A stretch of 64,000 bases of DNA. It comes from Pontibacter aquaedesilientis. Lineage in GTDB: Bacteria; Bacteroidota; Bacteroidia; Cytophagales; Hymenobacteraceae. The translations under genes and the position numbers were made by a program. The stretch is taken from assembly GCF_014773225.1 (NCBI RefSeq), contig NZ_JACXAJ010000010.1:62001-126000 (forward strand). The letters are read 5' to 3'. Shown piece by piece: positions 1-64,000 of this stretch (the stretch's first letter is position 1; each line of letters starts with the position of its first letter). The notes beneath the pieces are model-generated. The model saw nothing but the letters and a program-made list of their open reading frames with translations, had not been told where the DNA came from and searched no databases.

Positions 1-174
1 GGTCCGATTGTGAACGTGTGGGTGGTGAAGTCGAAACATGTGCTGCAATCGGCGGAAGAGGATAAGGACATGTGGACCACTATACCTGAGAAAAAGTACC
101 GTGAAGCCATTGCCTACAGGGTGATGGACAAAATCACAAAGTATAAGGAAGAAAATCAAACGACTGCGCAATAA
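1..174 (+). CDS. paaB: 1,2-phenylacetyl-CoA epoxidase subunit PaaB, C-terminal fragment
   Basis: Frame 1 is open from the window edge to a TAA at 172-174, giving 57 residues that begin GPIVNVWVVKSKHVL and end KEENQTTAQ. The stop overlaps the paaC start by one base (TAATG), so the two are translationally coupled. PaaB is the small structural subunit of the PaaABCE oxygenase that epoxidises phenylacetyl-CoA. The WVV segment followed by a D-rich stretch fits the PaaB C-terminus, but the identification rests mainly on its place directly before paaC and paaD. The N-terminus lies outside the window. Confidence 0.65.
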   Translation, partial: GPIVNVWVVKSKHVLQSAEEDKDMWTTIPEKKYREAIAYRVMDKITKYKEENQTTAQ

Positions 175-929
175 TGAACGAGCTTGCTATAAAAGACCTG
201 CTATACAAACTGGCCGACGACCAACTGATATTGGGCCACCGCAACTCCGAGTGGACTGGCTTCGGACCAATTCTGGAGGAGGACATTGCTTTCTCGTCGA
301 TGGCACAAGATAAAATTGGCCATAGCCTGGCTTTCTATACTTTGCTGCAAGAGCTTGGCGAAGCCGATCCGGATACGGTTGCCTTTACCCGCAATGCAAA
401 CCAATTTCATAACAACCAATTGGTGGAGCTTCCAAACGGCGAGTACGATTTCAGTCTCATTCGTCATTTCCTGTATGACAACGCCGAGATCATCCGTTTT
501 GAGATGTTGAGCCAGTCAAGCTACGAACCGATTGCCAAGGTGGCCACTAAACTGAAAGGCGAGGTGAAATACCACGTGCTGCATGCCAACACATGGATTA
601 AGAACCTAGGCACGTCGACAGAGGAAGCCATCCTGCGTTTACAGTCTTCTCTGAACGAGGCTATACCTTATGCACTAGGCATGTTCGAGCCGTCTAAGTA
701 CGAACAAGAACTGATCGAGGCTGGCGTATACCCAGGCGAGGAAGCTGTGAAAGCCGAGTGGTTGAAACGTATACAGGCCGTGCTGGAAAAAACTGATTTG
801 AAACTGCCAGACTTTGCCACGGTAGAACCTAAAATGGGAGGCCGCTACGGTGAGCATACCGAACACCTGCAGCCGCTCCTTGACGAAATGGCCGAGGTGT
901 TTAAGATCGACCCAACGGCGGAGTGGTAA
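174..929 (+). CDS. paaC: 1,2-phenylacetyl-CoA epoxidase subunit PaaC
   Basis: A 251-residue protein, the normal PaaC length. The N-terminal half carries the family signature of a ferritin-like helical bundle: LADDQLILGHRNSEW at 13-27, then EEDIAFSSMAQDKIGHS. PaaC is the structural partner of the catalytic di-iron subunit PaaA. By family knowledge it lacks the catalytic iron site and holds the PaaA dimer together in the cytoplasmic complex that converts phenylacetyl-CoA to its ring-1,2-epoxide. It is coupled to paaB by a one-base overlap and followed 91 bp later by paaD. A 14-bp inverted repeat lies in that gap. Confidence 0.93.
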   Translation: MNELAIKDLLYKLADDQLILGHRNSEWTGFGPILEEDIAFSSMAQDKIGHSLAFYTLLQELGEADPDTVAFTRNANQFHNNQLVELPNGEYDFSLIRHFLYDNAEIIRFEMLSQSSYEPIAKVATKLKGEVKYHVLHANTWIKNLGTSTEEAILRLQSSLNEAIPYALGMFEPSKYEQELIEAGVYPGEEAVKAEWLKRIQAVLEKTDLKLPDFATVEPKMGGRYGEHTEHLQPLLDEMAEVFKIDPTAEW

Positions 930-943
930 ACTTGTCGTTGCTT

Positions 944-999
944 GTTGTTCGTTACTCATTTATCGCTTTTGTGAATCCGGGTAACGAGTAACGAACAAC
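944..999. repeat. 14-bp perfect inverted repeat between paaC and paaD
   Basis: GTTGTTCGTTACTC at 944-957 is the exact reverse complement of GAGTAACGAACAAC at 986-999, with a 28-bp spacer. There is no T-run after the right arm, so it is not an obvious terminator. It could stabilise or process the operon mRNA, or be a copy of a dispersed element; similar GTTCGTTA-type words occur near 33,560-33,590. Confidence 0.6.
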
Positions 1000-1020
1000 G
1001 AATAACCCATAACGAAACGA

Positions 1021-1503
1021 ATGCTGACTAAAGAAAACATATTGACCCTGTTAGAGGAAGTGAAAGATCCTGAGATACCGGTATTGTCGCTGGTGGATTT
1101 GGGGGTGATCACGAGTGTGGAGATTTCTGACGAAGGACACGTAACCGTGAACATGACACCGACCTTCGCTGGTTGCCCTGCCATGGACTATATGAAAAAG
1201 GACGTGGAACGTACCTTGAATAAGCACGGCATCACCTCGCACACCGTCAATATGACTTTTGACAAGCCTTGGGACAGCAACAAACTTTCAGAGAAAGGCC
1301 GGCAGCAGCTAAAGGAATTTGGCTTAGCGCCTCCTCCCAAATATGACCTTATTCTAGATTTGGACATTTTGGAGCATGTGAAGTGCCCGTACTGCGACAG
1401 CGATAACACAGATATGCGCACGCCTTTTGGCCCGACTCTTTGCCGCTCTATGCATTACTGCAACAACTGCCGGCAGATGTTTGAGCAGTTTAAGCCACTT
1501 TAA
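1021..1503 (+). CDS. paaD: Phenylacetyl-CoA epoxidase accessory protein PaaD (MIP18 family)
   Basis: A 160-residue protein. Residues 1-85 form a MIP18/DUF59 domain (KDPEIPVLSLVDLGV, then TPTFAGCPAMDYM with the conserved Cys). The C-terminus is a cysteine-rich zinc- or cluster-binding tail with Cys at about 122, 125, 141, 147 and 150. PaaD is needed for assembly of the PaaABC(E) oxygenase and is thought to deliver or insert metal or Fe-S. It is the last gene of the plus-strand paa operon and is followed at once by a strong terminator. Confidence 0.93.
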   Translation: MLTKENILTLLEEVKDPEIPVLSLVDLGVITSVEISDEGHVTVNMTPTFAGCPAMDYMKKDVERTLNKHGITSHTVNMTFDKPWDSNKLSEKGRQQLKEFGLAPPPKYDLILDLDILEHVKCPYCDSDNTDMRTPFGPTLCRSMHYCNNCRQMFEQFKPL

Positions 1504-1520
1504 ATTATTAGATACTAAAT

Positions 1521-1558
1521 AAGGATCGCCTGTTGGAAACAACAGGCGATCCTTTTTT
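1521..1558 (+). terminator. Rho-independent terminator after paaD
   Basis: A perfect 15-bp stem (AAGGATCGCCTGTTG at 1521-1535 with CAACAGGCGATCCTT at 1540-1554), a GAAA loop, then a T-run to 1558. It closes the paa operon 17 bp after the paaD stop. Confidence 0.93.
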
Positions 1559-1702
1559 ATACCCTACTGCTCTTTCAATTAGCTTTACTGCTTATACCTG
1601 CAAGTCACTTTAGCCGCATTTTTCCAGTGCAAGCAACAGGCCTTTACCTAAGCTGACTCTTCGCATTGCTTTAGCTTAAAACCTGTATGGGGTTGAAATA
1701 GC

Positions 1703-1742
1703 AAAAGCCCCGCCGCTACTCCATTTAGTAACGACGGGGCTT
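1703..1742 (-). terminator. Terminator of the M3 peptidase gene
   Basis: AGCCCCGCCG (1706-1715) pairs with CGACGGGGCT (1732-1741) with one mismatch. On the minus strand the hairpin is followed by TTTT, and it lies about 25 bp beyond the stop of the peptidase gene. Confidence 0.7.
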
Positions 1743-1764
1743 CCGCAAAGGCTATAGCTATACC

Positions 1765-3495
1765 TTATACCTTGGCCATCTCTCCTTTCACGAAGTCAAC
1801 CAGGCTCTTGATATATGCCGTGCTGAAGTCGAACTTGATACCGGCGGCTTCATATACCTCGCCGATCGAGACCGTATAGCCCAGGCTGAGAGCACGCTTG
1901 TAAGCAGCCAATCCTTCAGCAGGGTTCTCTTTGAAATTTTTCCAAACGGCAATGGCTCCAAGTTGTGCCATAGCATACTCCACGTAGTAGAAAGGCACTT
2001 CGTAAATGTGCAGCTGTTTTTGCCAAATGAAAGGCTTATATTTTTTCAGCCCGTTCCAGTTTACTTCCAAATGGTTGAAGCGCTCAAAAATGTTGAGCCA
2101 CTCCTGATGCCGCTCTTGCTGTTTGTGTTCCGGATGTTCGTACAGCCAGTGCTGGAACTTGTCCACGGTAGCTACCCAAGGAAATGTCTCGAGCACACTC
2201 TCCAAGTGAGTACGCTTGGCACGACGAAGTTCGTCCTCATCGCTGAAGAAGATGTCCCAGTGGTCCATAGAGATCAGCTCCATCGACATAGAAGCCAACT
2301 CGGCTACTTCGGAAGGCGGGTGTTTGAAAGCGCTCAATGTCAGGTCACGGGTAAGGAAAGAGTGCACTGCGTGGCCCCCTTCGTGCAGCATCGTAATCAC
2401 GTCCCGTAGACTAGAGGTCGCATTCATAAAAATGAACGGCACGCCAATCTCGTCCAGCGGATAATTATATCCGCCCGGAGCCTTTCCTTTTCTCGACTCC
2501 AGATCCAAATGGCCCATCTCCCGCATGGTGGCCAGGCAGTCGCCCAGGTACGTATCCAGGTTGTAAAACACCTGAATGGTCTTTTCTAACAATTCTTCGC
2601 CTGACTTGAATGGCTCCAGCGGTGCTTTGCCGCTCGGATCGACATCCAAATCCCAGGGGCGCAGTTCAGCTATACCTAGTTTCTCTTTGCGCTCACGGTC
2701 TATACCTGTCAGCAAGGGCACAATGGTTTCCTCGATGGATTGGTGAAAATCAAAGCAATCTTGTGGGGTATAGTCGAAGCGGCCCATGGCGGCAAACATG
2801 TAATCGCGGTAATTATCGAAATCGGCGTTTTTGGCCAACTGCGTGCGCAGTGTCAACAATTCATCGAACAGGTCATCAAGTTTATGGCGATCCTGTGTGC
2901 GACGGTCTTGTATAACGCGCCACGCTTCTTCACGCACCTGGCGCTCGTTGCGCTTCAGGCGGTCTGCGGCGCGTTGCAGCGTCATTTCCTCACCATCCAG
3001 CGTCACGGTCATGGCACCCGTCATGGCGGCGTACTGCTGCTGTTTGGTGCTGATCTCGGTATGAAGCGGAATGTTCTCTTCCCGGAAGATCTCGAGCGCA
3101 CGCTCCACGCCCCGCAGGTAAATACGGTATTTGTTCTGCTCAAGCGCATTCACATAGGGCGAATGCATCAGCTTCAGGTTGAGCTCGTGGTCATAAGGGG
3201 CGATCTGGGGTTCGATCTCTGACACGAAATACTGGAAAGCCTTTGTGATTTCCTCGTTCTGTGTGTCGCAGGTCATGCGGATATAGCGCCAGCCCAGGTC
3301 CTCAGAAAGCACACTTTCGAGCTCGCTGCGGTCCTTCATCCATTTTTCCAACTCCTCCACCGACTGGATCGTGCGGTTTTTCAGTTCTTCAAAATATGGC
3401 TGTATGGTTTCCCATTTATCAATCTGAAAGCTTTCGGAAAGGTAAACCCGTTTCTTCTTTTCGGGTACTTGTATCATAGCTGCTGGTTTACTCAT
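1765..3495 (-). CDS. pepF: M3 family oligoendopeptidase (PepF-like)
   Basis: A 576-residue protein with the metallopeptidase motif HEGGH at 371-375 and a downstream Glu-rich segment (SEVAELASMSMEL) that supplies the third zinc ligand in M3 enzymes. There is no signal peptide, so it is a cytoplasmic peptidase that degrades short peptides. Length and the helical N-terminal half fit the PepF/oligoendopeptidase F branch. It is monocistronic: its own terminator lies downstream, and the paaE terminator lies between it and the gene upstream. It interrupts the paa genes but I see no reason to link it to phenylacetate degradation. Confidence 0.9.
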   Translation of the reverse strand: MSKPAAMIQVPEKKKRVYLSESFQIDKWETIQPYFEELKNRTIQSVEELEKWMKDRSELESVLSEDLGWRYIRMTCDTQNEEITKAFQYFVSEIEPQIAPYDHELNLKLMHSPYVNALEQNKYRIYLRGVERALEIFREENIPLHTEISTKQQQYAAMTGAMTVTLDGEEMTLQRAADRLKRNERQVREEAWRVIQDRRTQDRHKLDDLFDELLTLRTQLAKNADFDNYRDYMFAAMGRFDYTPQDCFDFHQSIEETIVPLLTGIDRERKEKLGIAELRPWDLDVDPSGKAPLEPFKSGEELLEKTIQVFYNLDTYLGDCLATMREMGHLDLESRKGKAPGGYNYPLDEIGVPFIFMNATSSLRDVITMLHEGGHAVHSFLTRDLTLSAFKHPPSEVAELASMSMELISMDHWDIFFSDEDELRRAKRTHLESVLETFPWVATVDKFQHWLYEHPEHKQQERHQEWLNIFERFNHLEVNWNGLKKYKPFIWQKQLHIYEVPFYYVEYAMAQLGAIAVWKNFKENPAEGLAAYKRALSLGYTVSIGEVYEAAGIKFDFSTAYIKSLVDFVKGEMAKV

Positions 3496-3545
3496 AGACA
3501 GTTCTGTAAAAGAAAAGGTAATATAGGCACTTCTCCTGAAAGTAC

Positions 3546-3585
3546 AAAAAAAAGCTGCACTATATCTTAATAGACATAGTGCAGC
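3546..3585 (-). terminator. Terminator of paaE
   Basis: GCTGCACTAT (3554-3563) and ATAGTGCAGC (3576-3585) form a perfect 10-bp stem. On the minus strand it is followed by eight T residues (the A-run at 3546-3553). It separates paaE from the peptidase gene. Confidence 0.92.
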
Positions 3586-3610
3586 ATAAATGAAGTTACA
3601 ACAAGCAGTT

Positions 3611-4696
3611 TTATCCTATTTCTATCACGACGTTGGAGGTTAAGGGATGGCCCACACAGTTGAGCACGTAACCTTCGTCGAGCTCAGCGTCAGAAAGGCC
3701 TTCCCGCTCATCCAAATGCACTTTCCCACTCAGGCATTTGCCGCGGCAGGCAGTGCACAAGCCTGCCTGACAAGAGTATGGCAGGTCCACATCCTGGTCG
3801 AGAGCGGCCTCCAGTATGGTTTGGTCCGGTTGTACCTCCACACTGTACTCGGCCCCTTCGTAAATAATGGTCACGGTTTGGGTTTTGATTTCGCCATCAT
3901 CCTCAGAAGAAGAGACATCGCCATGGTGCTCCACCTCCTGTTGCTCAATTAGTTTATTGCTCACAAAACTCTCCCGGTAGATGCGGTCGGCCGGCACGTG
4001 CAGCACGTTCAGGGCTTTGCGCGTTTCTTCCATCATGCCTTCTGGTCCGCACATGTAGTACAGCGCCTCAGCAGGCCTGGTCAATTGCAGGCGCTCAAGT
4101 ATTTTCAGGATCATGCTCTGATTCATACGGCCACGGTGCTCGCAGTCGTGCTTGGGCTGGCTATAGATATACTCTACGTGCAGCCGCTCAGGGTGCGCCG
4201 CCTCCAATTCTTCCAACTGTTGCTTAAAAATCACCGAGTCCTCGTCCCGGTTACCGTAAAGCAAAGCGACCTTGGTGTTGGGCTCTTCCTGCAGCACCGT
4301 CTTCAGCATCGACATGAGCGGGGTGATGCCACTGCCTGCCCCGAAAAGCAGCACTTGGCGGCTGGTGCCCGCGTCTGGCACGAGGTTAAAATTACCAAGC
4401 GGCTCCATCACCTCAACTTCCTGCCCAACTTTCAGATTATCAAGCAAATAATTAGAAACCAGACCACCCTCTACACGTTTAACTGTAACAGACAGACGTG
4501 CACCTTCTGCAGGGGCACTGCAAAGCGAATAGGAACGGCGGACTTTCTTGCCCTCGATCGGAAGGATAAGCGTCAGGAATTGCCCTGCCTTGTATGGAAT
4601 CGTTTTTTTATCGGGATGCTCTAAATGGATCGTAATCGCATCTGAAGTTTCGCGGGTGATCTCCACGACTTTCAGCATGAAATAAGGGCTACTCAT
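3611..4696 (-). CDS. paaE: Phenylacetyl-CoA epoxidase reductase PaaE
   Basis: A 361-residue three-domain reductase. There is an N-terminal FAD-binding barrel (RRSYSLCSAP motif near 55), a central NAD(P)-binding domain (LLFGAGSGITPLMSML, then MCGPEGMME), and a C-terminal plant-type 2Fe-2S domain with CxxxxCxxC (SCQAGLCTACRGKC). PaaE passes electrons from NADPH through FAD and the 2Fe-2S cluster to the PaaA di-iron centre. It belongs with paaBCD just upstream but lies on the opposite strand beyond an unrelated peptidase gene, so it is transcribed separately. Confidence 0.93.
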   Translation of the reverse strand: MSSPYFMLKVVEITRETSDAITIHLEHPDKKTIPYKAGQFLTLILPIEGKKVRRSYSLCSAPAEGARLSVTVKRVEGGLVSNYLLDNLKVGQEVEVMEPLGNFNLVPDAGTSRQVLLFGAGSGITPLMSMLKTVLQEEPNTKVALLYGNRDEDSVIFKQQLEELEAAHPERLHVEYIYSQPKHDCEHRGRMNQSMILKILERLQLTRPAEALYYMCGPEGMMEETRKALNVLHVPADRIYRESFVSNKLIEQQEVEHHGDVSSSEDDGEIKTQTVTIIYEGAEYSVEVQPDQTILEAALDQDVDLPYSCQAGLCTACRGKCLSGKVHLDEREGLSDAELDEGYVLNCVGHPLTSNVVIEIG

Positions 4697-4954
4697 ATCG
4701 CTATTTTATCATTTTGTAAGTAGAAAACTCCGTTTCAAGCTGAAAGTTACGACAATCTGTGCTGTTGAGTGAAAATATCGGAGAATTTTTAAAACCGAAA
4801 TCACGAATCACGTATTATAACCAAATCATTAACAGAATGAACGGTGAATGAAAAAAAAGCTGCACATTTGTAACATCGCATGCACTTGTACTGCAGTTGG
4901 GTAGTGACTAACTCCCACATTCCGTTCTTTACCTTACAATTACTGAAAACACCA

Positions 4955-5509
4955 ATGCTCTACAAACTAACTCTCAAAAACTGTGAAAAAACCGTAGTGG
5001 TGGACGACCGCACCTACGAGTATATTCAAAACAATGCATATCTGCAGCAGATCGAATTCCTGAAGCATCTGCGCATCCACTCCAACGGCTACGCGTTCTT
5101 CCAGAAGAACTGGCCCCTGAAAAACGGCAAGTACCGTAACGAAACCATTTACCTGCACAAGATGATCGGCGAACAGCTGATCGAGAAGCCGGAAAGCAAC
5201 ATTAAGCTTTATGTGCACTTCAAAAACGGCAACAAACTGGACTGCCGTCGCGAGAACCTGGAGTGGGCCCCGCTTTGCAAGATCGTGCGCAACACCTCCA
5301 AAACAGAGAACAAGCTGGGTGTGCGTGGGGTACACAAAGAGGCGCAAAAGTACCGCGCCATCATTCACCACAACAAGCAACGCATCAACCTCGGCACGTT
5401 CGACACGCTGCAGGAGGCTGCACAGGCTTACAGCAAAAAATCCGAAGAGCTGTTTGGCAAAACCAAAAGCCTGAAAACGCTCTCTAAGTATGTAGAAGAA
5501 GCTGCTTAA
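4955..5509 (+). CDS. HNH/AP2-domain DNA-binding protein (homing-endonuclease-like)
   Basis: About 184 residues from the ATG at 4955; 25 more in-frame codons upstream lack a convincing start. The C-terminal part (LGVRGVHKEAQKYRAII, then LGTFDTLQEAAQAY) is an AP2 domain. The middle resembles the HNH_3 fold of mobile endonucleases: YLHKMIGE, then VHFKNGNKLDCRRENLEW, where active enzymes have an H-N-G-DN-R-N pattern. The usual VDH catalytic His is replaced (YVHF is the nearest), so nuclease activity is doubtful. GC content and codon use look like the neighbours, which suggests a resident, possibly domesticated gene. The job is unknown; DNA binding is the safest inference. Confidence 0.75.
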   Translation: MLYKLTLKNCEKTVVVDDRTYEYIQNNAYLQQIEFLKHLRIHSNGYAFFQKNWPLKNGKYRNETIYLHKMIGEQLIEKPESNIKLYVHFKNGNKLDCRRENLEWAPLCKIVRNTSKTENKLGVRGVHKEAQKYRAIIHHNKQRINLGTFDTLQEAAQAYSKKSEELFGKTKSLKTLSKYVEEAA

Positions 5510-5557
5510 TTCTTCTTATACTTGCGTGGTGGCTCATCCTCCGCCTGCATTTATTTT

Positions 5558-6256
5558 ATGGAACAAAACAAAAATCTTGGTGATATACTGAGACGGCATA
5601 CTGCTACTTTCGGCCCCGTGCTCGACACGGACCTGAATGGTGCGCATGTATGCCGTCTTGATTTTACGGCAGCCAATGCGCTGTTGCAGCAAACCGACCT
5701 GCGCAATACCGAGGCCTTTAACGAAGCGGTGAACCAAATGCTGCAGGAACAGTCCGCCACTATCGGGGTGGGCGGCTACCTCGAGAACCGCTTTATCTAC
5801 CGCCGCAGCCAGCACTTCGACGTGGCTGCAGAAAGCCGTGACCTGCACTTAGGTATAGATGTGTGGCTACCGGCAGGTACCGCGGTGTTTGCCCCGCTTG
5901 ACGGCAAAGTGCACAGCTTCGCCGACAACGCCAACTTCGGTGACTACGGCCCCACCATTATTCTGGAGCACGAACTCGAAGGCGTTACTTTCTATACCTT
6001 GTATGGCCACTTGAATACCGCTTGCCTTTCGGATCTATCGGTTGGCAAGCCAGTTCGCAAAGGTGACAAGATCGCCGAGGTGGGTCCGCATCCTGAGAAC
6101 GGTGATTGGCCGCCGCACCTGCACTTTCAGGTGATTTGCTCGATGGACGGAAAACAAGGCGATTACCCGGGCGTGGCTCGCCTTTCGGAACGGACTGTGT
6201 ATGAACACCTTTGCCCGAACCCGAACCTGATTCTGAACTGCCGGCACTTGGTTTAG
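5558..6256 (+). CDS. M23 family metallopeptidase
   Basis: About 232 residues from the ATG at 5558. The C-terminal half is a complete LytM/M23 domain. The zinc motif HxxxD is present as HLGID, and the second motif HxH as PPHLHF. The TLYGHL loop and GDKIAEVG are typical. No signal peptide or membrane segment is visible, unusual for a peptidoglycan endopeptidase; it may act on an internal substrate or leave the cell by another route. In some bacteria this domain is fused to a class III aminotransferase; here it stands alone. It starts 49 bp after the AP2 gene and ends before a terminator. Confidence 0.85.
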   Translation: MEQNKNLGDILRRHTATFGPVLDTDLNGAHVCRLDFTAANALLQQTDLRNTEAFNEAVNQMLQEQSATIGVGGYLENRFIYRRSQHFDVAAESRDLHLGIDVWLPAGTAVFAPLDGKVHSFADNANFGDYGPTIILEHELEGVTFYTLYGHLNTACLSDLSVGKPVRKGDKIAEVGPHPENGDWPPHLHFQVICSMDGKQGDYPGVARLSERTVYEHLCPNPNLILNCRHLV

Positions 6257-6289
6257 TTTTGCCTTTGCCCCAAAAATTGACCAAATTTG

Positions 6290-6330
6290 AACTCTGGTGC
6301 CTTTGGATAGGTGCCAGAGTTTTTCTTTTA
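6290..6330 (+). terminator. Terminator after the M23 peptidase gene
   Basis: AACTCTGGTGCC (6290-6301) pairs with GGTGCCAGAGTT (6310-6321), 12 bp with two G-U pairs, followed by a T-rich tail. Confidence 0.85.
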
Positions 6331-6347
6331 TAACACAAACCTAAAGC

Positions 6348-7208
6348 ATGTTTGATCTTTTTAATTTCGAAGCCTACAGCGCCAACATTACCAATTTTGT
6401 CATGCTTTATGGCATGCGCCTCGTTTCCGCTTTCATCACGCTTTTAGTCGGCCTTTGGGTCATCAATAGACTGAACCGTATGGTGTTTAACCTGATGGTG
6501 AAGAAAGATGTGGACGTATCGCTGCGCCCTTTTTTGAAGAGTGTAATGGCGGTTGTGATGCGGGTGTTGCTGATCATTCTGGTGATTGCCCAACTGGGTG
6601 TCGAAATGACCTCGTTCATTGCTATACTAGGTTCGGCGGGTCTGGCAATTGGCTTGGCTTTGCAGGGCAGTCTTTCCAATTTTGCGGGCGGTGTGCTGAT
6701 TCTTACCATCAAACCCTTCCGCGTAGGTGATTATATTGAAGCACAGGGACAGGCGGGCACCGTGAATATGATCAATATTTTCAACACAGTGGTGAAAACA
6801 CCTGACAACAAAACGATTTTTATACCTAACGGTCCGCTGGCCAACAGTGTGGTGGTGAACTATACCATTGAAAGTACACGCCGGGTGGAGCTGAAGTTTG
6901 CCATATCGGTGAACAACGACATCGGCAAGGTACGTCAGATTCTAAATGACTTGATTGCTGCCGACGAACGCGTACTTCCCGAGCCGGCACCTGTGATTGT
7001 GGTAACCGATTTTGCTGAGCACTCCCTCACGCTGAGCGTGCGCACCTGGGTGAACAAAGAGAATTATTGGGGCTTTTTCTGGGACATGAACGAGCGTGCC
7101 AAATCCGCTTTCGAAGAGCAAGGTATACAAATGCCAGTGCCTCGTCGGGAGATGGTGAGCAGCAGCTCCAGCAATGGACAGGCTCCGAAGGCGGTGCCGC
7201 AGGTATAG
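6348..7208 (+). CDS. mscS: Small-conductance mechanosensitive channel, MscS family
   Basis: A 286-residue protein, the size of E. coli MscS. Three N-terminal membrane helices (about 17-38, 60-82 and 88-110) end in the Gly/Ala-rich pore helix GSAGLAIGLALQGSLSNFAGG. A cytoplasmic beta domain follows (KPFRVGDYIEAQGQAGTV, then NKTIFIPNGPL). It sits in the inner membrane and releases solutes on hypo-osmotic shock. The Ser/Pro-rich end (SSSSSNGQAPKAVPQV) is probably disordered. It is a single-gene unit between two terminators. Confidence 0.95.
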   Translation: MFDLFNFEAYSANITNFVMLYGMRLVSAFITLLVGLWVINRLNRMVFNLMVKKDVDVSLRPFLKSVMAVVMRVLLIILVIAQLGVEMTSFIAILGSAGLAIGLALQGSLSNFAGGVLILTIKPFRVGDYIEAQGQAGTVNMINIFNTVVKTPDNKTIFIPNGPLANSVVVNYTIESTRRVELKFAISVNNDIGKVRQILNDLIAADERVLPEPAPVIVVTDFAEHSLTLSVRTWVNKENYWGFFWDMNERAKSAFEEQGIQMPVPRREMVSSSSSNGQAPKAVPQV

Positions 7209-7233
7209 CTTGTAGATATTTTTGAAAAATAGG

Positions 7234-7266
7234 AACGGCAGCTCAGGTATGGGCTGCCGTTTTTTA
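7234..7266 (+). terminator. Terminator after mscS
   Basis: AACGGCAGCTC (7234-7244) pairs with GGGCTGCCGTT (7251-7261) with one G-U or mismatch position, then TTTTTATT. Confidence 0.88.
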
Positions 7267-7316
7267 TTCCACAGCTATTGTCAAAAATAATCTAGAAACA
7301 GTAGTTAGTCCAACAA

Positions 7317-8075
7317 TCAATTCAATCGGTATGTATCATGTGTAATTATGTCGATTGTAATAATGTCACCCTTTCTATAATTTTTATCTATGAACCAGTT
7401 TTTTAAACTCTTATTCCCATGCACTCTTGGCTGTCCATTTTGGTTCGCAAATAGGAATTGACCTTGAAAACAATATTGACTATCATGTCCTAAATATATA
7501 TTTACGGACATAGGTTCTTCTGGCAAAAAATTTAGGTCCTTTTTCGAAAAATTAAAAAAACCATTCTTCAAGTATTCTGACCCTAATTTGATTTTGACTG
7601 TCTTCAGTATCCCTATAATTGGCGGAGTAGTTTCTAAAATCACATTGTCATCTTCTTGAGGCAATTCTTGTACTTTTATCCTGTTGTTACCCCTGTAATT
7701 CCATTGAGGACGAATAGCTGCAATTAGGTTATCTTCTAATCCTGCAGAAAGACTAACCTTATAATTTTTAAACATAAGGTTTGCCTTATCCAATAAGACA
7801 AATATTTGCACAACCCTATCTGCCTTTAATTTATTTATAATTTCATTCTTTACACGAACATTAGTTCGTTGCGAAACTGCGGCATTTTTATAGCCATTCA
7901 TACGACTTTTTAAAGTGCTGGCAGTCTTTCCAATATACATTACCTGTTCATCAACAATAAAAGCGTACAGTAAATCTTTCTCACTAAGACATTCTGTAAT
8001 AGAGTAATTAATCCCTCCATCATTATAACACCATTCGCCTACCTTTAAAAAACTAAGCTCAACCAATCTTTTCAT
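7317..8075 (-). CDS. GIY-YIG nuclease-like protein, orphan
   Basis: A 252-residue protein. Residues 34-60 match the GIY-YIG core in degenerate form (LLYAFIVDEQVMYIGKTAST with the conserved K and T), followed by Arg (LKSRMNGY) and a Glu/Asn region (LEDNLIAAIRPQWN) where these nucleases carry the metal-binding Glu. Such folds occur in type II restriction enzymes of the Eco29kI/Cfr42I kind. The C-terminal 80 residues (GQPRVHGNKSLKNWF) could be a DNA-binding domain; I do not recognise it with confidence. No methyltransferase lies nearby. The gene is visibly more AT-rich than its neighbours, a sign of acquisition. Confidence 0.7.
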   Translation of the reverse strand: MKRLVELSFLKVGEWCYNDGGINYSITECLSEKDLLYAFIVDEQVMYIGKTASTLKSRMNGYKNAAVSQRTNVRVKNEIINKLKADRVVQIFVLLDKANLMFKNYKVSLSAGLEDNLIAAIRPQWNYRGNNRIKVQELPQEDDNVILETTPPIIGILKTVKIKLGSEYLKNGFFNFSKKDLNFLPEEPMSVNIYLGHDSQYCFQGQFLFANQNGQPRVHGNKSLKNWFIDKNYRKGDIITIDIITHDTYRLN

Positions 8076-8130
8076 GTGAAATCATAATTAGATGAAAGCG
8101 AAACAAGTTACTTAACTAAGGTACCCTTCC

Positions 8131-9345
8131 CTAATCAAACTTAATTGCCCGTACCGGCTTAATGCGCGCGACCATGGCGGCAGGTATAAGAATGGCGAGC
8201 ATGGTCATCACGAGGGTAATCACGTTGAGGGCGATGATAATGCCGAAATTCCAGCTGATGGGCACAGTATCCATGTAGTAGTTCTCGGGGTCGAGCGGGA
8301 TGACCTGGAAGTAGTACTGGATCGTGCAGAAGCCCAAACCGAAGACGTTTCCCCAGAGCATGCCTTTGAGCGTCAGGCGCAGGCCGCGGAAGTAGAAGAT
8401 TTGCCGTATCTGGGCATCGGTGGCCCCGATGGCTTTGAGCACGCCAATCATGCTGATGCGCTCGATGATCATGATGAACATTGTGGATACCATATTGAAC
8501 GTCGCCACAAAAATGATCAGCACCAGGAAAATGACCACGTTCTTACGTAACAACTGAAGCCAGTCGAACAGCTGAGCATGACGGTCGGTGATTTTCTCAA
8601 GCTGCAGGTCGTAGTTCATCTGGTCAAACACCTGATCAGCCACCACGTCTATCTGTTCGAAATCCTTGAGCAATATCTCCACACCGCCCACCAAGGTATC
8701 GGGCCAGTTGTTAAGTTCGCGAATCAATTGCAGGTCACCGATGACGAACACCTCGTCAAACTCCTCCAAACCTGTGTTGAACACACCCGCCACTTTGAGC
8801 TTTCTGGCTCGCGGTGGATTCTGGATGAAGTAAAATATAGCCTCATCGCCTACCTTCAACCGAAGCTTGTTGGCGATACGCCGACTCAACATGACATCTT
8901 TGGAAGAAGCCGTGTCGGTAAAATTCACTATGCCGCCTTCGTCTAAATTGGCCTGCATGGCGCTCAGGTCGTAGTCTCTATCCACACCTTTCATCACCAC
9001 CCCTAACACCTCATCTTCGGTTTTGATGATGGCCGTTTTGCGGGCGAAGCCCTGTATGTGCTTTATACCTGTTATCTCTTCGGTGCTGTTTATACCTGTA
9101 GCCGTGCTGATGGGAGCGCCTTCGAAGGAATTGTTGGTATCGTACTTGCTGATTTGCAGGTGCGCCCCGAAGCTGAAAATCTTGTTCCGTATCTCGCCAC
9201 GGAAGCCTTCCAGAATCGCAAATGACACAATCATGATGGCAATGCCTGCCGCTATGCTTATAATTGCTATTTTTGTCACAGACGTGGTGAAAGAACCAGC
9301 CTGCACTTCGGAAATTTTATCAGATATGAATTTGGATACGTTCAC
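8131..9345 (-). CDS. LolC/LolE-type ABC transporter permease (FtsX-like)
   Basis: A 404-residue protein starting at a GTG; no better ATG is seen. It has four membrane helices (about 25-47, 270-292, 322-345 and 370-394) with a large periplasmic MacB_PCD domain between the first two. The N-terminal AIISIAAGIAIMIVS and the ERISMIGVLKAIGATDAQI coupling-helix segment are typical of LolC/E. These proteins extract lipoproteins from the inner membrane with the ATPase LolD, which is not in the window. Divergent from the NamZ lipoprotein gene with a 111-bp shared upstream region. Confidence 0.88.
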   Translation of the reverse strand: MNVSKFISDKISEVQAGSFTTSVTKIAIISIAAGIAIMIVSFAILEGFRGEIRNKIFSFGAHLQISKYDTNNSFEGAPISTATGINSTEEITGIKHIQGFARKTAIIKTEDEVLGVVMKGVDRDYDLSAMQANLDEGGIVNFTDTASSKDVMLSRRIANKLRLKVGDEAIFYFIQNPPRARKLKVAGVFNTGLEEFDEVFVIGDLQLIRELNNWPDTLVGGVEILLKDFEQIDVVADQVFDQMNYDLQLEKITDRHAQLFDWLQLLRKNVVIFLVLIIFVATFNMVSTMFIMIIERISMIGVLKAIGATDAQIRQIFYFRGLRLTLKGMLWGNVFGLGFCTIQYYFQVIPLDPENYYMDTVPISWNFGIIIALNVITLVMTMLAILIPAAMVARIKPVRAIKFD

Positions 9346-9456
9346 TCGCTTGCGTCTAAACTGCCTTAAAGATAGGTATGAATTTTGACTTAGGACCTTT
9401 TAAAGTTTCGTTTTTGTGAGCGAAACTCCAAACACAGCCCTGAAATAAAAACACAG

Positions 9457-10686
9457 ATGATACAACCACTCGCTATACTTTGCGGCGCCCTGTTGCTCAG
9501 CTTCAACAGCTGCGCACCAAAACAGGCAACCGCCACTACTGCTGAGCCACAAGCCCCGCCTACTGAAGAGACAGCCCAAGCACCAGCCAGCAAGCCACTG
9601 GCCTTGGGCGCCGAGCAACTCGACCGCTACCTGAAACACTTGGAAGGCAAGCGGGTAGGTATGGTCGTAAACCAGACCTCGATGATAGGCAACACCCACC
9701 TCGTGGACACGCTGATCAGCCGTGGCGTGGAAGTGACGACTATTTTTGCACCGGAGCACGGGTTCCGAGGCGAGGCCGACGCTGGAGCGCATATCAAAGA
9801 CGCAAAAGACACGAAAACGGGTTTGCCGATTATCTCCCTCTACGGCAGTAACAAGAAGCCATCGAAAGCGCAAATGCAGCACCTCGACGTGCTGGTGTTC
9901 GACATTCAGGATGTGGGCACGCGCTTCTATACCTACATCAGCACCATGCACTATGCCATGGAAGCCTGCGCTGAAAGTGGCAAATCCATGCTCGTGCTCG
10001 ACCGTCCGAACCCGAACGGTCACTATGTAGATGGTCCGGTGTTGGAGATGGAGCACAAGTCCTTTGTGGGTATGCACCCGATTCCGATTGTGCATGGCCT
10101 TACGGTAGGCGAACTCGCTGAGATGATCAACGGAGAAAAATGGCTGGAGGGCGAAAGAAGCTGTAACCTGACCGTAATCAAAATGGAGAACTACGATCAT
10201 ACAATGGCTTATAATTTGCCTGTGCGTCCTTCCCCGAACCTGCCTAATGCGCAAGCTATTGCACTATACCCGTCTATCTGTTTCTTTGAAGGGACAAATG
10301 TGAGCGTGGGCCGCGGCACGCCTACTCCTTTTCAGGTAATTGGCAGTCCGTTTTACCAGAAGAAGGATTTTGCTTTTACACCTGTGAGCACACCGGGTGC
10401 CACCGATCCGCCGCACAAGGGCGTAAAATGCTATGGCATGGACTTAACCGATCCGTCGCATGCGCAACCGTTTACCTTGAAGTACCTGTTGGAGATGTAC
10501 AACAACTCGTCGAACAAGGAGAAATTCTTCAACAACTTCTTCGAGAAACTGGCGGGCACCTCCGAACTGCGCAAGCAGGTGATGGCCGGCAAAACCGAAA
10601 CCGAGATCAGAGCCAGCTGGGAGCCAGAGCTAGCTGATTACAAAGTGCTCCGAAAAAACTATTTGCTATACCCTGATTTTGAATAA
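9457..10686 (+). CDS. namZ: DUF1343 / NamZ-type exo-beta-N-acetylmuramidase lipoprotein
   Basis: A 409-residue protein. The first 19 residues are a lipoprotein signal with the lipobox SFNSC. The mature part is a DUF1343 domain: GKRVGMVVNQTSM, then FAPEHGFRGEADAG, FDIQDVGTRFYTY and LDRPNPNG. The founding member, NamZ, cleaves N-acetylmuramic acid from the non-reducing end of peptidoglycan fragments, so this is probably an envelope enzyme for cell-wall turnover. It ends 4 bp before the fmt start, so the two are co-transcribed. Confidence 0.9.
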   Translation: MIQPLAILCGALLLSFNSCAPKQATATTAEPQAPPTEETAQAPASKPLALGAEQLDRYLKHLEGKRVGMVVNQTSMIGNTHLVDTLISRGVEVTTIFAPEHGFRGEADAGAHIKDAKDTKTGLPIISLYGSNKKPSKAQMQHLDVLVFDIQDVGTRFYTYISTMHYAMEACAESGKSMLVLDRPNPNGHYVDGPVLEMEHKSFVGMHPIPIVHGLTVGELAEMINGEKWLEGERSCNLTVIKMENYDHTMAYNLPVRPSPNLPNAQAIALYPSICFFEGTNVSVGRGTPTPFQVIGSPFYQKKDFAFTPVSTPGATDPPHKGVKCYGMDLTDPSHAQPFTLKYLLEMYNNSSNKEKFFNNFFEKLAGTSELRKQVMAGKTETEIRASWEPELADYKVLRKNYLLYPDFE

Positions 10687-10690
10687 AACC

Positions 10691-11623
10691 ATGCCCGATT
10701 TACGCATCGTGTTCATGGGTACGCCCGACTTTGCCGTGCCTACCCTGCAAGCGCTCGTCGAACATAATTACCCCGTAGTGGCCGTCATCACTGCCCCTGA
10801 CAAACCAGCGGGCCGTGGTCAGAAAATACAGCAATCGCCCGTGAAGGAATACGCCGTGTCGCAGGGCATACCGGTGCTGCAGCCGACCAACCTGAAGTCA
10901 GAGGCATTTCTCGAAGAGCTGCGCAGCTATCAGGCGAACCTGCAAATTATTGTAGCTTTCCGAATGCTGCCCGAAGTAGTGTGGGCTATGCCGGAGCTGG
11001 GTTCTTTCAACATTCACGGGTCCTTGCTGCCGCAATACCGTGGCGCGGCGCCTATCAACTGGGCTATCATCAACGGTGAGAAAGAAACTGGTGTAACTTC
11101 CTTTTTCCTGAAGCATGAAATTGACACAGGTGATCTGATTTTCCAGGACCGCATGCCGATACTGGAAGAAGACGACTTTGGTAGCATGTACGAAAAGTTG
11201 AAATACCAAGGTGCTGCATTGGCCGTGCGCACTGTACAAGCCATCGAACGAGGCGAAATACAGCCACAACCGCAGCAAACGACTGCCGAAACGAAGCACG
11301 CCCCGAAAATTTTCAAGGAGACCTGCGAGATACACTGGAATCAGCCTGCCCGTCAGGTACGAGACTTCATCCGTGGTCTTTCTCCTTACCCGGCCGCTTG
11401 GACCCGTTTCGACGGCAAAACGTTCAAGATTTTCAAAACGGAAGTACTGGAAAATACCACCTATACCTTAGCACCGGGCCAAATCAAAACCGACAACAAA
11501 ACTTTCCTGCACGTGCAGACCGCTGCTGGTGCCCTTTCGATTCTGGACTTACAGATGGAAGGAAAAAAACGAATGCCGGTGCAGGATTTGCTCAGGGGGT
11601 ATAAGTTTGAGGTATCACTATAG
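10691..11623 (+). CDS. fmt: Methionyl-tRNA formyltransferase
   Basis: About 310 residues from the ATG at 10691; an upstream in-frame TTG at 10679 overlaps the previous gene and is less likely. Motifs: RIVFMGTPDFAVPTL at the start, the formyl-folate site with NIHGSLLPQYRGAAPINWAI (Asn-His), and HEIDTGDLIFQD with the catalytic Asp. The C-terminal domain binds tRNA. The enzyme formylates Met-tRNAfMet for translation initiation. It follows namZ by 4 bp and leads to folA, which regenerates folates, a sensible link because Fmt uses 10-formyl-THF. Confidence 0.96.
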   Translation: MPDLRIVFMGTPDFAVPTLQALVEHNYPVVAVITAPDKPAGRGQKIQQSPVKEYAVSQGIPVLQPTNLKSEAFLEELRSYQANLQIIVAFRMLPEVVWAMPELGSFNIHGSLLPQYRGAAPINWAIINGEKETGVTSFFLKHEIDTGDLIFQDRMPILEEDDFGSMYEKLKYQGAALAVRTVQAIERGEIQPQPQQTTAETKHAPKIFKETCEIHWNQPARQVRDFIRGLSPYPAAWTRFDGKTFKIFKTEVLENTTYTLAPGQIKTDNKTFLHVQTAAGALSILDLQMEGKKRMPVQDLLRGYKFEVSL

Positions 11624-11697
11624 TTTTGGCAAAAGCCTTTACTCCTTATTCTTCATTTATGCCAAAGGGCACGTTAATCAACTAGCACATTAAATAA

Positions 11698-12189
11698 ATG
11701 ATCGCCATAGTCGTAGCCATAGCCGAGAACAACGTTATCGGGAAAGACAACCAGCTGATCTGGCACCTGCCCGCCGACCTGCGCCACTTTAAGCAAAAGA
11801 CCATGGGCCATCCCATGATCATGGGTCGCAAAACCTTCGAGTCCATCGGCAAGCCCCTTCCCGGTCGCACGACCATCATCGTTACGCGTCAGAAGGATTA
11901 TCAGGTGGAAGGTTGTATCGTGGTGAACTCGGTGGAAGAGGCCATCGCCAAAGGCAAAGAGTTGGACAGCGAACAGGTGAACATTGTGGGTGGTGCAGAG
12001 ATTTATAAGCAAGCCCTCCCTTTAGTGGATACACTATACCTGACCAGGGTGCACCATGCTTTCGAGGGAGATACATTCTTCCCAGAATTGAAAGAGGCCG
12101 AATGGCAGGAAGTGAGCTCTGAAAGCCACGAGCCAGACGAAAAGAACAAGTATGCCTATACCTTCAAGAGGTATAGCCGCAAGGTATAG
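11698..12189 (+). CDS. folA: Dihydrofolate reductase
   Basis: A 163-residue protein with the DHFR signature: IAIVVAIAENNVIGK, LIWHLPADLRHF with the catalytic acidic residue, MGRKTFESIGKPLPGR, and VNIVGGAEIYKQAL. It reduces dihydrofolate to tetrahydrofolate with NADPH. The last residues (RYSRKV) and the stop codon are encoded inside the first two units of a 13-bp tandem repeat, so the natural C-terminus may have been altered by the repeat. It lies 74 bp after fmt on the same strand. Confidence 0.96.
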   Translation: MIAIVVAIAENNVIGKDNQLIWHLPADLRHFKQKTMGHPMIMGRKTFESIGKPLPGRTTIIVTRQKDYQVEGCIVVNSVEEAIAKGKELDSEQVNIVGGAEIYKQALPLVDTLYLTRVHHAFEGDTFFPELKEAEWQEVSSESHEPDEKNKYAYTFKRYSRKV

Positions 12190-12298
12190 CCGCAAGGTAT
12201 AGCCGCAAGGTATAGCCGCAAGGTATAGCCGCAAGGTATAGCCGCAAGGTATAGCCGCAAGGTATAGCCGCAAGGTATAGCCGCAAGGTATAGCCGCA
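12169..12298. repeat. Ten perfect tandem copies of a 13-bp unit
   Basis: The unit AGGTATAGCCGCA is repeated ten times without a single change (130 bp). The folA stop codon (12187-12189) falls in the second unit; the other copies fill the 3' untranslated region up to the terminator. As the stop lies in unit two, gain or loss of later units would not alter the protein. The unit contains AGGTATAG, the word that is over-represented all over this window. Perfect identity points to recent expansion or continuing homogenisation. Confidence 0.98.
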
Positions 12299-12300
12299 AC

Positions 12301-12330
12301 AAAAAGGAGCACCCAACGGTGCTCCTTTTT
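12301..12330. terminator. Bidirectional terminator between folA and porU2
   Basis: AAAAAGGAGCACC (12301-12313) and GGTGCTCCTTTTT (12318-12330) form a perfect 13-bp stem with a CAAC loop. The A-rich left and T-rich right ends allow it to serve both converging genes. Confidence 0.92.
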
Positions 12331-12358
12331 GTTTTAAAGAAAACTGTCTGTTAAGACC

Positions 12359-15300
12359 CTATCGCAATATGTAGATCTTCCCGTAGCCATTTACGAAGCC
12401 TTTATCACCTTTCTTCCAAATGTGCTTCATCTCTTCGGTGTCCTTTGGCATGACTACGCGGTAAAGGTAGACGCCATTGGCTAGTTTGTCTCCAAACATA
12501 TCCGTACCGTCCCAGGCATATTCCGTTTTATTATGCCCAATACGTATCGGCCCGATTTCCTCTCGCATAATCTCTTTCACCACTTTGCCTGTCACGGTCA
12601 TGATCTGGATTTTGAAATTATCCGGGATAACGCCCCCTGTCAGGGTGAAGACAAACTGTGTCTTCGTAGAGAAAGGGTTCGGGTACGGGTAAAAGTTCGT
12701 GATTTTAGACTCGTTCTCAACCTCAAAATTGATTCGATAAGGTGAAACGCCGGATGCTTTTCCTTTCACATCCTTGCCCTTCACCTCCAAGGTATAGATT
12801 CCATTCTCTAATCGCTCTGGCTTGTACTCGAACCGGAAATCATTTTTCTCATCGGCTGGAAAAACCCGCAGTTCACTCGGTTTTGCAGATTCCCTTATGT
12901 CCACTGATACATTGGTCGCATTATGCGTTAGGTACACTTCCATTGCATCGGCCTTCTCTAAGTAGATATGCTTGTTTTCGTCCTTCATAGTAATGCTAAT
13001 GAGCGGACTCGGTGAAACAAGTTCCCCATCCATGATGTGCATCCCATCGAAAGCCACGTCCATGATCGGATGCAGTTTGGACTTCACGACAAAGTTTACC
13101 TCATAGATATTGTTCTGATACTGCTGCTCTGGCTGTAACTGCGGGTTCACATACATGGTAAGCTTATAGTTTCCGTCAAGCGAAAGCGTAGGCATCGAGA
13201 AGTTGAAATTTGCCGTCTGGTTTCCTTGGAGCGCCCCGATCTTAAAGCGTGAAACGACAGGCTCGCCGCTCTCTCCTGTCACTGTCACCTCGACCGTCAG
13301 TGAGTCTCGGAATGCATAGGAAGTGATGTTTTGGAAAGCCATTGGCATGTTGATAAGTCCCCGGCTGGCTTGGTCCGTCAGGATTTGCTCGCTCACCTCA
13401 ACCAAATCTGGTCGGATCACGCCTTCGGGTGCCGCCTCATAGTACACCATCCATTGCTTAAGTTGAGGAGCCGTGCGGGCCTCACTATCGGAGAGGGTAG
13501 CCATTAGCTGCAGATTCGGGTACTTTATGGCGTCTATTGTAGCCAAGTTGTAGTTTTTGGCTGTTACATTCTCATACAGCAAATCCCTGTCGCCATTCGC
13601 ATTGATGCCATACAGGCTCAGTTTATAACTATCATTGCCTGTTTTAAAACGCTCAATGTTGTGATGCAACGAACCCCAGCTCAGAGCAGGCCCGATGATA
13701 GTTGAAGTAACTATACCTTCCTGCATTTTAGTTTGCAGCATGGTGGTCAGTATGATTTCCTGTGATGTAGCAGGTGTGCTGGTATTGGTAGTTTCCGCAG
13801 TTTTCTCTTTGGCAGTTCCAGGCGCTGCGCCTTTCTGCCCTACAATGGCATAAGGATGGCTCGACTTCAAATTATCAATCAAACCAGAACCTATATTTTT
13901 GAAGGCCGCTTTCAGTTCCGCAGAAAATGACTCGAACGGCACTTTGTTCATGCTGATAGCCAATACATAGTTACCCTCAGGAATACCATTGAGGAACTTT
14001 AGCATATTGGCTCTGACCGTGGGATTATTTAAGTCTCCGTATTGGTACATATCGGGTATCCAGGTACAACCTGAGAAGCCAGGCACCTTGGTTCTTTCCA
14101 GCGTAGCCTTGTCTAACACAAAGAAATACATGCGTGGGGCCGACGATCCTTCAAAATTGCCGCAAGCATTATGGGTCACCGCAGTACCATTAATAAATAT
14201 TCCATAAGGGGGTTGGTTATACCTGACATCGCCTCCTACTGTACGAATCTCGATACTCGCATACAGCGGATTGAATTCCCAGCTTTGAGTAGCCTCCTTG
14301 TTACTTATATTCTGCAACGTCGCTTTCTTGAACTGACCCACATGGCTTTGGGACCAGCCTCCAGTACTGTTGGGTATAAACCTGATCGAGCTTTGCACCC
14401 ACACCGTATCTTCACCTGCCGCAAAACTATCAAAGCGTGCCCGCCAGTAGTAAACCGTGCTATCCGCGGCAGATTGCTGTAATGGCAACGCTGCATTCCA
14501 GGCTGGTAGCACCCCGGCTGCTGCCTTGTATGTGCGCTTAAGCGACGATGAGAAGGTATCGGTCGTGTCTAATTCAAAGTAAACGCCCTTTGGCTCCGCT
14601 CCCAATTGAGTTGACTGCACCACAAGGCTCACATTTGCGCTGTTCACAACAGCATATTCCATCGGAGCCAAAACCGAAATTCCTGAGCTTGGCAAGAAAT
14701 GCTGAATCTGCAACACATTATTGTCTTCTCTAAGCTCCTCTACAACTTCTTTACTGTCAAGTTTTATCTCAAACCTATTCATTCCGGCCACTGAAAGCCC
14801 TGCATTGGAGAGGGTAATGGAAAGTTGGTCTTTCTTAAGAATTGGTTTCACCCTGATTGTTCCAGATTCTACGACAGTATTATTCGGCAAAATCCTTTTT
14901 ACAGAAATGTAAACCGAGTCCGGAATGGCTTTCCCCAAGTTATCTACATTCACCTCCAGCACCAATTTCTCTGAGACTGAAGTCGCAACTGCTCCCTTCT
15001 CATCTTTGATAGCGAAACTATTATTGTCGAATTTATAATCAGGCTTGCTGGGTGCATATGGCTTCATTGCCGGATCACCTTGCAGCACCATTTGGGTCAT
15101 GGTGGCTACATAATACCCCCCTTTATATCCAGTGGAATAGCGCCTTACTGCTTCTTTTTGGATTTCGCCAACCGACTTTCCATAGAAATTATCATCGCTG
15201 AACGCTACCTGGTAGTAATTATGGGAATAAAGGTACAATGGGATATCACCACCTGTATGCGCGTGCGCTATAAATGAAATAGCTCCCCGATCAGGTGTCA

Positions 15301-17410
15301 AAAGCCAGTCTTCCCCAAAAGACTTGTATTTATAAATAAAAGCGTCGCCGGTTCCGCAGCCATTCATCAGGATGAATGGATACTTCCCTTTATTTCGGTA
15401 TCCATACTGATTTTGCGATGCAAAGCCGATTTCAAGGTCACTGGTTGTGGAGGAGCTATGCCCAAAAAAAGTCATCATGGAGAGACCTGCATTTACTTCC
15501 TCGGTGACGTTAATAACATCTACAATTTCACTCACACTCTGCCGATACTTCTCAATGACATTTGCGCCAAGAAAAGGTCCATCAGCAATGCTTTTATAAG
15601 TTTTTAACCATCCTGCAAACTGTTTCATCTGAGGTTCAGAACTTCCGCCGCCAAGCTGCAACACGTTCTTCCGCCAGGCAAGCCCTTCCGGTAACGCTTC
15701 ATATTCCTTTACCTTATTGAGGTAATCAATCAACTCTTCAGGTTTAAGTACTGGCAATCGGCCTGTGGGCACCCTTGGCTCATACTTTTCATTCCGAAAA
15801 TCAGCCGTGAAGAAAATATCCGATGAGGGAAACATACCTGTCGGCACCAAATCTATTTCATAGGCTTTGCTATACCTCATACCCACATGATACAGGCTAT
15901 TCCGACTGCTATTGTTATCAACGCTTCGAAAATCAGAGGAGGCATAATATTTCAGGCCTTTACCTATCAAAAACAAATGCTTTGGGCGCTCAGAGGTTAG
16001 CATGAATGACATGAACTTACGGATAGCATTGGAGGAGAACTCACCATAATGAAACTGATCCACGACCTGATCCATGTGAACCAGCAGTGTATCGTACCCC
16101 CCTCCAGCAGCGGAAGCCCTATAGGCCGCATACTCTGAAGCCGCGTTTCGCTGGTAACCTGCCACCGATTTCATTAGCCTTTTGTTCGTAATGATGATGT
16201 AGTTGTGTGACGCGGCCGCGATATTCCTGAACCTGACAGTTGACGACTTTCCTACCGGCTTGAATGGTTTTGCCGAATTGGCCAGCAGGATTTTGTGCGT
16301 TCTTGGTTCTGTCTCAAACACAAAGCCCTTAATTTGCCCGTTTACATGGCCTTCTACCCTAACAGGGTTGACTGGATCGGTCACATCGTAAGAGATAGTG
16401 GTTGCACTAGACCCCGAAAACTCAAAATACGGGGCTCTGCTCCCTGTTGAGTCAGTATAGAAAAACATGGAGTTACCAACCAGTACCGTGCGCTGCGGGA
16501 AGGTCAACTTGCCATAAGAAAAAGTAATATCGTTTGATGTGATAACATCTGGCAGGGTCTGCAGTGTTATTTTACCGGTAGTGTATATATCGGAAAACTC
16601 TATTGCTGCGCTGCCCTTCACAAAACCATCGCCTATCATTTGAAAGCGCCCCAATTGCCGGGTACCCCCTGCTGGCAAAACGATTTGTACTGCCCCAGTA
16701 TGCACGTTCGCATTCGCAGCCCCTACCACATACTCTACAACTGGCTTGGGCCCAGTATTAAAAACGTTGGTGACTGGGCTGATATCATAATTCTTTGCTG
16801 AACGAGAAGCAACCGAGGTATAACCCTCCCCTTCGTCCATCCAGGACAGATAGGCGTCTCCGTGCTTCTTGCCTTCATAATACTTATTGGTATAGAACTG
16901 CGTCACTTTCTGCAAATGATACGGTTCAGGGGTCTTGCCATTCACAGCCGGATTAATCTCCCGCATACGTTTGCCACCCACGGAATTCACGGTGAGAAAG
17001 TAAGCCGCTGTGTCGGAGTAGAAGCTATAAAGCTGATGAGGCTGATGGGCAATGTTTTTATACAAGTCCTGATCCAGCCTGCCGTCGTTGCGCTCGCCGT
17101 AAAATTCGATAAAGTCCTGTGTGTTCAGCTTTCCGTCTGCTTCGCCGGCTACATAAATAGCGACTTCTTTGCCTCTTCTGAAAAGCTGAAAATGCCGGGG
17201 ATTGGTACCTGCCAAACCTAAACTGTCCAGAAAACCATAGCTAAGACGATGGAGCCCAGTATTTACGACCTTTAGTTTGTGGTATGTTTTTGAATAGTCG
17301 ATCCACTCATTACCATAGGGCGTAGGCGATTGGGCAATGGCCATCGTCTGCAACCCTACGATCATTGTGCACAAAAACAGAAACTGCTTATATAGCTTAC
17401 TAATATTCAT
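12359..17410 (-). CDS. porU2: Type IX secretion sortase, PorU2-like (C25 peptidase)
   Basis: A very large protein (1683 residues) with a signal peptide (FLCTMIVGLQTMAIA). The central part is a gingipain-like C25 domain: MMTFFGHSSSTTSDLE with the catalytic His, then FILMNGCGTGDAF with the Cys. Long beta-rich regions follow, and the end (YPYPNPFSTKTQFVF, then NGVYLYRVVM) has the fold of a T9SS sorting/FlgD-like domain. PorU removes the C-terminal signal of T9SS cargo at the cell surface and attaches it; this longer form with a PorV-like gene next to it matches the PorU2 type. It follows porV2 by 27 bp. Confidence 0.87.
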   Translation of the reverse strand: MNISKLYKQFLFLCTMIVGLQTMAIAQSPTPYGNEWIDYSKTYHKLKVVNTGLHRLSYGFLDSLGLAGTNPRHFQLFRRGKEVAIYVAGEADGKLNTQDFIEFYGERNDGRLDQDLYKNIAHQPHQLYSFYSDTAAYFLTVNSVGGKRMREINPAVNGKTPEPYHLQKVTQFYTNKYYEGKKHGDAYLSWMDEGEGYTSVASRSAKNYDISPVTNVFNTGPKPVVEYVVGAANANVHTGAVQIVLPAGGTRQLGRFQMIGDGFVKGSAAIEFSDIYTTGKITLQTLPDVITSNDITFSYGKLTFPQRTVLVGNSMFFYTDSTGSRAPYFEFSGSSATTISYDVTDPVNPVRVEGHVNGQIKGFVFETEPRTHKILLANSAKPFKPVGKSSTVRFRNIAAASHNYIIITNKRLMKSVAGYQRNAASEYAAYRASAAGGGYDTLLVHMDQVVDQFHYGEFSSNAIRKFMSFMLTSERPKHLFLIGKGLKYYASSDFRSVDNNSSRNSLYHVGMRYSKAYEIDLVPTGMFPSSDIFFTADFRNEKYEPRVPTGRLPVLKPEELIDYLNKVKEYEALPEGLAWRKNVLQLGGGSSEPQMKQFAGWLKTYKSIADGPFLGANVIEKYRQSVSEIVDVINVTEEVNAGLSMMTFFGHSSSTTSDLEIGFASQNQYGYRNKGKYPFILMNGCGTGDAFIYKYKSFGEDWLLTPDRGAISFIAHAHTGGDIPLYLYSHNYYQVAFSDDNFYGKSVGEIQKEAVRRYSTGYKGGYYVATMTQMVLQGDPAMKPYAPSKPDYKFDNNSFAIKDEKGAVATSVSEKLVLEVNVDNLGKAIPDSVYISVKRILPNNTVVESGTIRVKPILKKDQLSITLSNAGLSVAGMNRFEIKLDSKEVVEELREDNNVLQIQHFLPSSGISVLAPMEYAVVNSANVSLVVQSTQLGAEPKGVYFELDTTDTFSSSLKRTYKAAAGVLPAWNAALPLQQSAADSTVYYWRARFDSFAAGEDTVWVQSSIRFIPNSTGGWSQSHVGQFKKATLQNISNKEATQSWEFNPLYASIEIRTVGGDVRYNQPPYGIFINGTAVTHNACGNFEGSSAPRMYFFVLDKATLERTKVPGFSGCTWIPDMYQYGDLNNPTVRANMLKFLNGIPEGNYVLAISMNKVPFESFSAELKAAFKNIGSGLIDNLKSSHPYAIVGQKGAAPGTAKEKTAETTNTSTPATSQEIILTTMLQTKMQEGIVTSTIIGPALSWGSLHHNIERFKTGNDSYKLSLYGINANGDRDLLYENVTAKNYNLATIDAIKYPNLQLMATLSDSEARTAPQLKQWMVYYEAAPEGVIRPDLVEVSEQILTDQASRGLINMPMAFQNITSYAFRDSLTVEVTVTGESGEPVVSRFKIGALQGNQTANFNFSMPTLSLDGNYKLTMYVNPQLQPEQQYQNNIYEVNFVVKSKLHPIMDVAFDGMHIMDGELVSPSPLISITMKDENKHIYLEKADAMEVYLTHNATNVSVDIRESAKPSELRVFPADEKNDFRFEYKPERLENGIYTLEVKGKDVKGKASGVSPYRINFEVENESKITNFYPYPNPFSTKTQFVFTLTGGVIPDNFKIQIMTVTGKVVKEIMREEIGPIRIGHNKTEYAWDGTDMFGDKLANGVYLYRVVMPKDTEEMKHIWKKGDKGFVNGYGKIYILR

Positions 17411-17437
17411 CGGCTGATTTACTAAAAACCGTATATT

Positions 17438-18532
17438 TTAATTAAAAGAGTATCCAAGGGAGATGATAATGGAATAAAGCCCCCCGGCATTGGCCGTGTT
17501 GGCATCACGCCCGCTTATCCGTGACATGGCCAGGTCTATGTCCAGGCCATTGTTCTGAAAACCCACTCCGAAGTTAGGCTGCACCTTAGACGAAGTGCTT
17601 CCATCGAAATTCCTGAACTGCTGGTAATTGTTGATTCCCCCGCGCACAAACACGGTATTGGCATAAGCCAGCTCCATTCCTATGTGCGGGTCCACGGAGG
17701 TAAAGTCGGATTTAAGCAGTACGTTGCGCTTTCCGTCAAATGTAAAGTCCACGTCTGTCGCCAAAAGGCCTGTGATCTTATCAGTAAAAGAGAAGCTTTT
17801 GCCTATACCTACCACTAAACGGGGGAGTGTCAGTTCGGCGGTGTTTTCAGGCAGGTCGTTGCCGGTTTGCTGGTATGTAGCCTCTAGCGCCTCCACATTG
17901 TGCGTCCAGGCAGTAAAGGTGGTCGTTACGTCTTTCGCCATCAGGCCAAAGTGCCAGGTTCCGCGCTTCAACTGCGCACCGGCATCAAAACCAAAACCCC
18001 AGGCATTGGCAAACTCCCCCACATTTCTGTATATGATTTTGGCATTCACGCCTAGCTGCAGCCCCTCTATCAAATTGCTCTTGCGGGCATACGACAACAG
18101 CATGGCGTAGTCTGCCACCGAGAAGAACCGGATACTGTCGTACTGGATGTAACCATACTCATTCTGCAGGCGACGCGTGTCCACAATATCGTCCACGCCC
18201 AGCCTGATGATTGAAACAGCTAAGGCGCTGCTTGAGTCAATGGGCATAGCGAAGCTTCCGAAGTCATTTTTGGCGATACCGGCGAACAGCTCCGAGTGCA
18301 TAAGCGCGATGTTATACCTGTTCCGAAGCTTCAGCAAACCCGCCGGATTCCAAAAACCCGCCGTGGCATCGTCGGCGATGGCCACCTGCACATTGCCCAT
18401 TCCCAGCGCGCGGGCACCCACCCCAATGTTCAGAAACTCATTGCTGTACTTGGGCGTGGCAACCTGCGCATGGGCGGCGCCAGCCCCCAGCAACAGGATA
18501 CTTACAAAGAGAAAGAGGGTAAATCTGTTCAT
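17438..18532 (-). CDS. porV2: Type IX secretion outer-membrane protein, PorV2-like
   Basis: About 364 residues from the ATG at 18532; a GTG two codons upstream is the alternative. A clear signal peptide (FLFVSILLLGAGAAHAQ) is followed by GVGARALGMGNVQVAIADDATAGFWNPAGL in two overlapping motifs, the hallmark of the PorV/PorQ family of FadL-like outer-membrane barrels. The protein ends in an aromatic beta strand (IISLGYSFN), as outer-membrane proteins do. PorV shuttles T9SS cargo from the translocon to the PorU sortase; here it is transcribed with the PorU2-like gene, so the pair probably works together. Confidence 0.87.
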   Translation of the reverse strand: MNRFTLFLFVSILLLGAGAAHAQVATPKYSNEFLNIGVGARALGMGNVQVAIADDATAGFWNPAGLLKLRNRYNIALMHSELFAGIAKNDFGSFAMPIDSSSALAVSIIRLGVDDIVDTRRLQNEYGYIQYDSIRFFSVADYAMLLSYARKSNLIEGLQLGVNAKIIYRNVGEFANAWGFGFDAGAQLKRGTWHFGLMAKDVTTTFTAWTHNVEALEATYQQTGNDLPENTAELTLPRLVVGIGKSFSFTDKITGLLATDVDFTFDGKRNVLLKSDFTSVDPHIGMELAYANTVFVRGGINNYQQFRNFDGSTSSKVQPNFGVGFQNNGLDIDLAMSRISGRDANTANAGGLYSIIISLGYSFN

Positions 18533-18737
18533 GGGCACAGGCAGAGTATATCAGTAAAGGCTTCTTGGCTAATTTTCAGAAAAAATCTCACGCTGCCACA
18601 GAGTGGCCATTTTGCCTCCTAACACTTCAAAAAATAAATAAGTTGACTAATTGTGACATTATTTCTCACTCAAAAATAAAGAATTTAATCCACAATCAGC
18701 TGCCGATTAAACCCTTTGAAAAAAGTTTCGTAATTAT

Positions 18738-18782
18738 TTTTACACAGTACCTTGTTTTACATAGTACCTTATATTAAATTTG
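18738..18782 (+). promoter_or_regulatory. Promoter and probable PadR operator of padR-pspC
   Basis: TTG at 18752-18754 and TAAATTTG at 18775-18782, spaced by 20 bp, fit the Bacteroidota -33/-7 consensus. A 16-bp direct repeat overlaps it: TTTTACACAGTACCTT (18738-18753) and TTTTACATAGTACCTT (18755-18770), one mismatch, period 17. One copy lies upstream of and over the -33 box and the other inside the spacer, a good position for repression by the PadR protein encoded just downstream. Confidence 0.6.
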
Positions 18783-18805
18783 CTTCAACATTAAACGGAA
18801 TCATC

Positions 18806-19150
18806 ATGAAAGTAGAAAACACACAAGTGCAGATGCGGAAGGGAATTCTGGAGTTCTGCATCCTGGAGATTATCTCTCGTGGTGAGGTATATGCGTCCGA
18901 TATGTTGGAGGAGCTAACAGCTGCCAAGATGATAGTGGTGGAGGGTACCCTGTATCCCCTGCTCACTCGCCTCAAGAACGCGGGGCTTCTCGACTATAGT
19001 TGGGTTGAATCTACCTCTGGGCCACCCCGCAAGTACTACACGCTCACCGAGACCGGGCGCTTATTTCTGGACCAGCTCCGGAATACCTGGACCGAACTGG
19101 TAGCATCCACAGAATTCATTATCCAACACAAGAAAGCTCAGCAATTATGA
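18806..19150 (+). CDS. PadR family transcriptional regulator
   Basis: About 114 residues from the ATG at 18806, which places the conserved MRKGILEFCILEIISRGEVY correctly near the N-terminus. The winged-helix core follows (VVEGTLYPLLTRLKNAGLL, then GPPRKYYTLTETGR, the PadR wing signature). It overlaps the next gene by 4 bp (ATGA), so regulator and PspC protein are coupled. PadR proteins usually repress their own operon; direct repeats across the promoter are the likely site. The inducer is unknown; envelope or cationic-peptide stress is a guess based on the PspC partner. Confidence 0.93.
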   Translation: MKVENTQVQMRKGILEFCILEIISRGEVYASDMLEELTAAKMIVVEGTLYPLLTRLKNAGLLDYSWVESTSGPPRKYYTLTETGRLFLDQLRNTWTELVASTEFIIQHKKAQQL

Positions 19151-21651
19151 AAAAGAACATAAATATCAATTTGCAAGGCATCATATTCCATATAGAAGAA
19201 GATGGCTATGAGCAACTTAGCAGGTACCTGATGTCTATCCGCAACTATTTCTCAAGTTATGAGGGACATGAGGAAATTGTGGCTGACATCGAAGCCCGTA
19301 TCGCTGAAATTTTCTCCACAAGACTATCTCCTGGCAAGCAGGTCATCACTTTGGAAGATGTGCAGTCGCTGATAGCACAGATGGGCGATGTGACTGACTT
19401 TGAGATACTGGAGCCCATGGAAGAGGAAATGCCTTACGGCGGTGCTGCCAGGGAAACCTACAGAGGACCAGAACCTGCATTTGCAACCACCGGCACCGAG
19501 GCCGCACCGAAAAGACTGTATCGCGATGTCTCCCGAAAAGTGATTAGCGGGGTGTCGGCAGGTATAGCCAACTACCTGAACATAGACCCACTCTGGATCC
19601 GTCTTATTTTCGTGTTCCTGGTGATCGGCACCCCTTTGACCGATGGCATTTCCGGGTCTTTCGGCCTGATCCTGTACATCATTCTCTGGATTGCGCTGCC
19701 TGTGAACTACTCTTTGCCCGAGATCACCGTCAAAAAACTATTCCGTGACCCGGTTGACAAGAAACTGGCCGGTGTAGCCAGCGGTATAGCCAAGTACTTT
19801 GGGGTTGACACCGCCGTTGTCCGCATTCTGTTCCTGGCGCTGATTTTTGCGGGAGGATTTGGCATACTTGCCTATATCATCCTCTGGGTTGCAGTACCAG
19901 AGGCCACTACCCTTACGGAGAAAATGCAAATGCAAGGGAACCCGGTTACGCTATCCAGTATTGAAAACTCCCTGAAAGAGAACCTGAACATGCGCGACCA
20001 TAACGGGGAGGAGAGCACAGCCGCTAAAGTACTCCTGCTCCCATTTCGACTCATATCGCAGGTGATAAACTGGCTTAGCAGAGCACTTGGTCCCTTGCTG
20101 GCCGTCCTGATCACGCTCATTCGAATTGGCGCGGGCATTATCCTGCTGGTTATATCTCTGGGACTGACTGTAGCGCTTTTCACCTCCCTGTTTGTGTCTT
20201 TGGGCATAGTTGATGAACATAGTGCGATCATGATGGGTGACTTTCCGGCCTCCGTTCTTTTGGAGGGCTTTCCCAGGCTCGGACTGGTGGCAGGTTTTTT
20301 TGTAGGACTTATACCAATTCTTTTTCTAATACTACTGGCAATCGGTCTGTTGGCGAAGCGTTTTTTCATGCGCCCACTGGTAGGCTGGTCCTTGTTCGGT
20401 ATCTGGCTGATCAGTTTGTTCACCATGATCACCTTCATTGCCATGCACAGCGAGAACTTCCGCCGATCGGGCGAAGTGATCGTTACGGAGTCGCTGCCGG
20501 TTTCGGATTACCCGGTTGTTACGCTGGATGGCTACAACACGAACTCCTCTTATGACAACCGCATTTATTTCGACGTGCAGAGCCATAGTGGCAACGACCT
20601 GGAGGTGATCAAGCGCTTGCAGGCGAAGGGCAGAACCGAAGCCGAAGCGCAGGAAAACGCCCGCATGGTAACTTACCGGGTAGTGCAGCGCGACTCTGTG
20701 GTGCGTTTCGACGATAGCTTTGAGTTCGCCTCGGGTGCCGCCTACCGCAACCAGCGCATGGATGTGACCCTGGCTATACCTCAGAACAAGCAACTGCGCC
20801 TGACCAGCAACTTCCTGCGCATGGTGCCGAGCAGTGCTTTTGAGGAAGAATACAGCCGTGAGAAGACACTTCGCAACCTGTGGCAAGTAAAAGGCAACCT
20901 GCTTGCCTGCGTTACCTGCGCATCTGACACGCTGGACGTGACCGAGAGTGATTTCACTTACAACTCAGCTGCCACCATGGGCATGGGAGGCAGCGTACTG
21001 AAAAACGAATCAGAGTATAGCTCCAACAAGCAGACCTATGACTATAGCAACTTCGACGCAATTACCGTCAACGGTGCTTACCATGTACAGATTACGCAAG
21101 GCAACAACTATAGCATCACTGCCAGCGGCAGCCCAGAAGATCTTGAAAAGATGGAGGTAAGAAAGGAAGGCGATGAACTGGTAATCAACCCCGAAGGCAG
21201 CACTTTTCGACTTTTCGACAGACAGAAAACGGTGCTGATCCAGATTACCCTACCCCGTCTCCGCAGCCTCGACTTGGGCGGCGCTATCAAAGCTGACATC
21301 GGGCACATCCAAACAAACCACCTGAATATTGCTTTAACCGGTGCTACGCAGGCGTTTGTAGATGTGAATGTGGATAGATTGCAAGCCGATATCGCGGGAG
21401 CCTCTAAAAGTACTTTCACAGGCCGTGCTCAAACCGTAGACATGGACATTGCAGGAGCCAGCAGGCTAGACGCGACAAAATTGGTTGCCAGCACTGTGAA
21501 TGTTGAGGCTGCAGGTGCCTGTTCGGCCGATGTTCACGCCACCAATACCCTCCGTGCTGACGCCGCAGGGGCTTGCAAGATTCGTTACAGAGGCAACCCA
21601 GGCAATGTGGTAACTGATGTATCGGGTGCTAGCAAGGTATCTCGCCTGTAA
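19147..21651 (+). CDS. PspC-domain membrane protein with C-terminal GIN (DUF2807) domain
   Basis: An 834-residue protein. Residues 1-100 are a helical cytoplasmic region. Two PspC domains follow (RKVISGVSAGIANYL near 130 and KKLAGVASGIAKYFGV near 205), each with a membrane helix. There are several more helices at 310-430, then a large extracytoplasmic part ending in a GIN/adhesin-head-like beta-helix (YSNFDAITVNGAYHVQITQG, then repeats of the type AGA/GAS). PspC senses envelope stress; the GIN domain is common in Bacteroidota surface proteins. Coupled to padR, so probably induced when PadR is released. Confidence 0.88.
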   Translation: MKKNININLQGIIFHIEEDGYEQLSRYLMSIRNYFSSYEGHEEIVADIEARIAEIFSTRLSPGKQVITLEDVQSLIAQMGDVTDFEILEPMEEEMPYGGAARETYRGPEPAFATTGTEAAPKRLYRDVSRKVISGVSAGIANYLNIDPLWIRLIFVFLVIGTPLTDGISGSFGLILYIILWIALPVNYSLPEITVKKLFRDPVDKKLAGVASGIAKYFGVDTAVVRILFLALIFAGGFGILAYIILWVAVPEATTLTEKMQMQGNPVTLSSIENSLKENLNMRDHNGEESTAAKVLLLPFRLISQVINWLSRALGPLLAVLITLIRIGAGIILLVISLGLTVALFTSLFVSLGIVDEHSAIMMGDFPASVLLEGFPRLGLVAGFFVGLIPILFLILLAIGLLAKRFFMRPLVGWSLFGIWLISLFTMITFIAMHSENFRRSGEVIVTESLPVSDYPVVTLDGYNTNSSYDNRIYFDVQSHSGNDLEVIKRLQAKGRTEAEAQENARMVTYRVVQRDSVVRFDDSFEFASGAAYRNQRMDVTLAIPQNKQLRLTSNFLRMVPSSAFEEEYSREKTLRNLWQVKGNLLACVTCASDTLDVTESDFTYNSAATMGMGGSVLKNESEYSSNKQTYDYSNFDAITVNGAYHVQITQGNNYSITASGSPEDLEKMEVRKEGDELVINPEGSTFRLFDRQKTVLIQITLPRLRSLDLGGAIKADIGHIQTNHLNIALTGATQAFVDVNVDRLQADIAGASKSTFTGRAQTVDMDIAGASRLDATKLVASTVNVEAAGACSADVHATNTLRADAAGACKIRYRGNPGNVVTDVSGASKVSRL

Positions 21652-21660
21652 TAGTTTTAC

Positions 21661-21694
21661 AAAAAAGAGGGATAAGCCGATTGGCTTATCCCTC
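21661..21694 (-). terminator. Terminator of cca (may act in both directions)
   Basis: GAGGGATAAGCC (21667-21678) and GGCTTATCCCTC (21683-21694) form a perfect 12-bp stem. On the minus strand it is followed by TTTTTT (the A-run at 21661-21666). On the plus strand there is no T-run, so it fits the minus-strand gene better, though it starts only 9 bp after the pspC stop. Confidence 0.8.
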
Positions 21695-21770
21695 TCCTAT
21701 ACCTATATTATCCTGCTCTTAGTACAAAATAAAACTTTATACCTGCTTACAGGTTCTATACCTGAGTGAT

Positions 21771-23198
21771 TCAGTTGTTTGGTGAGTTTACCTGGCGGAG
21801 TCCCATCTCTTCTCCCTTTTTGAGGAGGAAAGCGAAGGCTTCGCCAAACTCGTTTTTAACGGTTCCTTCCAGTATCGCCTCTGTCAGGGCTTCCTTTAAC
21901 TCCCCTACCGTCTTAGATGGCTTCAGATCGAATGTTTCCATAATGATCTCACCTGTAATCACCGGTTGGAAGTTACGCAGTTTGTCGCTTTCCTCTACTT
22001 CTATCAGGCGTTTCTCTACCTTGTCGAAGTTCTGCAGGTAGCGTTTTACCTTGGTGTCGTTTTTGGAGGTGATATCGGCCCGGCAAAGTTTCATGAGGGC
22101 GTCGATGTCGTCTCCGGCTTCGAACAGAAGCCTGCGCAAAGCCGAATCTGTCACGGTATCTTTCACCAGCGCAATCGGCCGCAAGTGCAGGCGCACCAGC
22201 TTTTGCACAAACTTCATGTGCTCATTCAGCGGAAGCTTCAACTCTTTGAACAGTCTCGGCACCATACGGGCACCCCGTTCCTCATGCCCGTGGAAGGTCC
22301 AGCCTACTTTTTCGTGGTAGCGCTTGGTATCGGGTTTGGCAATGTCGTGCATAATAGCAGACCAGCGTAGCCACAGGTCATCTGACACCTCGGCCACATT
22401 GTCGAGCACCTGCAGGGTATGGTAGAAGTTGTCTTTATGCGAATTCCCCTTGATGGTCTCCACTCCTTGCAGCTCGGCCATTTTCGGAAAAATAAGCTGC
22501 AACAGGCCAGAGGCAAAGAGCAGCTTAAAGCCATAGGAAGGTTGTGGAGACAGGATGATCTTGTTCAGCTCGTCCGTGATGCGCTCCTGCGACACGATTT
22601 TGATGCGCTCCTTGTTGTCGATAATGGCGTCGAAGGTCTCGGGGGCAATGTCGAAATTGAGCTGGGAGGCGAAGCGGATGGCCCGCATCATGCGCAGCGG
22701 GTCGTCGGAGAAGGTAATACCGGGTTCCAGCGGCGTGCGGATAATCTTGCGCTTCATGTCCTTTATACCTTCGAAGCGGTCAATCAACTGGCCGTAATTC
22801 TCTTTGTTGAGGCTTATACCCAACGCATTGATGGTAAAGTCCCGGCGTTTCAGGTCATCTTCAAGCGTCCCGGTTTCTACATCTGGCTTGCGCGTATGCT
22901 CCCGATAAGACTCCTTTCTGGCACCGACAAACTCTACCTCCCACTCGCCGGAGCGCAGCATGGCCGTCCCGAAATGCTTGAAAACCGACACCTTGGGCCT
23001 ATGCGGCAGTTTATGCGACACAAGCTCGGCAAGCTCAATCCCATTGCCCACACAAACCACGTCAATGTCTTTGGAAGGCCGTTTCAGGGCCAGGTCACGC
23101 ACGAATCCCCCGATCACATAAGCATCTACGCCAGCCTCCTCGGCTGCAGCGGCCACTGTGTCAAAAATGGGGTGCTCCGGTAATTTTATGTTATCCAT
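21771..23198 (-). CDS. cca: CCA-adding tRNA nucleotidyltransferase with HD domain
   Basis: A 475-residue protein. The N-terminal nucleotidyltransferase head has VIGGFVRDLALKRPSKDIDVV (G-G-x-V-R-D and the catalytic DxD), then RRDFTINAL and the RIRF-like DPLRMMRAIRFASQL. The C-terminal part contains an HD domain (MHDIAK with FHGHEERGA). It adds or repairs the 3' CCA end of tRNA; the HD domain gives phosphohydrolase activity in some relatives. Single gene with its own terminator. Confidence 0.93.
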   Translation of the reverse strand: MDNIKLPEHPIFDTVAAAAEEAGVDAYVIGGFVRDLALKRPSKDIDVVCVGNGIELAELVSHKLPHRPKVSVFKHFGTAMLRSGEWEVEFVGARKESYREHTRKPDVETGTLEDDLKRRDFTINALGISLNKENYGQLIDRFEGIKDMKRKIIRTPLEPGITFSDDPLRMMRAIRFASQLNFDIAPETFDAIIDNKERIKIVSQERITDELNKIILSPQPSYGFKLLFASGLLQLIFPKMAELQGVETIKGNSHKDNFYHTLQVLDNVAEVSDDLWLRWSAIMHDIAKPDTKRYHEKVGWTFHGHEERGARMVPRLFKELKLPLNEHMKFVQKLVRLHLRPIALVKDTVTDSALRRLLFEAGDDIDALMKLCRADITSKNDTKVKRYLQNFDKVEKRLIEVEESDKLRNFQPVITGEIIMETFDLKPSKTVGELKEALTEAILEGTVKNEFGEAFAFLLKKGEEMGLRQVNSPNN

Positions 23199-23294
23199 TC
23201 AAAAGTATCAAAACCTCAGACAGTACAGAACCGCACGGCTGAGGCACAAAAATAAAGAGATATATTGAAAGCCGCCGCTTATTTCGCCATTGCT

Positions 23295-23867
23295 TTAATC
23301 TCTGATGATTGTCTGTTTGCCACTTTCGTCAATCTTAATGATACGGGACGGCCTGCTCTCCACCTCCTCGTCCTGACGCCACTGCACCACATAGTCTACT
23401 CGCTCCTTGATCTTATCAGACACTTCGGCGAAAGTTTGTGGCGAGGGTTCCCCACTTACATTGGCCGATGTGGAAACCAAGGGGCGACCGATTTGCTGCA
23501 TCAGGCGGTGGCAGAATTCGTCTTTGGCGATACGCACACCGATGCTGCCGTCTTCGGCCACCAGTTCTTTCGGCAGGTTCTGGGCTCCTGAGAGCACAAA
23601 AGTAGTTGGTCGCTCCTGCGTTTTTGCCAATTCTGCAAAACCTGTTGGCACCTCCTCTACATAGCGTTTGAGCATTTCCACGTCGCTCACCAGTATAATC
23701 ATCGACTTGGACTCTTCCCGCTCCTTTATCTTGAATATTTTTTTGACAGCTTCGGCATTCTCGGCATCGCAGCCAATGCCCCATACCGTGTCGGTAGGAT
23801 ATAAGATCACGTTGCCGACCAGCAACTCTTCTTCCGCCGCCTGTACTTCTTTCAGAAAGTGTTTCAT
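23295..23867 (-). CDS. tsaC: L-threonylcarbamoyladenylate synthase (Sua5/YciO/TsaC family)
   Basis: A 190-residue single-domain protein. Motifs: ILYPTDTVWGIGCDAEN near 22, KIKEREESKSMIIL with the nucleotide/threonine-binding KxR..S pattern, and RPLVSTSANVSGEPSP. TsaC makes threonylcarbamoyl-AMP from Thr, bicarbonate and ATP, the first step to t6A37 in ANN-decoding tRNAs. The length matches the short TsaC form rather than Sua5 with its extra domain. It lies upstream of cca on the same strand, another tRNA gene, but with a 96-bp gap. Confidence 0.92.
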   Translation of the reverse strand: MKHFLKEVQAAEEELLVGNVILYPTDTVWGIGCDAENAEAVKKIFKIKEREESKSMIILVSDVEMLKRYVEEVPTGFAELAKTQERPTTFVLSGAQNLPKELVAEDGSIGVRIAKDEFCHRLMQQIGRPLVSTSANVSGEPSPQTFAEVSDKIKERVDYVVQWRQDEEVESRPSRIIKIDESGKQTIIRD

Positions 23868-23877
23868 CTTCTTGATG

Positions 23878-23962
23878 GTTAAATTGTTTAATGGCTAAAT
23901 GGTTGTTACTATAAATGCTTCTATACTTAATGAATAGGTATAGCTACGTTTAACAATTTAAC
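23878..23962. repeat. 11-bp inverted repeat in the tsaC-mce gap
   Basis: GTTAAATTGTT (23878-23888) is the reverse complement of AACAATTTAAC (23952-23962); inside, AATGGCT and AGCCATT-like words also face each other. AT-rich intergenic hairpin, no clear T-run. Function unknown. Confidence 0.5.
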
Positions 23963-23981
23963 AATACAGCCATTTAATCAT

Positions 23982-24383
23982 TTACCTAATCTCCTGTGTC
24001 AGCTCTATCAGCACGCCGTTTGCGCTTTTGGGGTGCACAAAACACACCAGTTTGTTGTCGGCGCCTTTTTTGGGTGTTTCGTTCAGCAGTGTAAACCCTT
24101 CTTTTTTCAGCCGCTCCATTTCGGCCAGTATATCTTCCACCTCAAAGGCGATGTGGTGTATACCCTCGCCACGCTTCTCTATAAATTTACTGATAGCGCT
24201 ATCGGGCGTTGTGCCCTCCAAAAGCTCGATTTTGGTGCCGCCAACCCTAAAGAAAGAGGTGTTTACTGCCTCTGACTCCACAAACTCAGTTTTGTAGGGC
24301 TCTACGCCCAGCAGTTTGAAATATAGCCCGTTTGCTTCGCTAAAATTCTTAACCGCTATACCTATATGTTCTACGTTTAGCAT
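23982..24383 (-). CDS. mce: Methylmalonyl-CoA epimerase
   Basis: 133 residues from the ATG at 24383; a TTG two codons upstream is less likely. Vicinal-oxygen-chelate fold with the epimerase signature: VEHIGIAVKNFSEA at the start, KIELLEGT, GEGIHHIAFEVEDI with the metal-binding His, and GVLIELTQ with the Glu ligand. It interconverts (R)- and (S)-methylmalonyl-CoA in propionate metabolism. The mutase genes are not in the window. Divergent from iscS. Confidence 0.93.
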   Translation of the reverse strand: MLNVEHIGIAVKNFSEANGLYFKLLGVEPYKTEFVESEAVNTSFFRVGGTKIELLEGTTPDSAISKFIEKRGEGIHHIAFEVEDILAEMERLKKEGFTLLNETPKKGADNKLVCFVHPKSANGVLIELTQEIR

Positions 24384-24500
24384 TTTCAATTTGTAATTAG
24401 TCTAAGTAACCTTTTTTTGTTAATTTTGCAGGGAATTCAAAACTAATAATTTCTCACAACTGTTAATCAGACAGGACAAAAAGAGATAAAAAATAGTGAT

Positions 24501-25715
24501 ATGCTAACATTTCCGATATACTTAGACAACAATGCCACTACGCCCATGGATCCACGTGTGCTGGAGGCTATGATGCCGTACTTTACTAACAAGTTTGGCA
24601 ACGCCGCTTCCCGTAACCACGCATTTGGATGGCATGCCGAGGAGGCTGTTGACTATGCACGTGAGCAAATTTCCTCACTTATCAACTGTTCACCAAAAGA
24701 AATCATCTTCACTTCGGGCGCTACTGAGTCTGACAACCTGGCTATTAAGGGTGTGTTTGAGATGTATGCCTCTAAGGGTAACCACATTATTACGGCTACT
24801 ACCGAGCACAAAGCCGTGCTGGATACGTGCAAGCACATTGAGAAGATCGGTGGCAAGGTAACTTACCTCCCAGTTGACGCAGAAGGTCTGATTGACCTCA
24901 AGCAGTTGGAAGAAGCCATCACGGATCAGACGATCCTGATCTCGATCATGTATGCCAACAACGAGGTAGGTGTGATCCAGCCGATCAAAGAAATATCTGC
25001 TATCGCCAAGAAGCACGGTGTGCTGTTCTTCACAGACGCGACGCAGGCAGTTGGTAAAATTCCGGTAGACGTGGAAGCCGATGGTATTGACCTGTTGGCT
25101 TTTTCCGGTCACAAGATGTACGGCCCGAAAGGTGTTGGTGCCCTATATGTACGCCGTAAGAACCCGCGTGTGAAAGTAACTGCCCAGATGGACGGTGGCG
25201 GACACGAGCGCGGTATGCGCTCTGGCACGTTGAACGTAACAGGTATAGTTGGATTGGGCAAGGCCTGCGAACTGGCCAAGCAAGAGATGGCAGCCGATAC
25301 AGCCCGTATCTCTGCTATGCGCGACCGTCTGGAGAAAGAGCTTCTGACAATCGAAGAGTCTTATGTGAACGGTTCTGTTGAGCACCGTCTGCCGCACGTG
25401 TCCAACATCTCTTTCAAGTATGTAGAAGGTGAGGGTCTGATGATGGGTGTGAAAGACATCGCTGTTTCTTCCGGATCTGCCTGTACTTCCGCTTCATTAG
25501 AACCATCTTACGTACTAAAAGCGTTAGGTTTAAGTGATGACCTGGCTCACTCTTCGCTGCGTTTCGGCCTGAGCCGTTTCACAACTGATGAGGAAGTGGA
25601 CTACGCCATCGACCACGTAAAAGAAGCGGTAAGCAAGCTGCGTGAGATGTCTCCTCTGTGGGAGATGTTCAAAGAAGGTATCGACCTGAACTCAATTGAG
25701 TGGGCGGAACATTAA
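24501..25715 (+). CDS. iscS: Cysteine desulfurase IscS
   Basis: A 404-residue PLP enzyme of group I. Key features: [14 protein letters not shown] at the N-terminus, [12 protein letters not shown] with the conserved His, [16 protein letters not shown] with the PLP lysine, RSGTLNV, and the long active-site loop [17 protein letters not shown] with the catalytic Cys. It takes sulfur from cysteine for Fe-S clusters and tRNA thiolation. First gene of an isc operon. A TAATTTTG box at 24421-24428 fits a -7 element, though I see no good -33 box; no IscR gene is present. Confidence 0.96.
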
Positions 25716-25724
25716 TCAATTAAA

Positions 25725-25769
25725 ATCAGGAATGGGGAATTAAGCATAGCTTAACTCTTCAATCCTGAT
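25725..25769. repeat. Intergenic hairpin between iscS and iscU
   Basis: ATCAGGA (25725-25731) faces TCCTGAT (25763-25769), with an inner palindrome TTAAGC-ATA-GCTTAA (25740-25754). No T-run follows. Such an element could set different levels of IscS and IscU by mRNA processing; this is inference. Confidence 0.5.
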
Positions 25770-25806
25770 GCAATTCATAATTTTTAATTCGTAATTAAAT
25801 ATAGCT

Positions 25807-26220
25807 ATGGCTTATTCAGATAAAGTAATCGATCATTATAACAACCCACGCAACGTTGGAACGCTTGACAAAGCGAAGAACAATGTGGGTACCGGCCTGG
25901 TAGGTGCGCCTGAGTGCGGCGACGTAATGCGCCTTCAGATTGAAGTAGACGAAAACCAGATTATCACAGACGCAAAGTTCAAGACTTTTGGTTGTGGTTC
26001 TGCTATCGCTTCTTCTTCTCTGGCTACCGAGTGGCTGAAAGGAAAATCTGTGGACGAAGCCCTGTCAATCGACAACATGGACATTGTGGAAGAGTTGGCC
26101 TTGCCTCCTGTGAAAATTCACTGCTCGGTACTGGCTGAAGACGCGATCAAGTCTGCCATTAACGACTACAGAGTAAAGAACGGCCTTCCAGCATTGGAAA
26201 TGCCTAAATCTCACCACTAA
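25807..26220 (+). CDS. iscU: Fe-S cluster scaffold IscU
   Basis: A 137-residue IscU. All three cluster Cys are present: VGAPECGDVMRLQIEV, KTFGCGSAIASSSLATEW and PPVKIHCSVLAEDAI. The LPPVK motif that binds the HscA chaperone is present (LALPPVKIHCS). It receives sulfur from IscS and iron to build 2Fe-2S and 4Fe-4S clusters. It lies 91 bp after iscS and 15 bp before the next gene. Confidence 0.97.
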   Translation: MAYSDKVIDHYNNPRNVGTLDKAKNNVGTGLVGAPECGDVMRLQIEVDENQIITDAKFKTFGCGSAIASSSLATEWLKGKSVDEALSIDNMDIVEELALPPVKIHCSVLAEDAIKSAINDYRVKNGLPALEMPKSHH

Positions 26221-26235
26221 GACCTAGACTCACGC

Positions 26236-26643
26236 ATGGAGTCAACACCAGAAGTACACGTAGAGATTGCGCGTATTCAAAAGCAGATTGAAAACCACTT
26301 AGGATTAAGTGGCGACAGTCTGCTTTTCGAATTCAGACAGATGGACAACAAAGTGCGTCTGGACCTGATTACGGTAAACCCGCGCCACAATCAGTCGTTC
26401 CTCTTCCATACCGAATTGGGCTACGACAAACTGGATGTGCTGCACCGCATGCTTGACTACGTGCAGAGTTATAAAGACAAGGAGAGCCCTTATACCGTAC
26501 AATGGATGGCCCGTGGAGATAAGGAATTGAATACTTCCTATTTCCGGGCACACAACATGTACGAGGCGCTTGACAAGTTATACTTTGGCCGGGACATGAA
26601 CACGATCACTGTTTTCAGTGTTGTATTAAACCCGGTGTCTTAA
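26236..26643 (+). CDS. Conserved hypothetical protein inside the isc operon
   Basis: A 135-residue soluble protein with no signal peptide, membrane helix, Cys or recognisable catalytic motif. It starts 15 bp after iscU and ends 11 bp before iscA, so it is part of the Fe-S assembly operon in position and spacing. Notable segments are [38 protein letters not shown] and [17 protein letters not shown], an alpha/beta arrangement that suggests a small adaptor-like fold. It replaces the hscB/hscA/fdx block usual in proteobacterial isc operons. I do not recognise a family; a role in cluster assembly is inferred from position only. Confidence 0.8.
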
Positions 26644-26654
26644 AGAAAACGATT

Positions 26655-26981
26655 ATGATAACAGTATCAGATAAAGCAAAAGAGAAGGTGTTGAAGCTGA
26701 AGCAGGACGCCCAGCTCGACGATACGTTTCGTCTGCGCGCATCTGTTGCAGGTGGTGGCTGTTCCGGGCTTTCCTATAACCTCGACTTCGATGATGAGGT
26801 AAAGCCCATGGACCAGGAGTTTGAAGACAAAGGCATAAAGGTAGTGGTTGACATGAAAAGCTTCCTATACCTAGCCGGTACCGAACTTGATTTTTCGGAC
26901 GGTCTGAACGGCAAAGGCTTTTACTTCAATAACCCCAATGCTTCCCGTACCTGCGGTTGCGGCGACAGTTTCTCCGTTTAA
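26655..26981 (+). CDS. iscA: A-type Fe-S carrier, IscA/HesB family
   Basis: A 108-residue A-type carrier protein. The three Cys are in the right places: [15 protein letters not shown] and the C-terminal [10 protein letters not shown]. The [20 protein letters not shown] block is typical. It receives clusters from IscU and hands them to apo-proteins. Last gene of the operon, followed by a strong 16-bp hairpin terminator. Could equally be called ErpA-like; sequence alone does not separate the two. Confidence 0.93.
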
Positions 26982-27001
26982 TATAACAGCAGCTTATATA
27001 G

Positions 27002-27042
27002 AGCAGAAGGGCCAGCTTTTACTAGCTGGCCCTTCTGCTTTT
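27002..27042 (+). terminator. Terminator of the isc operon
   Basis: A perfect 16-bp stem: AGCAGAAGGGCCAGCT (27002-27017) with AGCTGGCCCTTCTGCT (27024-27039), then TTTT. It may also serve the converging T9SS cargo gene. Confidence 0.93.
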
Positions 27043-27058
27043 ATGGCATACCTCAGCC

Positions 27059-28351
27059 TTATTTTTTCAGGAACTTCATCACCTGTTTCTTTCCCGCCTC
27101 ATCCAACAGCACCAGCATATAATTGCCATAGCCGAGCGAACTGATATTTAGGGTATGGACCGAACTGCCCAAGAGTGACTGCTGGAGAACATTTCTTCCA
27201 AGTTTATCATACACCATCACAGTATAAATTGTCTGTGATAGCGGTATTTGTAACTTAATTTCCTGAGAGGCAATGGTGGGGTATAAAGAAGCTGAAGTTA
27301 TCTGCCCTGTACTTACAGTTATTACTTTCGAATAGGCATACGTCATGTCCTCGTCCACTTGCTTCAACCTGTAGTAGGAAACGCCAGGCAATGGATTTTC
27401 ATCGCGAAAGGCATAGTGAGTAATAAGGCTGGTTGTTCCCTGCGACGCGACTATACCTGCTGTCTGATATTGCCGCCCATCGGTACTACGCTCAATTTCA
27501 AAGTGGCGGCTGTTCTGCTCAGATGCGGTTGTCCAATTCAACTCGACCGCATTTCCTGTTGCCCGTGCTGTAAACTTAGTAAGCTCTACCGGCAACGGCG
27601 TATAATCCTGTGTAAAATTCCACGATACGCGCACATCATCTATCGCCAAGCCATGGTCCTGTTGCAGTTCATCCGGATCATACCAGCGCAGCATGATGTA
27701 ATGCCCGCTCGGTATCGCTTCCGGGAAGGTATAGGAAAACTCCATACGGTTCTGAGGCAGGTTGCCATCAACATGACCCGCCGTTCTCTTATTGACAGGA
27801 CTATTGAACTGCAAGGAAGGTACGGTGGTCCAGCCGGGGGTATTGAGCTTGACAGTTAGGTTAAAAGCTGAGGGATGCTCTGCAATGGCATAGGTAAAAA
27901 GTAGTCGCTGAACATCTGTATTTGCACTCCCACAGCGCCACTGCTCTGCTATGTAACTCAAATCAAGCGCAGTGATGGTTCTGCCTGATGTGTTTTGCAA
28001 CAGAAGGTTATAGGTTATCTCTGTCCCGGAAGCGGTAAGAGCGCCAAGTGCCCGATCGGTCGAACTTGTATGGCCATAGCTATAAAGTCCACCTGTATTG
28101 GATGAGCCGTTATTGACGAAAATGACATTGCTGGCAGGGGAACGATGCACCGTCCAGCCATCTGGAATAAAGGCATTGACACCTAATTCAGCTTGAGTCC
28201 CGGTTCTCGGTAAGGAATTGAAATCCTGCGTATAGGCCCTTACTATACTACCCATTTCTACTGCTTGTGCATTAGCCGACTGAGCATATACACAAAACAC
28301 AAGCAAAATATATGCTTTCGCATATCTTACCCATGCCATCTCTTTTGTCAT
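27059..28351 (-). CDS. Secreted protein with type IX sorting domain
   Basis: A 430-residue protein. Signal peptide ending near SANAQ; a beta-sandwich region of about 200 residues (FIPDGWTVHRSPASNVIFV, then LRWYDPDELQQDHGLAIDDV, reminiscent of lectin/endonuclease-associated domains of Bacteroidota); a fibronectin-like linker with the very common VELTKFTARATGNAVELNW and EQNSRHFEIERSTDG; and a C-terminal T9SS type A signal (SLYPTIASQEIKLQI, then YGNYMLVLLDEAGKKQVMKF). It should be exported through the T9SS and processed by a PorU-type sortase. No catalytic residues recognised; ligand unknown. Confidence 0.87.
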   Translation of the reverse strand: MTKEMAWVRYAKAYILLVFCVYAQSANAQAVEMGSIVRAYTQDFNSLPRTGTQAELGVNAFIPDGWTVHRSPASNVIFVNNGSSNTGGLYSYGHTSSTDRALGALTASGTEITYNLLLQNTSGRTITALDLSYIAEQWRCGSANTDVQRLLFTYAIAEHPSAFNLTVKLNTPGWTTVPSLQFNSPVNKRTAGHVDGNLPQNRMEFSYTFPEAIPSGHYIMLRWYDPDELQQDHGLAIDDVRVSWNFTQDYTPLPVELTKFTARATGNAVELNWTTASEQNSRHFEIERSTDGRQYQTAGIVASQGTTSLITHYAFRDENPLPGVSYYRLKQVDEDMTYAYSKVITVSTGQITSASLYPTIASQEIKLQIPLSQTIYTVMVYDKLGRNVLQQSLLGSSVHTLNISSLGYGNYMLVLLDEAGKKQVMKFLKK

Positions 28352-28610
28352 TTTGGCTAAAAGTAAAATTTTTGAATACTGAAGTAATGCTATTAATGAT
28401 AGAATTTGTTCAGTAACTCTTAGCCAATTTTATAAGTTCAAAAAAGATATCTAATGGGAATATTTTTTTATTCAGTGTTTAACCACCGAATAATCATCAC
28501 ATAAATACTTCTTTATCACCACTTAATGGGCGACAATAATTAGGCTATGAAGAAATGGCCTTTTTGGAAGGAAAGATTGAGAACACCAATTTGTAGAATG
28601 AGGATTAACC

Positions 28611-28925
28611 TTAATCTTCCGATGTTACAATTTGGTTCAGGTTAGCGGTATTGAAATGCTGGTAAACACGTAGCACGATTGCCAATGCAACGGCGGCCTC
28701 GGCAGCTGCTATGATAATAACAAAGAGGGAAAACAATTGACCTTGCATGAGCTGAGGATCATGGCGACTAAATGCTACCAAGTTGAGGTTGGCCGCATTG
28801 AAAATTAGCTCTATCCCCATCAGGACGACCACTGCATGCCGCTTGGTGATGACAGCCAGTATACCCAGGCTAAAAAGCACAGCGCTCAGCAGCAAAATAT
28901 GTTCTAAAGGAATCTGGTTGAGCAT
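28611..28925 (-). CDS. nuoK: NADH-quinone oxidoreductase subunit K
   Basis: A 104-residue, three-helix membrane protein. The conserved Glu pair of NuoK is visible (MGIELIFNAANLNLVAFS and AEAAVALAIVLRVY). It is part of the proton-pumping arm of complex I. It overlaps nuoJ in TAATG fashion. It is the last nuo gene here: nuoL, M and N do not follow, and a 260-bp AT-rich gap leads to a converging-orientation cargo gene on the same strand. Confidence 0.95.
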   Translation of the reverse strand: MLNQIPLEHILLLSAVLFSLGILAVITKRHAVVVLMGIELIFNAANLNLVAFSRHDPQLMQGQLFSLFVIIIAAAEAAVALAIVLRVYQHFNTANLNQIVTSED

Positions 28926-29437
28926 TATACTTCTTGTTTATCAGTGGCGATATAAGCGGCTCCTATCAAGGCAATGAGCAGCAACAAGGAGGCTATTTCA
29001 AATGGCAACACAAAGTCTGTCATCAGCTTGATGCCTATACCTTGCACCGTGCTTTTCTGAGCCCCCAACATATCCGTGCTGGCTGCCTGCAACCAGGGCA
29101 ATGAGGCAAATTTGGTCTGCCAGATGGTATAGCAAAGCCCAATAAGCGTTAACAGTGAAATCGTGATACCCCAGCCTTTGTTCACATTTTCTGACATCAC
29201 CGATTTGTCGTGCACGCGGCTGCTCAGCATAATGCCGAACAGAATCAATACCAGCACGCCGCCCACGTATACCATCAGCTGTGTAACGGCCACAAAGTCG
29301 GCAAACAACAGCACATAGATCGCCGCCACGCTCAGCAAGGTAAGCAGAAGCGCGAATCCTGCATAGAGCAGGTTGCGTGTCAGCACCATATAAGCGCCAG
29401 AAAGAATTGCTACCGCTGCAAAAAAATAGAAAAGCAT
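28925..29437 (-). CDS. nuoJ: NADH-quinone oxidoreductase subunit J
   Basis: A 170-residue membrane protein with five predicted helices. The NuoJ signature with a pi-bulge helix is present (FADFVAVTQLMVYVGGVLVL). It forms part of the membrane arm of complex I. It starts 46 bp after nuoI and overlaps nuoK. Confidence 0.95.
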   Translation of the reverse strand: MLFYFFAAVAILSGAYMVLTRNLLYAGFALLLTLLSVAAIYVLLFADFVAVTQLMVYVGGVLVLILFGIMLSSRVHDKSVMSENVNKGWGITISLLTLIGLCYTIWQTKFASLPWLQAASTDMLGAQKSTVQGIGIKLMTDFVLPFEIASLLLLIALIGAAYIATDKQEV

Positions 29438-29483
29438 CTTTATCAGTGATCAGTAATCAATTAACAGTAATCATTCCTATGGA

Positions 29484-30092
29484 TCAGCCCTGCTGCTTTC
29501 TGGCTGCCAGAGCCGCTGCTTTAGCTGCCGCCATCTCCTCCTGCTGCTTCTGCAAGAGTTGCTTTTTCTCCGCTGCCTCCTCAGGCGAAAGATCTGTGAA
29601 GTGGTAAATCATGTTCTTGATATCCACTTCTGCGAAATCATACACCGGTGTCATGGTTAGGCAGTCGGTTGGGCAGACGGTGGTACAGAGGCCACAGTAG
29701 CAGCACTTCGCCATGTCGATGTCGAACACGGGGGCGTAAAGTCGCTTTTTGGTACCGTCAGAGGTCATGCCAATCTCTTCCGTCGCCTTCACTGACTCAA
29801 TCGTGATACAGTTAACCGGGCAAATCTTGGCGCAAAGGTCACACACAATGCAATCGTCGATCTCGTTGTGTAACCGGTAACGGCCGTTGTCTGGCACAGG
29901 TATAGCCTCATACGGATAAGTGAGCGTAACCAGTCCTTCCGGTTGGTTAAAGTAGTTCTTATCCATGACGGGCACGGGATTACGCCGCTTGCCTGCATTG
30001 GTAAAATGCTTCCAGGTCAGCCGCAAGCCACTCAACAGCGACTTGGTTACTTCCCAAAATCCGGCTTTATGTTTTAGGGCTGTTCTTTCCAT
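29484..30092 (-). CDS. nuoI: NADH-quinone oxidoreductase subunit I (two 4Fe-4S)
   Basis: A 202-residue ferredoxin-like subunit. Two CxxCxxCxxxCP motifs are visible: CIVCDLCAKICPVNC and CCYCGLCTTVCPTDC, binding clusters N6a and N6b that carry electrons toward the quinone site. The N-terminal amphipathic region (VTKSLLSGLRLTWKHF) packs on the membrane arm. The C-terminal tail is Ala/Gln-rich and probably disordered (about 30 residues, EEAAEKKQLLQKQQEEM). A 122-bp gap with short repeats separates it from nuoH. Confidence 0.96.
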   Translation of the reverse strand: MERTALKHKAGFWEVTKSLLSGLRLTWKHFTNAGKRRNPVPVMDKNYFNQPEGLVTLTYPYEAIPVPDNGRYRLHNEIDDCIVCDLCAKICPVNCITIESVKATEEIGMTSDGTKKRLYAPVFDIDMAKCCYCGLCTTVCPTDCLTMTPVYDFAEVDIKNMIYHFTDLSPEEAAEKKQLLQKQQEEMAAAKAAALAARKQQG

Positions 30093-30214
30093 TTTTTATA
30101 AGACACTAGACTTCAGATGTTAGAATTCAGACATAAACGTTCTATTCCTGATCTCCTCTATAAGCCTAATATTTTAATGTCTAATATCTAACGTCTAACT
30201 ACTACAATCTAAAC

Positions 30215-31318
30215 TTAAATCATCAGCAACCGCCATATACCTGCTAGCAGCACAACGGCCAAGGCAATGGGCGTAAGCACTTTCCAGCACAAGTGCATGA
30301 GCTGGTCTACGCGCAAACGCGGGTATGTCCAGCGAATTTGCAGTTGCAGAAACAGCAGTACGAAAGTTTTGCTCAGTAGCCAAAACCCTCCCCAAAGTAT
30401 ACCTGATACACCGCCTATCGTACCCGTTGTCCAATTGGCCAGTTTCAGGGCAGTCAGGTTAGGCAGCGGCGTATTCCAACTCCCCAGAAACAGGATTACT
30501 GCCACCAGGCTGACCAACACCATCATACTATACTCGGCCAGAAACAACACGGCGAACCGGAAACCGGAGTACTCCACATGGAAACCCGCCACCAGTTCCG
30601 ACTCCGCTTCAGGTATATCGAACGGTGCCCGGTTGCTTTCGGCAAGCGAGGCTATAAAGTAAATCACAAAAGCGACCAGCAAGATAGGTGCCCGGAAGAT
30701 GTTCCAGGTAGTGATACCGCCTATTTTGGTTGTGTCTATACCTAGGGCTTCAATGCCAAAGAGCCAGTTCTGTTCGAACTCCAGTCCAGAGAAGCGGTTC
30801 AGCAGGATTCCTTGCTGGTAGCTGATCTCCTGAAAGTCGAGCGATTGGCAGACCATGACCACAGAAAGGATAGCCAGGCCAGCCGGAATTTCATAGGACA
30901 CGATTTGGGCGACTGAGCGCATAGCACCCAACATGGCATACTTGTTATTGGAACCCCAGCCCGCCATCAGCAAGCCGACCACATCGAGCGAGATAATGGC
31001 CAGCAGGTAGAAAACCCCGATGCCTATACCTGCCGGCACCAACTCCGGTGCGAAAGGTATAACGGCGAAGCCCGCGAATACGGCAGCAAAAATAAGGATG
31101 GGTGCTAGTTTAAAGAGTTTTTTGTCAGCCGCTGCAGGTATAATGTCTTCTTTCTGGAGCAGTTTTACGACGTCCAACACCGATTGCAACGAGCCATACG
31201 GCCCCGCCTCTGTTGGGCCAAGGCGGTCCTGCATAAAGGCTGCCACCTTCCGCTCTGCATACGCCAGCACGATTACGATGCCCAGTAAAAGCACAAGTGT
31301 CAGCACGAAAGCAAGCAT
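30215..31318 (-). CDS. nuoH: NADH-quinone oxidoreductase subunit H
   Basis: A 367-residue membrane protein with about nine helices. Typical segments: YAERKVAAFMQDRLGPTEAG near 20, GLLMAGWGSNNKYAMLGAMR, and SLAESNRAPFDIPEAESELV followed by GFHVEYSGFRFA. NuoH joins the membrane arm to the quinone site. It is the first gene of this four-gene block; nuoA-G are not upstream, where a 220-bp AT-rich spacer with a long inverted repeat is found. Confidence 0.96.
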   Translation of the reverse strand: MLAFVLTLVLLLGIVIVLAYAERKVAAFMQDRLGPTEAGPYGSLQSVLDVVKLLQKEDIIPAAADKKLFKLAPILIFAAVFAGFAVIPFAPELVPAGIGIGVFYLLAIISLDVVGLLMAGWGSNNKYAMLGAMRSVAQIVSYEIPAGLAILSVVMVCQSLDFQEISYQQGILLNRFSGLEFEQNWLFGIEALGIDTTKIGGITTWNIFRAPILLVAFVIYFIASLAESNRAPFDIPEAESELVAGFHVEYSGFRFAVLFLAEYSMMVLVSLVAVILFLGSWNTPLPNLTALKLANWTTGTIGGVSGILWGGFWLLSKTFVLLFLQLQIRWTYPRLRVDQLMHLCWKVLTPIALAVVLLAGIWRLLMI

Positions 31319-31366
31319 AGGCGGTCAGGTTTTAGTAACAGGCAAAGGTAAGTTTTTAATTTGGAG

Positions 31367-31534
31367 ATTTGAAGATGTGGAATTTAGGAGACAAAGTGAT
31401 TTTTTAATTTTTGATACTTGAAAAATCAGCAGCGAATTCAGATCTGCTTAATACTCTACTAATATGCGGCTTCCTTTAAAAGCAGGTTGCACAGCTTGTC
31501 CGAAATTCATTTTCAAATTTCCACGTCTTCAAAT
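31367..31534. repeat. Inverted repeat of about 19 bp upstream of nuoH
   Basis: ATTTGAAGATGTGGAATTT (31367-31385) faces AAATTTCCACGTCTTCAAAT (31515-31534), complementary except for one mismatch and one indel, across about 130 bp of AT-rich sequence. No gene is seen between the arms. AT-rich GAAGATTTG-type repeats like this are common between genes in Bacteroidota. Confidence 0.65.
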
Positions 31535-31538
31535 CTTT

Positions 31539-32726
31539 TCACCCCTCCACCAGATGCGGCACAAACTGCGACAAGTTGGTGATGATGCCTTTCTCTCGAC
31601 GAAAACCGATGGCACTACCCTCGCCTGCCCAGAACACGCCGGCCTGGTATTGGTAGCCTTTTGCGTCCTCTGGTAATTCGCACCAGCGCTGGTATACCTG
31701 TTGTTGCTGGTCATACTCGCCCTCTACTTTAGTCACCTTGCCGCGATCCACTACTTCTATGCTTTGGCCTTCTCTGCCGAAATATGGTTTCTTGATGTAT
31801 TTCCCTGTCAGGGGCTCCAGGTCAGCTTCCAGCAGTAACGGATGGTATGGGAACGCCTTCCAAAGCCAAGCCAGCATGCCTTTACTTTGGAAGAGCAAGG
31901 TATAGGCTGGGTTAGCAATAGTCACGGTGCGGGAACGGGAAAGCAAGGTCAGGCTATCCAACAATTCTGGCTCCTCCCAGGCAATCTGCTCCCAGGGTAA
32001 TAGCTTGAAAAGGAAAGGAAAATGACGCCATTGGTCTGTATCTACCTGCGCCCATATACCTTTCTCTTCGCCCTCTGTTGAGATTGTCATGTCCTCGATC
32101 GGGCACAAATGCGCTTCAAAGCCCGCTTCAATGGCAGCTTGCGTGATCACTGCGCAATTGGCCTCGTCTTCCAGGCTGGCCCCGATGTAGGTGACCAACA
32201 GAGCCGGTGCCAGGTCGCTGTTCTGCTCACGCCATTGCTTGAGCTGCTCTACCAAAGCCTCGTATAAACCGGAATATTGGTTCGCTTCGTTCTTACCGGC
32301 CGCAGCCAGGCTAGCCCACTGCACCACAGCTGTCTCAGGTATAGAGGTGGCCGTATCGGCATTGAACTCCAGCAGCTTGGGGCCGTCCGGCGTCATGGCT
32401 AGGTCAAAGCGGCCATAGAGGTGCCACTGCCGGTCGTCGTTCCAGGACAGGCGCACGAGTTGCCAGAGATTCTCCGGTATACCCAGCACTTTCAGGAAAG
32501 CGTCAGGCAGATCGTTTGGTACGGCCTGCACCATCATATCATAAAGTGCACTGGCCGCGTCGAGCAATTCTTCAGCCTCCTCTTCGCTGATTACCACTGC
32601 CTCGCCTGGCAGATAATTAGCACAGCCATCTTCCACGCACCACTCCCAACCGAGACCGCGCACTGCTTTTTCCACGTCGCCGCCATGCGCTACGGTGCGG
32701 ATACTGGTTTTAGAATTTTCTAACAT
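31539..32726 (-). CDS. Glutathionylspermidine-synthase-family ATP-grasp enzyme (YgiC/YjfC-like)
   Basis: A 395-residue protein matching the synthetase domain of glutathionylspermidine synthase: RFDLAMTPDGPKLLEFNADTA in two parts with the ATP/Mg ligands, TSIPETAVVQW, and a C-terminal KKPYFGREGQSIEVV and GFRREKGIITN. No amidase domain is present, as in E. coli YgiC and YjfC, whose substrates are not settled. The small lipoprotein gene just upstream looks like YgiB, which supports the YgiC assignment. Confidence 0.87.
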   Translation of the reverse strand: MLENSKTSIRTVAHGGDVEKAVRGLGWEWCVEDGCANYLPGEAVVISEEEAEELLDAASALYDMMVQAVPNDLPDAFLKVLGIPENLWQLVRLSWNDDRQWHLYGRFDLAMTPDGPKLLEFNADTATSIPETAVVQWASLAAAGKNEANQYSGLYEALVEQLKQWREQNSDLAPALLVTYIGASLEDEANCAVITQAAIEAGFEAHLCPIEDMTISTEGEEKGIWAQVDTDQWRHFPFLFKLLPWEQIAWEEPELLDSLTLLSRSRTVTIANPAYTLLFQSKGMLAWLWKAFPYHPLLLEADLEPLTGKYIKKPYFGREGQSIEVVDRGKVTKVEGEYDQQQQVYQRWCELPEDAKGYQYQAGVFWAGEGSAIGFRREKGIITNLSQFVPHLVEG

Positions 32727-32883
32727 GAAACTCCCTGAAAAAAGAGATTGGACTTAAATACAGGTATAGCCACATAGGGTTATGCCTATTAGGCTATACC
32801 TAAAATGAAGGTATAGAAAGGTATACAACCAATAGACTAAGTTATACCTAGTGTCAGTTATGAATACGGCCTATACCTAAAAA

Positions 32884-33435
32884 CTAAGCACCTGCCCCGC
32901 CGCTGCGTCCACGGAAGTACCCACTACGGCCACTTCTCGGCGCTGTAGCTTGTTGGCGATAAGTCTGCACATTTTGTCTCCAGGCTGCTGTATTGTTCAT
33001 CACGCCCGGATTGGCATAGTAAGCTGGTCTTGGCGACATCATACGGCCGGCCATAAAGCCCATACCGCTCCACCACAGCACACTGCCCAGACCGAAGCCA
33101 CCCTGGTTGTACTGCTGCTCATTTTTGGCGATGTCGCGCATTTGGTTTTCTAAGGCGAGTCCCTGCAAGGTGTCTACACGGCCATCGTTATACTTCAGAA
33201 TCGCCATGCTCTGGCCCGGCGCTGTGGTGCGCTCATCCGTTATCTTCCATTGGTCGGGCGCCTCTTCGGTCAGCTCGGTTACGATACCGTCCGGAGCAGG
33301 CACTTCCGTACCGGCATTCCACTCGTCTTCATTCCGGGGATTCGAATCACAGCTAGTCAGGCCCAGCGTAGCGGCGGCGGCCACAATAAAGGCATTGCGC
33401 TTGAAGTCCCCTATCGTTAAATATCGCTTTTTCAT
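32884..33435 (-). CDS. YgiB-like (DUF1190-like) putative lipoprotein
   Basis: A 183-residue protein with an N-terminal signal and a possible lipobox (AAAATLGLTSC, Cys about residue 29). The middle is acidic. The C-terminal half has a Gly-rich membrane-like segment (GGFGLGSVLWWSGMGFMAG, then RMMSPRPAYY) and an Arg/Gly/Ser-rich tail. E. coli YgiB, partner of YgiC, has a similar plan: lipobox, then WMPLMAGYMMGRLM and a low-complexity tail. The gene sits directly upstream of the YgiC-like enzyme, as ygiB does of ygiC. Homology is inferred from layout and this short motif, not from overall similarity. Confidence 0.65.
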   Translation of the reverse strand: MKKRYLTIGDFKRNAFIVAAAATLGLTSCDSNPRNEDEWNAGTEVPAPDGIVTELTEEAPDQWKITDERTTAPGQSMAILKYNDGRVDTLQGLALENQMRDIAKNEQQYNQGGFGLGSVLWWSGMGFMAGRMMSPRPAYYANPGVMNNTAAWRQNVQTYRQQATAPRSGRSGYFRGRSGGAGA

Positions 33436-33650
33436 ATCAATTCTCGATTGTTATATAAAGGTACTTGTTTTACGGCAGTTTTGGAATTGTTGGACAGCCG
33501 TCTGTATTAATTGCTTAACCGTTGATTTGTCGGTTACGGTGCACAACTCACTGTAAATTTCGTTGATCGTTATCCGTTGTTCGTTAATTGTCGGGTGCAC
33601 AATTTGGATAGATTACTGTTTTCCCAAACTCTCCAACTCTTAATTTCCAG

Positions 33651-34469
33651 CTACTCCCACAGCGGATAATGCTCCAGGTGCACTTCGCGCTTAAAGAAAA
33701 TACGGGTACTCTCTTCGAAAGAACGGGTGAAGTCTGATACATAGAAGGTATGGTCGCTCGTAATTTGGTCCGAAGCCAGGTCGCTGGTCTCCAGAAATGC
33801 CTTTACATGCTGTGCCACGATCTGGCTGGCATCCAGCACATCGACCTTGCCCTGATAATAGCTCTCTATCTGCTTTTTGATGAGCGGGTAATGCGTGCAG
33901 CCTAGTATGAGCGCCTCTATACCTTGCAGATCAGGGTCCGACAGGTAAGCATGGATCACACTCTCTGATATAGAGTCGTTGAAAAACCCCTCCTCGATCA
34001 TGGCCGCTAAAAGTGGTGTGGCATGCGACTTCAGCGTGATGTTCAAGTCGAGTTCATCCACCTTCTTACGGTACACATTGGAGTTCACGGTCTGTTTCGT
34101 GCCAATCAGGCCGATTGTTTTACCCGGGTATGTTTGGCCGATGTATTGCACGATGGGGTCTATCACGTTCAGTACCTTGGCTTTGCTGCCCACATACTCT
34201 TTCACCAATTCGTAGGCAGCCGCCGAAGCCGAGTTGCAGGCGATCAGGATAACTTTGCAGCGTTGCCGTAACAACAGGTCGCATATCTTGACGGCATAAG
34301 CCTGAATAGCCGCTGTGGACTTGTCGCCGTAGGGCAAGTGCGCCGTATCGCCGAAGTATACCAATCGCTCATCGGGAAGTGCCTGTACGATAGCCTGCGC
34401 CACCGTTAATCCCCCAATGCCGCTGTCGAATATCCCAATGGGCCTATGCTTGTTTTCTTGTACCATCAT
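33651..34469 (-). CDS. murI: Glutamate racemase
   Basis: A 272-residue enzyme with both catalytic Cys: ILIACNSASAAAYEL and LILGCTHYPLI, and the N-terminal PIGIFDSGIGGLTVA. It makes D-glutamate for peptidoglycan. The start can be either of two consecutive ATGs. A 215-bp spacer without a gene separates it from the YgiB-like gene downstream. Confidence 0.96.
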   Translation of the reverse strand: MMVQENKHRPIGIFDSGIGGLTVAQAIVQALPDERLVYFGDTAHLPYGDKSTAAIQAYAVKICDLLLRQRCKVILIACNSASAAAYELVKEYVGSKAKVLNVIDPIVQYIGQTYPGKTIGLIGTKQTVNSNVYRKKVDELDLNITLKSHATPLLAAMIEEGFFNDSISESVIHAYLSDPDLQGIEALILGCTHYPLIKKQIESYYQGKVDVLDASQIVAQHVKAFLETSDLASDQITSDHTFYVSDFTRSFEESTRIFFKREVHLEHYPLWE

Positions 34470-34794
34470 AAGCGAAGATAGGCCAAATTCAGTTAAAAAA
34501 TGACGCTGACCATGATTTGAAGCACGTTGGCTGAATAATTTTATTGAATTGAATTATTTGAAATTATTATTGGGTTATAATTCGAACTGCGGAGCCCTGA
34601 ACACTGTTTACAAGTTATATTATTTTAACAATATATTTTGTAACTGCAAAAACAACTTACTATATTTAGATCAGTATATTTACAAGGTGAAGGTTATACG
34701 GAAATACCCATCCGGACCAGCTAAACAATTGACATCACGTTGGCTTTATCATACAGCAGATACAGCAGTCTATTTACCACTAAACCTAGCCCTT
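34470..34794. other. AT-rich divergent intergenic region
   Basis: 325 bp between murI and the RDD gene. An open frame continues upstream from the RDD protein through here, but its translation (Asn, Tyr, Leu and Lys rich) looks like AT-rich non-coding sequence. TATATTTA at about 34,675 is close to a -7 box. Nothing else recognised. Confidence 0.5.
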
Positions 34795-35325
34795 ATGCCA
34801 ACTGCTATCTCAAACTCAGCTTTTGTGAGCATGCCTGCCTCGCCTATGATCAGGCGAGCTCCCCTGTACGGCAACCTGGTTAGCCGTGCTGTCGCCTTTC
34901 TGGTAGACATGACGATTCTGGTCTTCTTTTATTCAATCATTCTTTACTCCACGGCTGAAAACCCATTGCAGTTTAATACTTGGAAAGAAGTTCTGTCGAA
35001 TGGGGGCATCAGCATCATGGAGTTTCAGGCTGTGCTTAAGGTTTTTATTTTCAGTCTCTATTTTCCTGTGCTTCACTGGCTCTATAACACATTGCTGGAG
35101 TCTTCTCCCAAGCAGGCGACCATAGGCAAATTTACTCTCGGCCTGAAAGTGACTGACCTGAGGGGCAAGCGTATTTCCTTCTGGCAAGCCAATTTGCGCT
35201 ACTTCTCCAAGATAATCTCCGCCCTGCCTTTACTGACAGGCTTTTTACTGATCCTGAGCACCCGTCGCCGCCAGGCGCTGCACGATTGTATTGCCCGCAC
35301 TATCGTTGTGGTGACAGAGCAGTAA
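34795..35325 (+). CDS. RDD family membrane protein
   Basis: About 176 residues from the ATG at 34795, chosen because the codons upstream look non-coding. Features of RDD proteins: NLVSRAVAFLVDMTILVFF with the R and D residues, a second helix region near 85-105, then QATIGKFTLGLKVTDLRGKR and RRRQALHDCIARTIVV. Two to three membrane helices. RDD proteins are small inner-membrane proteins of mostly unknown function; some act as Na+/H+ or other transporters. Single gene. Confidence 0.85.
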   Translation: MPTAISNSAFVSMPASPMIRRAPLYGNLVSRAVAFLVDMTILVFFYSIILYSTAENPLQFNTWKEVLSNGGISIMEFQAVLKVFIFSLYFPVLHWLYNTLLESSPKQATIGKFTLGLKVTDLRGKRISFWQANLRYFSKIISALPLLTGFLLILSTRRRQALHDCIARTIVVVTEQ

Positions 35326-35413
35326 ATTGCACTAAAAATTCTGGCTAATTGCTACCACCCCTTTTTGGCGTACGTATAATATACCTTGTATATCAAGCAG
35401 AAAGGAGGAAATT

Positions 35414-35803
35414 ATGAGATTTATCCCAACCCGTTTCCACGGCATTTTGGATTATGTATATGGTATTCTTCTGATCGCGTCTCCGTGGCTTTTCGGATTT
35501 GCGGCAGGCGGGGCTGAAACATGGGTGGCCGTCGTAATAGGTGCCCTTGTGCTGCTCCAGACCGTATTCACAGACTTTGAGGCGGGCATCGTTAAAAAGA
35601 TCCCGATGCAGACACACCTGATGATGGACTTTGGCATAGGCGTTATCCTGGCACTTTCACCCTGGCTGTTTGGCTTCGCTGACTTTGTTTATGCGCCCCA
35701 TTTGATTTTTGGGGTATTCTCGATGCTGGCCTCGCTCACCACACACCGTACGCCTAGCAGAGCCTACAAAACCAATGTCGCACACGAAGAGACACTCCGG
35801 TAA
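35414..35803 (+). CDS. SPW-repeat membrane protein
   Basis: A 129-residue protein with four membrane helices and two copies of the SPW motif: ASPWLFGFAAG near 22 and LSPWLFGFADF near 84, each after a helix. An unusually good Shine-Dalgarno sequence (AAGGAGG at 35402-35408) precedes the ATG; most genes here lack one. The function of the family is unknown. The charged C-terminus is cytoplasmic. A hairpin terminator follows. Confidence 0.87.
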   Translation: MRFIPTRFHGILDYVYGILLIASPWLFGFAAGGAETWVAVVIGALVLLQTVFTDFEAGIVKKIPMQTHLMMDFGIGVILALSPWLFGFADFVYAPHLIFGVFSMLASLTTHRTPSRAYKTNVAHEETLR

Positions 35804-35820
35804 TTTTTTGACCGGGCACG

Positions 35821-35859
35821 AAAACAGGCTGGCTTCTAAAGTCAGCCTGTTTTATTTTG
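35821..35859 (+). terminator. Terminator after the SPW gene
   Basis: AAAACAGGCTG (35821-35831) pairs with CAGCCTGTTTT (35843-35853) over 11 bp, followed by a T-rich tail. Confidence 0.87.
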
Positions 35860-35883
35860 TCTGAACCTAAGCGTATAAATGCG

Positions 35884-35891
35884 TAAATTTG
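35884..35891 (+). promoter_or_regulatory. -7 promoter box of the ABC-F gene, nearly leaderless
   Basis: TAAATTTG matches the Bacteroidota TAnnTTTG box and ends only 4 bp before the ATG at 35896. Transcription would start at or within a few bases of the start codon, giving a leaderless mRNA. The nearest TTG (ending at 35859) is 24 bp upstream, somewhat far for a -33 box. Confidence 0.45.
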
Positions 35892-35895
35892 CCTT

Positions 35896-37767
35896 ATGAA
35901 TTACCTATCTGCAGAAAATATATCCAAAAGCTTCGGCGAGCGCTGGCTTTTCAAAAACCTGAACTTTGGTATTAGCCAGGGGCAGCGTGTGGCACTAGTG
36001 GGCGTGAACGGCTCCGGCAAAACCACCCTGCTCAATGTGCTGGCTGGCAAATTGCCACCCGACGAAGGCAGTGTGAGCGTGCGCAAAGAAGTTTCCATCG
36101 GCTTCCTGGGACAAAACCCGGAGTTTGATGAAGAGCTTACCGTGCAGCAGACCATTTTTTCGGGTCAGGGCGAGGTGCTCGACACGATCCGGGAATACGA
36201 AGTGGCCATTTCGCACCCGGAGACCAGCGCCGAGAAAATGCAGCATCTCATGGAGCGTATGGATGAATTGCAGGCCTGGGATTTTGAGATCAAAGTAAAG
36301 CAGATTCTCTCCAAGCTGGGTATTCACAACCTAGAGCAGCAGATCAAACACCTCTCGGGCGGACAGCGCAAGCGTGTGGCCATGGCCCGTGTACTCATCG
36401 AGGAGCCCACTATGCTCATTCTGGATGAGCCCACCAACCACCTGGACCTTGACACAATTGAGTGGCTCGAAGGCCTGCTCTCTACTCAGAACACCACTAT
36501 CCTGATGGTGACCCACGACCGTTATTTCCTGGACAAAGTAGCCACCGAAATAGCCGAGCTCGACAACGGCGAACTCTATACCTACAAAGGCAATTACAGT
36601 TACTTTGTAGAGAAAAAAGCTTCGCGTGAGGAAATGGCAGCCGCTGAAACCGAGAAGGCCCGTAACCTCATGCGCAAAGAACTCGACTGGATCCGACGCC
36701 AGCCAAAAGCCCGTGGCACCAAAGCCAAGTATCGGGTAGATGCCTTTGAGGAACTGAAGGAGAAAGCCGCCAAGAAAACAGCTGCGCCACAGCTGGAGCT
36801 ATCCGTCAAAACCACACGTCAGGGGGGCAAAATCATCGAGGTGGACCATATCTCCAAGTCCTTCGGCAACAAGAAAATAGTAGATGATTTCTCCTATGTC
36901 TTCAAAAAGAAAGACCGCATAGGTATAGTCGGCCCGAATGGGGCCGGAAAATCCACTTTCCTGAACATGCTTACCGGCAAACTGCAGCCTGACAGCGGCA
37001 CGATAGATGCCGGCCAGACCACCGTGTTTGGTTACTATACCCAGGATGAGCTCACCTTCAAAGATGACCAGCGGGTAATCGACATAGTGAAGGAGATTGC
37101 CGAAGTGGTGGAGATGGCCAATGGCGAGGTGATCACGGCCAGCCAGTTTCTGCAGCACTTCCAGTTCGCGCCGGCACAGCAGTATACCTTTGTGAGTAAG
37201 CTGAGCGGTGGCGAGAAGCGTCGTCTGCAACTACTGCGTGTACTGATCAAGAACCCTAACTTCCTGATACTGGACGAACCCACGAACGACCTCGATATCA
37301 TCACGCTCAACATACTCGAGGACTTCCTGCTCAACTTCGGCGGCTGCATGCTCATGGTGTCGCACGACCGTTACTTTATGGACCGGCTGGTAGACCACCT
37401 GTTTGTGTTTGAGGGCGAAGGCAAGATCCGAAACTTCCCGGGCAACTACACCGATTACCGCGAGTGGCTGAAGGCAGAGGAAAAAACCGAACAGGAGACA
37501 AAGCAAGCCGCCCCTGTTATGGAGAAGAAGCAAGAGAAACCTGTTAGCAAGCGCAAGCCCTCTTACCAGGAAAAAAAAGAGTTTGAGGAACTGGAGCAGC
37601 AAATGGCGCAGCTCGAGACCCGAAAAATCAACCTCATCGAAACCATGAACGCCGGCACCACCTCTGATCACGAGCAGCTGACAGCCTGGGCCACCGAATT
37701 GAAACAGATAAATGAGCAGCTGGAAGAGAAGGAAATGCGCTGGCTGGAACTGTCAGAGATCATGTAG
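35896..37767 (+). CDS. ABC-F family ATPase (Uup-like)
   Basis: A 623-residue protein with two ATP-binding cassettes. First: GVNGSGKTTLLNVLAG, LSGGQRKRVAMARVL, LILDEPTNHLDLDTIEWLE. Second: GPNGAGKSTFLNML, LSGGEKRRLQLLRVL, LILDEPTNDLDIITLNILE. The linker between them is charged and helical, and the C-terminal 90 residues form a Lys/Glu-rich coiled coil as in Uup. There are no membrane segments: ABC-F proteins act on the ribosome (or, for Uup, on DNA and ribosomes) rather than in transport. The long C-terminal coiled coil favours Uup over EttA. Confidence 0.93.
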   Translation: MNYLSAENISKSFGERWLFKNLNFGISQGQRVALVGVNGSGKTTLLNVLAGKLPPDEGSVSVRKEVSIGFLGQNPEFDEELTVQQTIFSGQGEVLDTIREYEVAISHPETSAEKMQHLMERMDELQAWDFEIKVKQILSKLGIHNLEQQIKHLSGGQRKRVAMARVLIEEPTMLILDEPTNHLDLDTIEWLEGLLSTQNTTILMVTHDRYFLDKVATEIAELDNGELYTYKGNYSYFVEKKASREEMAAAETEKARNLMRKELDWIRRQPKARGTKAKYRVDAFEELKEKAAKKTAAPQLELSVKTTRQGGKIIEVDHISKSFGNKKIVDDFSYVFKKKDRIGIVGPNGAGKSTFLNMLTGKLQPDSGTIDAGQTTVFGYYTQDELTFKDDQRVIDIVKEIAEVVEMANGEVITASQFLQHFQFAPAQQYTFVSKLSGGEKRRLQLLRVLIKNPNFLILDEPTNDLDIITLNILEDFLLNFGGCMLMVSHDRYFMDRLVDHLFVFEGEGKIRNFPGNYTDYREWLKAEEKTEQETKQAAPVMEKKQEKPVSKRKPSYQEKKEFEELEQQMAQLETRKINLIETMNAGTTSDHEQLTAWATELKQINEQLEEKEMRWLELSEIM

Positions 37768-37788
37768 GCTATACCTGCTGTAACATAT

Positions 37789-37833
37789 AATCGAGGCAAA
37801 AAGCAGCTCAGCTGTTTCTTGCCTCGATTTTTT
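37789..37833 (+). terminator. Terminator after the ABC-F gene
   Basis: AATCGAGGCAA (37789-37799) and TTGCCTCGATT (37819-37829) form an 11-bp stem with an inner AGCAGCT/CAGCTGTT pairing, followed by T-residues. It reaches the end of the converging gene. Confidence 0.88.
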
Positions 37834-39020
37834 TATTGCAGTCCTTTCACGGACACATAGCTTTTTTGGTTCCTCTCCCCGACCTTCACAATCTTACTCT
37901 CAAATTTCTTGGGGTTGTTGATAGTCTTGTAAAAGCTGTCCAGGTATTTGAGCGAGCGTTTCAAGTCGGACCTGCTCATGGGTTCGCACTGCCGGTAAAC
38001 GGCATAGATTGGCGTGCGGTACGAGTTAAATGTATTGACCATCTCACGATGTATATTCTCGGGGAAGGCATAAGCCCGGTATAGCCGCTGCTTGACCGAA
38101 CTTATACCTAGTTCGGGCGGTGGGCTTGCATAGGGCGCCGCTACCATGCCACAATAATCGAAGTCGAAGGGCACAGGTATAGGCGGCGCAAGTGGGTCTG
38201 TGTAGATAAGGTCGATGTTATGGCGGAAAGGCACTGACCAGTCTGTGTTTCCGATCATGTACTGGAACAGAGCCAGCCTGGCCATGGCCTTCTGGTCCGC
38301 CCGATCCATCCTGACAAAGACCTTCTTTGAAAGCAGCTTTGCCTTGTTACGGGAGGCCATATCTTTGTCGTCTTCGATCATAAAAGCATACCGTTGCTCC
38401 GTTTTCCGCTCACCCGCTGCGTCTACATACTCCACCTGGCAAAGGCGCACCCGGTAACTTTGGTCTGTGAGCACATTATAAGCTTTATACACCAGATATT
38501 CCCGCAACACATAATCCTCGCCTATGCAGTGCGTGACAAGCTTTATTTTATTCGAACCCGCGAAGATAGTCCCCTCCGGCATGGCTTTCCGGATGAAGTT
38601 GAGCATAAGCGGCGGAAAACGGCAAACACTTGGATCACGGCGGCGATTGCCCCGCACCATTACTTTAAGGGGCAGCGTGAAGGTTTCGCCAGCAGATCCG
38701 GTATAGGACAATGTCCCTTGGTGGTACCCCCGTTCGTCACCGCGATCTTTGAGCAGCTCCTGGTAATCCACTACCAGTCTGAATTGCAGAACGGTTTCGT
38801 CCGTAAACAGCGGATTTTCCTTACTAGTTGTGTTCTCAACCAGAGCTGCCTGTTCGCCATCACTTGCCGTAAGCGCCAGCGTTTGTCCCGAAGCCTGTTG
38901 CCATAGCAGCATAAAGTACACCAGCGGGTATGCAAAGCGGCAAGCCAGGCAACGCACTATCTCTGGTGTAATAACTGAAAGCATCCTTTTATTCTTTATT
39001 TGTATAAGTCTTCTTGGCAT
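37833..39020 (-). CDS. CotH-kinase-like secreted protein (tentative)
   Basis: A 395-residue protein whose first 45 residues contain a signal-like hydrophobic stretch (FAYPLVYFMLLWQQASGQ); a second Met at residue 13 may be the true start. The order of motifs resembles CotH atypical kinases: PLMLNF, then NKIKLVTHCIGEDYVLREYL (CotH: W-K-L-x-N/D..L-R-N), RYAFMIEDDKDMA (the Glu-containing strand), FQYMIGNTDWS, and PVPFDFDYCGM, where CotH has a D-F-D metal site. Overall similarity is low, so kinase activity is a hypothesis. It precedes no clear operon partner; the gene upstream is the phosphodiesterase-like lipoprotein. Confidence 0.6.
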   Translation of the reverse strand: MPRRLIQIKNKRMLSVITPEIVRCLACRFAYPLVYFMLLWQQASGQTLALTASDGEQAALVENTTSKENPLFTDETVLQFRLVVDYQELLKDRGDERGYHQGTLSYTGSAGETFTLPLKVMVRGNRRRDPSVCRFPPLMLNFIRKAMPEGTIFAGSNKIKLVTHCIGEDYVLREYLVYKAYNVLTDQSYRVRLCQVEYVDAAGERKTEQRYAFMIEDDKDMASRNKAKLLSKKVFVRMDRADQKAMARLALFQYMIGNTDWSVPFRHNIDLIYTDPLAPPIPVPFDFDYCGMVAAPYASPPPELGISSVKQRLYRAYAFPENIHREMVNTFNSYRTPIYAVYRQCEPMSRSDLKRSLKYLDSFYKTINNPKKFESKIVKVGERNQKSYVSVKGLQ

Positions 39021-39148
39021 TTACCATCAAAACCTCATACTTGAGGTATAAGCAGGCATATAAATGCGAGATAAAGCTTATTCGTTTTACCTTTTTGCCT
39101 GAACCAAATGCTAATACGACCGATAGGTATAGGCTCTGTTAAAATCAA

Positions 39149-40261
39149 TTACCGGCGGCCCTTTCCGGAAAACAGCTCTTCGATAACCCGCGCCTTTAGC
39201 ACAGTGGTGTCCATTTTTATTTCCAGCCGGATGGAGTCTTTTCTGGCTGCCATCAGCGTAGTGTCCATAGCCAGTTCCACTACCGTGGTGTCCACGCGGG
39301 GAACCACCACCACCGAGTCCATTGTGAAATTGAGCAGGCGGGCCACTGTGGGAGCAATGTCGATGAGGGTATATCGGGTTTCTATTTCTCCGCGCCTGAA
39401 ATCGGGGCCTAGTGCCAGCAGATAACTCTGTTGGCAGCCAGCGCAGTTATCGCCGTGCTCCATCCAGCCACCGTCTATCCCGTCCAGGTGACGGCCATGG
39501 TCTGTGGTGATGAGCAGTGTCGTGTTGCCTTTAAAAGGCGCTTGCTCATTCAGAAAATCCCAAAGCTCCTTCACATACCTGTCATTTCGCATAATACCCC
39601 GCAGGTAATATTCCTCGTTGCCGGCATGCGCATAGCCATCAGGCTCCATAAAGTTGATGAGCATCAGGTTAGGCTTGTGTGTGGCCAGCACCCGTTTTGC
39701 TTCTACCAGGGTAAGCGAATCCTGGCGGTAGCCGGTGCCGGGACCGTTCACGCCCGCATTCACCGACGGATTAAAGGTGCCCTTCCAGTCCGGGCGTTTG
39801 GTATCAGCCAGTATGTGTAGCTTGTCTTTGCTCGAAACGATCCAGGCGGAGGTTGCCGGTTTGCCTGTCTGCTTCAGATAATATTGAAAAATGGAGGGGT
39901 TAGCCGGAAGTTCATCGCCGTAATTGTCGATTGGCTGGTTTACCCCTGTCAGAATAGCGGCATGGCCGGAGTTGGTATAGGTATAGGCGTCATTATAGAA
40001 CTTTGGCAGAAAACTTCCCTCCTTTCTTAACTCGCCCGACATATTGGGAATCAGCCCAGGAGTTGCGCCCCAGGTTTCGGACCAGCGTGTCCCGTCGATC
40101 ACGACAATCACGACATACTCCGTGCGCATGCCTTTTTCTTTGGTATTCATGGAAGCACAAGACAATAGCAAAGCAATCGAAGTCAGGACCAATGCAGAGA
40201 ACAAGCCCCTACCGAACGTATAGCTTTTGTTTGTTCTGCGATCCTTCCAAAAAGGCTTCAT
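39149..40261 (-). CDS. Alkaline-phosphatase-superfamily lipoprotein
   Basis: A 370-residue protein with a lipoprotein signal (ALVLTSIALLLSCAS, Cys about 35). The metal and nucleophile motifs of the superfamily are present: VVIVVIDGTRWSETW, YTNSGHAAILTGV (the Ser or Asn-Ser nucleophile region), MEPDGYAHAGNEEYY, and LLITTDHGRHLDG followed by MEHGDN. Probably a periplasmic or surface phosphodiesterase/phosphatase. The C-terminal 60 residues (VDTTVVELAMDTTL and similar) are Val/Asp/Thr repeats not expected in the family. The substrate is unknown. Confidence 0.82.
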   Translation of the reverse strand: MKPFWKDRRTNKSYTFGRGLFSALVLTSIALLLSCASMNTKEKGMRTEYVVIVVIDGTRWSETWGATPGLIPNMSGELRKEGSFLPKFYNDAYTYTNSGHAAILTGVNQPIDNYGDELPANPSIFQYYLKQTGKPATSAWIVSSKDKLHILADTKRPDWKGTFNPSVNAGVNGPGTGYRQDSLTLVEAKRVLATHKPNLMLINFMEPDGYAHAGNEEYYLRGIMRNDRYVKELWDFLNEQAPFKGNTTLLITTDHGRHLDGIDGGWMEHGDNCAGCQQSYLLALGPDFRRGEIETRYTLIDIAPTVARLLNFTMDSVVVVPRVDTTVVELAMDTTLMAARKDSIRLEIKMDTTVLKARVIEELFSGKGRR

Positions 40262-40423
40262 GGTCTTAAGTCGTTGAATTATAAAAGATTCCCTTCATTA
40301 ATGTATACGAAACCAATATAAGTTATGGCGTAAAGGCCTTTACTTCGCGTGATCGTGCAAAACTTTGTCTATTATTTTGCGTTTGTCCCGAAATATCACG
40401 TCTTTGCGTACATCATAAACCAA

Positions 40424-40594
40424 ATGCATAAACAAGCAGCCATAGCGACCCTCGTTTTACCAATGCCTCTCGGCATGGAGCTGCTGCATGCTGTTTCCGC
40501 TGATTCCTATCGTGCGTCCTATTATTGCTACGGTTATTATTACCGCGGCTTTACGGCGCTCTCTCAGGCAATCAGGCGACTTTACAAGAAGTAA
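40424..40594 (+). CDS. Tyrosine-rich leader peptide of phhA
   Basis: A 56-codon frame (possible internal starts at 40463 and 40475 give 43 or 39 codons). Near its end it reads SYRASYYCYGYYYRGF: seven Tyr in 16 residues, including a YYY triplet at 40535-40543, then RRLYKK and a stop at 40592-40594. It lies 113 bp upstream of the phenylalanine hydroxylase gene, and a rho-independent terminator stands between. No protein family is recognised; its size, bias and position are those of an attenuator leader peptide whose Tyr codons measure charged tRNA-Tyr. Confidence 0.7.
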   Translation: MHKQAAIATLVLPMPLGMELLHAVSADSYRASYYCYGYYYRGFTALSQAIRRLYKK

Positions 40595-40663
40595 AAACCA
40601 GGGACAAACCAAAAAGGAACCCTGACTGATATAACTGAAGCAGAGCGAAAGCTCTGCTTTTTT
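40557..40663 (+). promoter_or_regulatory. Candidate tyrosine attenuator of phhA (terminator and antiterminator)
   Basis: Terminator: AAGCAGAGC-GAAA-GCTCTGCTT (40638-40659), 9 bp with a GNRA loop, then T residues to 40663. Alternative pairing: CGCTCT (40557-40562) and CAG (40565-40567) in the last part of the leader ORF can pair with AGAGCG (40642-40647) and CTG (40635-40637), taking away the terminator's 5' arm. A ribosome stalled on the YYY codons (40535-40543) would leave 40557 onward free; one reaching the stop at 40594 would cover it. No other plus-strand gene upstream needs a terminator here. Confidence 0.65.
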
Positions 40664-40707
40664 CATTTTATACCTAACTCAAACAACAAATTTTATAAAA
40701 CTCAACC

Positions 40708-41454
40708 ATGAACCTGACACAGAACTACAGCAGCTATACTCCAGAGAACCACCAGGTATGGGCCATCCTCTACGATCGGCAAATACATAACCTTCCGGGT
40801 AAGGCCGTACCCGAATTTTTGGAAGGGCTTGAGAAAGTAGGATTCAGCCGGGACCGTATACCTGACTTTGCTGAGGTAAACAGCAAACTGAAGCCCCTCA
40901 CAGGGTTTGAGGTTGTGGCTGCGCCAGGTATAGTAGACGACGCCTTGTTCTTCCAGCTCATCGCCAACAAGCAGTTTCCGGCCACGGTGTGGGTGCGCAC
41001 CATGCAGCAGCTCGACTACCTCGAAGAACCCGACATGTTCCATGACGTGTTCGGCCACGTGCCGCTCCTCACCATACCTGTGTACTGCGATTTCCTGGCT
41101 AAACTGTCCGAAATGGCGCTAGGTCACCTCGACCGCCCAGACATTATCGATCGGCTGACACGCATCTACTGGTACACCATCGAGTTTGGCTTGTTCCGCC
41201 AACCAGGTCAGCAAGCCCAGATCTATGGGGCAGGCATCCTTTCCTCGGTAGGAGAAAGCAACCTGTCTGTATCGGAAGAAAGCGTGAAGTTTGATTTTGA
41301 TGTGCAGCACATCCTGGATACAGGCTATATCAAAGAAACCTTCCAGAGTCAGTATTTCTGCATCAGCAGTTTTGAGCAGCTACGGGATAGCCTGCCAGTA
41401 ATCGAGAAGGCTTTGGATGAGTTGAGAAAGAAGGAATTTGCACCTCTGAACTAG
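40708..41454 (+). CDS. phhA: Phenylalanine 4-monooxygenase
   Basis: A 248-residue protein, the size of bacterial PhhA (catalytic domain only, no ACT regulatory domain). The iron-binding motif is intact: DMFHDVFGHVPLL with both His, and the Glu in YWYTIEFGLF. It hydroxylates phenylalanine to tyrosine with tetrahydropterin and O2. Its mRNA begins with a tyrosine-rich leader ORF and a hairpin terminator, so it is probably turned up when tyrosine is short, which suggests it serves tyrosine supply as well as Phe breakdown. No pterin-recycling gene is adjacent. Confidence 0.96.
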   Translation: MNLTQNYSSYTPENHQVWAILYDRQIHNLPGKAVPEFLEGLEKVGFSRDRIPDFAEVNSKLKPLTGFEVVAAPGIVDDALFFQLIANKQFPATVWVRTMQQLDYLEEPDMFHDVFGHVPLLTIPVYCDFLAKLSEMALGHLDRPDIIDRLTRIYWYTIEFGLFRQPGQQAQIYGAGILSSVGESNLSVSEESVKFDFDVQHILDTGYIKETFQSQYFCISSFEQLRDSLPVIEKALDELRKKEFAPLN

Positions 41455-41467
41455 TTCCTGAAACAAT

Positions 41468-41515
41468 ATTGGCCCACTCCTGCAAACTCCTGCGAGTAAG
41501 GCGGGGTGGGCCAAT
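41468..41515. terminator. Terminator between phhA and the converging gene
   Basis: ATTGGCCCACTCC (41468-41480) pairs with GGGGTGGGCCAAT (41503-41515) with one G-U. The tails are AT-rich but without long T-runs on either strand, so strength is uncertain. Confidence 0.6.
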
Positions 41516-41542
41516 AATTAATCTATAAAAATAAAAGGGAGA

Positions 41543-42214
41543 TCAATGCGTCAGTTCGTGGTTGATCATGAAACCCAGCTTGCGTGGCTTCGACAGCTGT
41601 GAATTTTCGAGCTTTTGCTTGTAGGTGATGCGCTCAATGTCAGACACATCCTGGCCCATAAGGTCGTTGTTCACGGCGGCGATCATGGCACTTTCCACAA
41701 TGAGCCGCAAGGTCGCATCCGTAATCACATTTCGGGCGATCTGGTCGTAAGGCAGGTCAAGCTGCTTGACACCCTCGATACAGAAATGATTTTCAATGTT
41801 GATGAGCATGCGGCCCACCAAATAGCCCGGGTCATCCAGACGGTTGTACTTGATGGTGTCGGCCATAAAGTTATAGGCCATGATGTGGCCAAAAAACCTG
41901 CGCCTGAAATCCTCATCAATATAATCCGTGCGCATGATCTCATAGTCGTCCGGAAAAGTGACAATGTTGGAGTGCATCACAAACACCAGCAAATCACCTG
42001 AAAACTTAATCTGAAACTCCAGGTCGCTGATGGCGCGGTACTCAATCACCACATCGGCGTTGTGCTTGGTAATGCGGTCTGTCAGCTCGGCTACGATCTC
42101 CTGCGAGATTTCCTTCATCCGATTAAAAGTATCCAGGGTATTGCGGTAGATGGCTTGCTTGGTAGTGGACTTCTGCTGCAGGCCGGTTATTATATCGTCG
42201 AGTCTATCTTTCAT
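41543..42214 (-). CDS. Conserved hypothetical cytoplasmic protein
   Basis: About 223 residues from the ATG at 42214, which begins MKDRLDDIITGLQQKST; 18 codons further upstream are AT-rich and unlikely. It has a helical N-terminus followed by an alpha/beta core (VVIEYRAISDLEFQIKFSGD, then MHSNIVTFPDDYEIMRTDYI, RMLINIENHFCIEG). No signal peptide, membrane helix or familiar active site. I do not recognise the family. It is convergent with phhA and lies 113 bp downstream of the CoA transferase gene on the same strand, without evident functional link. Confidence 0.75.
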   Translation of the reverse strand: MKDRLDDIITGLQQKSTTKQAIYRNTLDTFNRMKEISQEIVAELTDRITKHNADVVIEYRAISDLEFQIKFSGDLLVFVMHSNIVTFPDDYEIMRTDYIDEDFRRRFFGHIMAYNFMADTIKYNRLDDPGYLVGRMLINIENHFCIEGVKQLDLPYDQIARNVITDATLRLIVESAMIAAVNNDLMGQDVSDIERITYKQKLENSQLSKPRKLGFMINHELTH

Positions 42215-42326
42215 ATTGATAAGGGTATTCCTTTTTAAAAAATGGCTGTATTTTGTACTGTTTTGCAATACAAATAGTTATTGCAGGTATAGCATTCGGG
42301 CAATTCTGAAGCCGCCTGACCGACTA

Positions 42327-43517
42327 CTATACCTGGCGTTGCAGCTCGGTGAGTTCTTCCGGACTGAGGCCAGCCAATTCCTGCAACACTTGCCAGGTAT
42401 GCTGGCCATAAGCAGGGGGCGGTGTCAGGGCCGCTATACCTGCGGCGGACTCTTTGAACGCAACCTGCCGCAGGCCGGCTGAGCCCGCACTTCCATGCAG
42501 GCACATCTGTCGTGCCAGGGGCTGCTCGAATACTTCTGCTATGCTATTCACCGCCCCAGCGGGTACATGCCGTGTATGCAATGCCTCCAGCAAGCTACTC
42601 CGCTCCTGCTGCCCGATCAGCTCTTTCAGTTTCGCGTTGATGATTGCCCGATGATGCACTCTCGCCTCATTCGTTGCAAAATCCGGGTTCACGGCTAAAT
42701 CAGGGGCTCCCAGCACGGCACAAAGTCTACTAAACTGCCGATCATCGCCTATGGCCAGCACAAGTGGCAAACCCTCCTTGCTCATGAACACACTGCCGTA
42801 AGGGACTATATTGGGATGTCCCGACCCCATCCGTTGCGGATTGTACCCTGCCACCAGGTAATTGGTCGCCTGGTTGGCGAGTGCCGAAACGGCCGCTTCC
42901 AACAGCGAAACCGTTACATACTGCCCTCTTCCGGTGCGTTCCCGTTGCCAGAGGGCAACCAGTATACCTTCTTTGAGCTGATGTGCCGCCAGGATGTCCA
43001 TGAGGGCCACGGGCATTTTGGTCGGTTGCCCATCCGGGTCGCCGTTCATATACATAAAGCCGCTTTCGGCCTGCACAACCGCATCATACCCTGCCCGCTT
43101 GTCGTCCGCACCATAGCCGGTAATGTGTCCATAAATCAGCCTGGGGTTTAGTTGGCGCAAAGTATGGTAATCTACCTGGAGCTTTTCGGCGTCGCCGGGT
43201 TTGTAACTGGCAATCACCACATCGGCGCTTGCTGCCAACCGGTGCACCACTTCCAGGGCCGTCGGTTGCGTTATGTCCAGCCCCAGGGACAGCTTTCCCC
43301 AATTGGCTGCAGAGAAGTAAGCAGAGCTATCCGTATCGATGCGCTCTGAGGCCAGTTTCCAGGTACGGGTTACGTCGCCCTTGGTGACTGCATTCTCCAG
43401 TTTCACGACCGTGGCCCCCAGTTCTGCAAAAAACTGCCCAACGCTGGGCCCGGCCAAAACACTGGCCAGTTCCAGCACCAGCATACCTTGACACACGGGT
43501 TCTTCTGCTTTGTTCAT
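42327..43517 (-). CDS. CaiB/BaiF family CoA transferase
   Basis: A 396-residue class III CoA transferase. Typical segments: VLELASVLAGPSVGQFFAE at the N-terminus with the AGP motif, KLENAVTKGD, SYKPGDAEKL, IYGHITGYGADD, and YDAVVQAESGFMYMNGDPDG with the catalytic Asp region. It moves CoA between a carboxylic acid and an acyl-CoA donor. The substrate pair cannot be read from sequence, and no pathway genes adjoin. Its codons are rich in the AGGTATA word. Confidence 0.9.
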   Translation of the reverse strand: MNKAEEPVCQGMLVLELASVLAGPSVGQFFAELGATVVKLENAVTKGDVTRTWKLASERIDTDSSAYFSAANWGKLSLGLDITQPTALEVVHRLAASADVVIASYKPGDAEKLQVDYHTLRQLNPRLIYGHITGYGADDKRAGYDAVVQAESGFMYMNGDPDGQPTKMPVALMDILAAHQLKEGILVALWQRERTGRGQYVTVSLLEAAVSALANQATNYLVAGYNPQRMGSGHPNIVPYGSVFMSKEGLPLVLAIGDDRQFSRLCAVLGAPDLAVNPDFATNEARVHHRAIINAKLKELIGQQERSSLLEALHTRHVPAGAVNSIAEVFEQPLARQMCLHGSAGSAGLRQVAFKESAAGIAALTPPPAYGQHTWQVLQELAGLSPEELTELQRQV

Positions 43518-43592
43518 AGCGCTGCTCCGTTTAAGTAGAGTAAATTCTAAAAAGCCTGGTAGCTCATTTTAGCAAAGCTATCAAAAAGCCAC

Positions 43593-43628
43593 AAAAAAAG
43601 GCAGTTCTCCGGATAAGGAGAACTGCCT
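43593..43628 (-). terminator. Terminator of the 27-codon small gene
   Basis: AGGCAGTTCTCC (43599-43610) and GGAGAACTGCCT (43617-43628) form a perfect 12-bp stem. On the minus strand seven T residues follow (the A-run at 43593-43599). It is placed 38 bp after the small ORF's stop and 75 bp before the CoA transferase start. Confidence 0.92.
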
Positions 43629-43665
43629 ATATAATTTTGAAATCTAAAATCGAGTAGAGATGCCG

Positions 43666-43749
43666 CTATATCAGCATGAAGATCGCGTTGATGATGTTAA
43701 CGCCAAGAAGCAGATAGAAATTTGGTGAGTCTTGTATAGCTTTTTTCAT
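43666..43749 (-). CDS. Small hydrophobic protein, 27 residues
   Basis: ATG at 43749 to TAG at 43666 on the minus strand encodes MKKAIQDSPNFYLLLGVNII followed by NAIFMLI. A basic start leads to a single hydrophobic segment of about 16 residues, the plan of a tiny membrane protein. It is preceded by about 400 bp of AT-rich, gene-free sequence and followed by a strong, correctly oriented terminator that has no other gene to serve. That makes expression likely; no family is recognised. It could instead be only the coding-looking part of a small RNA. Confidence 0.55.
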   Translation of the reverse strand: MKKAIQDSPNFYLLLGVNIINAIFMLI

Positions 43750-44158
43750 TTTAATTTAAATAAATCTTTTTTTATCGTTTTTTAGATGATGGTTTAAATC
43801 ACTTTGACTTTGTTTACGCCGTCTTTTTTTTAATGTTTCAGCGTTTATATAAAAAAATCTATGTAAATAAAATCTAATATTGTTTAAGTTATATATAGTA
43901 CTAACGAAAACCTTTATTCCGGGTGATATTTCAAACTTACATGCTATATAGAGATATTCTAATACTTTGAACATTTCAAATAGTCATTCAACTTTATAAG
44001 AGATTACTACAATTATCTCCCTTAAGCCGATGCAATATTAATATAATTTTCAATATAAATAACATCAACTTTTAAATTTTTCTTAAATAAGGTATAAAAA
44101 TCGTATCTTTACCACAATAAATGCGGATTAGAGGCCGCCAGGCCATAAAAATAATTTT
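43750..44158. other. AT-rich gene-free region, possible long leaders
   Basis: About 410 bp with low GC between the small gene and the DEAD-box helicase, which diverge here. CAAACTTA at about 43,934 reads TAAGTTTG on the minus strand, a match to the -7 consensus, but no clear -33 box is seen. TATCTTTA near 44,104 resembles a plus-strand -7 box for the helicase. A 72-codon minus-strand frame here is Lys, Arg, Asn and Tyr rich and looks spurious. Confidence 0.5.
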
Positions 44159-44170
44159 AAGGAGATAACT

Positions 44171-45661
44171 TTGGATTTTCGTTCATTCAACTTACACGAC
44201 GATGTAATCACCGGAATCGAGTCAATGGGGTACAATACCCCAACGCCGGTGCAGCAGCAAGCCATACCACTGATACTGGAGCGCAAAGACATAATAGCGT
44301 GCGCCCAAACCGGAACAGGCAAGACCGCAGCGTATTTGTTGCCGCTCATTGACCGCATTTCACATGCTAACTTTGGCTTCACCAGCACACTCATCTTGGT
44401 GCCTACCCGTGAACTGGCCAAGCAGATTGACGAGCAGGTAGAAGGACTGGGTTATTTTGCACCTGTCAGCTCCATTGCCATCTATGGCGGAAGCAAGGGC
44501 GATGAGTGGGAGCAGCAAAAACGCGCCCTCACCAGCGGGGCCGACATTATTATTGCGACACCAGGCCGCCTGATGTCGCATATGGCACTGGGCTATGTGA
44601 AACTAGACCAACTGCAGTACCTGGTGCTGGACGAGGCCGACAAAATGCTAGACATGGGCTTTATGGATGATATCCTGAAGATCGTGCGTTCCCTCCCTGC
44701 CAAACGCCAGACGCTGCTTTTCTCGGCCACTATGCCAAAGAAGATTCGTGAACTCGCCCAGCAGATATTGCAGGAGCCGTCAGAAATCAACCTGGCCATT
44801 TCAAAACCAGCTGAAGGAATTGACCAGCGCCTCTACCTGACCTACGACAACCAGAAGCTGCCGTTACTGGAGCATTTGATCCGTGAACTGGAGGTGTCTA
44901 ACATGATCATCTTTACCTCTCGCAAATCCAACGTGAATCAGATTGTGCGCTCTCTGCAAAAGATGGGTTTTGGGGCCGAAGGCATTATGTCGGACCTGAC
45001 GCAGGAGGAACGCGAGAAGGCTTTGCAGGGCTTTAAAAACAAGAAGTACCAGATACTTGTCGCAACCGACATCCTATCCAGAGGTATAGACATCGACAGT
45101 CTGAGCCACGTGGTAAATTTTGACATGCCACAGGATGCAGAGGATTATGTGCACCGTGTAGGCCGTACAGCCCGTGCCGCATCCACAGGTATGGCCATCA
45201 CGTTTGTGAACGAGAACGACATGTACCGTGTACGCAAGGTAGAGCAACTCATAGAGCGTGACTTGCCAAAACTGGCGCTTCCGGAGGGCTTCGGTCCGGC
45301 TCCAGTATTTGACCCGACCCGTCGCGATTTCGGAAGAGGCGGAAAAGGCGGTGGCAGACAAGGAGGAGGCAGATCAGGCGGCGGACGTGCCAGCGAAGGT
45401 GGCAGCAAAGACCGTAACCGCCGCAGAGGCCCCAAACCGGAGGGCACATCAGCTCCTCGCAGAGAGGGGGGCGACCGACCTGTGAAGTTAGCCAACCCAC
45501 GCCCCGAGGGAGAAAGAGCCCCAAGGGCCGAAGGGCAGGAAGGTGAGCACAAACCGAACCGCAACAAAAGCCGAAACCGGAATAAAAACCGCAACCGGAA
45601 CAAGCCTGGCAATTCCAATGCACAAGGCAGCAGCCAGCCGGTACCGCAGGATAACAGCTAA
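44171..45661 (+). CDS. DEAD-box RNA helicase, RhlE/CsdA type with RG-rich tail
   Basis: A 496-residue protein. All helicase motifs are visible: PTPVQQQAIP (Q motif), AQTGTGKTAAY, PTRELAKQ, TPGRL, VLDEADKML, SATMPK, and VHRVGRTARA. The last 120 residues are Gly/Arg/Lys/Asn-rich (RGGKGGGRQGGGRSGGGRA, then KNRNRN) and bind RNA. The start is TTG at 44171, supported by a strong Shine-Dalgarno AAGGAG at 44159-44164 and by the family N-terminus (DFRSFNLHDDVI). It unwinds RNA in ribosome assembly or cold adaptation. A terminator follows 10 bp after the stop. Confidence 0.94.
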   Translation: MDFRSFNLHDDVITGIESMGYNTPTPVQQQAIPLILERKDIIACAQTGTGKTAAYLLPLIDRISHANFGFTSTLILVPTRELAKQIDEQVEGLGYFAPVSSIAIYGGSKGDEWEQQKRALTSGADIIIATPGRLMSHMALGYVKLDQLQYLVLDEADKMLDMGFMDDILKIVRSLPAKRQTLLFSATMPKKIRELAQQILQEPSEINLAISKPAEGIDQRLYLTYDNQKLPLLEHLIRELEVSNMIIFTSRKSNVNQIVRSLQKMGFGAEGIMSDLTQEEREKALQGFKNKKYQILVATDILSRGIDIDSLSHVVNFDMPQDAEDYVHRVGRTARAASTGMAITFVNENDMYRVRKVEQLIERDLPKLALPEGFGPAPVFDPTRRDFGRGGKGGGRQGGGRSGGGRASEGGSKDRNRRRGPKPEGTSAPRREGGDRPVKLANPRPEGERAPRAEGQEGEHKPNRNKSRNRNKNRNRNKPGNSNAQGSSQPVPQDNS

Positions 45662-45671
45662 GATAAAGTGT

Positions 45672-45705
45672 AAGAGCCGCCCCCATTGGAGCGGCTCTTT
45701 TTTAT
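45672..45705 (+). terminator. Terminator after the helicase gene
   Basis: AAGAGCCGC (45672-45680) pairs with GCGGCTCTT (45691-45699), 9 bp, then TTTTTATT. Confidence 0.88.
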
Positions 45706-46159
45706 TACACTGTGTCAACTTCACATACTCCAATGCAGCTAGTTGGGCAATCCCATCACCACTCCTATGTATGCCTTACTTAGCACCGATTCCAGTGAAG
45801 TGAGTCTCCCTCCTATCAGTCTAAAACCTTCTTATTTAAAATCGCACTGAAACTCAGTATATTAAAAATAATACTGAGTTAAAATCAATTTAATATTTTC
45901 TATATAATCTTTTCTGTCATATATTGGCACAAATTCTTATACACTTACCTGTAAAGATTTTCATCCCAGGAAAAAGCCTGCTAATATAATACTTTTTAAT
46001 TCACATAGGTTAAGCCTGGCCTTGACCCATCAGGATTACCCAGTATTCCATACACAGTGCTAGATTCAGTGCCTTGTTCAGGCGATGGCAAAACGCAAAG
46101 CAGCATGTTGTGCAGCTGTGTGGGCCATGTAGGATGCCGCAACCAGTAACCACTACTAC
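45706..46159. other. Intergenic region upstream of the outer-membrane barrel gene
   Basis: About 450 bp. The middle (45,830-45,990) is very AT-rich and may hold the promoter; the last 150 bp are of normal composition and carry a GTTG/CAGC-rich stretch without a convincing hairpin. I see no gene, riboswitch or clear -33/-7 pair. Confidence 0.45.
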
Positions 46160-48625
46160 ATGAAACAAACTCTATTGCTGGCACTGCTGTGTTGCCTGGC
46201 ATTTACGGCACCCTTTGCGCAGACTTCGGGTCCTGCCCATACCTTGTCACGCACCATAAAAGGCACGGTGGCAGACTCAGCCAGCCAGGCCACGCTTGGT
46301 TACGTAACCGTTGTCGTGCAGGAAGCCGGGAAAAATCAGGCCATCAAAAGCACCTTCACAAAAGAGAACGGCTCCTTTGAACTAACAGGGCTTCCCGAAA
46401 AACAGTACCAGTTAGTGCTCTCCTATGTGGGCTATAAAACAAAGGTACTGCCACTACCCTCCATTACCTCCTCTACTCTTGACTTGGGCAAGCTACTGCT
46501 TGTCTCGTCGGCAAACCAGCTGAAGGAAGTGCAGGTCGTAACCGAAAAGCTGTTAGTAGAGCAGGACATCGACAAGATTACCTATCACGTTGACGCCGAC
46601 CCGGAGAGCCAGACCATGACTGCGCTGGATATGCTGCGCAAAGTGCCGCTGCTGATGGTGGACGCAGAAGACAACATCACGCTGAATGGCAATAGTAATT
46701 ACCGGGTGCTCATCAATGGCAAAACCTCATCGTTGTTTTTGCGCAGCCCGAAAGACGTGTTCCGCAGCATGCCGGCCGGCACGATCAAGAACATCGAGGT
46801 AATCACCAACCCGCCTTCCAAGTATGAGGCCGAGGGCGTGGGCGGCATCATCAATATCATAACTCATAAAAAGAACATAGGCGGCTACAACGGCTCCGTC
46901 AACCTGCAGGCCAGCACCCCCAAAGGCTCAAACATAGGTGGCTACTTAACGGTAAAGGCTGGCAAAGCCGGCTTCTCAGGCTATTTCGGCAGGGGCAGCT
47001 ACTTCAGTCCGGCCAACAGCAGCAACCTGTTCAGGGAAGACAGAATTTTCCAGACTACGCTGGAGCAGACCGGAGAGAGCACTAGCAGAAACACCTTTCA
47101 ATACGCCAGCGGGGAGTTCAGCTACGAGCTGGACACGCTCAACCTGTTTACAGCCAATTTCAGCATGAACCTGAACACAGGCTCCAACAGCCTGAGGCAG
47201 CAGGTGGATTTATACCACGCCTCCGGTAACCTGGCCCAGGCCTACCGACGTCTGAACCAAGGCACTTTCCGCTGGCAGGGCAGCGATTTTGGCGCAGACT
47301 ACCAGCGCACTTTCAAAAGAAACAAAGACCAGTTGTTCACGCTTTCCTACAAACTAAGCAGCAACGGAAACGGGAACGGTACTGATTTCACCATACAGCC
47401 GCTGCTCAACTACGATGGGCAGGTAAGCCAAACCGACAACGAGGGCCACTCTATAGAGCATACCGTGCAGGCGGACTATGTGCAGCCCATCCACAAGCAA
47501 ACGCTGGAGCTAGGCGTCAAGACGATCATGCGCCTCAACAGCAGCGACTATTTCTACAAGACCCAACACACGGAGACCGGCGAATTTGTGTTGGACCCTA
47601 GCCTGAGCAACAATTTTGACTACCGGCAGGATATCTATGCGGCCTATACCTCTCTCAGCCTCAAAAAGGGGGATTGGGGACTGAAGACCGGCCTACGTTT
47701 GGAAGAGACCAAAATCGACGCCAACTTCAGGTCCGCCACGCCCATAGCCATTCCGGATTACTTGAACCTGATCCCGAACGTCACGCTGTCGCGCAAGCTT
47801 AAAGGCACCAGCACCATGCGCCTGTCCTATACCCAACGAATCGAGCGCCCGAGCCTTTATTTCCTGAACCCTTACGTGAACCAGACTGACCCGCGCAATA
47901 TCAGCTACGGCAACCCGAAACTGACCCCGGCAACCAACAATGTGTTCAATCTGGCTTACAGCACATTTATGAAAGGCACTTCCGTCAACGCCAGTATCTT
48001 CCACAATTACACGAACAACTCCATTCAGGGCTATACCACCCTGGGGGCTGACACTGTGGCACGCACGACCTATGGCAACATTGGCCGCAACCAGACCTAC
48101 GGCTTCTCATTGAGCGGAAACACGACCCTGTTTAAGAAGTTGAGCATTAACCTAAGCAGCAGCACCAATTATGTGAAGCTTACCAGCATGATCAACGGGC
48201 TGCCTCAGAACAACGAGGGCTTTACCTACAGTATTTATGGTTACTCCAGCTACCGCTTCGAGAAAGGTTGGCGTGCAAGCGGAAACCTGGGCTACTACTC
48301 TTCGCGCATATTGCTGCAGGGCCGTTCTGCAGGCTATGTCTGGAACAGTATTTCCATTAACAAGCAGTTCCTCAAAGACAACAAAGCCAGCATCAGTTTC
48401 TCGGTGAACAGTCCGTTCCAAAAAAACCGTCGCGTCCTCAACGAGATCAATGACCCGCGCTTCACCCAGAATCAGGAGTCCATTTATTTGATGCGCCGCT
48501 ACAGCCTGGGCTTCAACTACCGTTTTGGCCAATTGAAGGGTGACATTGCCCGCAAAAAGCGCGGCATCAAGAATGATGACATGAAAGCCGGCGAACAGCA
48601 AGGCGGAAATGGTGGAGGAAATTAA
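46160..48625 (+). CDS. TonB-dependent-receptor-like outer-membrane barrel with CarboxypepD domain
   Basis: An 821-residue protein. Signal peptide (LLLALLCCLAFTAPFAQ), a carboxypeptidase-regulatory-like beta-sandwich (IKGTVADSASQATLGYVTV, then GSFELTGLP and LSYVGYKTK), a plug domain (ALDMLRKVPLLMVDAEDNIT, then SKYEAEGVGGIINIIT), and a long barrel rich in alternating aromatic strands. It is the OMP_b-brl_3 group, which lacks the SusD partner; none is adjacent. The end is a Gly/Asn-rich tail (GEQQGGNGGGN) instead of the usual terminal aromatic. Probably an import or surface protein; the substrate is unknown. Confidence 0.9.
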   Translation: MKQTLLLALLCCLAFTAPFAQTSGPAHTLSRTIKGTVADSASQATLGYVTVVVQEAGKNQAIKSTFTKENGSFELTGLPEKQYQLVLSYVGYKTKVLPLPSITSSTLDLGKLLLVSSANQLKEVQVVTEKLLVEQDIDKITYHVDADPESQTMTALDMLRKVPLLMVDAEDNITLNGNSNYRVLINGKTSSLFLRSPKDVFRSMPAGTIKNIEVITNPPSKYEAEGVGGIINIITHKKNIGGYNGSVNLQASTPKGSNIGGYLTVKAGKAGFSGYFGRGSYFSPANSSNLFREDRIFQTTLEQTGESTSRNTFQYASGEFSYELDTLNLFTANFSMNLNTGSNSLRQQVDLYHASGNLAQAYRRLNQGTFRWQGSDFGADYQRTFKRNKDQLFTLSYKLSSNGNGNGTDFTIQPLLNYDGQVSQTDNEGHSIEHTVQADYVQPIHKQTLELGVKTIMRLNSSDYFYKTQHTETGEFVLDPSLSNNFDYRQDIYAAYTSLSLKKGDWGLKTGLRLEETKIDANFRSATPIAIPDYLNLIPNVTLSRKLKGTSTMRLSYTQRIERPSLYFLNPYVNQTDPRNISYGNPKLTPATNNVFNLAYSTFMKGTSVNASIFHNYTNNSIQGYTTLGADTVARTTYGNIGRNQTYGFSLSGNTTLFKKLSINLSSSTNYVKLTSMINGLPQNNEGFTYSIYGYSSYRFEKGWRASGNLGYYSSRILLQGRSAGYVWNSISINKQFLKDNKASISFSVNSPFQKNRRVLNEINDPRFTQNQESIYLMRRYSLGFNYRFGQLKGDIARKKRGIKNDDMKAGEQQGGNGGGN

Positions 48626-48655
48626 ATAAAGAATTTGTTAGGTTTAGCTACCGGG

Positions 48656-48688
48656 AGCCGCCTTAAAGGTGGCTTTTGGTCTTTTTAG
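48656..48688 (+). terminator. Terminator after the barrel gene
   Basis: AGCCGCC (48656-48662) pairs with GGTGGCT (48668-48674) with a G-U, followed by TTTGGTCTTTTT. Confidence 0.7.
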
Positions 48689-48779
48689 GGGTTTCGCCAT
48701 GGTGCCGCTTGCTGGAACCGGCCAAACCGTAGTAGCGCAATCCTGCGTTTAAGTACCTGAACTTAACCAGACCTCTATC

Positions 48780-49493
48780 ATGCGCATTCTCTACATCTTC
48801 CCCCACCCCGACGACGAATCCTTTGGGCCAGTCCCGGTTATGTGGCAACAACTCGAACAAGGCCACCAGGTATACCTGCTCACGCTTACCAGAGGCGGCG
48901 CTACGAAGGTTCGCCACGAGATGGGGCTGAGCGTGGAAGAAATGGGCGAAATCAGGTATAAGGAAATGCTGGCGGTGGAACGCACATTGGGTCTTTCTGG
49001 CATGACCGTACTCGACCTGCCCGACAATGGGCTGGCCGAAATGGACCCGCGTGAGATTGAGAAGGTGGTCAGGGCACACATCCGGCAGATCGAGCCGCAG
49101 CTAATCGTGTCGTACCCGGTGCATGGCGTAAGCGGCTTTCACGACCACCTGGTAATGCACGCGGTGATTAAGCGGCTATACCTGGAAATGCGCGATGGCG
49201 GTGCGGACTACCTGAAGCGACTTGCCTTCCTCACCTTGCCGAACAAAACCGAGCAGCCTTTGCAGCATGGCACCTTCATAATGAAACACAGCGCCCCCAG
49301 CCTCATCGATTGCGAAGTCCAATTGCGCGGGGAAGACATTGAGATGATGAAAAAAGCACTCAGCTGCTATAAAACGTACCAGGATGTGATTAAGCAGGCG
49401 GGCGTGGTGGAGTCCATTGGCGACAAGGTCTATTTTGAGATTTACGGCGAGGACCATAAACCACCTTTGGCCAACCTGACAGACGAATTGTGA
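48780..49493 (+). CDS. PIG-L/LmbE family deacetylase
   Basis: A 237-residue protein of the zinc N-acetylglucosaminyl deacetylase family. Zinc motif HPDDE in ILYIFPHPDDESFG, the third ligand in SGFHDHLVMHAVI. The family deacetylates GlcNAc-type substrates, among them BshB in bacillithiol synthesis and MshB in mycothiol synthesis. The start FPHPDDE resembles the BshB2 branch, but bshA and bshC are not here, so a bacillithiol role is only a possibility. Downstream, 95 bp with four TATACC/GGTATA words, lies pncA. Confidence 0.88.
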   Translation: MRILYIFPHPDDESFGPVPVMWQQLEQGHQVYLLTLTRGGATKVRHEMGLSVEEMGEIRYKEMLAVERTLGLSGMTVLDLPDNGLAEMDPREIEKVVRAHIRQIEPQLIVSYPVHGVSGFHDHLVMHAVIKRLYLEMRDGGADYLKRLAFLTLPNKTEQPLQHGTFIMKHSAPSLIDCEVQLRGEDIEMMKKALSCYKTYQDVIKQAGVVESIGDKVYFEIYGEDHKPPLANLTDEL

Positions 49494-49588
49494 GCCCAAA
49501 CAGGTATAAGCCTCTGAGCAGGCATAGAGAGCATGGCTTTGCATAAGTCACCCTATACCTATACCTTGCCGTACCTGAACATGATTAT

Positions 49589-50197
49589 ATGAAAGCACTC
49601 CTCCTGATCGACATCCAGAACGACTTTCTTCCCGGAGGTTCACTTGCCGTACCTGAGGGAGATCAGATTATACCTGTCGTGAACCAGTTGCAACAGCGCT
49701 TTGACCTGGTGGTGGCCACCCAGGACTGGCACCCCGCCAACCACAAAAGCTTCGCTTCTAACCACCAGGGTAAAAAGCCCTTTGAGATGACCGAACTGCT
49801 TGGCTTGCCGCAAGTGCTTTGGCCGAACCACTGTTTGCAAGGCACACCGGGAGCCGCACTCGCCCCGGCACTGGCCACGAATAAAATGGAGGCTATATTC
49901 AGAAAAGGTACCAACCCCGAGATAGACAGCTACAGCGGTTTCTATGATAACGGACGGCTGAAGTCCACTGGCTTGGCAGACTACCTGCGGGGTAAAGGCG
50001 TGACACAGCTATACCTGGTAGGGCTTGCAGCCGACTACTGTGTGTACTACTCTGCGAAAGATGCACTGTCAGAGGGTTTTGAGACGTACCTGATAGAAGA
50101 CGCCACCCGCCCCATCAGTCCGGAAGGGTATGACGCGGCCCGTGCCGATCTGCTGGCCAGAGGCGCAAAAATCATCCGGAGCAGCGAACTGTTATGA
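49589..50197 (+). CDS. pncA: Nicotinamidase
   Basis: A 202-residue isochorismatase-fold enzyme. Catalytic triad visible: Asp in LLIDIQNDFLPGGSL, Lys in IFRKGTNPEIDSYSGF, Cys in GLAADYCVYYSAKDA; zinc ligands in TQDWHPANHKSF. It hydrolyses nicotinamide to nicotinate for NAD salvage. Its stop lies only 4 bp from the converging menA stop; no terminator is visible between them. Confidence 0.95.
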   Translation: MKALLLIDIQNDFLPGGSLAVPEGDQIIPVVNQLQQRFDLVVATQDWHPANHKSFASNHQGKKPFEMTELLGLPQVLWPNHCLQGTPGAALAPALATNKMEAIFRKGTNPEIDSYSGFYDNGRLKSTGLADYLRGKGVTQLYLVGLAADYCVYYSAKDALSEGFETYLIEDATRPISPEGYDAARADLLARGAKIIRSSELL

Positions 50198-50201
50198 GTG
50201 C

Positions 50202-51137
50202 TCAGCCTGCCACCTGGCCTATGCCGAAGAGCAGCACAAAAAGCATGGTCGTGATGGCCATTTGTTTCAGGTAGGGATCGAGTTCGGCGGGTGTTTGCTT
50301 CTGCCATACCTTAACGCCGTTGACTATAACCAGCGGCACTGCCAGCACAAACAGAAATTGCCAAGGGCTGTAAAAGTTAAACAGCACATAAGCCACTGCA
50401 CTCAGCACCCCTCCTGCCAATAAGGAAGTATGGTAGATACGTGCCCGCACTGGCCCGAGCCGTACAGGTATAGAGCGCTTGCCTGCCAGCACATCCGACT
50501 TCATGTCACGGATGTTGTTCACGTTGAGCACCGCCGTCGAGAAGAAGCCGCAAACCAGAGCAGGCAGAATCACCAGCGCCGGCAGCGACTGCGCCTGCAG
50601 AAAGTAAGTACCCAGCACACCGACCAGCCCAAAAAACACAAACACGAAGATATCTCCTAAACCAGCGTAGCCATAGGGTTTAGAGCCTGCCGTATAATTG
50701 ATGGCCGCCCAGATCGACGCCAGCCCAAGCCCCAAGAAGATCAGGAACAGGTATAGCCCCTCCGTGCCGAAAGCCACCCACAGCAGCAGTAAACCCGACA
50801 CCAGCGACAGCAAACTGAACACAGCCATCCCTTTTTTCATGTGCGCAGCCTTGATGTGACCCGCCTGCACGGCACGCTTCGGTCCTTCCCGGTGCTCACT
50901 GTCTGCACCATGCAGGGAGTCGCCGTAGTCGTTGGCCAGGTTAGAAAGTATCTGCAGAAAGAGCGTAGTCAGCACGCAAAGGCCTACAACGGTTGCATTG
51001 AAGCTGCCGTGTGCAGCGGCCATAAAACCGCCCATGCCGATACAGGAAAAAGCCAAGGGCAGCGTGCGTGGCCTAAAAGCGGAAATCCAGGCCTTTACCA
51101 GACCTGGATTCTGCGGGATGTGTTGCGTTTTGTTCAA
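50202..51137 (-). CDS. menA: 1,4-dihydroxy-2-naphthoate prenyltransferase (MenA)
   Basis: A 311-residue UbiA-family membrane enzyme with eight to nine helices. Both Asp-rich motifs are seen: SNLANDYGDSLHGADSE and LNVNNIRDMKSDVLAGK. The start appears to be TTG at 51137, because the family N-terminal WISAFRPRTLPLAF lies upstream of the first internal Met and no ATG is in frame. It attaches the polyprenyl tail in menaquinone synthesis, supplying the quinone that complex I reduces. No other men genes are near. Confidence 0.93.
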   Translation of the reverse strand: MNKTQHIPQNPGLVKAWISAFRPRTLPLAFSCIGMGGFMAAAHGSFNATVVGLCVLTTLFLQILSNLANDYGDSLHGADSEHREGPKRAVQAGHIKAAHMKKGMAVFSLLSLVSGLLLLWVAFGTEGLYLFLIFLGLGLASIWAAINYTAGSKPYGYAGLGDIFVFVFFGLVGVLGTYFLQAQSLPALVILPALVCGFFSTAVLNVNNIRDMKSDVLAGKRSIPVRLGPVRARIYHTSLLAGGVLSAVAYVLFNFYSPWQFLFVLAVPLVIVNGVKVWQKQTPAELDPYLKQMAITTMLFVLLFGIGQVAG

Positions 51138-51187
51138 TGTATGGTTGATATTTAAAGGTATAGCGACCGAGGCTATACCTTAGCACA

Positions 51188-51793
51188 TTACTTCTGAATC
51201 GCCGTCAGGATCTCCTCTCCCATCGGCTTCACTTTGGACGGATAGAAAGCGACTACTTTGCCGTTCTCGTCGATCAGGTACTTGCTGAAGTTCCAGGCCG
51301 GCTCTTCGTTGTTTGGGCTATTCTTAGCAAGCCACTGGTACAGCGGATGCTGGTCCTCGCCTTTCACCGATACCTTTTCCATCATCTGGAAGGTCACGCC
51401 ATAGTTCTTTTGGCAGAAGGCCGCGATCTCCTCTTCTGAACCCGGCTCTTGGCCGCCAAAGTTGTTTGCCGGAAAGCCCAATACAACCACTTTGTCGCCA
51501 TGCGTTTCGTGCAGTTTCTGCAGGTCGGCGTATTGCGGGGTGTAGCCGCATTCCGAAGCAGTATTCACCACCAGCACTTTCTTACCCTTGTACTTCGACA
51601 AATCAACTTCCTGCCCGTCCAGGCTGCTTACCTTAAACGCGTGAAAGCTGTTTGCCTGTGCAGGCTGGATTGCCTCCGTTGCCATCTTGTCAGTTTTATC
51701 AGTTGTTGAATTAGCAGTGTTAGCTCCGCCGGAGCAGGCTGCTGTCAGGCCTGTTATCAGTCCCAGGGTCAAAAGTTGTGCGATGCGCTTCAT
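51188..51793 (-). CDS. Glutathione-peroxidase-family lipoprotein
   Basis: A 201-residue protein with a lipoprotein signal (LLTLGLITGLTAACSG, Cys about 20). The thioredoxin-like domain has the peroxidase motifs VVNTASECGYTPQY with a catalytic Cys instead of selenocysteine, GFPANNFGGQEP with the Gln, and PAWNFSKYLI with the Trp. It probably reduces peroxides in the periplasm using thioredoxin-like donors. It is 50 bp upstream of menA on the same strand. Confidence 0.92.
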   Translation of the reverse strand: MKRIAQLLTLGLITGLTAACSGGANTANSTTDKTDKMATEAIQPAQANSFHAFKVSSLDGQEVDLSKYKGKKVLVVNTASECGYTPQYADLQKLHETHGDKVVVLGFPANNFGGQEPGSEEEIAAFCQKNYGVTFQMMEKVSVKGEDQHPLYQWLAKNSPNNEEPAWNFSKYLIDENGKVVAFYPSKVKPMGEEILTAIQK

Positions 51794-51877
51794 GTTTAGT
51801 TTTGTTAAGGTATAAGTATTTGCGGCTTAACCGCTGGTACTGGCATTTGTTTGTACTTGCTATCAATCGTTCACCGC

Positions 51878-51910
51878 AAAGTCCCCCTTTGAAGGGGGCC
51901 GGGGGATGAC
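51878..51910 (+). repeat. Dispersed GC-rich palindromic repeat, copy 1
   Basis: The sequence GTCCCCCTTTGAAGGGGG (from 51881) followed by a G-rich arm and GGATGAC is an imperfect palindrome between argS and the peroxidase gene. Two more copies lie at 54768-54798 (inverted) and 54839-54868. Confidence 0.8.
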
Positions 51911-51942
51911 CTACTTCTGCAGGCCATATTAATCCCAACGCT

Positions 51943-53733
51943 CTACATCCGCTCCGGCACTTCTATACCTAGCAGGCTCATGCTCTCGCGCACGAAGCGG
52001 GCTACCATGGCAGACAGGGCAATGCGGAAGCGACGGGCCTGCTCATCGGTTTCATTGAAGATCGAGATCTCCTGGTAGAAACGGTTGTAGGCTTTGGCCA
52101 GTTCGTAGGCGTAATTGGCAATCACAGATGGGGCATATAATTTACCAGCTTCCTGTACTACCTCCGGGTAACTCACCAATAAAGCTATTACTTCCTGCTC
52201 GGATTCATGCAAGTTGTTCAAATCACCGAACGAAGCGGCGTCCACGGCTATACCCAGTTCGCTGGCCTTGCGCAGGATAGCGGAGATACGGGCATGGGTA
52301 TATTGCACAAATGGACCCGTGTTGCCACGGAAGTCTATTGACTCCTGCGGATTGAAGAGCATGCGCTTCTTCGGGTCCACTTTCAACAGGAAGTACTTCA
52401 GGGCGCCCATCGCCAGGGTATGGTACAGCTTCTGCGCCTCTTCCGGGGTAAAGCCTTCGATCTTGCCCAATTCTTCGGTTTGCTGACGGGCCGTGTCAAC
52501 CATCTCCTGCACCAGTTCGTCGGCATCCACCACGGTGCCTTCTCTTGATTTCATTTTGCCCGACGGCAGGTCTACCATGCCGTAAGACAGGTGATAGATG
52601 CCTTCGGCGTATGGCTTGCCCAGTTTTTTGAGCACCGCCTTGAGCACCTGGAAATGGTAATTCTGCTCGTCAGCCACCACATAGATGGACTGATCGTAAG
52701 GGAAGTCGTTGTACTTCAACTCTGCCGTACCCATGTCTTGGGTGATGTATACCGAGGTTCCGTCCGAACGCAGCAACAGTTTCTCATCCAGGCCTTCCTC
52801 GGTCAGGTCAACCCATACGGAGCCGTCCGGTTTCTTGAAGAACACGCCTTTTTGCAGGCCTTCTTCCACACGCTCCTTGCCTAAGGTATAGGTCTCAGAT
52901 TCGTAATAGAACTTGTCGAAGTCCACACCAATATTGCGGTAAGTGGCATCGAAGCCTTCGTATACCCAGCCGTTCATGGTTTTCCAAAGCGACACTACTT
53001 CTTCGTCGCCCTGCTCCCATTTTTGCAGCATGGTTTGGGCTTCCAATATCAGCGGAGCCTTCTTCTTGGCTTCCTCTTTGTCCATCCCTTGCGCTACCAG
53101 CTCGTCGATCTGCTCTTTGTAAGCCTTGTCGAAGAGCACATAGTACTTGCCCGCCAGGTGGTCTCCTTTGATGCCGCTGCTCTCAGGTGTCTCGCCGTTG
53201 CCCATCTTCTGGTAAGCCAGCATGGACTTGCAGATATGGATGCCGCGGTCGTTCACCAGATTCGCCTTCATCACGTCATGCCCGTTGGCTTTCATGATCT
53301 CCGACACAGAATAACCCAGGAAGTTATTGCGCAGGTGGCCCAGGTGCAGCGGTTTGTTCGTGTTTGGCGATGAGTATTCTACCATCACTTTCTTACCCGA
53401 ATCGCTTGCCTGGCCATGGCTTGGGTTGGTCATCAGCTCGCGGAACAGGCGCATCCATACCTCTTCCTCAATCTCGAGGTTCAGAAAGCCTTTTACCACG
53501 TTGTAGTTCTTCACTTCGGCGGCGTTCTCTTTCAAGTAGGCACCCAGCGCCTCGCCGATCTGCTCGGGGCCTTTGCCGGCCTGCTTGGTATAGGGAAACG
53601 TAACAAACGTGAAGCTGCCGGCAAACTCCTTGCGGGTTGGCTGCAGGCTGATGGCAGAAGCGTCAACGGTAAGGCCGAACAAAGCCTCCAAAGCTTGGCT
53701 GATGCGCTGGCTGATGGCGTTTTGAAGTTGCAT
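51943..53733 (-). CDS. argS: Arginyl-tRNA synthetase
   Basis: A 596-residue class I synthetase. HIGH-type motif in NKPLHLGHLRNNFLG, KMSK-like KMKSREGTVV, and the C-terminal anticodon-binding DALR domain (FVQYTHARISAIL, then VIANYAYELAKAYNRFY). It charges tRNA-Arg. It is 8 bp downstream of the arginase gene on the same strand, so the two are probably co-transcribed, an arrangement that joins arginine use in translation and breakdown. Confidence 0.97.
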   Translation of the reverse strand: MQLQNAISQRISQALEALFGLTVDASAISLQPTRKEFAGSFTFVTFPYTKQAGKGPEQIGEALGAYLKENAAEVKNYNVVKGFLNLEIEEEVWMRLFRELMTNPSHGQASDSGKKVMVEYSSPNTNKPLHLGHLRNNFLGYSVSEIMKANGHDVMKANLVNDRGIHICKSMLAYQKMGNGETPESSGIKGDHLAGKYYVLFDKAYKEQIDELVAQGMDKEEAKKKAPLILEAQTMLQKWEQGDEEVVSLWKTMNGWVYEGFDATYRNIGVDFDKFYYESETYTLGKERVEEGLQKGVFFKKPDGSVWVDLTEEGLDEKLLLRSDGTSVYITQDMGTAELKYNDFPYDQSIYVVADEQNYHFQVLKAVLKKLGKPYAEGIYHLSYGMVDLPSGKMKSREGTVVDADELVQEMVDTARQQTEELGKIEGFTPEEAQKLYHTLAMGALKYFLLKVDPKKRMLFNPQESIDFRGNTGPFVQYTHARISAILRKASELGIAVDAASFGDLNNLHESEQEVIALLVSYPEVVQEAGKLYAPSVIANYAYELAKAYNRFYQEISIFNETDEQARRFRIALSAMVARFVRESMSLLGIEVPERM

Positions 53734-53741
53734 TAAGTAGA

Positions 53742-54713
53742 TTAATGTATAGCTGTTTTATTAAATTCCCGGTGTAAAATGGCGTCGGTGGCGGTCTCCA
53801 GTATGTCGAAGGCGTTTTCGGCCATGGTATTTTCAGTGTCGAGCGTCGGGTTGATCTCGGTCATTTCGTAGCACACAATGCGCGGGTCCTGTAGCAGGTG
53901 GTAGTTCAGTACTTTGGCTTCCTCCACGGTCAGGCCAATTGCAACCGGTGTGCCCGTCCCTTTCGAGAACTTTGAGTCGAGGCTGTCTACATCAAATGAA
54001 ACATAGATGATATCGCAGTCTTTTAAACGGTCCAGTGCTTCGGCTGCTATCTGTTCTGGTCCTTTCTGGGTTAGTTCGGCGTAGGTAAAGTTCTTGATGC
54101 CGTGCTTGGCCATCAGGTAGTCTTCCGGCTCCTCGGTGTCGCGCACCACAATGTAAACCAGGTGCTCCGGCTTTAGCTTCGGGCCGTCATAGCCCAGTTT
54201 TTTGAGCGAGTTCCAGAAGAAAACGGTTTCGGGAGCCGGGTCGTTTATTTGGCGGTCCAGGTTATCGATGTTAAGCGCCATGGCCAGCGGCATGCCGTGC
54301 ACGTTGCCCGAAGGCGAGGTATACGGCGAGTGGATGTCGGCGTGTGCGTCTACCCAGATCACACCCAGTGTCTTGTCCGGGTAAGCGGCTTTTATACCTG
54401 CTATGGTGCCGTGGGCATTGGAGTGGTCACCCGAAAGCACCAACGGGAACATATCGAGGCCAAGAGTCTGCTCCACAGCGTTGGCAATGTTTTTCTGCAC
54501 GGTCAGGATGCTGTCGATACGATGGGCGTTCGGGAACAGGTCCTTGTCGAACAGGGTATAGTTGAGGTCGGGTACGCTGACAGAGTTGAAACGCTTGAAA
54601 TAATCACACCCCTTGTCCCAACAGGCCACCCGCAGCGCATCGACCCCCATACTCGCACCGCGAGTACCTGCGCCTAGCTCTGAGCGTACTTCTATCAGTT
54701 TAATCTTTTTCAT
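53742..54713 (-). CDS. rocF: Arginase-family ureohydrolase
   Basis: A 323-residue protein with the manganese ligands of ureohydrolases: SGDHSNAHGTIAG, WVDAHADIHSPYTS, and YVSFDVDSLDSKFSKGTG. The Ser/Asn loop after the DAHAD motif fits arginase rather than agmatinase, but the family call is firmer than the substrate. It converts arginine to ornithine and urea. The divergent gene is speA, also an arginine enzyme, so the cluster controls arginine flow. No ornithine aminotransferase is seen. Confidence 0.9.
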   Translation of the reverse strand: MKKIKLIEVRSELGAGTRGASMGVDALRVACWDKGCDYFKRFNSVSVPDLNYTLFDKDLFPNAHRIDSILTVQKNIANAVEQTLGLDMFPLVLSGDHSNAHGTIAGIKAAYPDKTLGVIWVDAHADIHSPYTSPSGNVHGMPLAMALNIDNLDRQINDPAPETVFFWNSLKKLGYDGPKLKPEHLVYIVVRDTEEPEDYLMAKHGIKNFTYAELTQKGPEQIAAEALDRLKDCDIIYVSFDVDSLDSKFSKGTGTPVAIGLTVEEAKVLNYHLLQDPRIVCYEMTEINPTLDTENTMAENAFDILETATDAILHREFNKTAIH

Positions 54714-54767
54714 AGGTATTGGTAAGTTCCTGAAACGTTCAGGTAGTGATTTTCTTTCCTAGCTTTT

Positions 54768-54798
54768 CATCCCCCTGCCCCCTTCAAAGGGGGACTTT
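54768..54798 (-). repeat. Dispersed GC-rich palindromic repeat, copy 2 (inverted)
   Basis: CATCCCCCTGCCCCCTTCAA followed by AGGGGGACTTT is the reverse complement of copy 1 with few changes. With copy 3, 40 bp away, it forms a head-to-head pair. Confidence 0.8.
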
Positions 54799-54838
54799 CC
54801 TCAATAATACAAGATATTTAAAATGTATGCATATTGAG

Positions 54839-54868
54839 TGTTCCCCTTTGAAGGGGCATGGGGATGAT
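54839..54868 (+). repeat. Dispersed GC-rich palindromic repeat, copy 3
   Basis: TTCCCCTTTGAAGGGG followed by CATGGGGATGAT: same orientation as copy 1, slightly shorter. It lies in the 314-bp arginase-speA divergent region. Confidence 0.75.
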
Positions 54869-55027
54869 ACTCGTGCTCAAGCGCACATCCCTCCAAATTA
54901 TTTTCCCGCTCCAAAGAGCGTGATAGGAATAATTTACTGAACGTTTCCTATAATTTAAACAAAGTTTTTGCAAAGATGGTAAATAACGAACAATATTGCA
55001 TGTTTTCTTAAGCCCACAAGCACCAGA

Positions 55028-56422
55028 ATGGATAAATACACCGACCTGATTCACCAAACCTTTGACTTTCCGACAGATGAATTTACCGTGGAGAACAACG
55101 AGTTGTACTTCAACGGCATTCCGCTGATGGACCTGATCAAACAGTACGGCACTCCTTTAAAATTAACATACCTGCCCAAGATTAGTTCGCAGATTCAAAA
55201 GGCGAAACGTTTGTTCAACGACGCCATCCAGAAGCTCGACTACCAGGGCACTTATACCTATTGCTACTGCACCAAAGCCTCGCATTTCTCTTTTGTGATG
55301 GAAGAGGCGCTCAAAAACGACATTCACATCGAAACCTCTTCTGGTTACGATATGCAGATCGTGCGATCGCTCTACAAAAAGGGCAAGATCAACAAAAACA
55401 CCTACATCGTTTGCAACGGTTTTAAGCGCGAGCGTTACCGCCAGTGGATCACGGAGCTGATCAACGACGGTTTTGTGAACTGCATGCCGATACTTGACCA
55501 CCTGGGCGAGATTGAATACTACAAAGAGCACGTCAAGGAGAAGACCAAGGTAGGTATGCGCCTGGCCTCGGACGAAGAGCCAAAGTTTGAGTTCTATACC
55601 TCCCGCCTGGGTGTGCGCTACAGCGACGTGATAGACCTGTATGAGCAGCAGATAAAGCCGGACGACCGTTTCGAGCTGAAAATGCTGCACTACTTCATCA
55701 ACACAGGTATAAAAGACACCTCCTACTATTGGTCGGAGCTAAGCCGCTTTGTGCACAAATACTGCGAACTCAAAAAAGTATGCCCGGAGCTAGACACGAT
55801 CGACATCGGCGGTGGCTTCCCGATCAAGACCTCTATTCAGGCGGACTACAATTACCAGTACATGACCGAAGAGATCCTGCGCACGATCAAGCGAATCTGC
55901 AAAGAGGAAGGCGTGCCGGAGCCGAATATTTTCACGGAGTTCGGTATTTTCACGGTAGGAGAAAGCGCGGCCAACATTTACTCTATATTGGATGAGAAAC
56001 TCCAGAACGATAAGGAACTGTGGTACATGATCGATGGTTCGTTTATCACCAACCTGCCGGATGCCTGGGCTTTGAACCAGCGCTGGCCGCTGTTGGCCGT
56101 CAACCATTGGGACAAGGAGTACCGTAAGATACAGCTAGGGGGTATGACCTGCGACAGCCAGGATTACTACAACTCGGAGATGCACTCCTTCCAGGTATTC
56201 CTGCCGAAAGCCCCGAAACAGGAGCCGCTTTACATCGGTTTCTTCCATACGGGAGCTTACCAGGAGCAGTTGAGCGGGTACGGCGGCATCAAGCATTGCC
56301 TGATTCCTTCGCCGCAGCACATTCTAGTGGATCGTGATGAGGACGGCAAGTTAAAAAGCTGGCAGTTTGCACCGGAGCAGACCTATGAGTCGATGCTGAA
56401 CATACTGGGATACGAAATTTAA
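55028..56422 (+). CDS. speA: Arginine decarboxylase, fold type III (Bacteroidota short form)
   Basis: A 464-residue PLP decarboxylase. The PLP lysine is in TYTYCYCTKASHFSF, followed by DIHIETSSGYDM and the phosphate-binding IDIGGGFPIKTS; the C-terminal beta domain follows (IGFFHTGAYQEQLSG). It makes agmatine from arginine for polyamine synthesis. It is shorter than proteobacterial SpeA (about 650) but normal for Bacteroidota. It diverges from the arginase gene across a 314-bp region holding two palindromic repeats, so arginase and decarboxylase may be tuned together. Confidence 0.92.
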   Translation: MDKYTDLIHQTFDFPTDEFTVENNELYFNGIPLMDLIKQYGTPLKLTYLPKISSQIQKAKRLFNDAIQKLDYQGTYTYCYCTKASHFSFVMEEALKNDIHIETSSGYDMQIVRSLYKKGKINKNTYIVCNGFKRERYRQWITELINDGFVNCMPILDHLGEIEYYKEHVKEKTKVGMRLASDEEPKFEFYTSRLGVRYSDVIDLYEQQIKPDDRFELKMLHYFINTGIKDTSYYWSELSRFVHKYCELKKVCPELDTIDIGGGFPIKTSIQADYNYQYMTEEILRTIKRICKEEGVPEPNIFTEFGIFTVGESAANIYSILDEKLQNDKELWYMIDGSFITNLPDAWALNQRWPLLAVNHWDKEYRKIQLGGMTCDSQDYYNSEMHSFQVFLPKAPKQEPLYIGFFHTGAYQEQLSGYGGIKHCLIPSPQHILVDRDEDGKLKSWQFAPEQTYESMLNILGYEI

Positions 56423-56451
56423 GGCTGCGGTCGTTAAATTTGCGTATACTG

Positions 56452-56482
56452 TTTTGCATTTATAGTAAAAAATGTATTTTTG
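56452..56482 (+). promoter_or_regulatory. Promoter of the small lipoprotein gene
   Basis: TTTTG at 56452-56456 and TATTTTTG at 56475-56482, separated by 18 bp, match the Bacteroidota -33 and -7 (TAnnTTTG) boxes. The leader would be about 25 nt. Confidence 0.65.
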
Positions 56483-56513
56483 GATTACCATCGTTTATAA
56501 TAAATACTTTATC

Positions 56514-56672
56514 ATGAAGAAATTAGCAGCATTCGGCGCATTTATCCTGGTCCTGGGCATGACTTCCTGCAAGACCTACTGCCCTGCCTACAACTACGCC
56601 AGCGTAGAGGTGTCGGAGCAGAACGCCCCAGCCACTGCCAAAGCAGAGACAACTGAAGCTATCAAGGGTTAA
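56514..56672 (+). CDS. Small lipoprotein, 52 residues
   Basis: From the ATG at 56514: MKKLAAFGAFILVLGMTSC is a complete lipoprotein signal with the lipobox GMTSC, followed by a mature part of only about 33 residues rich in Ala, Glu and Thr (KTYCPAYNYASVEVSE). Own promoter and a strong terminator (56697-56730) show it is a real, single gene. Similar tiny lipoproteins are common in Bacteroidota; the function is unknown. Confidence 0.85.
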   Translation: MKKLAAFGAFILVLGMTSCKTYCPAYNYASVEVSEQNAPATAKAETTEAIKG

Positions 56673-56696
56673 GCCTCGCGATCACCCGTTGACATA

Positions 56697-56730
56697 AAAA
56701 AACCGGCCCTGGAGCCGGTTTTTTTGTTTT
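56697..56730 (+). terminator. Terminator of the small lipoprotein gene
   Basis: AAAAAACCGGC (56697-56707) and GCCGGTTTTTT (56714-56724) form a perfect 11-bp stem with a T-rich tail to 56730. Confidence 0.93.
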
Positions 56731-56980
56731 TGCGTCTTTTCTGACAGCCCTTGTGGTCTGCATACCTGAGAGGTTGCCACAATAAAATCAATTTTTGAAT
56801 CGCTGAGGTCAGTAAAAGGTAGTTTGTTTTCCTGTATTAACTGTGTGAGGGGAACGAGGTTCTTTTCTTTAAAATCTGTGTATTTTATTTGGTTGTATGG
56901 GGGCTTCCTGCTGTGCATTTGAAGAAAAGTAGAATGCAGGTGGGTTGGTTTGATTTATAAGTTTCAACGAACAGTCTTTT
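56731..56980. other. AT-rich border region of the cassette-like island
   Basis: A minus-strand frame at 56682-56918 would encode 78 residues (MHSRKPPYNQIKYTDFKEKN, then VPLTQLIQENKLPF), but its end runs backwards through the lipoprotein terminator. It could be the remnant of another cassette gene, cut off by the resident terminator. I list it as uncertain and see no other gene. Confidence 0.3.
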
Positions 56981-57069
56981 ATAACCGCAGCTTTTGCGGT
57001 GGTGTTTTGAAGCTTGGAAGATAATCTATTTTGAGAAGGTGAACTAGAGCAAGCTGGAATTGCGGTTAT
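56981..57069 (-). repeat. attC-like imperfect palindrome A, 3' of the glutaminase gene
   Basis: ATAACCGCA (56981-56989) is the exact reverse complement of TGCGGTTAT (57061-57069). An inner pair AGCTT (57011-57015) / AAGCT (57051-57055) makes a two-level hairpin with unpaired stretches, 89 bp in all, as in integron attC sites. It lies 26 bp after the glutaminase stop. Confidence 0.5.
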
Positions 57070-57094
57070 GATTTGTTGAGTACAGTTCTTATTA

Positions 57095-58009
57095 TTAAAA
57101 TATAGATAACTCAGATTTGGTTGTAAATTCTTCTAAAAATCTCATGCCCTTATATGAGTTTCCCTTTTTATTTAATTTAGGACTCCAGACGGCAATCGTA
57201 TATTGATTAGGGTGAATTGCAATTATTCCTCCTCCAACGCCACTCTTACCGGGTAGCCCGACTTTAAATGCGAAGTCCCCAGATTCGTCATAGAACCCAC
57301 AAGTTAGCATAATTGCATTAATCCTTTTCGTCTGGCTTCTGCTTAGTATCGAAGTGTTATCTAATATATTATGACCATTATTTGCGAAAAATAAGAATGT
57401 CTCCGAAAGTTCTTTGCAATTCATTTCAATTGAGCAAAGATCAAAATAGAAATCAAGTACTTCTGAAGGGTCATTTTTAATATTCCCGAAGGATTTAATA
57501 AAATTACATAAAGCCACGTTCCTAAAACCTATTTCCTTTTCTGATGCAGCGATCCTCGGAGAATAATTTAAGTCGGAATTGTTAGAAATACTCCTAACAA
57601 ATGTCAGAAAATCTTCTTTTGGGTTTTTTAGATTGCTGACAAGAATATCCGAAATCACAATGGCACCAGCGTTTATAAAAGGATTTCTAGGTATGCCGTT
57701 ATCAGTTTCAAGTTGCACCAAAGAATTAAACGGCGTTCCGGAAGGTTCTACACCAACTCTTTCCCAAACCTTCTCCCCAAGAATTTGATAAGCCAAGGTT
57801 AACGATAATACTTTCGCTATGCTTTGAATAGAGAATTTATCATAACAATTTCCGATCCCGAAATTAACCTGGTCGATTGTTGATATATATACTCCAAAGC
57901 TTTGCGGATCTACATTAGCTAATTGAGGAATGTAAGTTGGTAATTTCCCAATATCATCCGTACCCTTAACTCTGTAGTATACTTGTTCAATTATTTCCTT
58001 GAAATTCAT
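57095..58009 (-). CDS. glsA: Glutaminase A
   Basis: A 304-residue beta-lactamase-fold glutaminase. Catalytic SxxK in DKFSIQSIAKVLSLTL, then SGTPFNSLVQLE, NPFINAGAIVISDIL, the Tyr/Asn region, and GLPGKSGVGGGIIAI near the end, all family motifs. It converts glutamine to glutamate and ammonia. The base composition is much lower in GC than the neighbouring arginine genes, and it stands between two attC-like palindromes, so it was probably acquired. Confidence 0.95.
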   Translation of the reverse strand: MNFKEIIEQVYYRVKGTDDIGKLPTYIPQLANVDPQSFGVYISTIDQVNFGIGNCYDKFSIQSIAKVLSLTLAYQILGEKVWERVGVEPSGTPFNSLVQLETDNGIPRNPFINAGAIVISDILVSNLKNPKEDFLTFVRSISNNSDLNYSPRIAASEKEIGFRNVALCNFIKSFGNIKNDPSEVLDFYFDLCSIEMNCKELSETFLFFANNGHNILDNTSILSRSQTKRINAIMLTCGFYDESGDFAFKVGLPGKSGVGGGIIAIHPNQYTIAVWSPKLNKKGNSYKGMRFLEEFTTKSELSIF

Positions 58010-58028
58010 TCTATTCTTTTAGATATGT

Positions 58029-58096
58029 ACACAACGGTTGGTATAAACAACGTGCAAGGCCATCGGCCGCAGCATGATGTGTATGCAGTGTTGTGT
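58029..58096 (-). repeat. attC-like imperfect palindrome B, 3' of the HAD gene
   Basis: Exactly 68 bp between the outer ends of ACACAAC (58029-58035) and GTTGTGT (58090-58096). The central 24 bp (58052-58075) agree at 20 of 24 positions with the centre of element D, at the same offset of 23 bp. It fills nearly all of the gap between the HAD stop and the glutaminase start. Confidence 0.65.
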
Positions 58097-58105
58097 GGTG
58101 CCTTC

Positions 58106-58636
58106 TTATTTACGCCAATACCTTTTTTCTACCGTTCTTATATTTTCAATATCTTTCAGAGTGAGCAAGTAGTCGTGTAGGTATTTCAATTCATTATCAT
58201 TCAAGTCGCCATTGAATTCTTTGATATGAACGGCATTACCATAATTTGCTCTTGATTTCTCTGGCGTGTCATCCACTATAATGATGTTTTCTAATCTAAA
58301 TCCACGCTTTTTAAGTTTGTCTAACCTTTTCTCGTAGAAATACTCGTCAAAGTCAATGTCTCTTTTATAGGAGCACCGACTCCGTCCCCAAATGATTTCG
58401 AATTCTAATCCTTCTGGTATAATCTGCCTGACAATTTCATTAACGTATATGTCGTCTGCCGATGACCATATCCCTACTTTGAAGTGTTGTACAATCTCTC
58501 TTAAAAACCAATCAAGATGTGGTCGCTTGTACACGTAATACTTGTCAAACTTGAATTCTTCTTTAATCGGCAATTCTATTGAAGTCGCATGAATAAGCGT
58601 TTCATCCAAATCAAGAATCAAAAGTTTATTACTCAC
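58106..58636 (-). CDS. HAD-superfamily NIF-type phosphatase
   Basis: A 176-residue protein with the FCP1/NIF-type HAD motif LLILDLDETLIHAT (DxDxT: both catalytic Asp present), motif II in FKVGIWSSADD, a Lys region (SYKRDIDFDE), and motif IV in IIIVDDTPEKS. This branch dephosphorylates proteins in eukaryotes; bacterial versions are poorly known. It starts at GTG 58636, 38 bp after a GTTGTGT core site, as a cassette gene would. The gene is AT-rich and has no operon partner of related function. Confidence 0.88.
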   Translation of the reverse strand: MSNKLLILDLDETLIHATSIELPIKEEFKFDKYYVYKRPHLDWFLREIVQHFKVGIWSSADDIYVNEIVRQIIPEGLEFEIIWGRSRCSYKRDIDFDEYFYEKRLDKLKKRGFRLENIIIVDDTPEKSRANYGNAVHIKEFNGDLNDNELKYLHDYLLTLKDIENIRTVEKRYWRK

Positions 58637-58661
58637 TTGCGTTTTTTATTATTTGAGGTTG

Positions 58662-58747
58662 CACACAACGTTAGTCCAGATGGTGTCTCGTTGGAGGCTC
58701 GCTGTGCTCGGCAAGGTTCCTCCAATGGCATCTGGACGGTGTTGGTC
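58662..58747 (-). repeat. attC-like imperfect palindrome C, 5' of the HAD gene
   Basis: Two nested perfect stems: GTCCAGATG (58674-58682) / CATCTGGAC (58729-58737) and TTGGAGG (58691-58697) / CCTCCAA (58719-58725), with outer CAAC/GTTG. Same two-level plan as A, B and D. On the minus strand its end reads ACGTTGTGTGC, identical in the GTTGTGT core to the end of element B there in position before a gene. Confidence 0.6.
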
Positions 58748-58748
58748 G

Positions 58749-58819
58749 AGGGTGTTTTCCCTTGTTCTGTCCGGGTTAATACGAACTTTCTCTTTATATT
58801 TTTTTAGGGAAAGCACCCT
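58749..58819. repeat. 13-bp inverted repeat
   Basis: AGGGTGTTTTCCC (58749-58761) and GGGAAAGCACCCT (58807-58819) are complementary except for one G-U, with an AT-rich centre. It adjoins element C. Confidence 0.6.
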
Positions 58820-58859
58820 GCATGGTTGGGTTATTTTCTCCTTTTAAAAATCAACTTCT

Positions 58860-59236
58860 AAGTGGTGCTTTAGCCGGAGGAAATACTGTTGATGCTCCGT
58901 ATCGGCAATGTTTCCGAAGGCGTCAGGCTCCGGGCTGGCCACAATCGGTAGAAAGACTAATCAATCATGGGCCACCCTGCCCACGCAACCGGCTGGCAAA
59001 GAGCCACCTGTGCCGAAGTTGAATGCTTGACTTTGTCATTCCCCAAGTATAACTTCGCCCCACCAAAGTCTTGCCTGGACGCCCCCGTCCGAAAGCCGAG
59101 GCTTTCTCCCGGCTTCGCCGAGGCAAGACTTCAGGCCAAAATTCCATTTATGCCTTTGCCTCTTTGCCAGCCGGTTACTGAGACTTTTGGCCTTTGATGC
59201 CGCCCAGCCCTTGGAAGCCTGAAAACCGCACCACTT
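58860..59236. repeat. Nested fold-back structure of about 380 bp without a gene
   Basis: Four sets of arms are nested in order: AAGTGGTGC (58860-58868)/GCACCACTT (59228-59236); TCAGGCT and GGGCTGG (58923-58938)/CAGCCC and AGCCTGA (59204-59222); AACCGGCTGGCAAAGAG (58987-59003)/its exact complement CTCTTTGCCAGCCGGTT (59160-59176); AAGTCTTGCCT (59066-59076)/AGGCAAGACTT (59121-59131); with GAAAGCC/GGCTTTC at the tip. The regions between arms do not pair over the same length. Candidate structured RNA or fold-back mobile element. No credible reading frame. Confidence 0.65.
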
Positions 59237-59262
59237 TTAAATCTGAAAATAATCCCAATCAC

Positions 59263-59330
59263 GGCCAACGTCTCGGGTATACCTTGTGCGAGGCAATCAG
59301 CCGAAGCATAGGGTATAAACCTTGTTGGCC
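59263..59330 (-). repeat. attC-like imperfect palindrome D, 3' of the 122-aa gene
   Basis: GGCCAAC (59263-59269) and GTTGGCC (59324-59330), 68 bp overall, the same length as element B. The core at 59286-59309 is homologous to that of B. It begins 10 bp beyond the stop of the 122-residue gene. Confidence 0.65.
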
Positions 59331-59339
59331 AACGATTTT

Positions 59340-59708
59340 TTATATTTCTACTTCAACTTCTTTTACCCCGTCTTCTGGAGGCCCAAACCTTAACGTTGCT
59401 TTTGCACCTTTCATAAATTCAGTTTCAGCTAGAACTGGTTTTACAGTTTTGAAAAGAATTTCTGCGTTTGGACCATACATATAGAGAAATCCATCGCTGT
59501 AGTCCACTGCGATTTCATGACCGTCATATTCACCTACTCCCTTTTCTCCTATTACTTCTTCAAGCTTATCTTCTAAAGAGTGTAGTGGTTCAAGCCTTTC
59601 AATACCATAATCAAATCTGACAATGACAGCATGTTCAGGTTCATTATTTTTTGAGCTCTTTTCTTGTTGGGTTTGGGGTTTCCCAAACAGCTTGTCATAA
59701 AATCCCAT
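59340..59708 (-). CDS. Hypothetical protein, 122 residues
   Basis: A soluble acidic protein: MGFYDKLFGKPQTQQEKS, then VIVRFDYGIERLEPLHSLED, VGEYDGHEIAVDYSDGFLYM with YGPNAEILF, and a strand-rich end (ATLRFGPPEDGVKEVEVEI). No signal peptide or known motif. The pattern DG-x-LYMYGP-x-A-x-x-L looks like a compact alpha/beta protein of the kind often found as single-gene inserts in Bacteroidota; I cannot name a family. It lies between attC-like element D and a further hairpin, and is the first gene of the supposed cassette array. Confidence 0.75.
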   Translation of the reverse strand: MGFYDKLFGKPQTQQEKSSKNNEPEHAVIVRFDYGIERLEPLHSLEDKLEEVIGEKGVGEYDGHEIAVDYSDGFLYMYGPNAEILFKTVKPVLAETEFMKGAKATLRFGPPEDGVKEVEVEI

Positions 59709-59729
59709 TCTTTGTATGATTTAAATGAT

Positions 59730-59800
59730 GGCTAACTATCTGCTAATAGGAGTTCCTACTCCTGCTATCTGCACTATGTATGGAGTTATACTGCTGCATT
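59730..59800 (-). repeat. Hairpin element E, 5' of the 122-aa gene
   Basis: GGCTAAC at 59730-59736 reads GTTAGCC on the minus strand, 22 bp before the gene start, where elements B and C have GTTGTGT. AGGAGT (59748-59753) / ACTCCT (59758-59763) form the inner stem, and ATAACT-type sequence lies beyond. A weaker match to the cassette-site plan. Confidence 0.35.
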
Positions 59801-60091
59801 TTCAAGTATACTTTTTTTGCGGTCGGCTCACCACCATTCACTTTCATAGCGCTCTACTAATATAGCCCTATCCTTTAAATTATCAAGCGGACTCATGATT
59901 TTAGCCAGCGCGTAGCTTGTCACAAGGGTTTATGACTCCGTTGTCTTGATCGGCACTCTACATATCTCTACCTTTTCAAAAAAGGCAAAACTATTGCTTA
60001 TGCTATGACTAGGGCTACTTACTGCTGGGGATGAGAAAGTACTTGTTGTGAACTGGCAGCCTCACATGGAGCCCAGAGCAGAAAACTATAC
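59801..60091. other. Gene-free region between the island and the gmhB-like gene
   Basis: About 290 bp without a credible frame, hairpin terminator or repeat. Composition returns gradually to that of the core genes. Confidence 0.5.
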
Positions 60092-60610
60092 TTATCCTAT
60101 TTCCCGCAAAATAACCTGCGCCGCTTCCCACAAATCATTCACTTGCCAGGTATAGCTGCCCGGGATATACTTATCCCCTACTATAATTGATCTTACTCCT
60201 ACTTTCTCGGCGGCTTCCAGATCGCGGTGCGAGTCGCCTACCATCCAGCTTTGAGCGGGGTCTATGTCATACCGGGCCATGGCTCGCTCCAGCATCAGGC
60301 TGTCGGGCTTGCGTGACAGGGACTCGGAATAATTGGGGTGAGAGGGTGCATAATAGATGGCGTCAATCAAATGCCCGCAGGCATCCTGCAGCTTTTGGTG
60401 GCAGGCCATTACATCGGCTTTGTTATACAGGCCTTTGGCTATACCTCCCTGATTTGTAACCACAACCAGCATGTAGCCGTTCTGCTTCAAAAGCGCCAGG
60501 GCTTCCGGCACGCCCGGCAATACTTCAAAATCTTCCAGGGTATAGGTATAGTCTCCTCGTTCGCGGTTGAGTACACCGTCGCGATCCAGGAAAACGCACT
60601 TCTGCTGCAT
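60092..60610 (-). CDS. gmhB: HAD-IIIA histidinol/heptose-bisphosphate phosphatase-like (GmhB family)
   Basis: A 172-residue HAD phosphatase: FLDRDGVLNRERGDYTY (DxD), VVVTNQGGIAKGLY, RKPDSLMLERAMARY and WMVGDSHRDLEAAEKVGV. E. coli GmhB removes the 7-phosphate of heptose-1,7-bisphosphate and holds a zinc ion by three Cys and one His. Here that loop reads YYAPSHPNYSESLSRKP with no Cys, so the zinc site is lost, as in some relatives. Substrate may thus differ. Diverges from hemG. Confidence 0.87.
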   Translation of the reverse strand: MQQKCVFLDRDGVLNRERGDYTYTLEDFEVLPGVPEALALLKQNGYMLVVVTNQGGIAKGLYNKADVMACHQKLQDACGHLIDAIYYAPSHPNYSESLSRKPDSLMLERAMARYDIDPAQSWMVGDSHRDLEAAEKVGVRSIIVGDKYIPGSYTWQVNDLWEAAQVILREIG

Positions 60611-60714
60611 AGTCGGTTGTTAGGTTCAGGCGCTAAATTTAGGATTATTACGTTTAGGATGCATGTTGCCCGTCACAAATGTGTGATTTGGCGCAGTAGA
60701 TTACATTACACCTT

Positions 60715-62064
60715 ATGAGAGTAGCAATTATCGGAGCCGGCATTTCGGGTTTGGCGCTGGCCTATAACCTGCAGAAGTTGGGTATAGCCTATGACCTTTT
60801 TGAGGCTGGCAGTCAGGTGGGCGGCAACATGCGCACACTGCGCCAAAAGGGCTATACCATGGAGTTGGGTCCCAGCGTGCTGCAAATGAACGAGCAACTG
60901 CTCGAACTCATAACAGAGCTCAAACTCGAAGGCGATGTCATGCCCCTGACGCCTCGCAATAACAACAGGTATGTGCTGCGCCAGGGCAGTTACCTGCCCG
61001 TACCCTCCTGCCCCAAAACCTTTCTGGCCGATAAGCTCTTTTCCTGGGAAGACAGGTATAGGATCCTGCAGGAGAGGAAGGTCCCGCCTGCCCAGATCGA
61101 GAACGAGACCATTACCCAGTTCTTTGAACGACGCTTCGGCCTGCAGCACGCTGACTACCTGGCCGCTCCCCTTATCAGTGGCCTGCACGGTGGCGACCCG
61201 GACCAGCTGCTGGTCAGCAAGGCATTCCCGGAGCTGAAAGAACTCGAAACCAGGTATGGCTCTGTGCTGGAAGGCCTGGTGCAGAAAAAGCAAAAAGGCG
61301 TGTTCCAGCGGGCTTTCTCTTTCCGCAACGGAATGGACACCCTGCCGCAGGCCATCGCCGACAAACTTATCTCCCTGCACACCGAACACAAGGTAGAGTT
61401 CATCGCCCGGCATCAGGGCAAGTTCATCATCAGCTGCGCCTCCAACGGCGACCATGACACCGAGGAGTACGACAAAATTGTGCTGGCCTTGCCGGCACAC
61501 CAGGCCGCCGAACTACTGGAATTCACTTATCCAGGTATGGCAGCGGCGCTCCAGAACATCAACTACCCGCCCATGGCGGTGGTGCATACCGTGTATAACC
61601 GAGCCGAGGTCGGCCACAGCCTGAAAGGATTTGGGGGTCTGAACCCCAGGCAGGAAGATACTTTTACGGCAGGCTCCATCTGGACCAGTTCGCTTTTTGA
61701 GGGCCGCTGTCGGGCACACGAGGTCATGTTCACCTCGTTTGTGGGAGGCGCCCGCTTTGCCGAAAATGCGCGTTCAGCAGAAAAACAACTGTTGAATCAG
61801 GTGCATGAGGAATTGTGCGCTACCTATGAGATTACGGCCTTGACTCCCGCATTTCAGCATGTGCACCTGTGGGAACACTCTATGCCGCAGTATGACCTCT
61901 ACATCGAAGACGCGCATGAGCTATCTAAAACCCTGGAAAACGATGGCCTGTTCATCTCGGCTAGCTGGCGTTCGGGCGTATCGGTGGCCACTTGCGTGCG
62001 GGAGGCAAAAACGCTGGCGTCCAAAATTAATTCGGAGGCCTCTTCACGTACTATAGCCGATTAG
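60715..62064 (+). CDS. hemG: Protoporphyrinogen oxidase (HemG/HemY type)
   Basis: A 449-residue FAD oxidoreductase. The dinucleotide fold is at the N-terminus (VAIIGAGISGLALAYNL), followed by EAGSQVGGNMRTLRQKGYTM with the GG motif, GSLF-like FRNGMDTLPQAIAD, and a C-terminal FAD segment (LFISASWRSGVSVATCVREA). It oxidises protoporphyrinogen IX (or coproporphyrinogen III in related enzymes) in haem synthesis; sequence alone does not settle which. Divergent from gmhB-like with a 104-bp gap. Confidence 0.9.
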   Translation: MRVAIIGAGISGLALAYNLQKLGIAYDLFEAGSQVGGNMRTLRQKGYTMELGPSVLQMNEQLLELITELKLEGDVMPLTPRNNNRYVLRQGSYLPVPSCPKTFLADKLFSWEDRYRILQERKVPPAQIENETITQFFERRFGLQHADYLAAPLISGLHGGDPDQLLVSKAFPELKELETRYGSVLEGLVQKKQKGVFQRAFSFRNGMDTLPQAIADKLISLHTEHKVEFIARHQGKFIISCASNGDHDTEEYDKIVLALPAHQAAELLEFTYPGMAAALQNINYPPMAVVHTVYNRAEVGHSLKGFGGLNPRQEDTFTAGSIWTSSLFEGRCRAHEVMFTSFVGGARFAENARSAEKQLLNQVHEELCATYEITALTPAFQHVHLWEHSMPQYDLYIEDAHELSKTLENDGLFISASWRSGVSVATCVREAKTLASKINSEASSRTIAD

Positions 62065-62065
62065 C

Positions 62066-62073
62066 TATATTTG
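62066..62073 (+). promoter_or_regulatory. -7 box directly before the GT2 gene
   Basis: TATATTTG fits TAnnTTTG and ends 4 bp before the ATG at 62078. The same 4-bp distance occurs before the ABC-F gene at 35896. It lies right after the hemG stop (62062-62064). If used, the transcript would be leaderless. Confidence 0.45.
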
Positions 62074-62077
62074 TGGC

Positions 62078-62812
62078 ATGAATGACTCGCTGGTGATCAT
62101 ACCGACTTACAACGAAAAGGAAAACATTGAGGCCATCATCCGCAAGGTCATGTCACTGCCCCAACCGTTCGACCTGCTCATTGTGGACGACACTTCACCG
62201 GATGGCACAGCCGATATCGTTCGGGCCTTGCAGCAGGAGTTCCCGGAGCGCCTGCACCTGGAGCTACGCACTGGCAAGCTGGGTTTGGGCACCGCCTACA
62301 TTCACGGTTTTAAGTATGCTTTGCGGATGGGTTATAAATTCATCTTCGAAATGGATGCCGACTTCTCGCACAACCCGGATGACCTGAGCAAGCTATACCA
62401 TGCCTGCGCCGTGGAGGGTTACGACATGGCCATCGGTAGCCGCTATGTGCAGGGGGTGAACGTGGTGAACTGGCCTATGAGCCGGGTGCTGATGTCGTGG
62501 TTTGCCAGCCTATACGTGCGCCTGATCACTGGCATGCCCATCGCCGATACGACGGCTGGCTTTGTGTGCTACCGTCGCAAAGTGCTCAAAACCATCCAGC
62601 TCAACAAGATCCGCTTCGTCGGCTACGCCTTCCAGATCGAAATGAAATTCCTCACCTTTAAGTATGGCTTTAAGATAAAGGAGGTGCCCATCATTTTTAC
62701 AGACCGCACCAAAGGCGAGTCCAAGATGTCGAAGGGTATATTCAAGGAGGCCGTGCTGGGCGTGATTCGGATGAAGGTCAACAGCATTTTCCGCCACTTC
62801 GACCGTTATTAG
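62078..62812 (+). CDS. Polyprenol monophosphomannose synthase-like GT2 glycosyltransferase
   Basis: A 244-residue protein. GT2 motifs: VIIPTYNEKENIEAII, LLIVDDTSPDGTADIV, GLGTAYIHGFKYAL, FIFEMDADFSHNPDDL with the DxD, and the DPM1-type FTDRTKGESKMSKGIFKEA. It probably moves mannose from GDP-mannose to a polyprenyl phosphate on the cytoplasmic face of the inner membrane. There is no C-terminal membrane domain. It begins 13 bp after hemG, on the same strand, with a possible promoter of its own. Confidence 0.93.
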   Translation: MNDSLVIIPTYNEKENIEAIIRKVMSLPQPFDLLIVDDTSPDGTADIVRALQQEFPERLHLELRTGKLGLGTAYIHGFKYALRMGYKFIFEMDADFSHNPDDLSKLYHACAVEGYDMAIGSRYVQGVNVVNWPMSRVLMSWFASLYVRLITGMPIADTTAGFVCYRRKVLKTIQLNKIRFVGYAFQIEMKFLTFKYGFKIKEVPIIFTDRTKGESKMSKGIFKEAVLGVIRMKVNSIFRHFDRY

Positions 62813-62966
62813 TAGCTATTTTGCCCGTCTTGCTCTGCCAACAAATTGCTGAATTTATTCTTTCGGTTTTGCTGCACATCCAACGCCAAAACAATTAACT
62901 TTACGAGTTGGGTATAGCTATGCCTGTACCCACTATCGGGTATATTCGCCTTGACTTTTTTAGCCT

Positions 62967-63914
62967 ATGGATACCATACTTTTCTGGGTCATATTCAACG
63001 TCTTCATCCTGCTGCTACTGGGACTCGACCTGTTCGTGTTTCACCGCAAGGAGCATGAGGTCAAAATAAAGGAAGCGCTGCTTTGGAGCGCCTTCTGGAT
63101 TGCACTTTCGCTTATTTTCAATGCAGTAATTTACTATTGGAAAGGCCCCGCCCCTGCCCTGGAGTTCCTGACCGCCTACCTTATCGAAAAGTCCCTCAGC
63201 GTCGATAACCTCTTTGTGTTCATCCTGATTTTCAACTTTTTCAAGGTACCGCTTCAGTACCAGCACAAGATCCTGTTCTGGGGTATATTGGGTGCTTTGG
63301 TTTTGCGTGGCATTTTCATCTTGGTGGGTGTTGCCCTCATTGCCAAGTTCCATTTTATCATCTACATACTGGGTGCTTTTCTGGTCTACACGGGTATTAA
63401 AATGGCCCTCACCAAAGACGACGGAGAGCTGCATCCAGAACAAAACCCTTTTATCGTCTGGATAAGCCAGAAACTACGCTTCACAAAGACAGCTGTGGGC
63501 GGCAAGTTTTTCACCAAAGTGGACGGCAAACTGTATGCAACCCCGCTTTTCCTGGTGCTCATTATGGTAGAAAGTACCGATGTGGTGTTCGCCGCCGACT
63601 CTATACCTGCCATCCTGGCTATTTCCAAAGACCCTTTTATCGTGTATACATCCAACGTGTTTGCCTTGCTGGGTCTTCGGGCGCTCTACTTTGCACTAGC
63701 GGGCATCATGCAGCTTTTCCATTACCTGCATTATGGGCTATCCCTCATCCTGGTGTTCATCGGCGCTAAGCTGCTCGTCAGCGATTTCTTCGAACTGGAT
63801 ATGCGCTACGCCCTGCTGGTAGTAGGTGCTATTTTGACAATCTCTATTGTCGCTTCGCTCATGTTTCCCAAAAAGGAAGCCGAACTCCCGCCCCCACCGG
63901 ACTTTATACCTTAG
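62967..63914 (+). CDS. terC: TerC family integral membrane protein (Alx-like)
   Basis: A 315-residue protein with about nine membrane helices. The two conserved acidic motifs are present: EKSLSVDNLFVFILIFNF and MVESTDVVFAADSIPAILA, with the Asp/Glu pairs that bind metal. TerC/Alx proteins export manganese or help load metal on secreted proteins. The 5' region (62,813-62,966) lacks the yybP-ykoY manganese riboswitch often found before such genes. The last residues are Pro-rich. Confidence 0.94.
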   Translation: MDTILFWVIFNVFILLLLGLDLFVFHRKEHEVKIKEALLWSAFWIALSLIFNAVIYYWKGPAPALEFLTAYLIEKSLSVDNLFVFILIFNFFKVPLQYQHKILFWGILGALVLRGIFILVGVALIAKFHFIIYILGAFLVYTGIKMALTKDDGELHPEQNPFIVWISQKLRFTKTAVGGKFFTKVDGKLYATPLFLVLIMVESTDVVFAADSIPAILAISKDPFIVYTSNVFALLGLRALYFALAGIMQLFHYLHYGLSLILVFIGAKLLVSDFFELDMRYALLVVGAILTISIVASLMFPKKEAELPPPPDFIP

Positions 63915-64000
63915 TTTTAAGGAGATTATTGATTGAGATAACAGGTATAGTCCAAACAGGGGCGAAAGATTTTTCACTAAAAACACCCAACAATATTTGC

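Follow-up and report, generated by a model that had tools for sequence, protein, structure and literature searches.

The enterobacterial trp, his, phe and leu attenuators combine a leader ORF carrying codons for the product amino acid, four competing RNA segments, an intrinsic terminator, and a biosynthetic gene downstream. In Firmicutes, the T-box of tyrosine genes senses tRNA charging and controls termination by binding the tRNA directly, without a leader ORF, and in Bacteroidota the Bacteroid-trp RNA is linked to trp genes. The latter (RF01692) is tabulated among the cis-regulatory RNAs of Bacteroidetes (PMC2864571), and TAnnTTTG is given as the Bacteroidota -7 element (PMC9723704, PMC7366714). 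For Flavobacterium psychrophilum, hints of leader-peptide attenuation upstream of amino acid biosynthesis operons, with a TAnnTTTG box, have been reported (PMC9723704).

The element described here precedes phhA, the phenylalanine hydroxylase gene, in a 64-kb stretch of the Pontibacter aquaedesilientis genome (the window, i.e., the whole stretch of DNA that was analysed). All the features of the enterobacterial attenuators listed above are also present in this leader, which differs from them in that it would sense Tyr and in its target, a hydroxylase making Tyr from Phe; many of its relatives differ also in the Bacteroidota -7 box located a few nucleotides before the leader ATG. With the T-box it would share the sensing of tRNA charging and the control of termination, but it has a leader ORF. 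An Rfam search (including Bacteroid-trp, the Trp, His and Phe leaders, and the T-box) found nothing in the window that reached gathering score and nothing exceeding it in 14 related loci, where Bacteroid-trp was also absent among matches at E up to 1. The system hinted at in F. psychrophilum resembles the phhA leader in its phylum, its association with amino acid biosynthesis genes, and its TAnnTTTG box, but the passages concerned name no Tyr leader or phhA, and the word "tyrosine" is absent from the main text (PMC9723704). In agreement with the original prediction, neither a Tyr-coded leader nor attenuation of phhA was found described in a full-text literature consisting mostly of papers available without subscription; while the attenuation mechanism is already known, its Tyr specificity and phhA target were not found in print. 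Judging from the sequence evidence presented below (recurrence in relatives, preference for native pairing arms, covariation, and genome context), the element is very probably a ribosome-mediated transcription attenuator of the classical kind that responds to charged Tyr-tRNA and controls phhA, as had been predicted.

The phhA product matched PF00351 (144.2 bits) and NF008877 (264.9 bits; cut-off 247), and its TIGR01267 score (264.0 bits) was slightly below the cut-off of 264.75. The 19 phhA loci nearest to that of the window in the comparison collection were all from Pontibacter. The gene is flanked on both sides by minus-strand ORFs; the upstream neighbour of the leader (39149-40261) is one of these, which bears out the claim that no plus-strand gene lies upstream of the leader. 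The features of the locus are as follows:

40376-40406, plus strand: possible promoter, weak and recognised by eye, with a -33-like TTTG (40376-40379) and a degenerate -7 box CGTCTTTG (40399-40406)
40424-40594, plus strand: Tyr-rich leader ORF of 56 aa (ATG at 40424, stop at 40592-40594), from ORF reading and relatives
40498-40508, plus strand: segment 1, pairing with 40566-40578, from the full-leader fold and, by eye, type-specific Pontibacter forms
40508-40543, plus strand: regulatory Tyr codons, seven in 12, read from the sequence
40558-40575, plus strand: segment 2, the antiterminator 5' arm, from the fold and the family swap test
40599-40624, plus strand: small hairpin (40599-40603:40620-40624) located between the two arms of the antiterminator, from the fold and, by eye, relatives
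40626-40646, plus strand: segment 3, the antiterminator 3' arm, which shares bases with the terminator 5' arm, from the fold and Pontibacter helix statistics
40637-40663, plus strand: intrinsic terminator with T-run (segments 3:4), from the fold and relatives
40708-41454, plus strand: phhA, phenylalanine 4-monooxygenase, from profile matches

The Tyr-rich small ORF predicted to end at 40594 is indeed present; its Tyr codons begin at 40508, 40520, 40523, 40529, 40535, 40538, 40541, and 40583. It is the sole place in the six frames of the window with seven Tyr within 16 stop-free codons, the runners-up being three places with five Tyr each. Synonymous codon differences reached 35% in the leader frame versus 23% and 19% in the other frames (181 non-independent pairs). 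It is worth mentioning that the N-terminal half of the leader (40424-40500), although it carries no regulatory codons, is conserved in Pontibacter as MHxPAAIAT..LP.

The predicted GNRA-loop hairpin and T-run before phhA were also recovered: the terminator stem (40637-40646:40651-40660) closes a GAAA loop and is followed by the T-run, and the fold of 40588-40668 (-24.0 kcal/mol, z -4.9) was equalled by none of 200 shuffles. In L029 and L292, the terminator loop region reads GCTTTCGC where GCGAAAGC is otherwise found, as an in-place inversion of the hairpin would give. The alternative pairing of the leader end with the terminator 5' arm proved longer than originally claimed. Folding of 40548-40647, i.e., the RNA present before the terminator 3' arm is made, gave the antiterminator (-26.5 kcal/mol, z -3.3, 0/200 shuffles), in which 40558-40575 and 40626-40646 form 15 bp (40558-40562:40642-40646, 40563-40564:40639-40640, 40565-40567:40635-40637, and 40571-40575:40626-40630). 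Since both structures use 40637-40646 (two bases there being unpaired), terminator and antiterminator are mutually exclusive. The small hairpin between the arms recurs, as judged by eye, in relatives with different letters.

The fold of the full leader contains the terminator together with a 1:2 helix (40498-40508 x 40566-40578), which was absent from the original prediction and which, as predicted by folding, would complete the classical four segments. Elsewhere in Pontibacter this helix was found by eye in type-specific forms (GATTGC:GCAATC, ATTGCCT:AGGCAAT, and ATTGCCA:TGGCAAT), and in some Pontibacter rows the best duplex differs from it.

The recurrence of these features was followed in 295 phhA loci, a Tyr cluster meaning that some 12-residue stretch of an upstream ORF holds at least four Tyr. 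Such a cluster was found in 120 of them. It occurs together with a terminator in all 42 phhA-bearing genomes among the 50 Pontibacter genomes searched, and the cluster is present in 19 of 19 further Pontibacter loci, which are probably of the same species as some of the 42. Beyond the genus, it was found in 12 of the 30 best loci at the family level, in 20 of 61 other loci, in 23 of 101 order-level loci (78 lacking it), four of 12 class- or phylum-level loci, and none of the 30 best phylum-level loci. A terminator lies 0-85 nt past the called leader stop (median 37 nt) in 115 of the 120 Tyr-leader loci. Tyr cluster, terminator and alternative pairing co-occur in relatives, as the original prediction would have it. 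The remaining five loci (L136, L140, L203, L240, and L262), with no terminator within 85 nt of the called stop, were excluded from the pairing tests. Two doubtful ones (L151 and L250) were kept among the 115 loci and the 48 representatives used below, but dropped from the tree, promoter and geometry sets. In L109 and L244, the leader and terminator lie 380-320 nt before phhA.

Outside Pontibacter the leaders are shorter (e.g., MTNMNSKYYYYYYYRITPFGVGVVCS in Fulvivirga, L086) and have little in common except the Tyr run and the RNA features. Algoriphagus loci (L096, L103, L121, and others) carry a strongly conserved short ORF, MNPTPRT[YF][VI]HHS, with one to three Tyr, which ends 166-361 nt upstream of phhA and is followed in several loci, as seen by eye, by GGAATAGG and a hairpin with CCTATTCC. 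Sensing of Tyr plus His, or nascent-peptide arrest, is possible there; the label "variant" used for this ORF type denotes a pattern defined after the sequences had been viewed.

The pairing between leader tail and terminator arm was analysed in 48 representatives. Native duplexes averaged -17.3 kcal/mol versus -12.8 kcal/mol for swapped arms, a value as low being reached in none of 20000 permutations and, within GC quartiles, again in 0/20000. When the tail was dinucleotide-shuffled for comparison, 20 of the 48 were significant at p<0.05, and the duplex of the window itself was not (z -1.3, p 0.126). Within Pontibacter (40 sequences; alignment without L002 and L003), a five-pair helix (79-83 x 143-147) had 87.7% of its cells paired versus 72.9 +/- 1.6 after shuffling (0/500). 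One of its pairs is C-G in 26 sequences, G-C in 12 and U-A in one, with none broken and one gap, and 19 of 39 rows cannot form the fifth pair; two of the five measures (pairs changed on both sides and further pair types) were no better than in shuffles. In a second alignment, of 22 hand-picked non-Pontibacter sequences, seven of the ten terminator pairs were changed on both sides (0/500 shuffles), and the high share of paired terminator cells is partly a matter of choice, because these sequences were picked for a clear leader and terminator. The antiterminator of the same 22 sequences showed no covariation gain over column shuffles (77/500), while its share of paired cells exceeded them (7/500); in this set it is conserved more than covarying. 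Native arms pair more strongly than swapped ones, and the co-variation proposed for the element holds for one Pontibacter pair and for the terminator, but not for the antiterminator of the 22 other sequences.

Across 46 representatives, the last Tyr codon and the first antiterminator pair are separated by a median of 14.5 nt (interquartile 10-17), which is close to the leading edge of a stalled ribosome. The end of the arm lies a median of 0 nt from the stop codon (range -17 to 26). In the window, 16 nt separate the end of the arm (40575) from the stop, and a ribosome standing on that codon would cover no more than the last few bases of the arm. The claim that the pairing site lies under a ribosome at the stop codon accordingly does not hold exactly in the window and fits the family better.

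As to the promoter, the -7 box of the window has two mismatches to TAnnTTTG. When the 38 nt before an in-frame leader ATG were scanned for this motif, 22 of 45 representatives had a perfect copy and 40 of 45 had one with no more than a single mismatch, versus 1/180 and 57/180, respectively, in shifted controls (two of the 180 being without sequence). L272 has no ATG and therefore lies outside the 45. No TTTG was found between the terminator and phhA in the window.

From these features we infer the following course of events. RNA polymerase would start just upstream of the leader, which would be translated behind it. When Tyr-tRNA is plentiful, the ribosome would pass the Tyr codons, segment 2 would be occupied or paired with segment 1, and the 3:4 terminator would form, ending transcription before phhA. 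When Tyr-tRNA is scarce, the ribosome would stall on the Tyr run, leaving segment 2 free just ahead of it; the 2:3 helix would then form and block the terminator, readthrough would increase, and the transcribed phhA would supply Tyr from Phe.

Genome content makes the argument that the output of the enzyme is the sensed amino acid tighter than originally claimed. The window genome (99.94% complete) has no match to PF02153 (prephenate dehydrogenase) or PF00800 (prephenate dehydratase), both of which were matched in 14 of 14 control genomes. PhhA is thus the only Tyr route found in this genome, in which an unrecognised Tyr-making enzyme is still conceivable. As no prephenate dehydratase was matched, the strain is probably auxotrophic for Phe, as are 15 others among the 50 Pontibacter genomes, and the Phe feeding PhhA probably comes from outside. 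Among the 50 Pontibacter genomes, prephenate dehydrogenase was above the cut-off in 27 and prephenate dehydratase in 34. All eight genomes without phhA have PF02153 above the cut-off, for which the chance would be about 0.004 if the genes were independent and kinship is ignored; prephenate dehydrogenase is also present in 19 of the 42 genomes with phhA. This relation was clean only within Pontibacter. At the order level, the idea that genomes with the Tyr leader strictly lack prephenate dehydrogenase was considered and rejected by eye, as leader genomes both with the enzyme (e.g., G059, G366, and G420) and without it (e.g., G063, G310, and G434) occur.

In 11 loci of another genus of the same family (g5, probably Hymenobacter), two phhA copies stand in tandem, and the Tyr cluster precedes the copy nearer to that of Pontibacter in 11/11 cases and the other copy in 0/11. 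The same pattern, with one leader-bearing copy, was seen in a twelfth two-copy locus (L146, genus g6). None of the 12 second copies has a Tyr cluster, the best of them showing three Tyr in 12 residues. In the PhhA tree (with L140 labelled as a leader locus by hand, since the detector had picked another ORF), the leader-bearing and other copies fall into separate clades, the latter with 0/28 leaders, and the leader label requires 13 changes over the whole tree.

A covariance model (R1) built from 22 Tyr leaders was run over 291 order genomes and matched 154 of them at E up to 0.01. Its 16 best matches are directly upstream of phhA, several being its own input sequences. The element of the window was not detected in this search, so it is tied to the wider family by its gene, its position, and two short-leader Pontibacter genomes (L002 and L003). 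Among the matches listed, 53 further ones were inspected (13 from the loci of the search itself and 40 fetched from other listed matches; L328, at a contig end, was left out), and in 44 of them the codon run fits, by eye, the downstream gene, one member of each gene class except phhA being checked by HMM. There were 16 His leaders, before hisH (12) or hisG (4); 24 mixed Phe/Tyr leaders, before genes for DAHP synthase (21), prephenate dehydratase (2), or chorismate mutase (1); two Tyr leaders, before phhA (L327) and an aminotransferase gene (L342); and two Ile/Val leaders before ilvE. The fit of the two prephenate dehydratase leaders is loose, because they are mixed Phe/Tyr with a Trp, and L354 was counted although its Tyr/Phe run has no ATG start. 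The nine uncounted matches are L329 and L357 (downstream gene undecided), L367 (no downstream ORF found), L353, and L347, L359, L361, L366, and L368 (no fitting leader seen). One of the His leaders, MKGTMAHLHHHHARSKSFGAVCLWICQ (L318, G000:C1:621786-621925), belongs to the window's own genome and stands with a similar terminator before hisH. Similar His leaders were seen in other Pontibacter (L316, L319, L320, and L325), and Phe/Tyr leaders such as YFTFFYFYF precede DAHP synthase genes (L321-L324, L339, and others; also L371).

These results bear on other explanations of the element. If the leader were a nascent-chain arrest peptide or a small protein, stalling would be caused by the peptide or a ligand and not by charged Tyr-tRNA. 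The conserved N-terminal half of the Pontibacter leaders, devoid of regulatory codons, and the conserved Algoriphagus ORF with its few Tyr would suit such a peptide, but the leaders beyond Pontibacter share little other than the Tyr run and the RNA features, and the similar leaders whose His, Phe/Tyr, or Ile/Val runs match the genes behind them would not be expected of an arrest peptide; we consider this explanation very unlikely. A plain terminator with fixed readthrough, next to which the Tyr-rich ORF would be incidental, seems even harder to accept and is highly improbable. Terminators are common, and the single-sequence duplex test of the window was not significant, but the terminator accompanying the Tyr cluster in 115 of 120 loci, the preference for native partners, and the covariation all argue against it.

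It may also be that the attenuator is real and PhhA serves mainly in Phe/Tyr breakdown or pigment formation, induction by Tyr shortage not being its main use. HPPD, a Tyr-breakdown enzyme, is encoded in the window genome and was above the cut-off in 48 of the 50 Pontibacter genomes, as this would lead one to expect. Induction by shortage, on the other hand, suits biosynthesis, as does the lack of prephenate dehydrogenase and dehydratase matches in the window genome, and fitness data indicate that the hydroxylase contributes to Tyr synthesis in Echinicola vietnamensis (PMC7311316), so that breakdown or pigment formation as the main role appears very unlikely. According to the same source, a biosynthetic role of the hydroxylase has been proposed for Dyella japonica and E. 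vietnamensis (both on fitness data) and for Legionella pneumophila (mutant growth). The Tyr leader was found in two other Echinicola species (L129 and L138). The preferred reading, a Tyr-specific attenuator of a Tyr-making PhhA, would make Tyr a further amino acid to which leader-peptide attenuation responds, and the leader would offer a sequence-only hint as to whether a phenylalanine hydroxylase is a tyrosine maker or degrader, a question that mutant fitness data have settled in the cases treated in PMC7311316.

The codon-matched leaders point to a set of Bacteroidota switches, with no Rfam match in the loci tried, in which the codon content would predict the pathway. We tentatively suggest, giving it somewhat less than an even chance, that a single Bacteroidota attenuator scaffold, with the leader ORF beginning almost at the transcription start, was duplicated and given new specificities by codon swaps, its Tyr version marking the Tyr-making PhhA copies. 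In that reading, the versions would be Tyr for phhA/tyrA, His for hisH/hisG, Phe plus Tyr for aromatic operons, and Ile/Val for ilvE; convergent use of a common terminator style, rather than common descent, is also possible. Two genomes illustrate the range of targets. In G381, a Phe/Tyr leader heads a same-strand ORF run in which DAHP synthase comes first and the last ORFs are PheA-like and aminotransferase (both as read) and prephenate dehydrogenase. In G348 (L342 and L370), a six-Tyr leader is followed by an aminotransferase, a PF02153 ORF, and an ORF resembling chorismate mutase. The phhA of G348 itself (L141) has no Tyr cluster. In L353 (G054), a diverged biopterin hydroxylase with 28% identity to the PhhA of the window lies behind an R1 match without a Tyr run.
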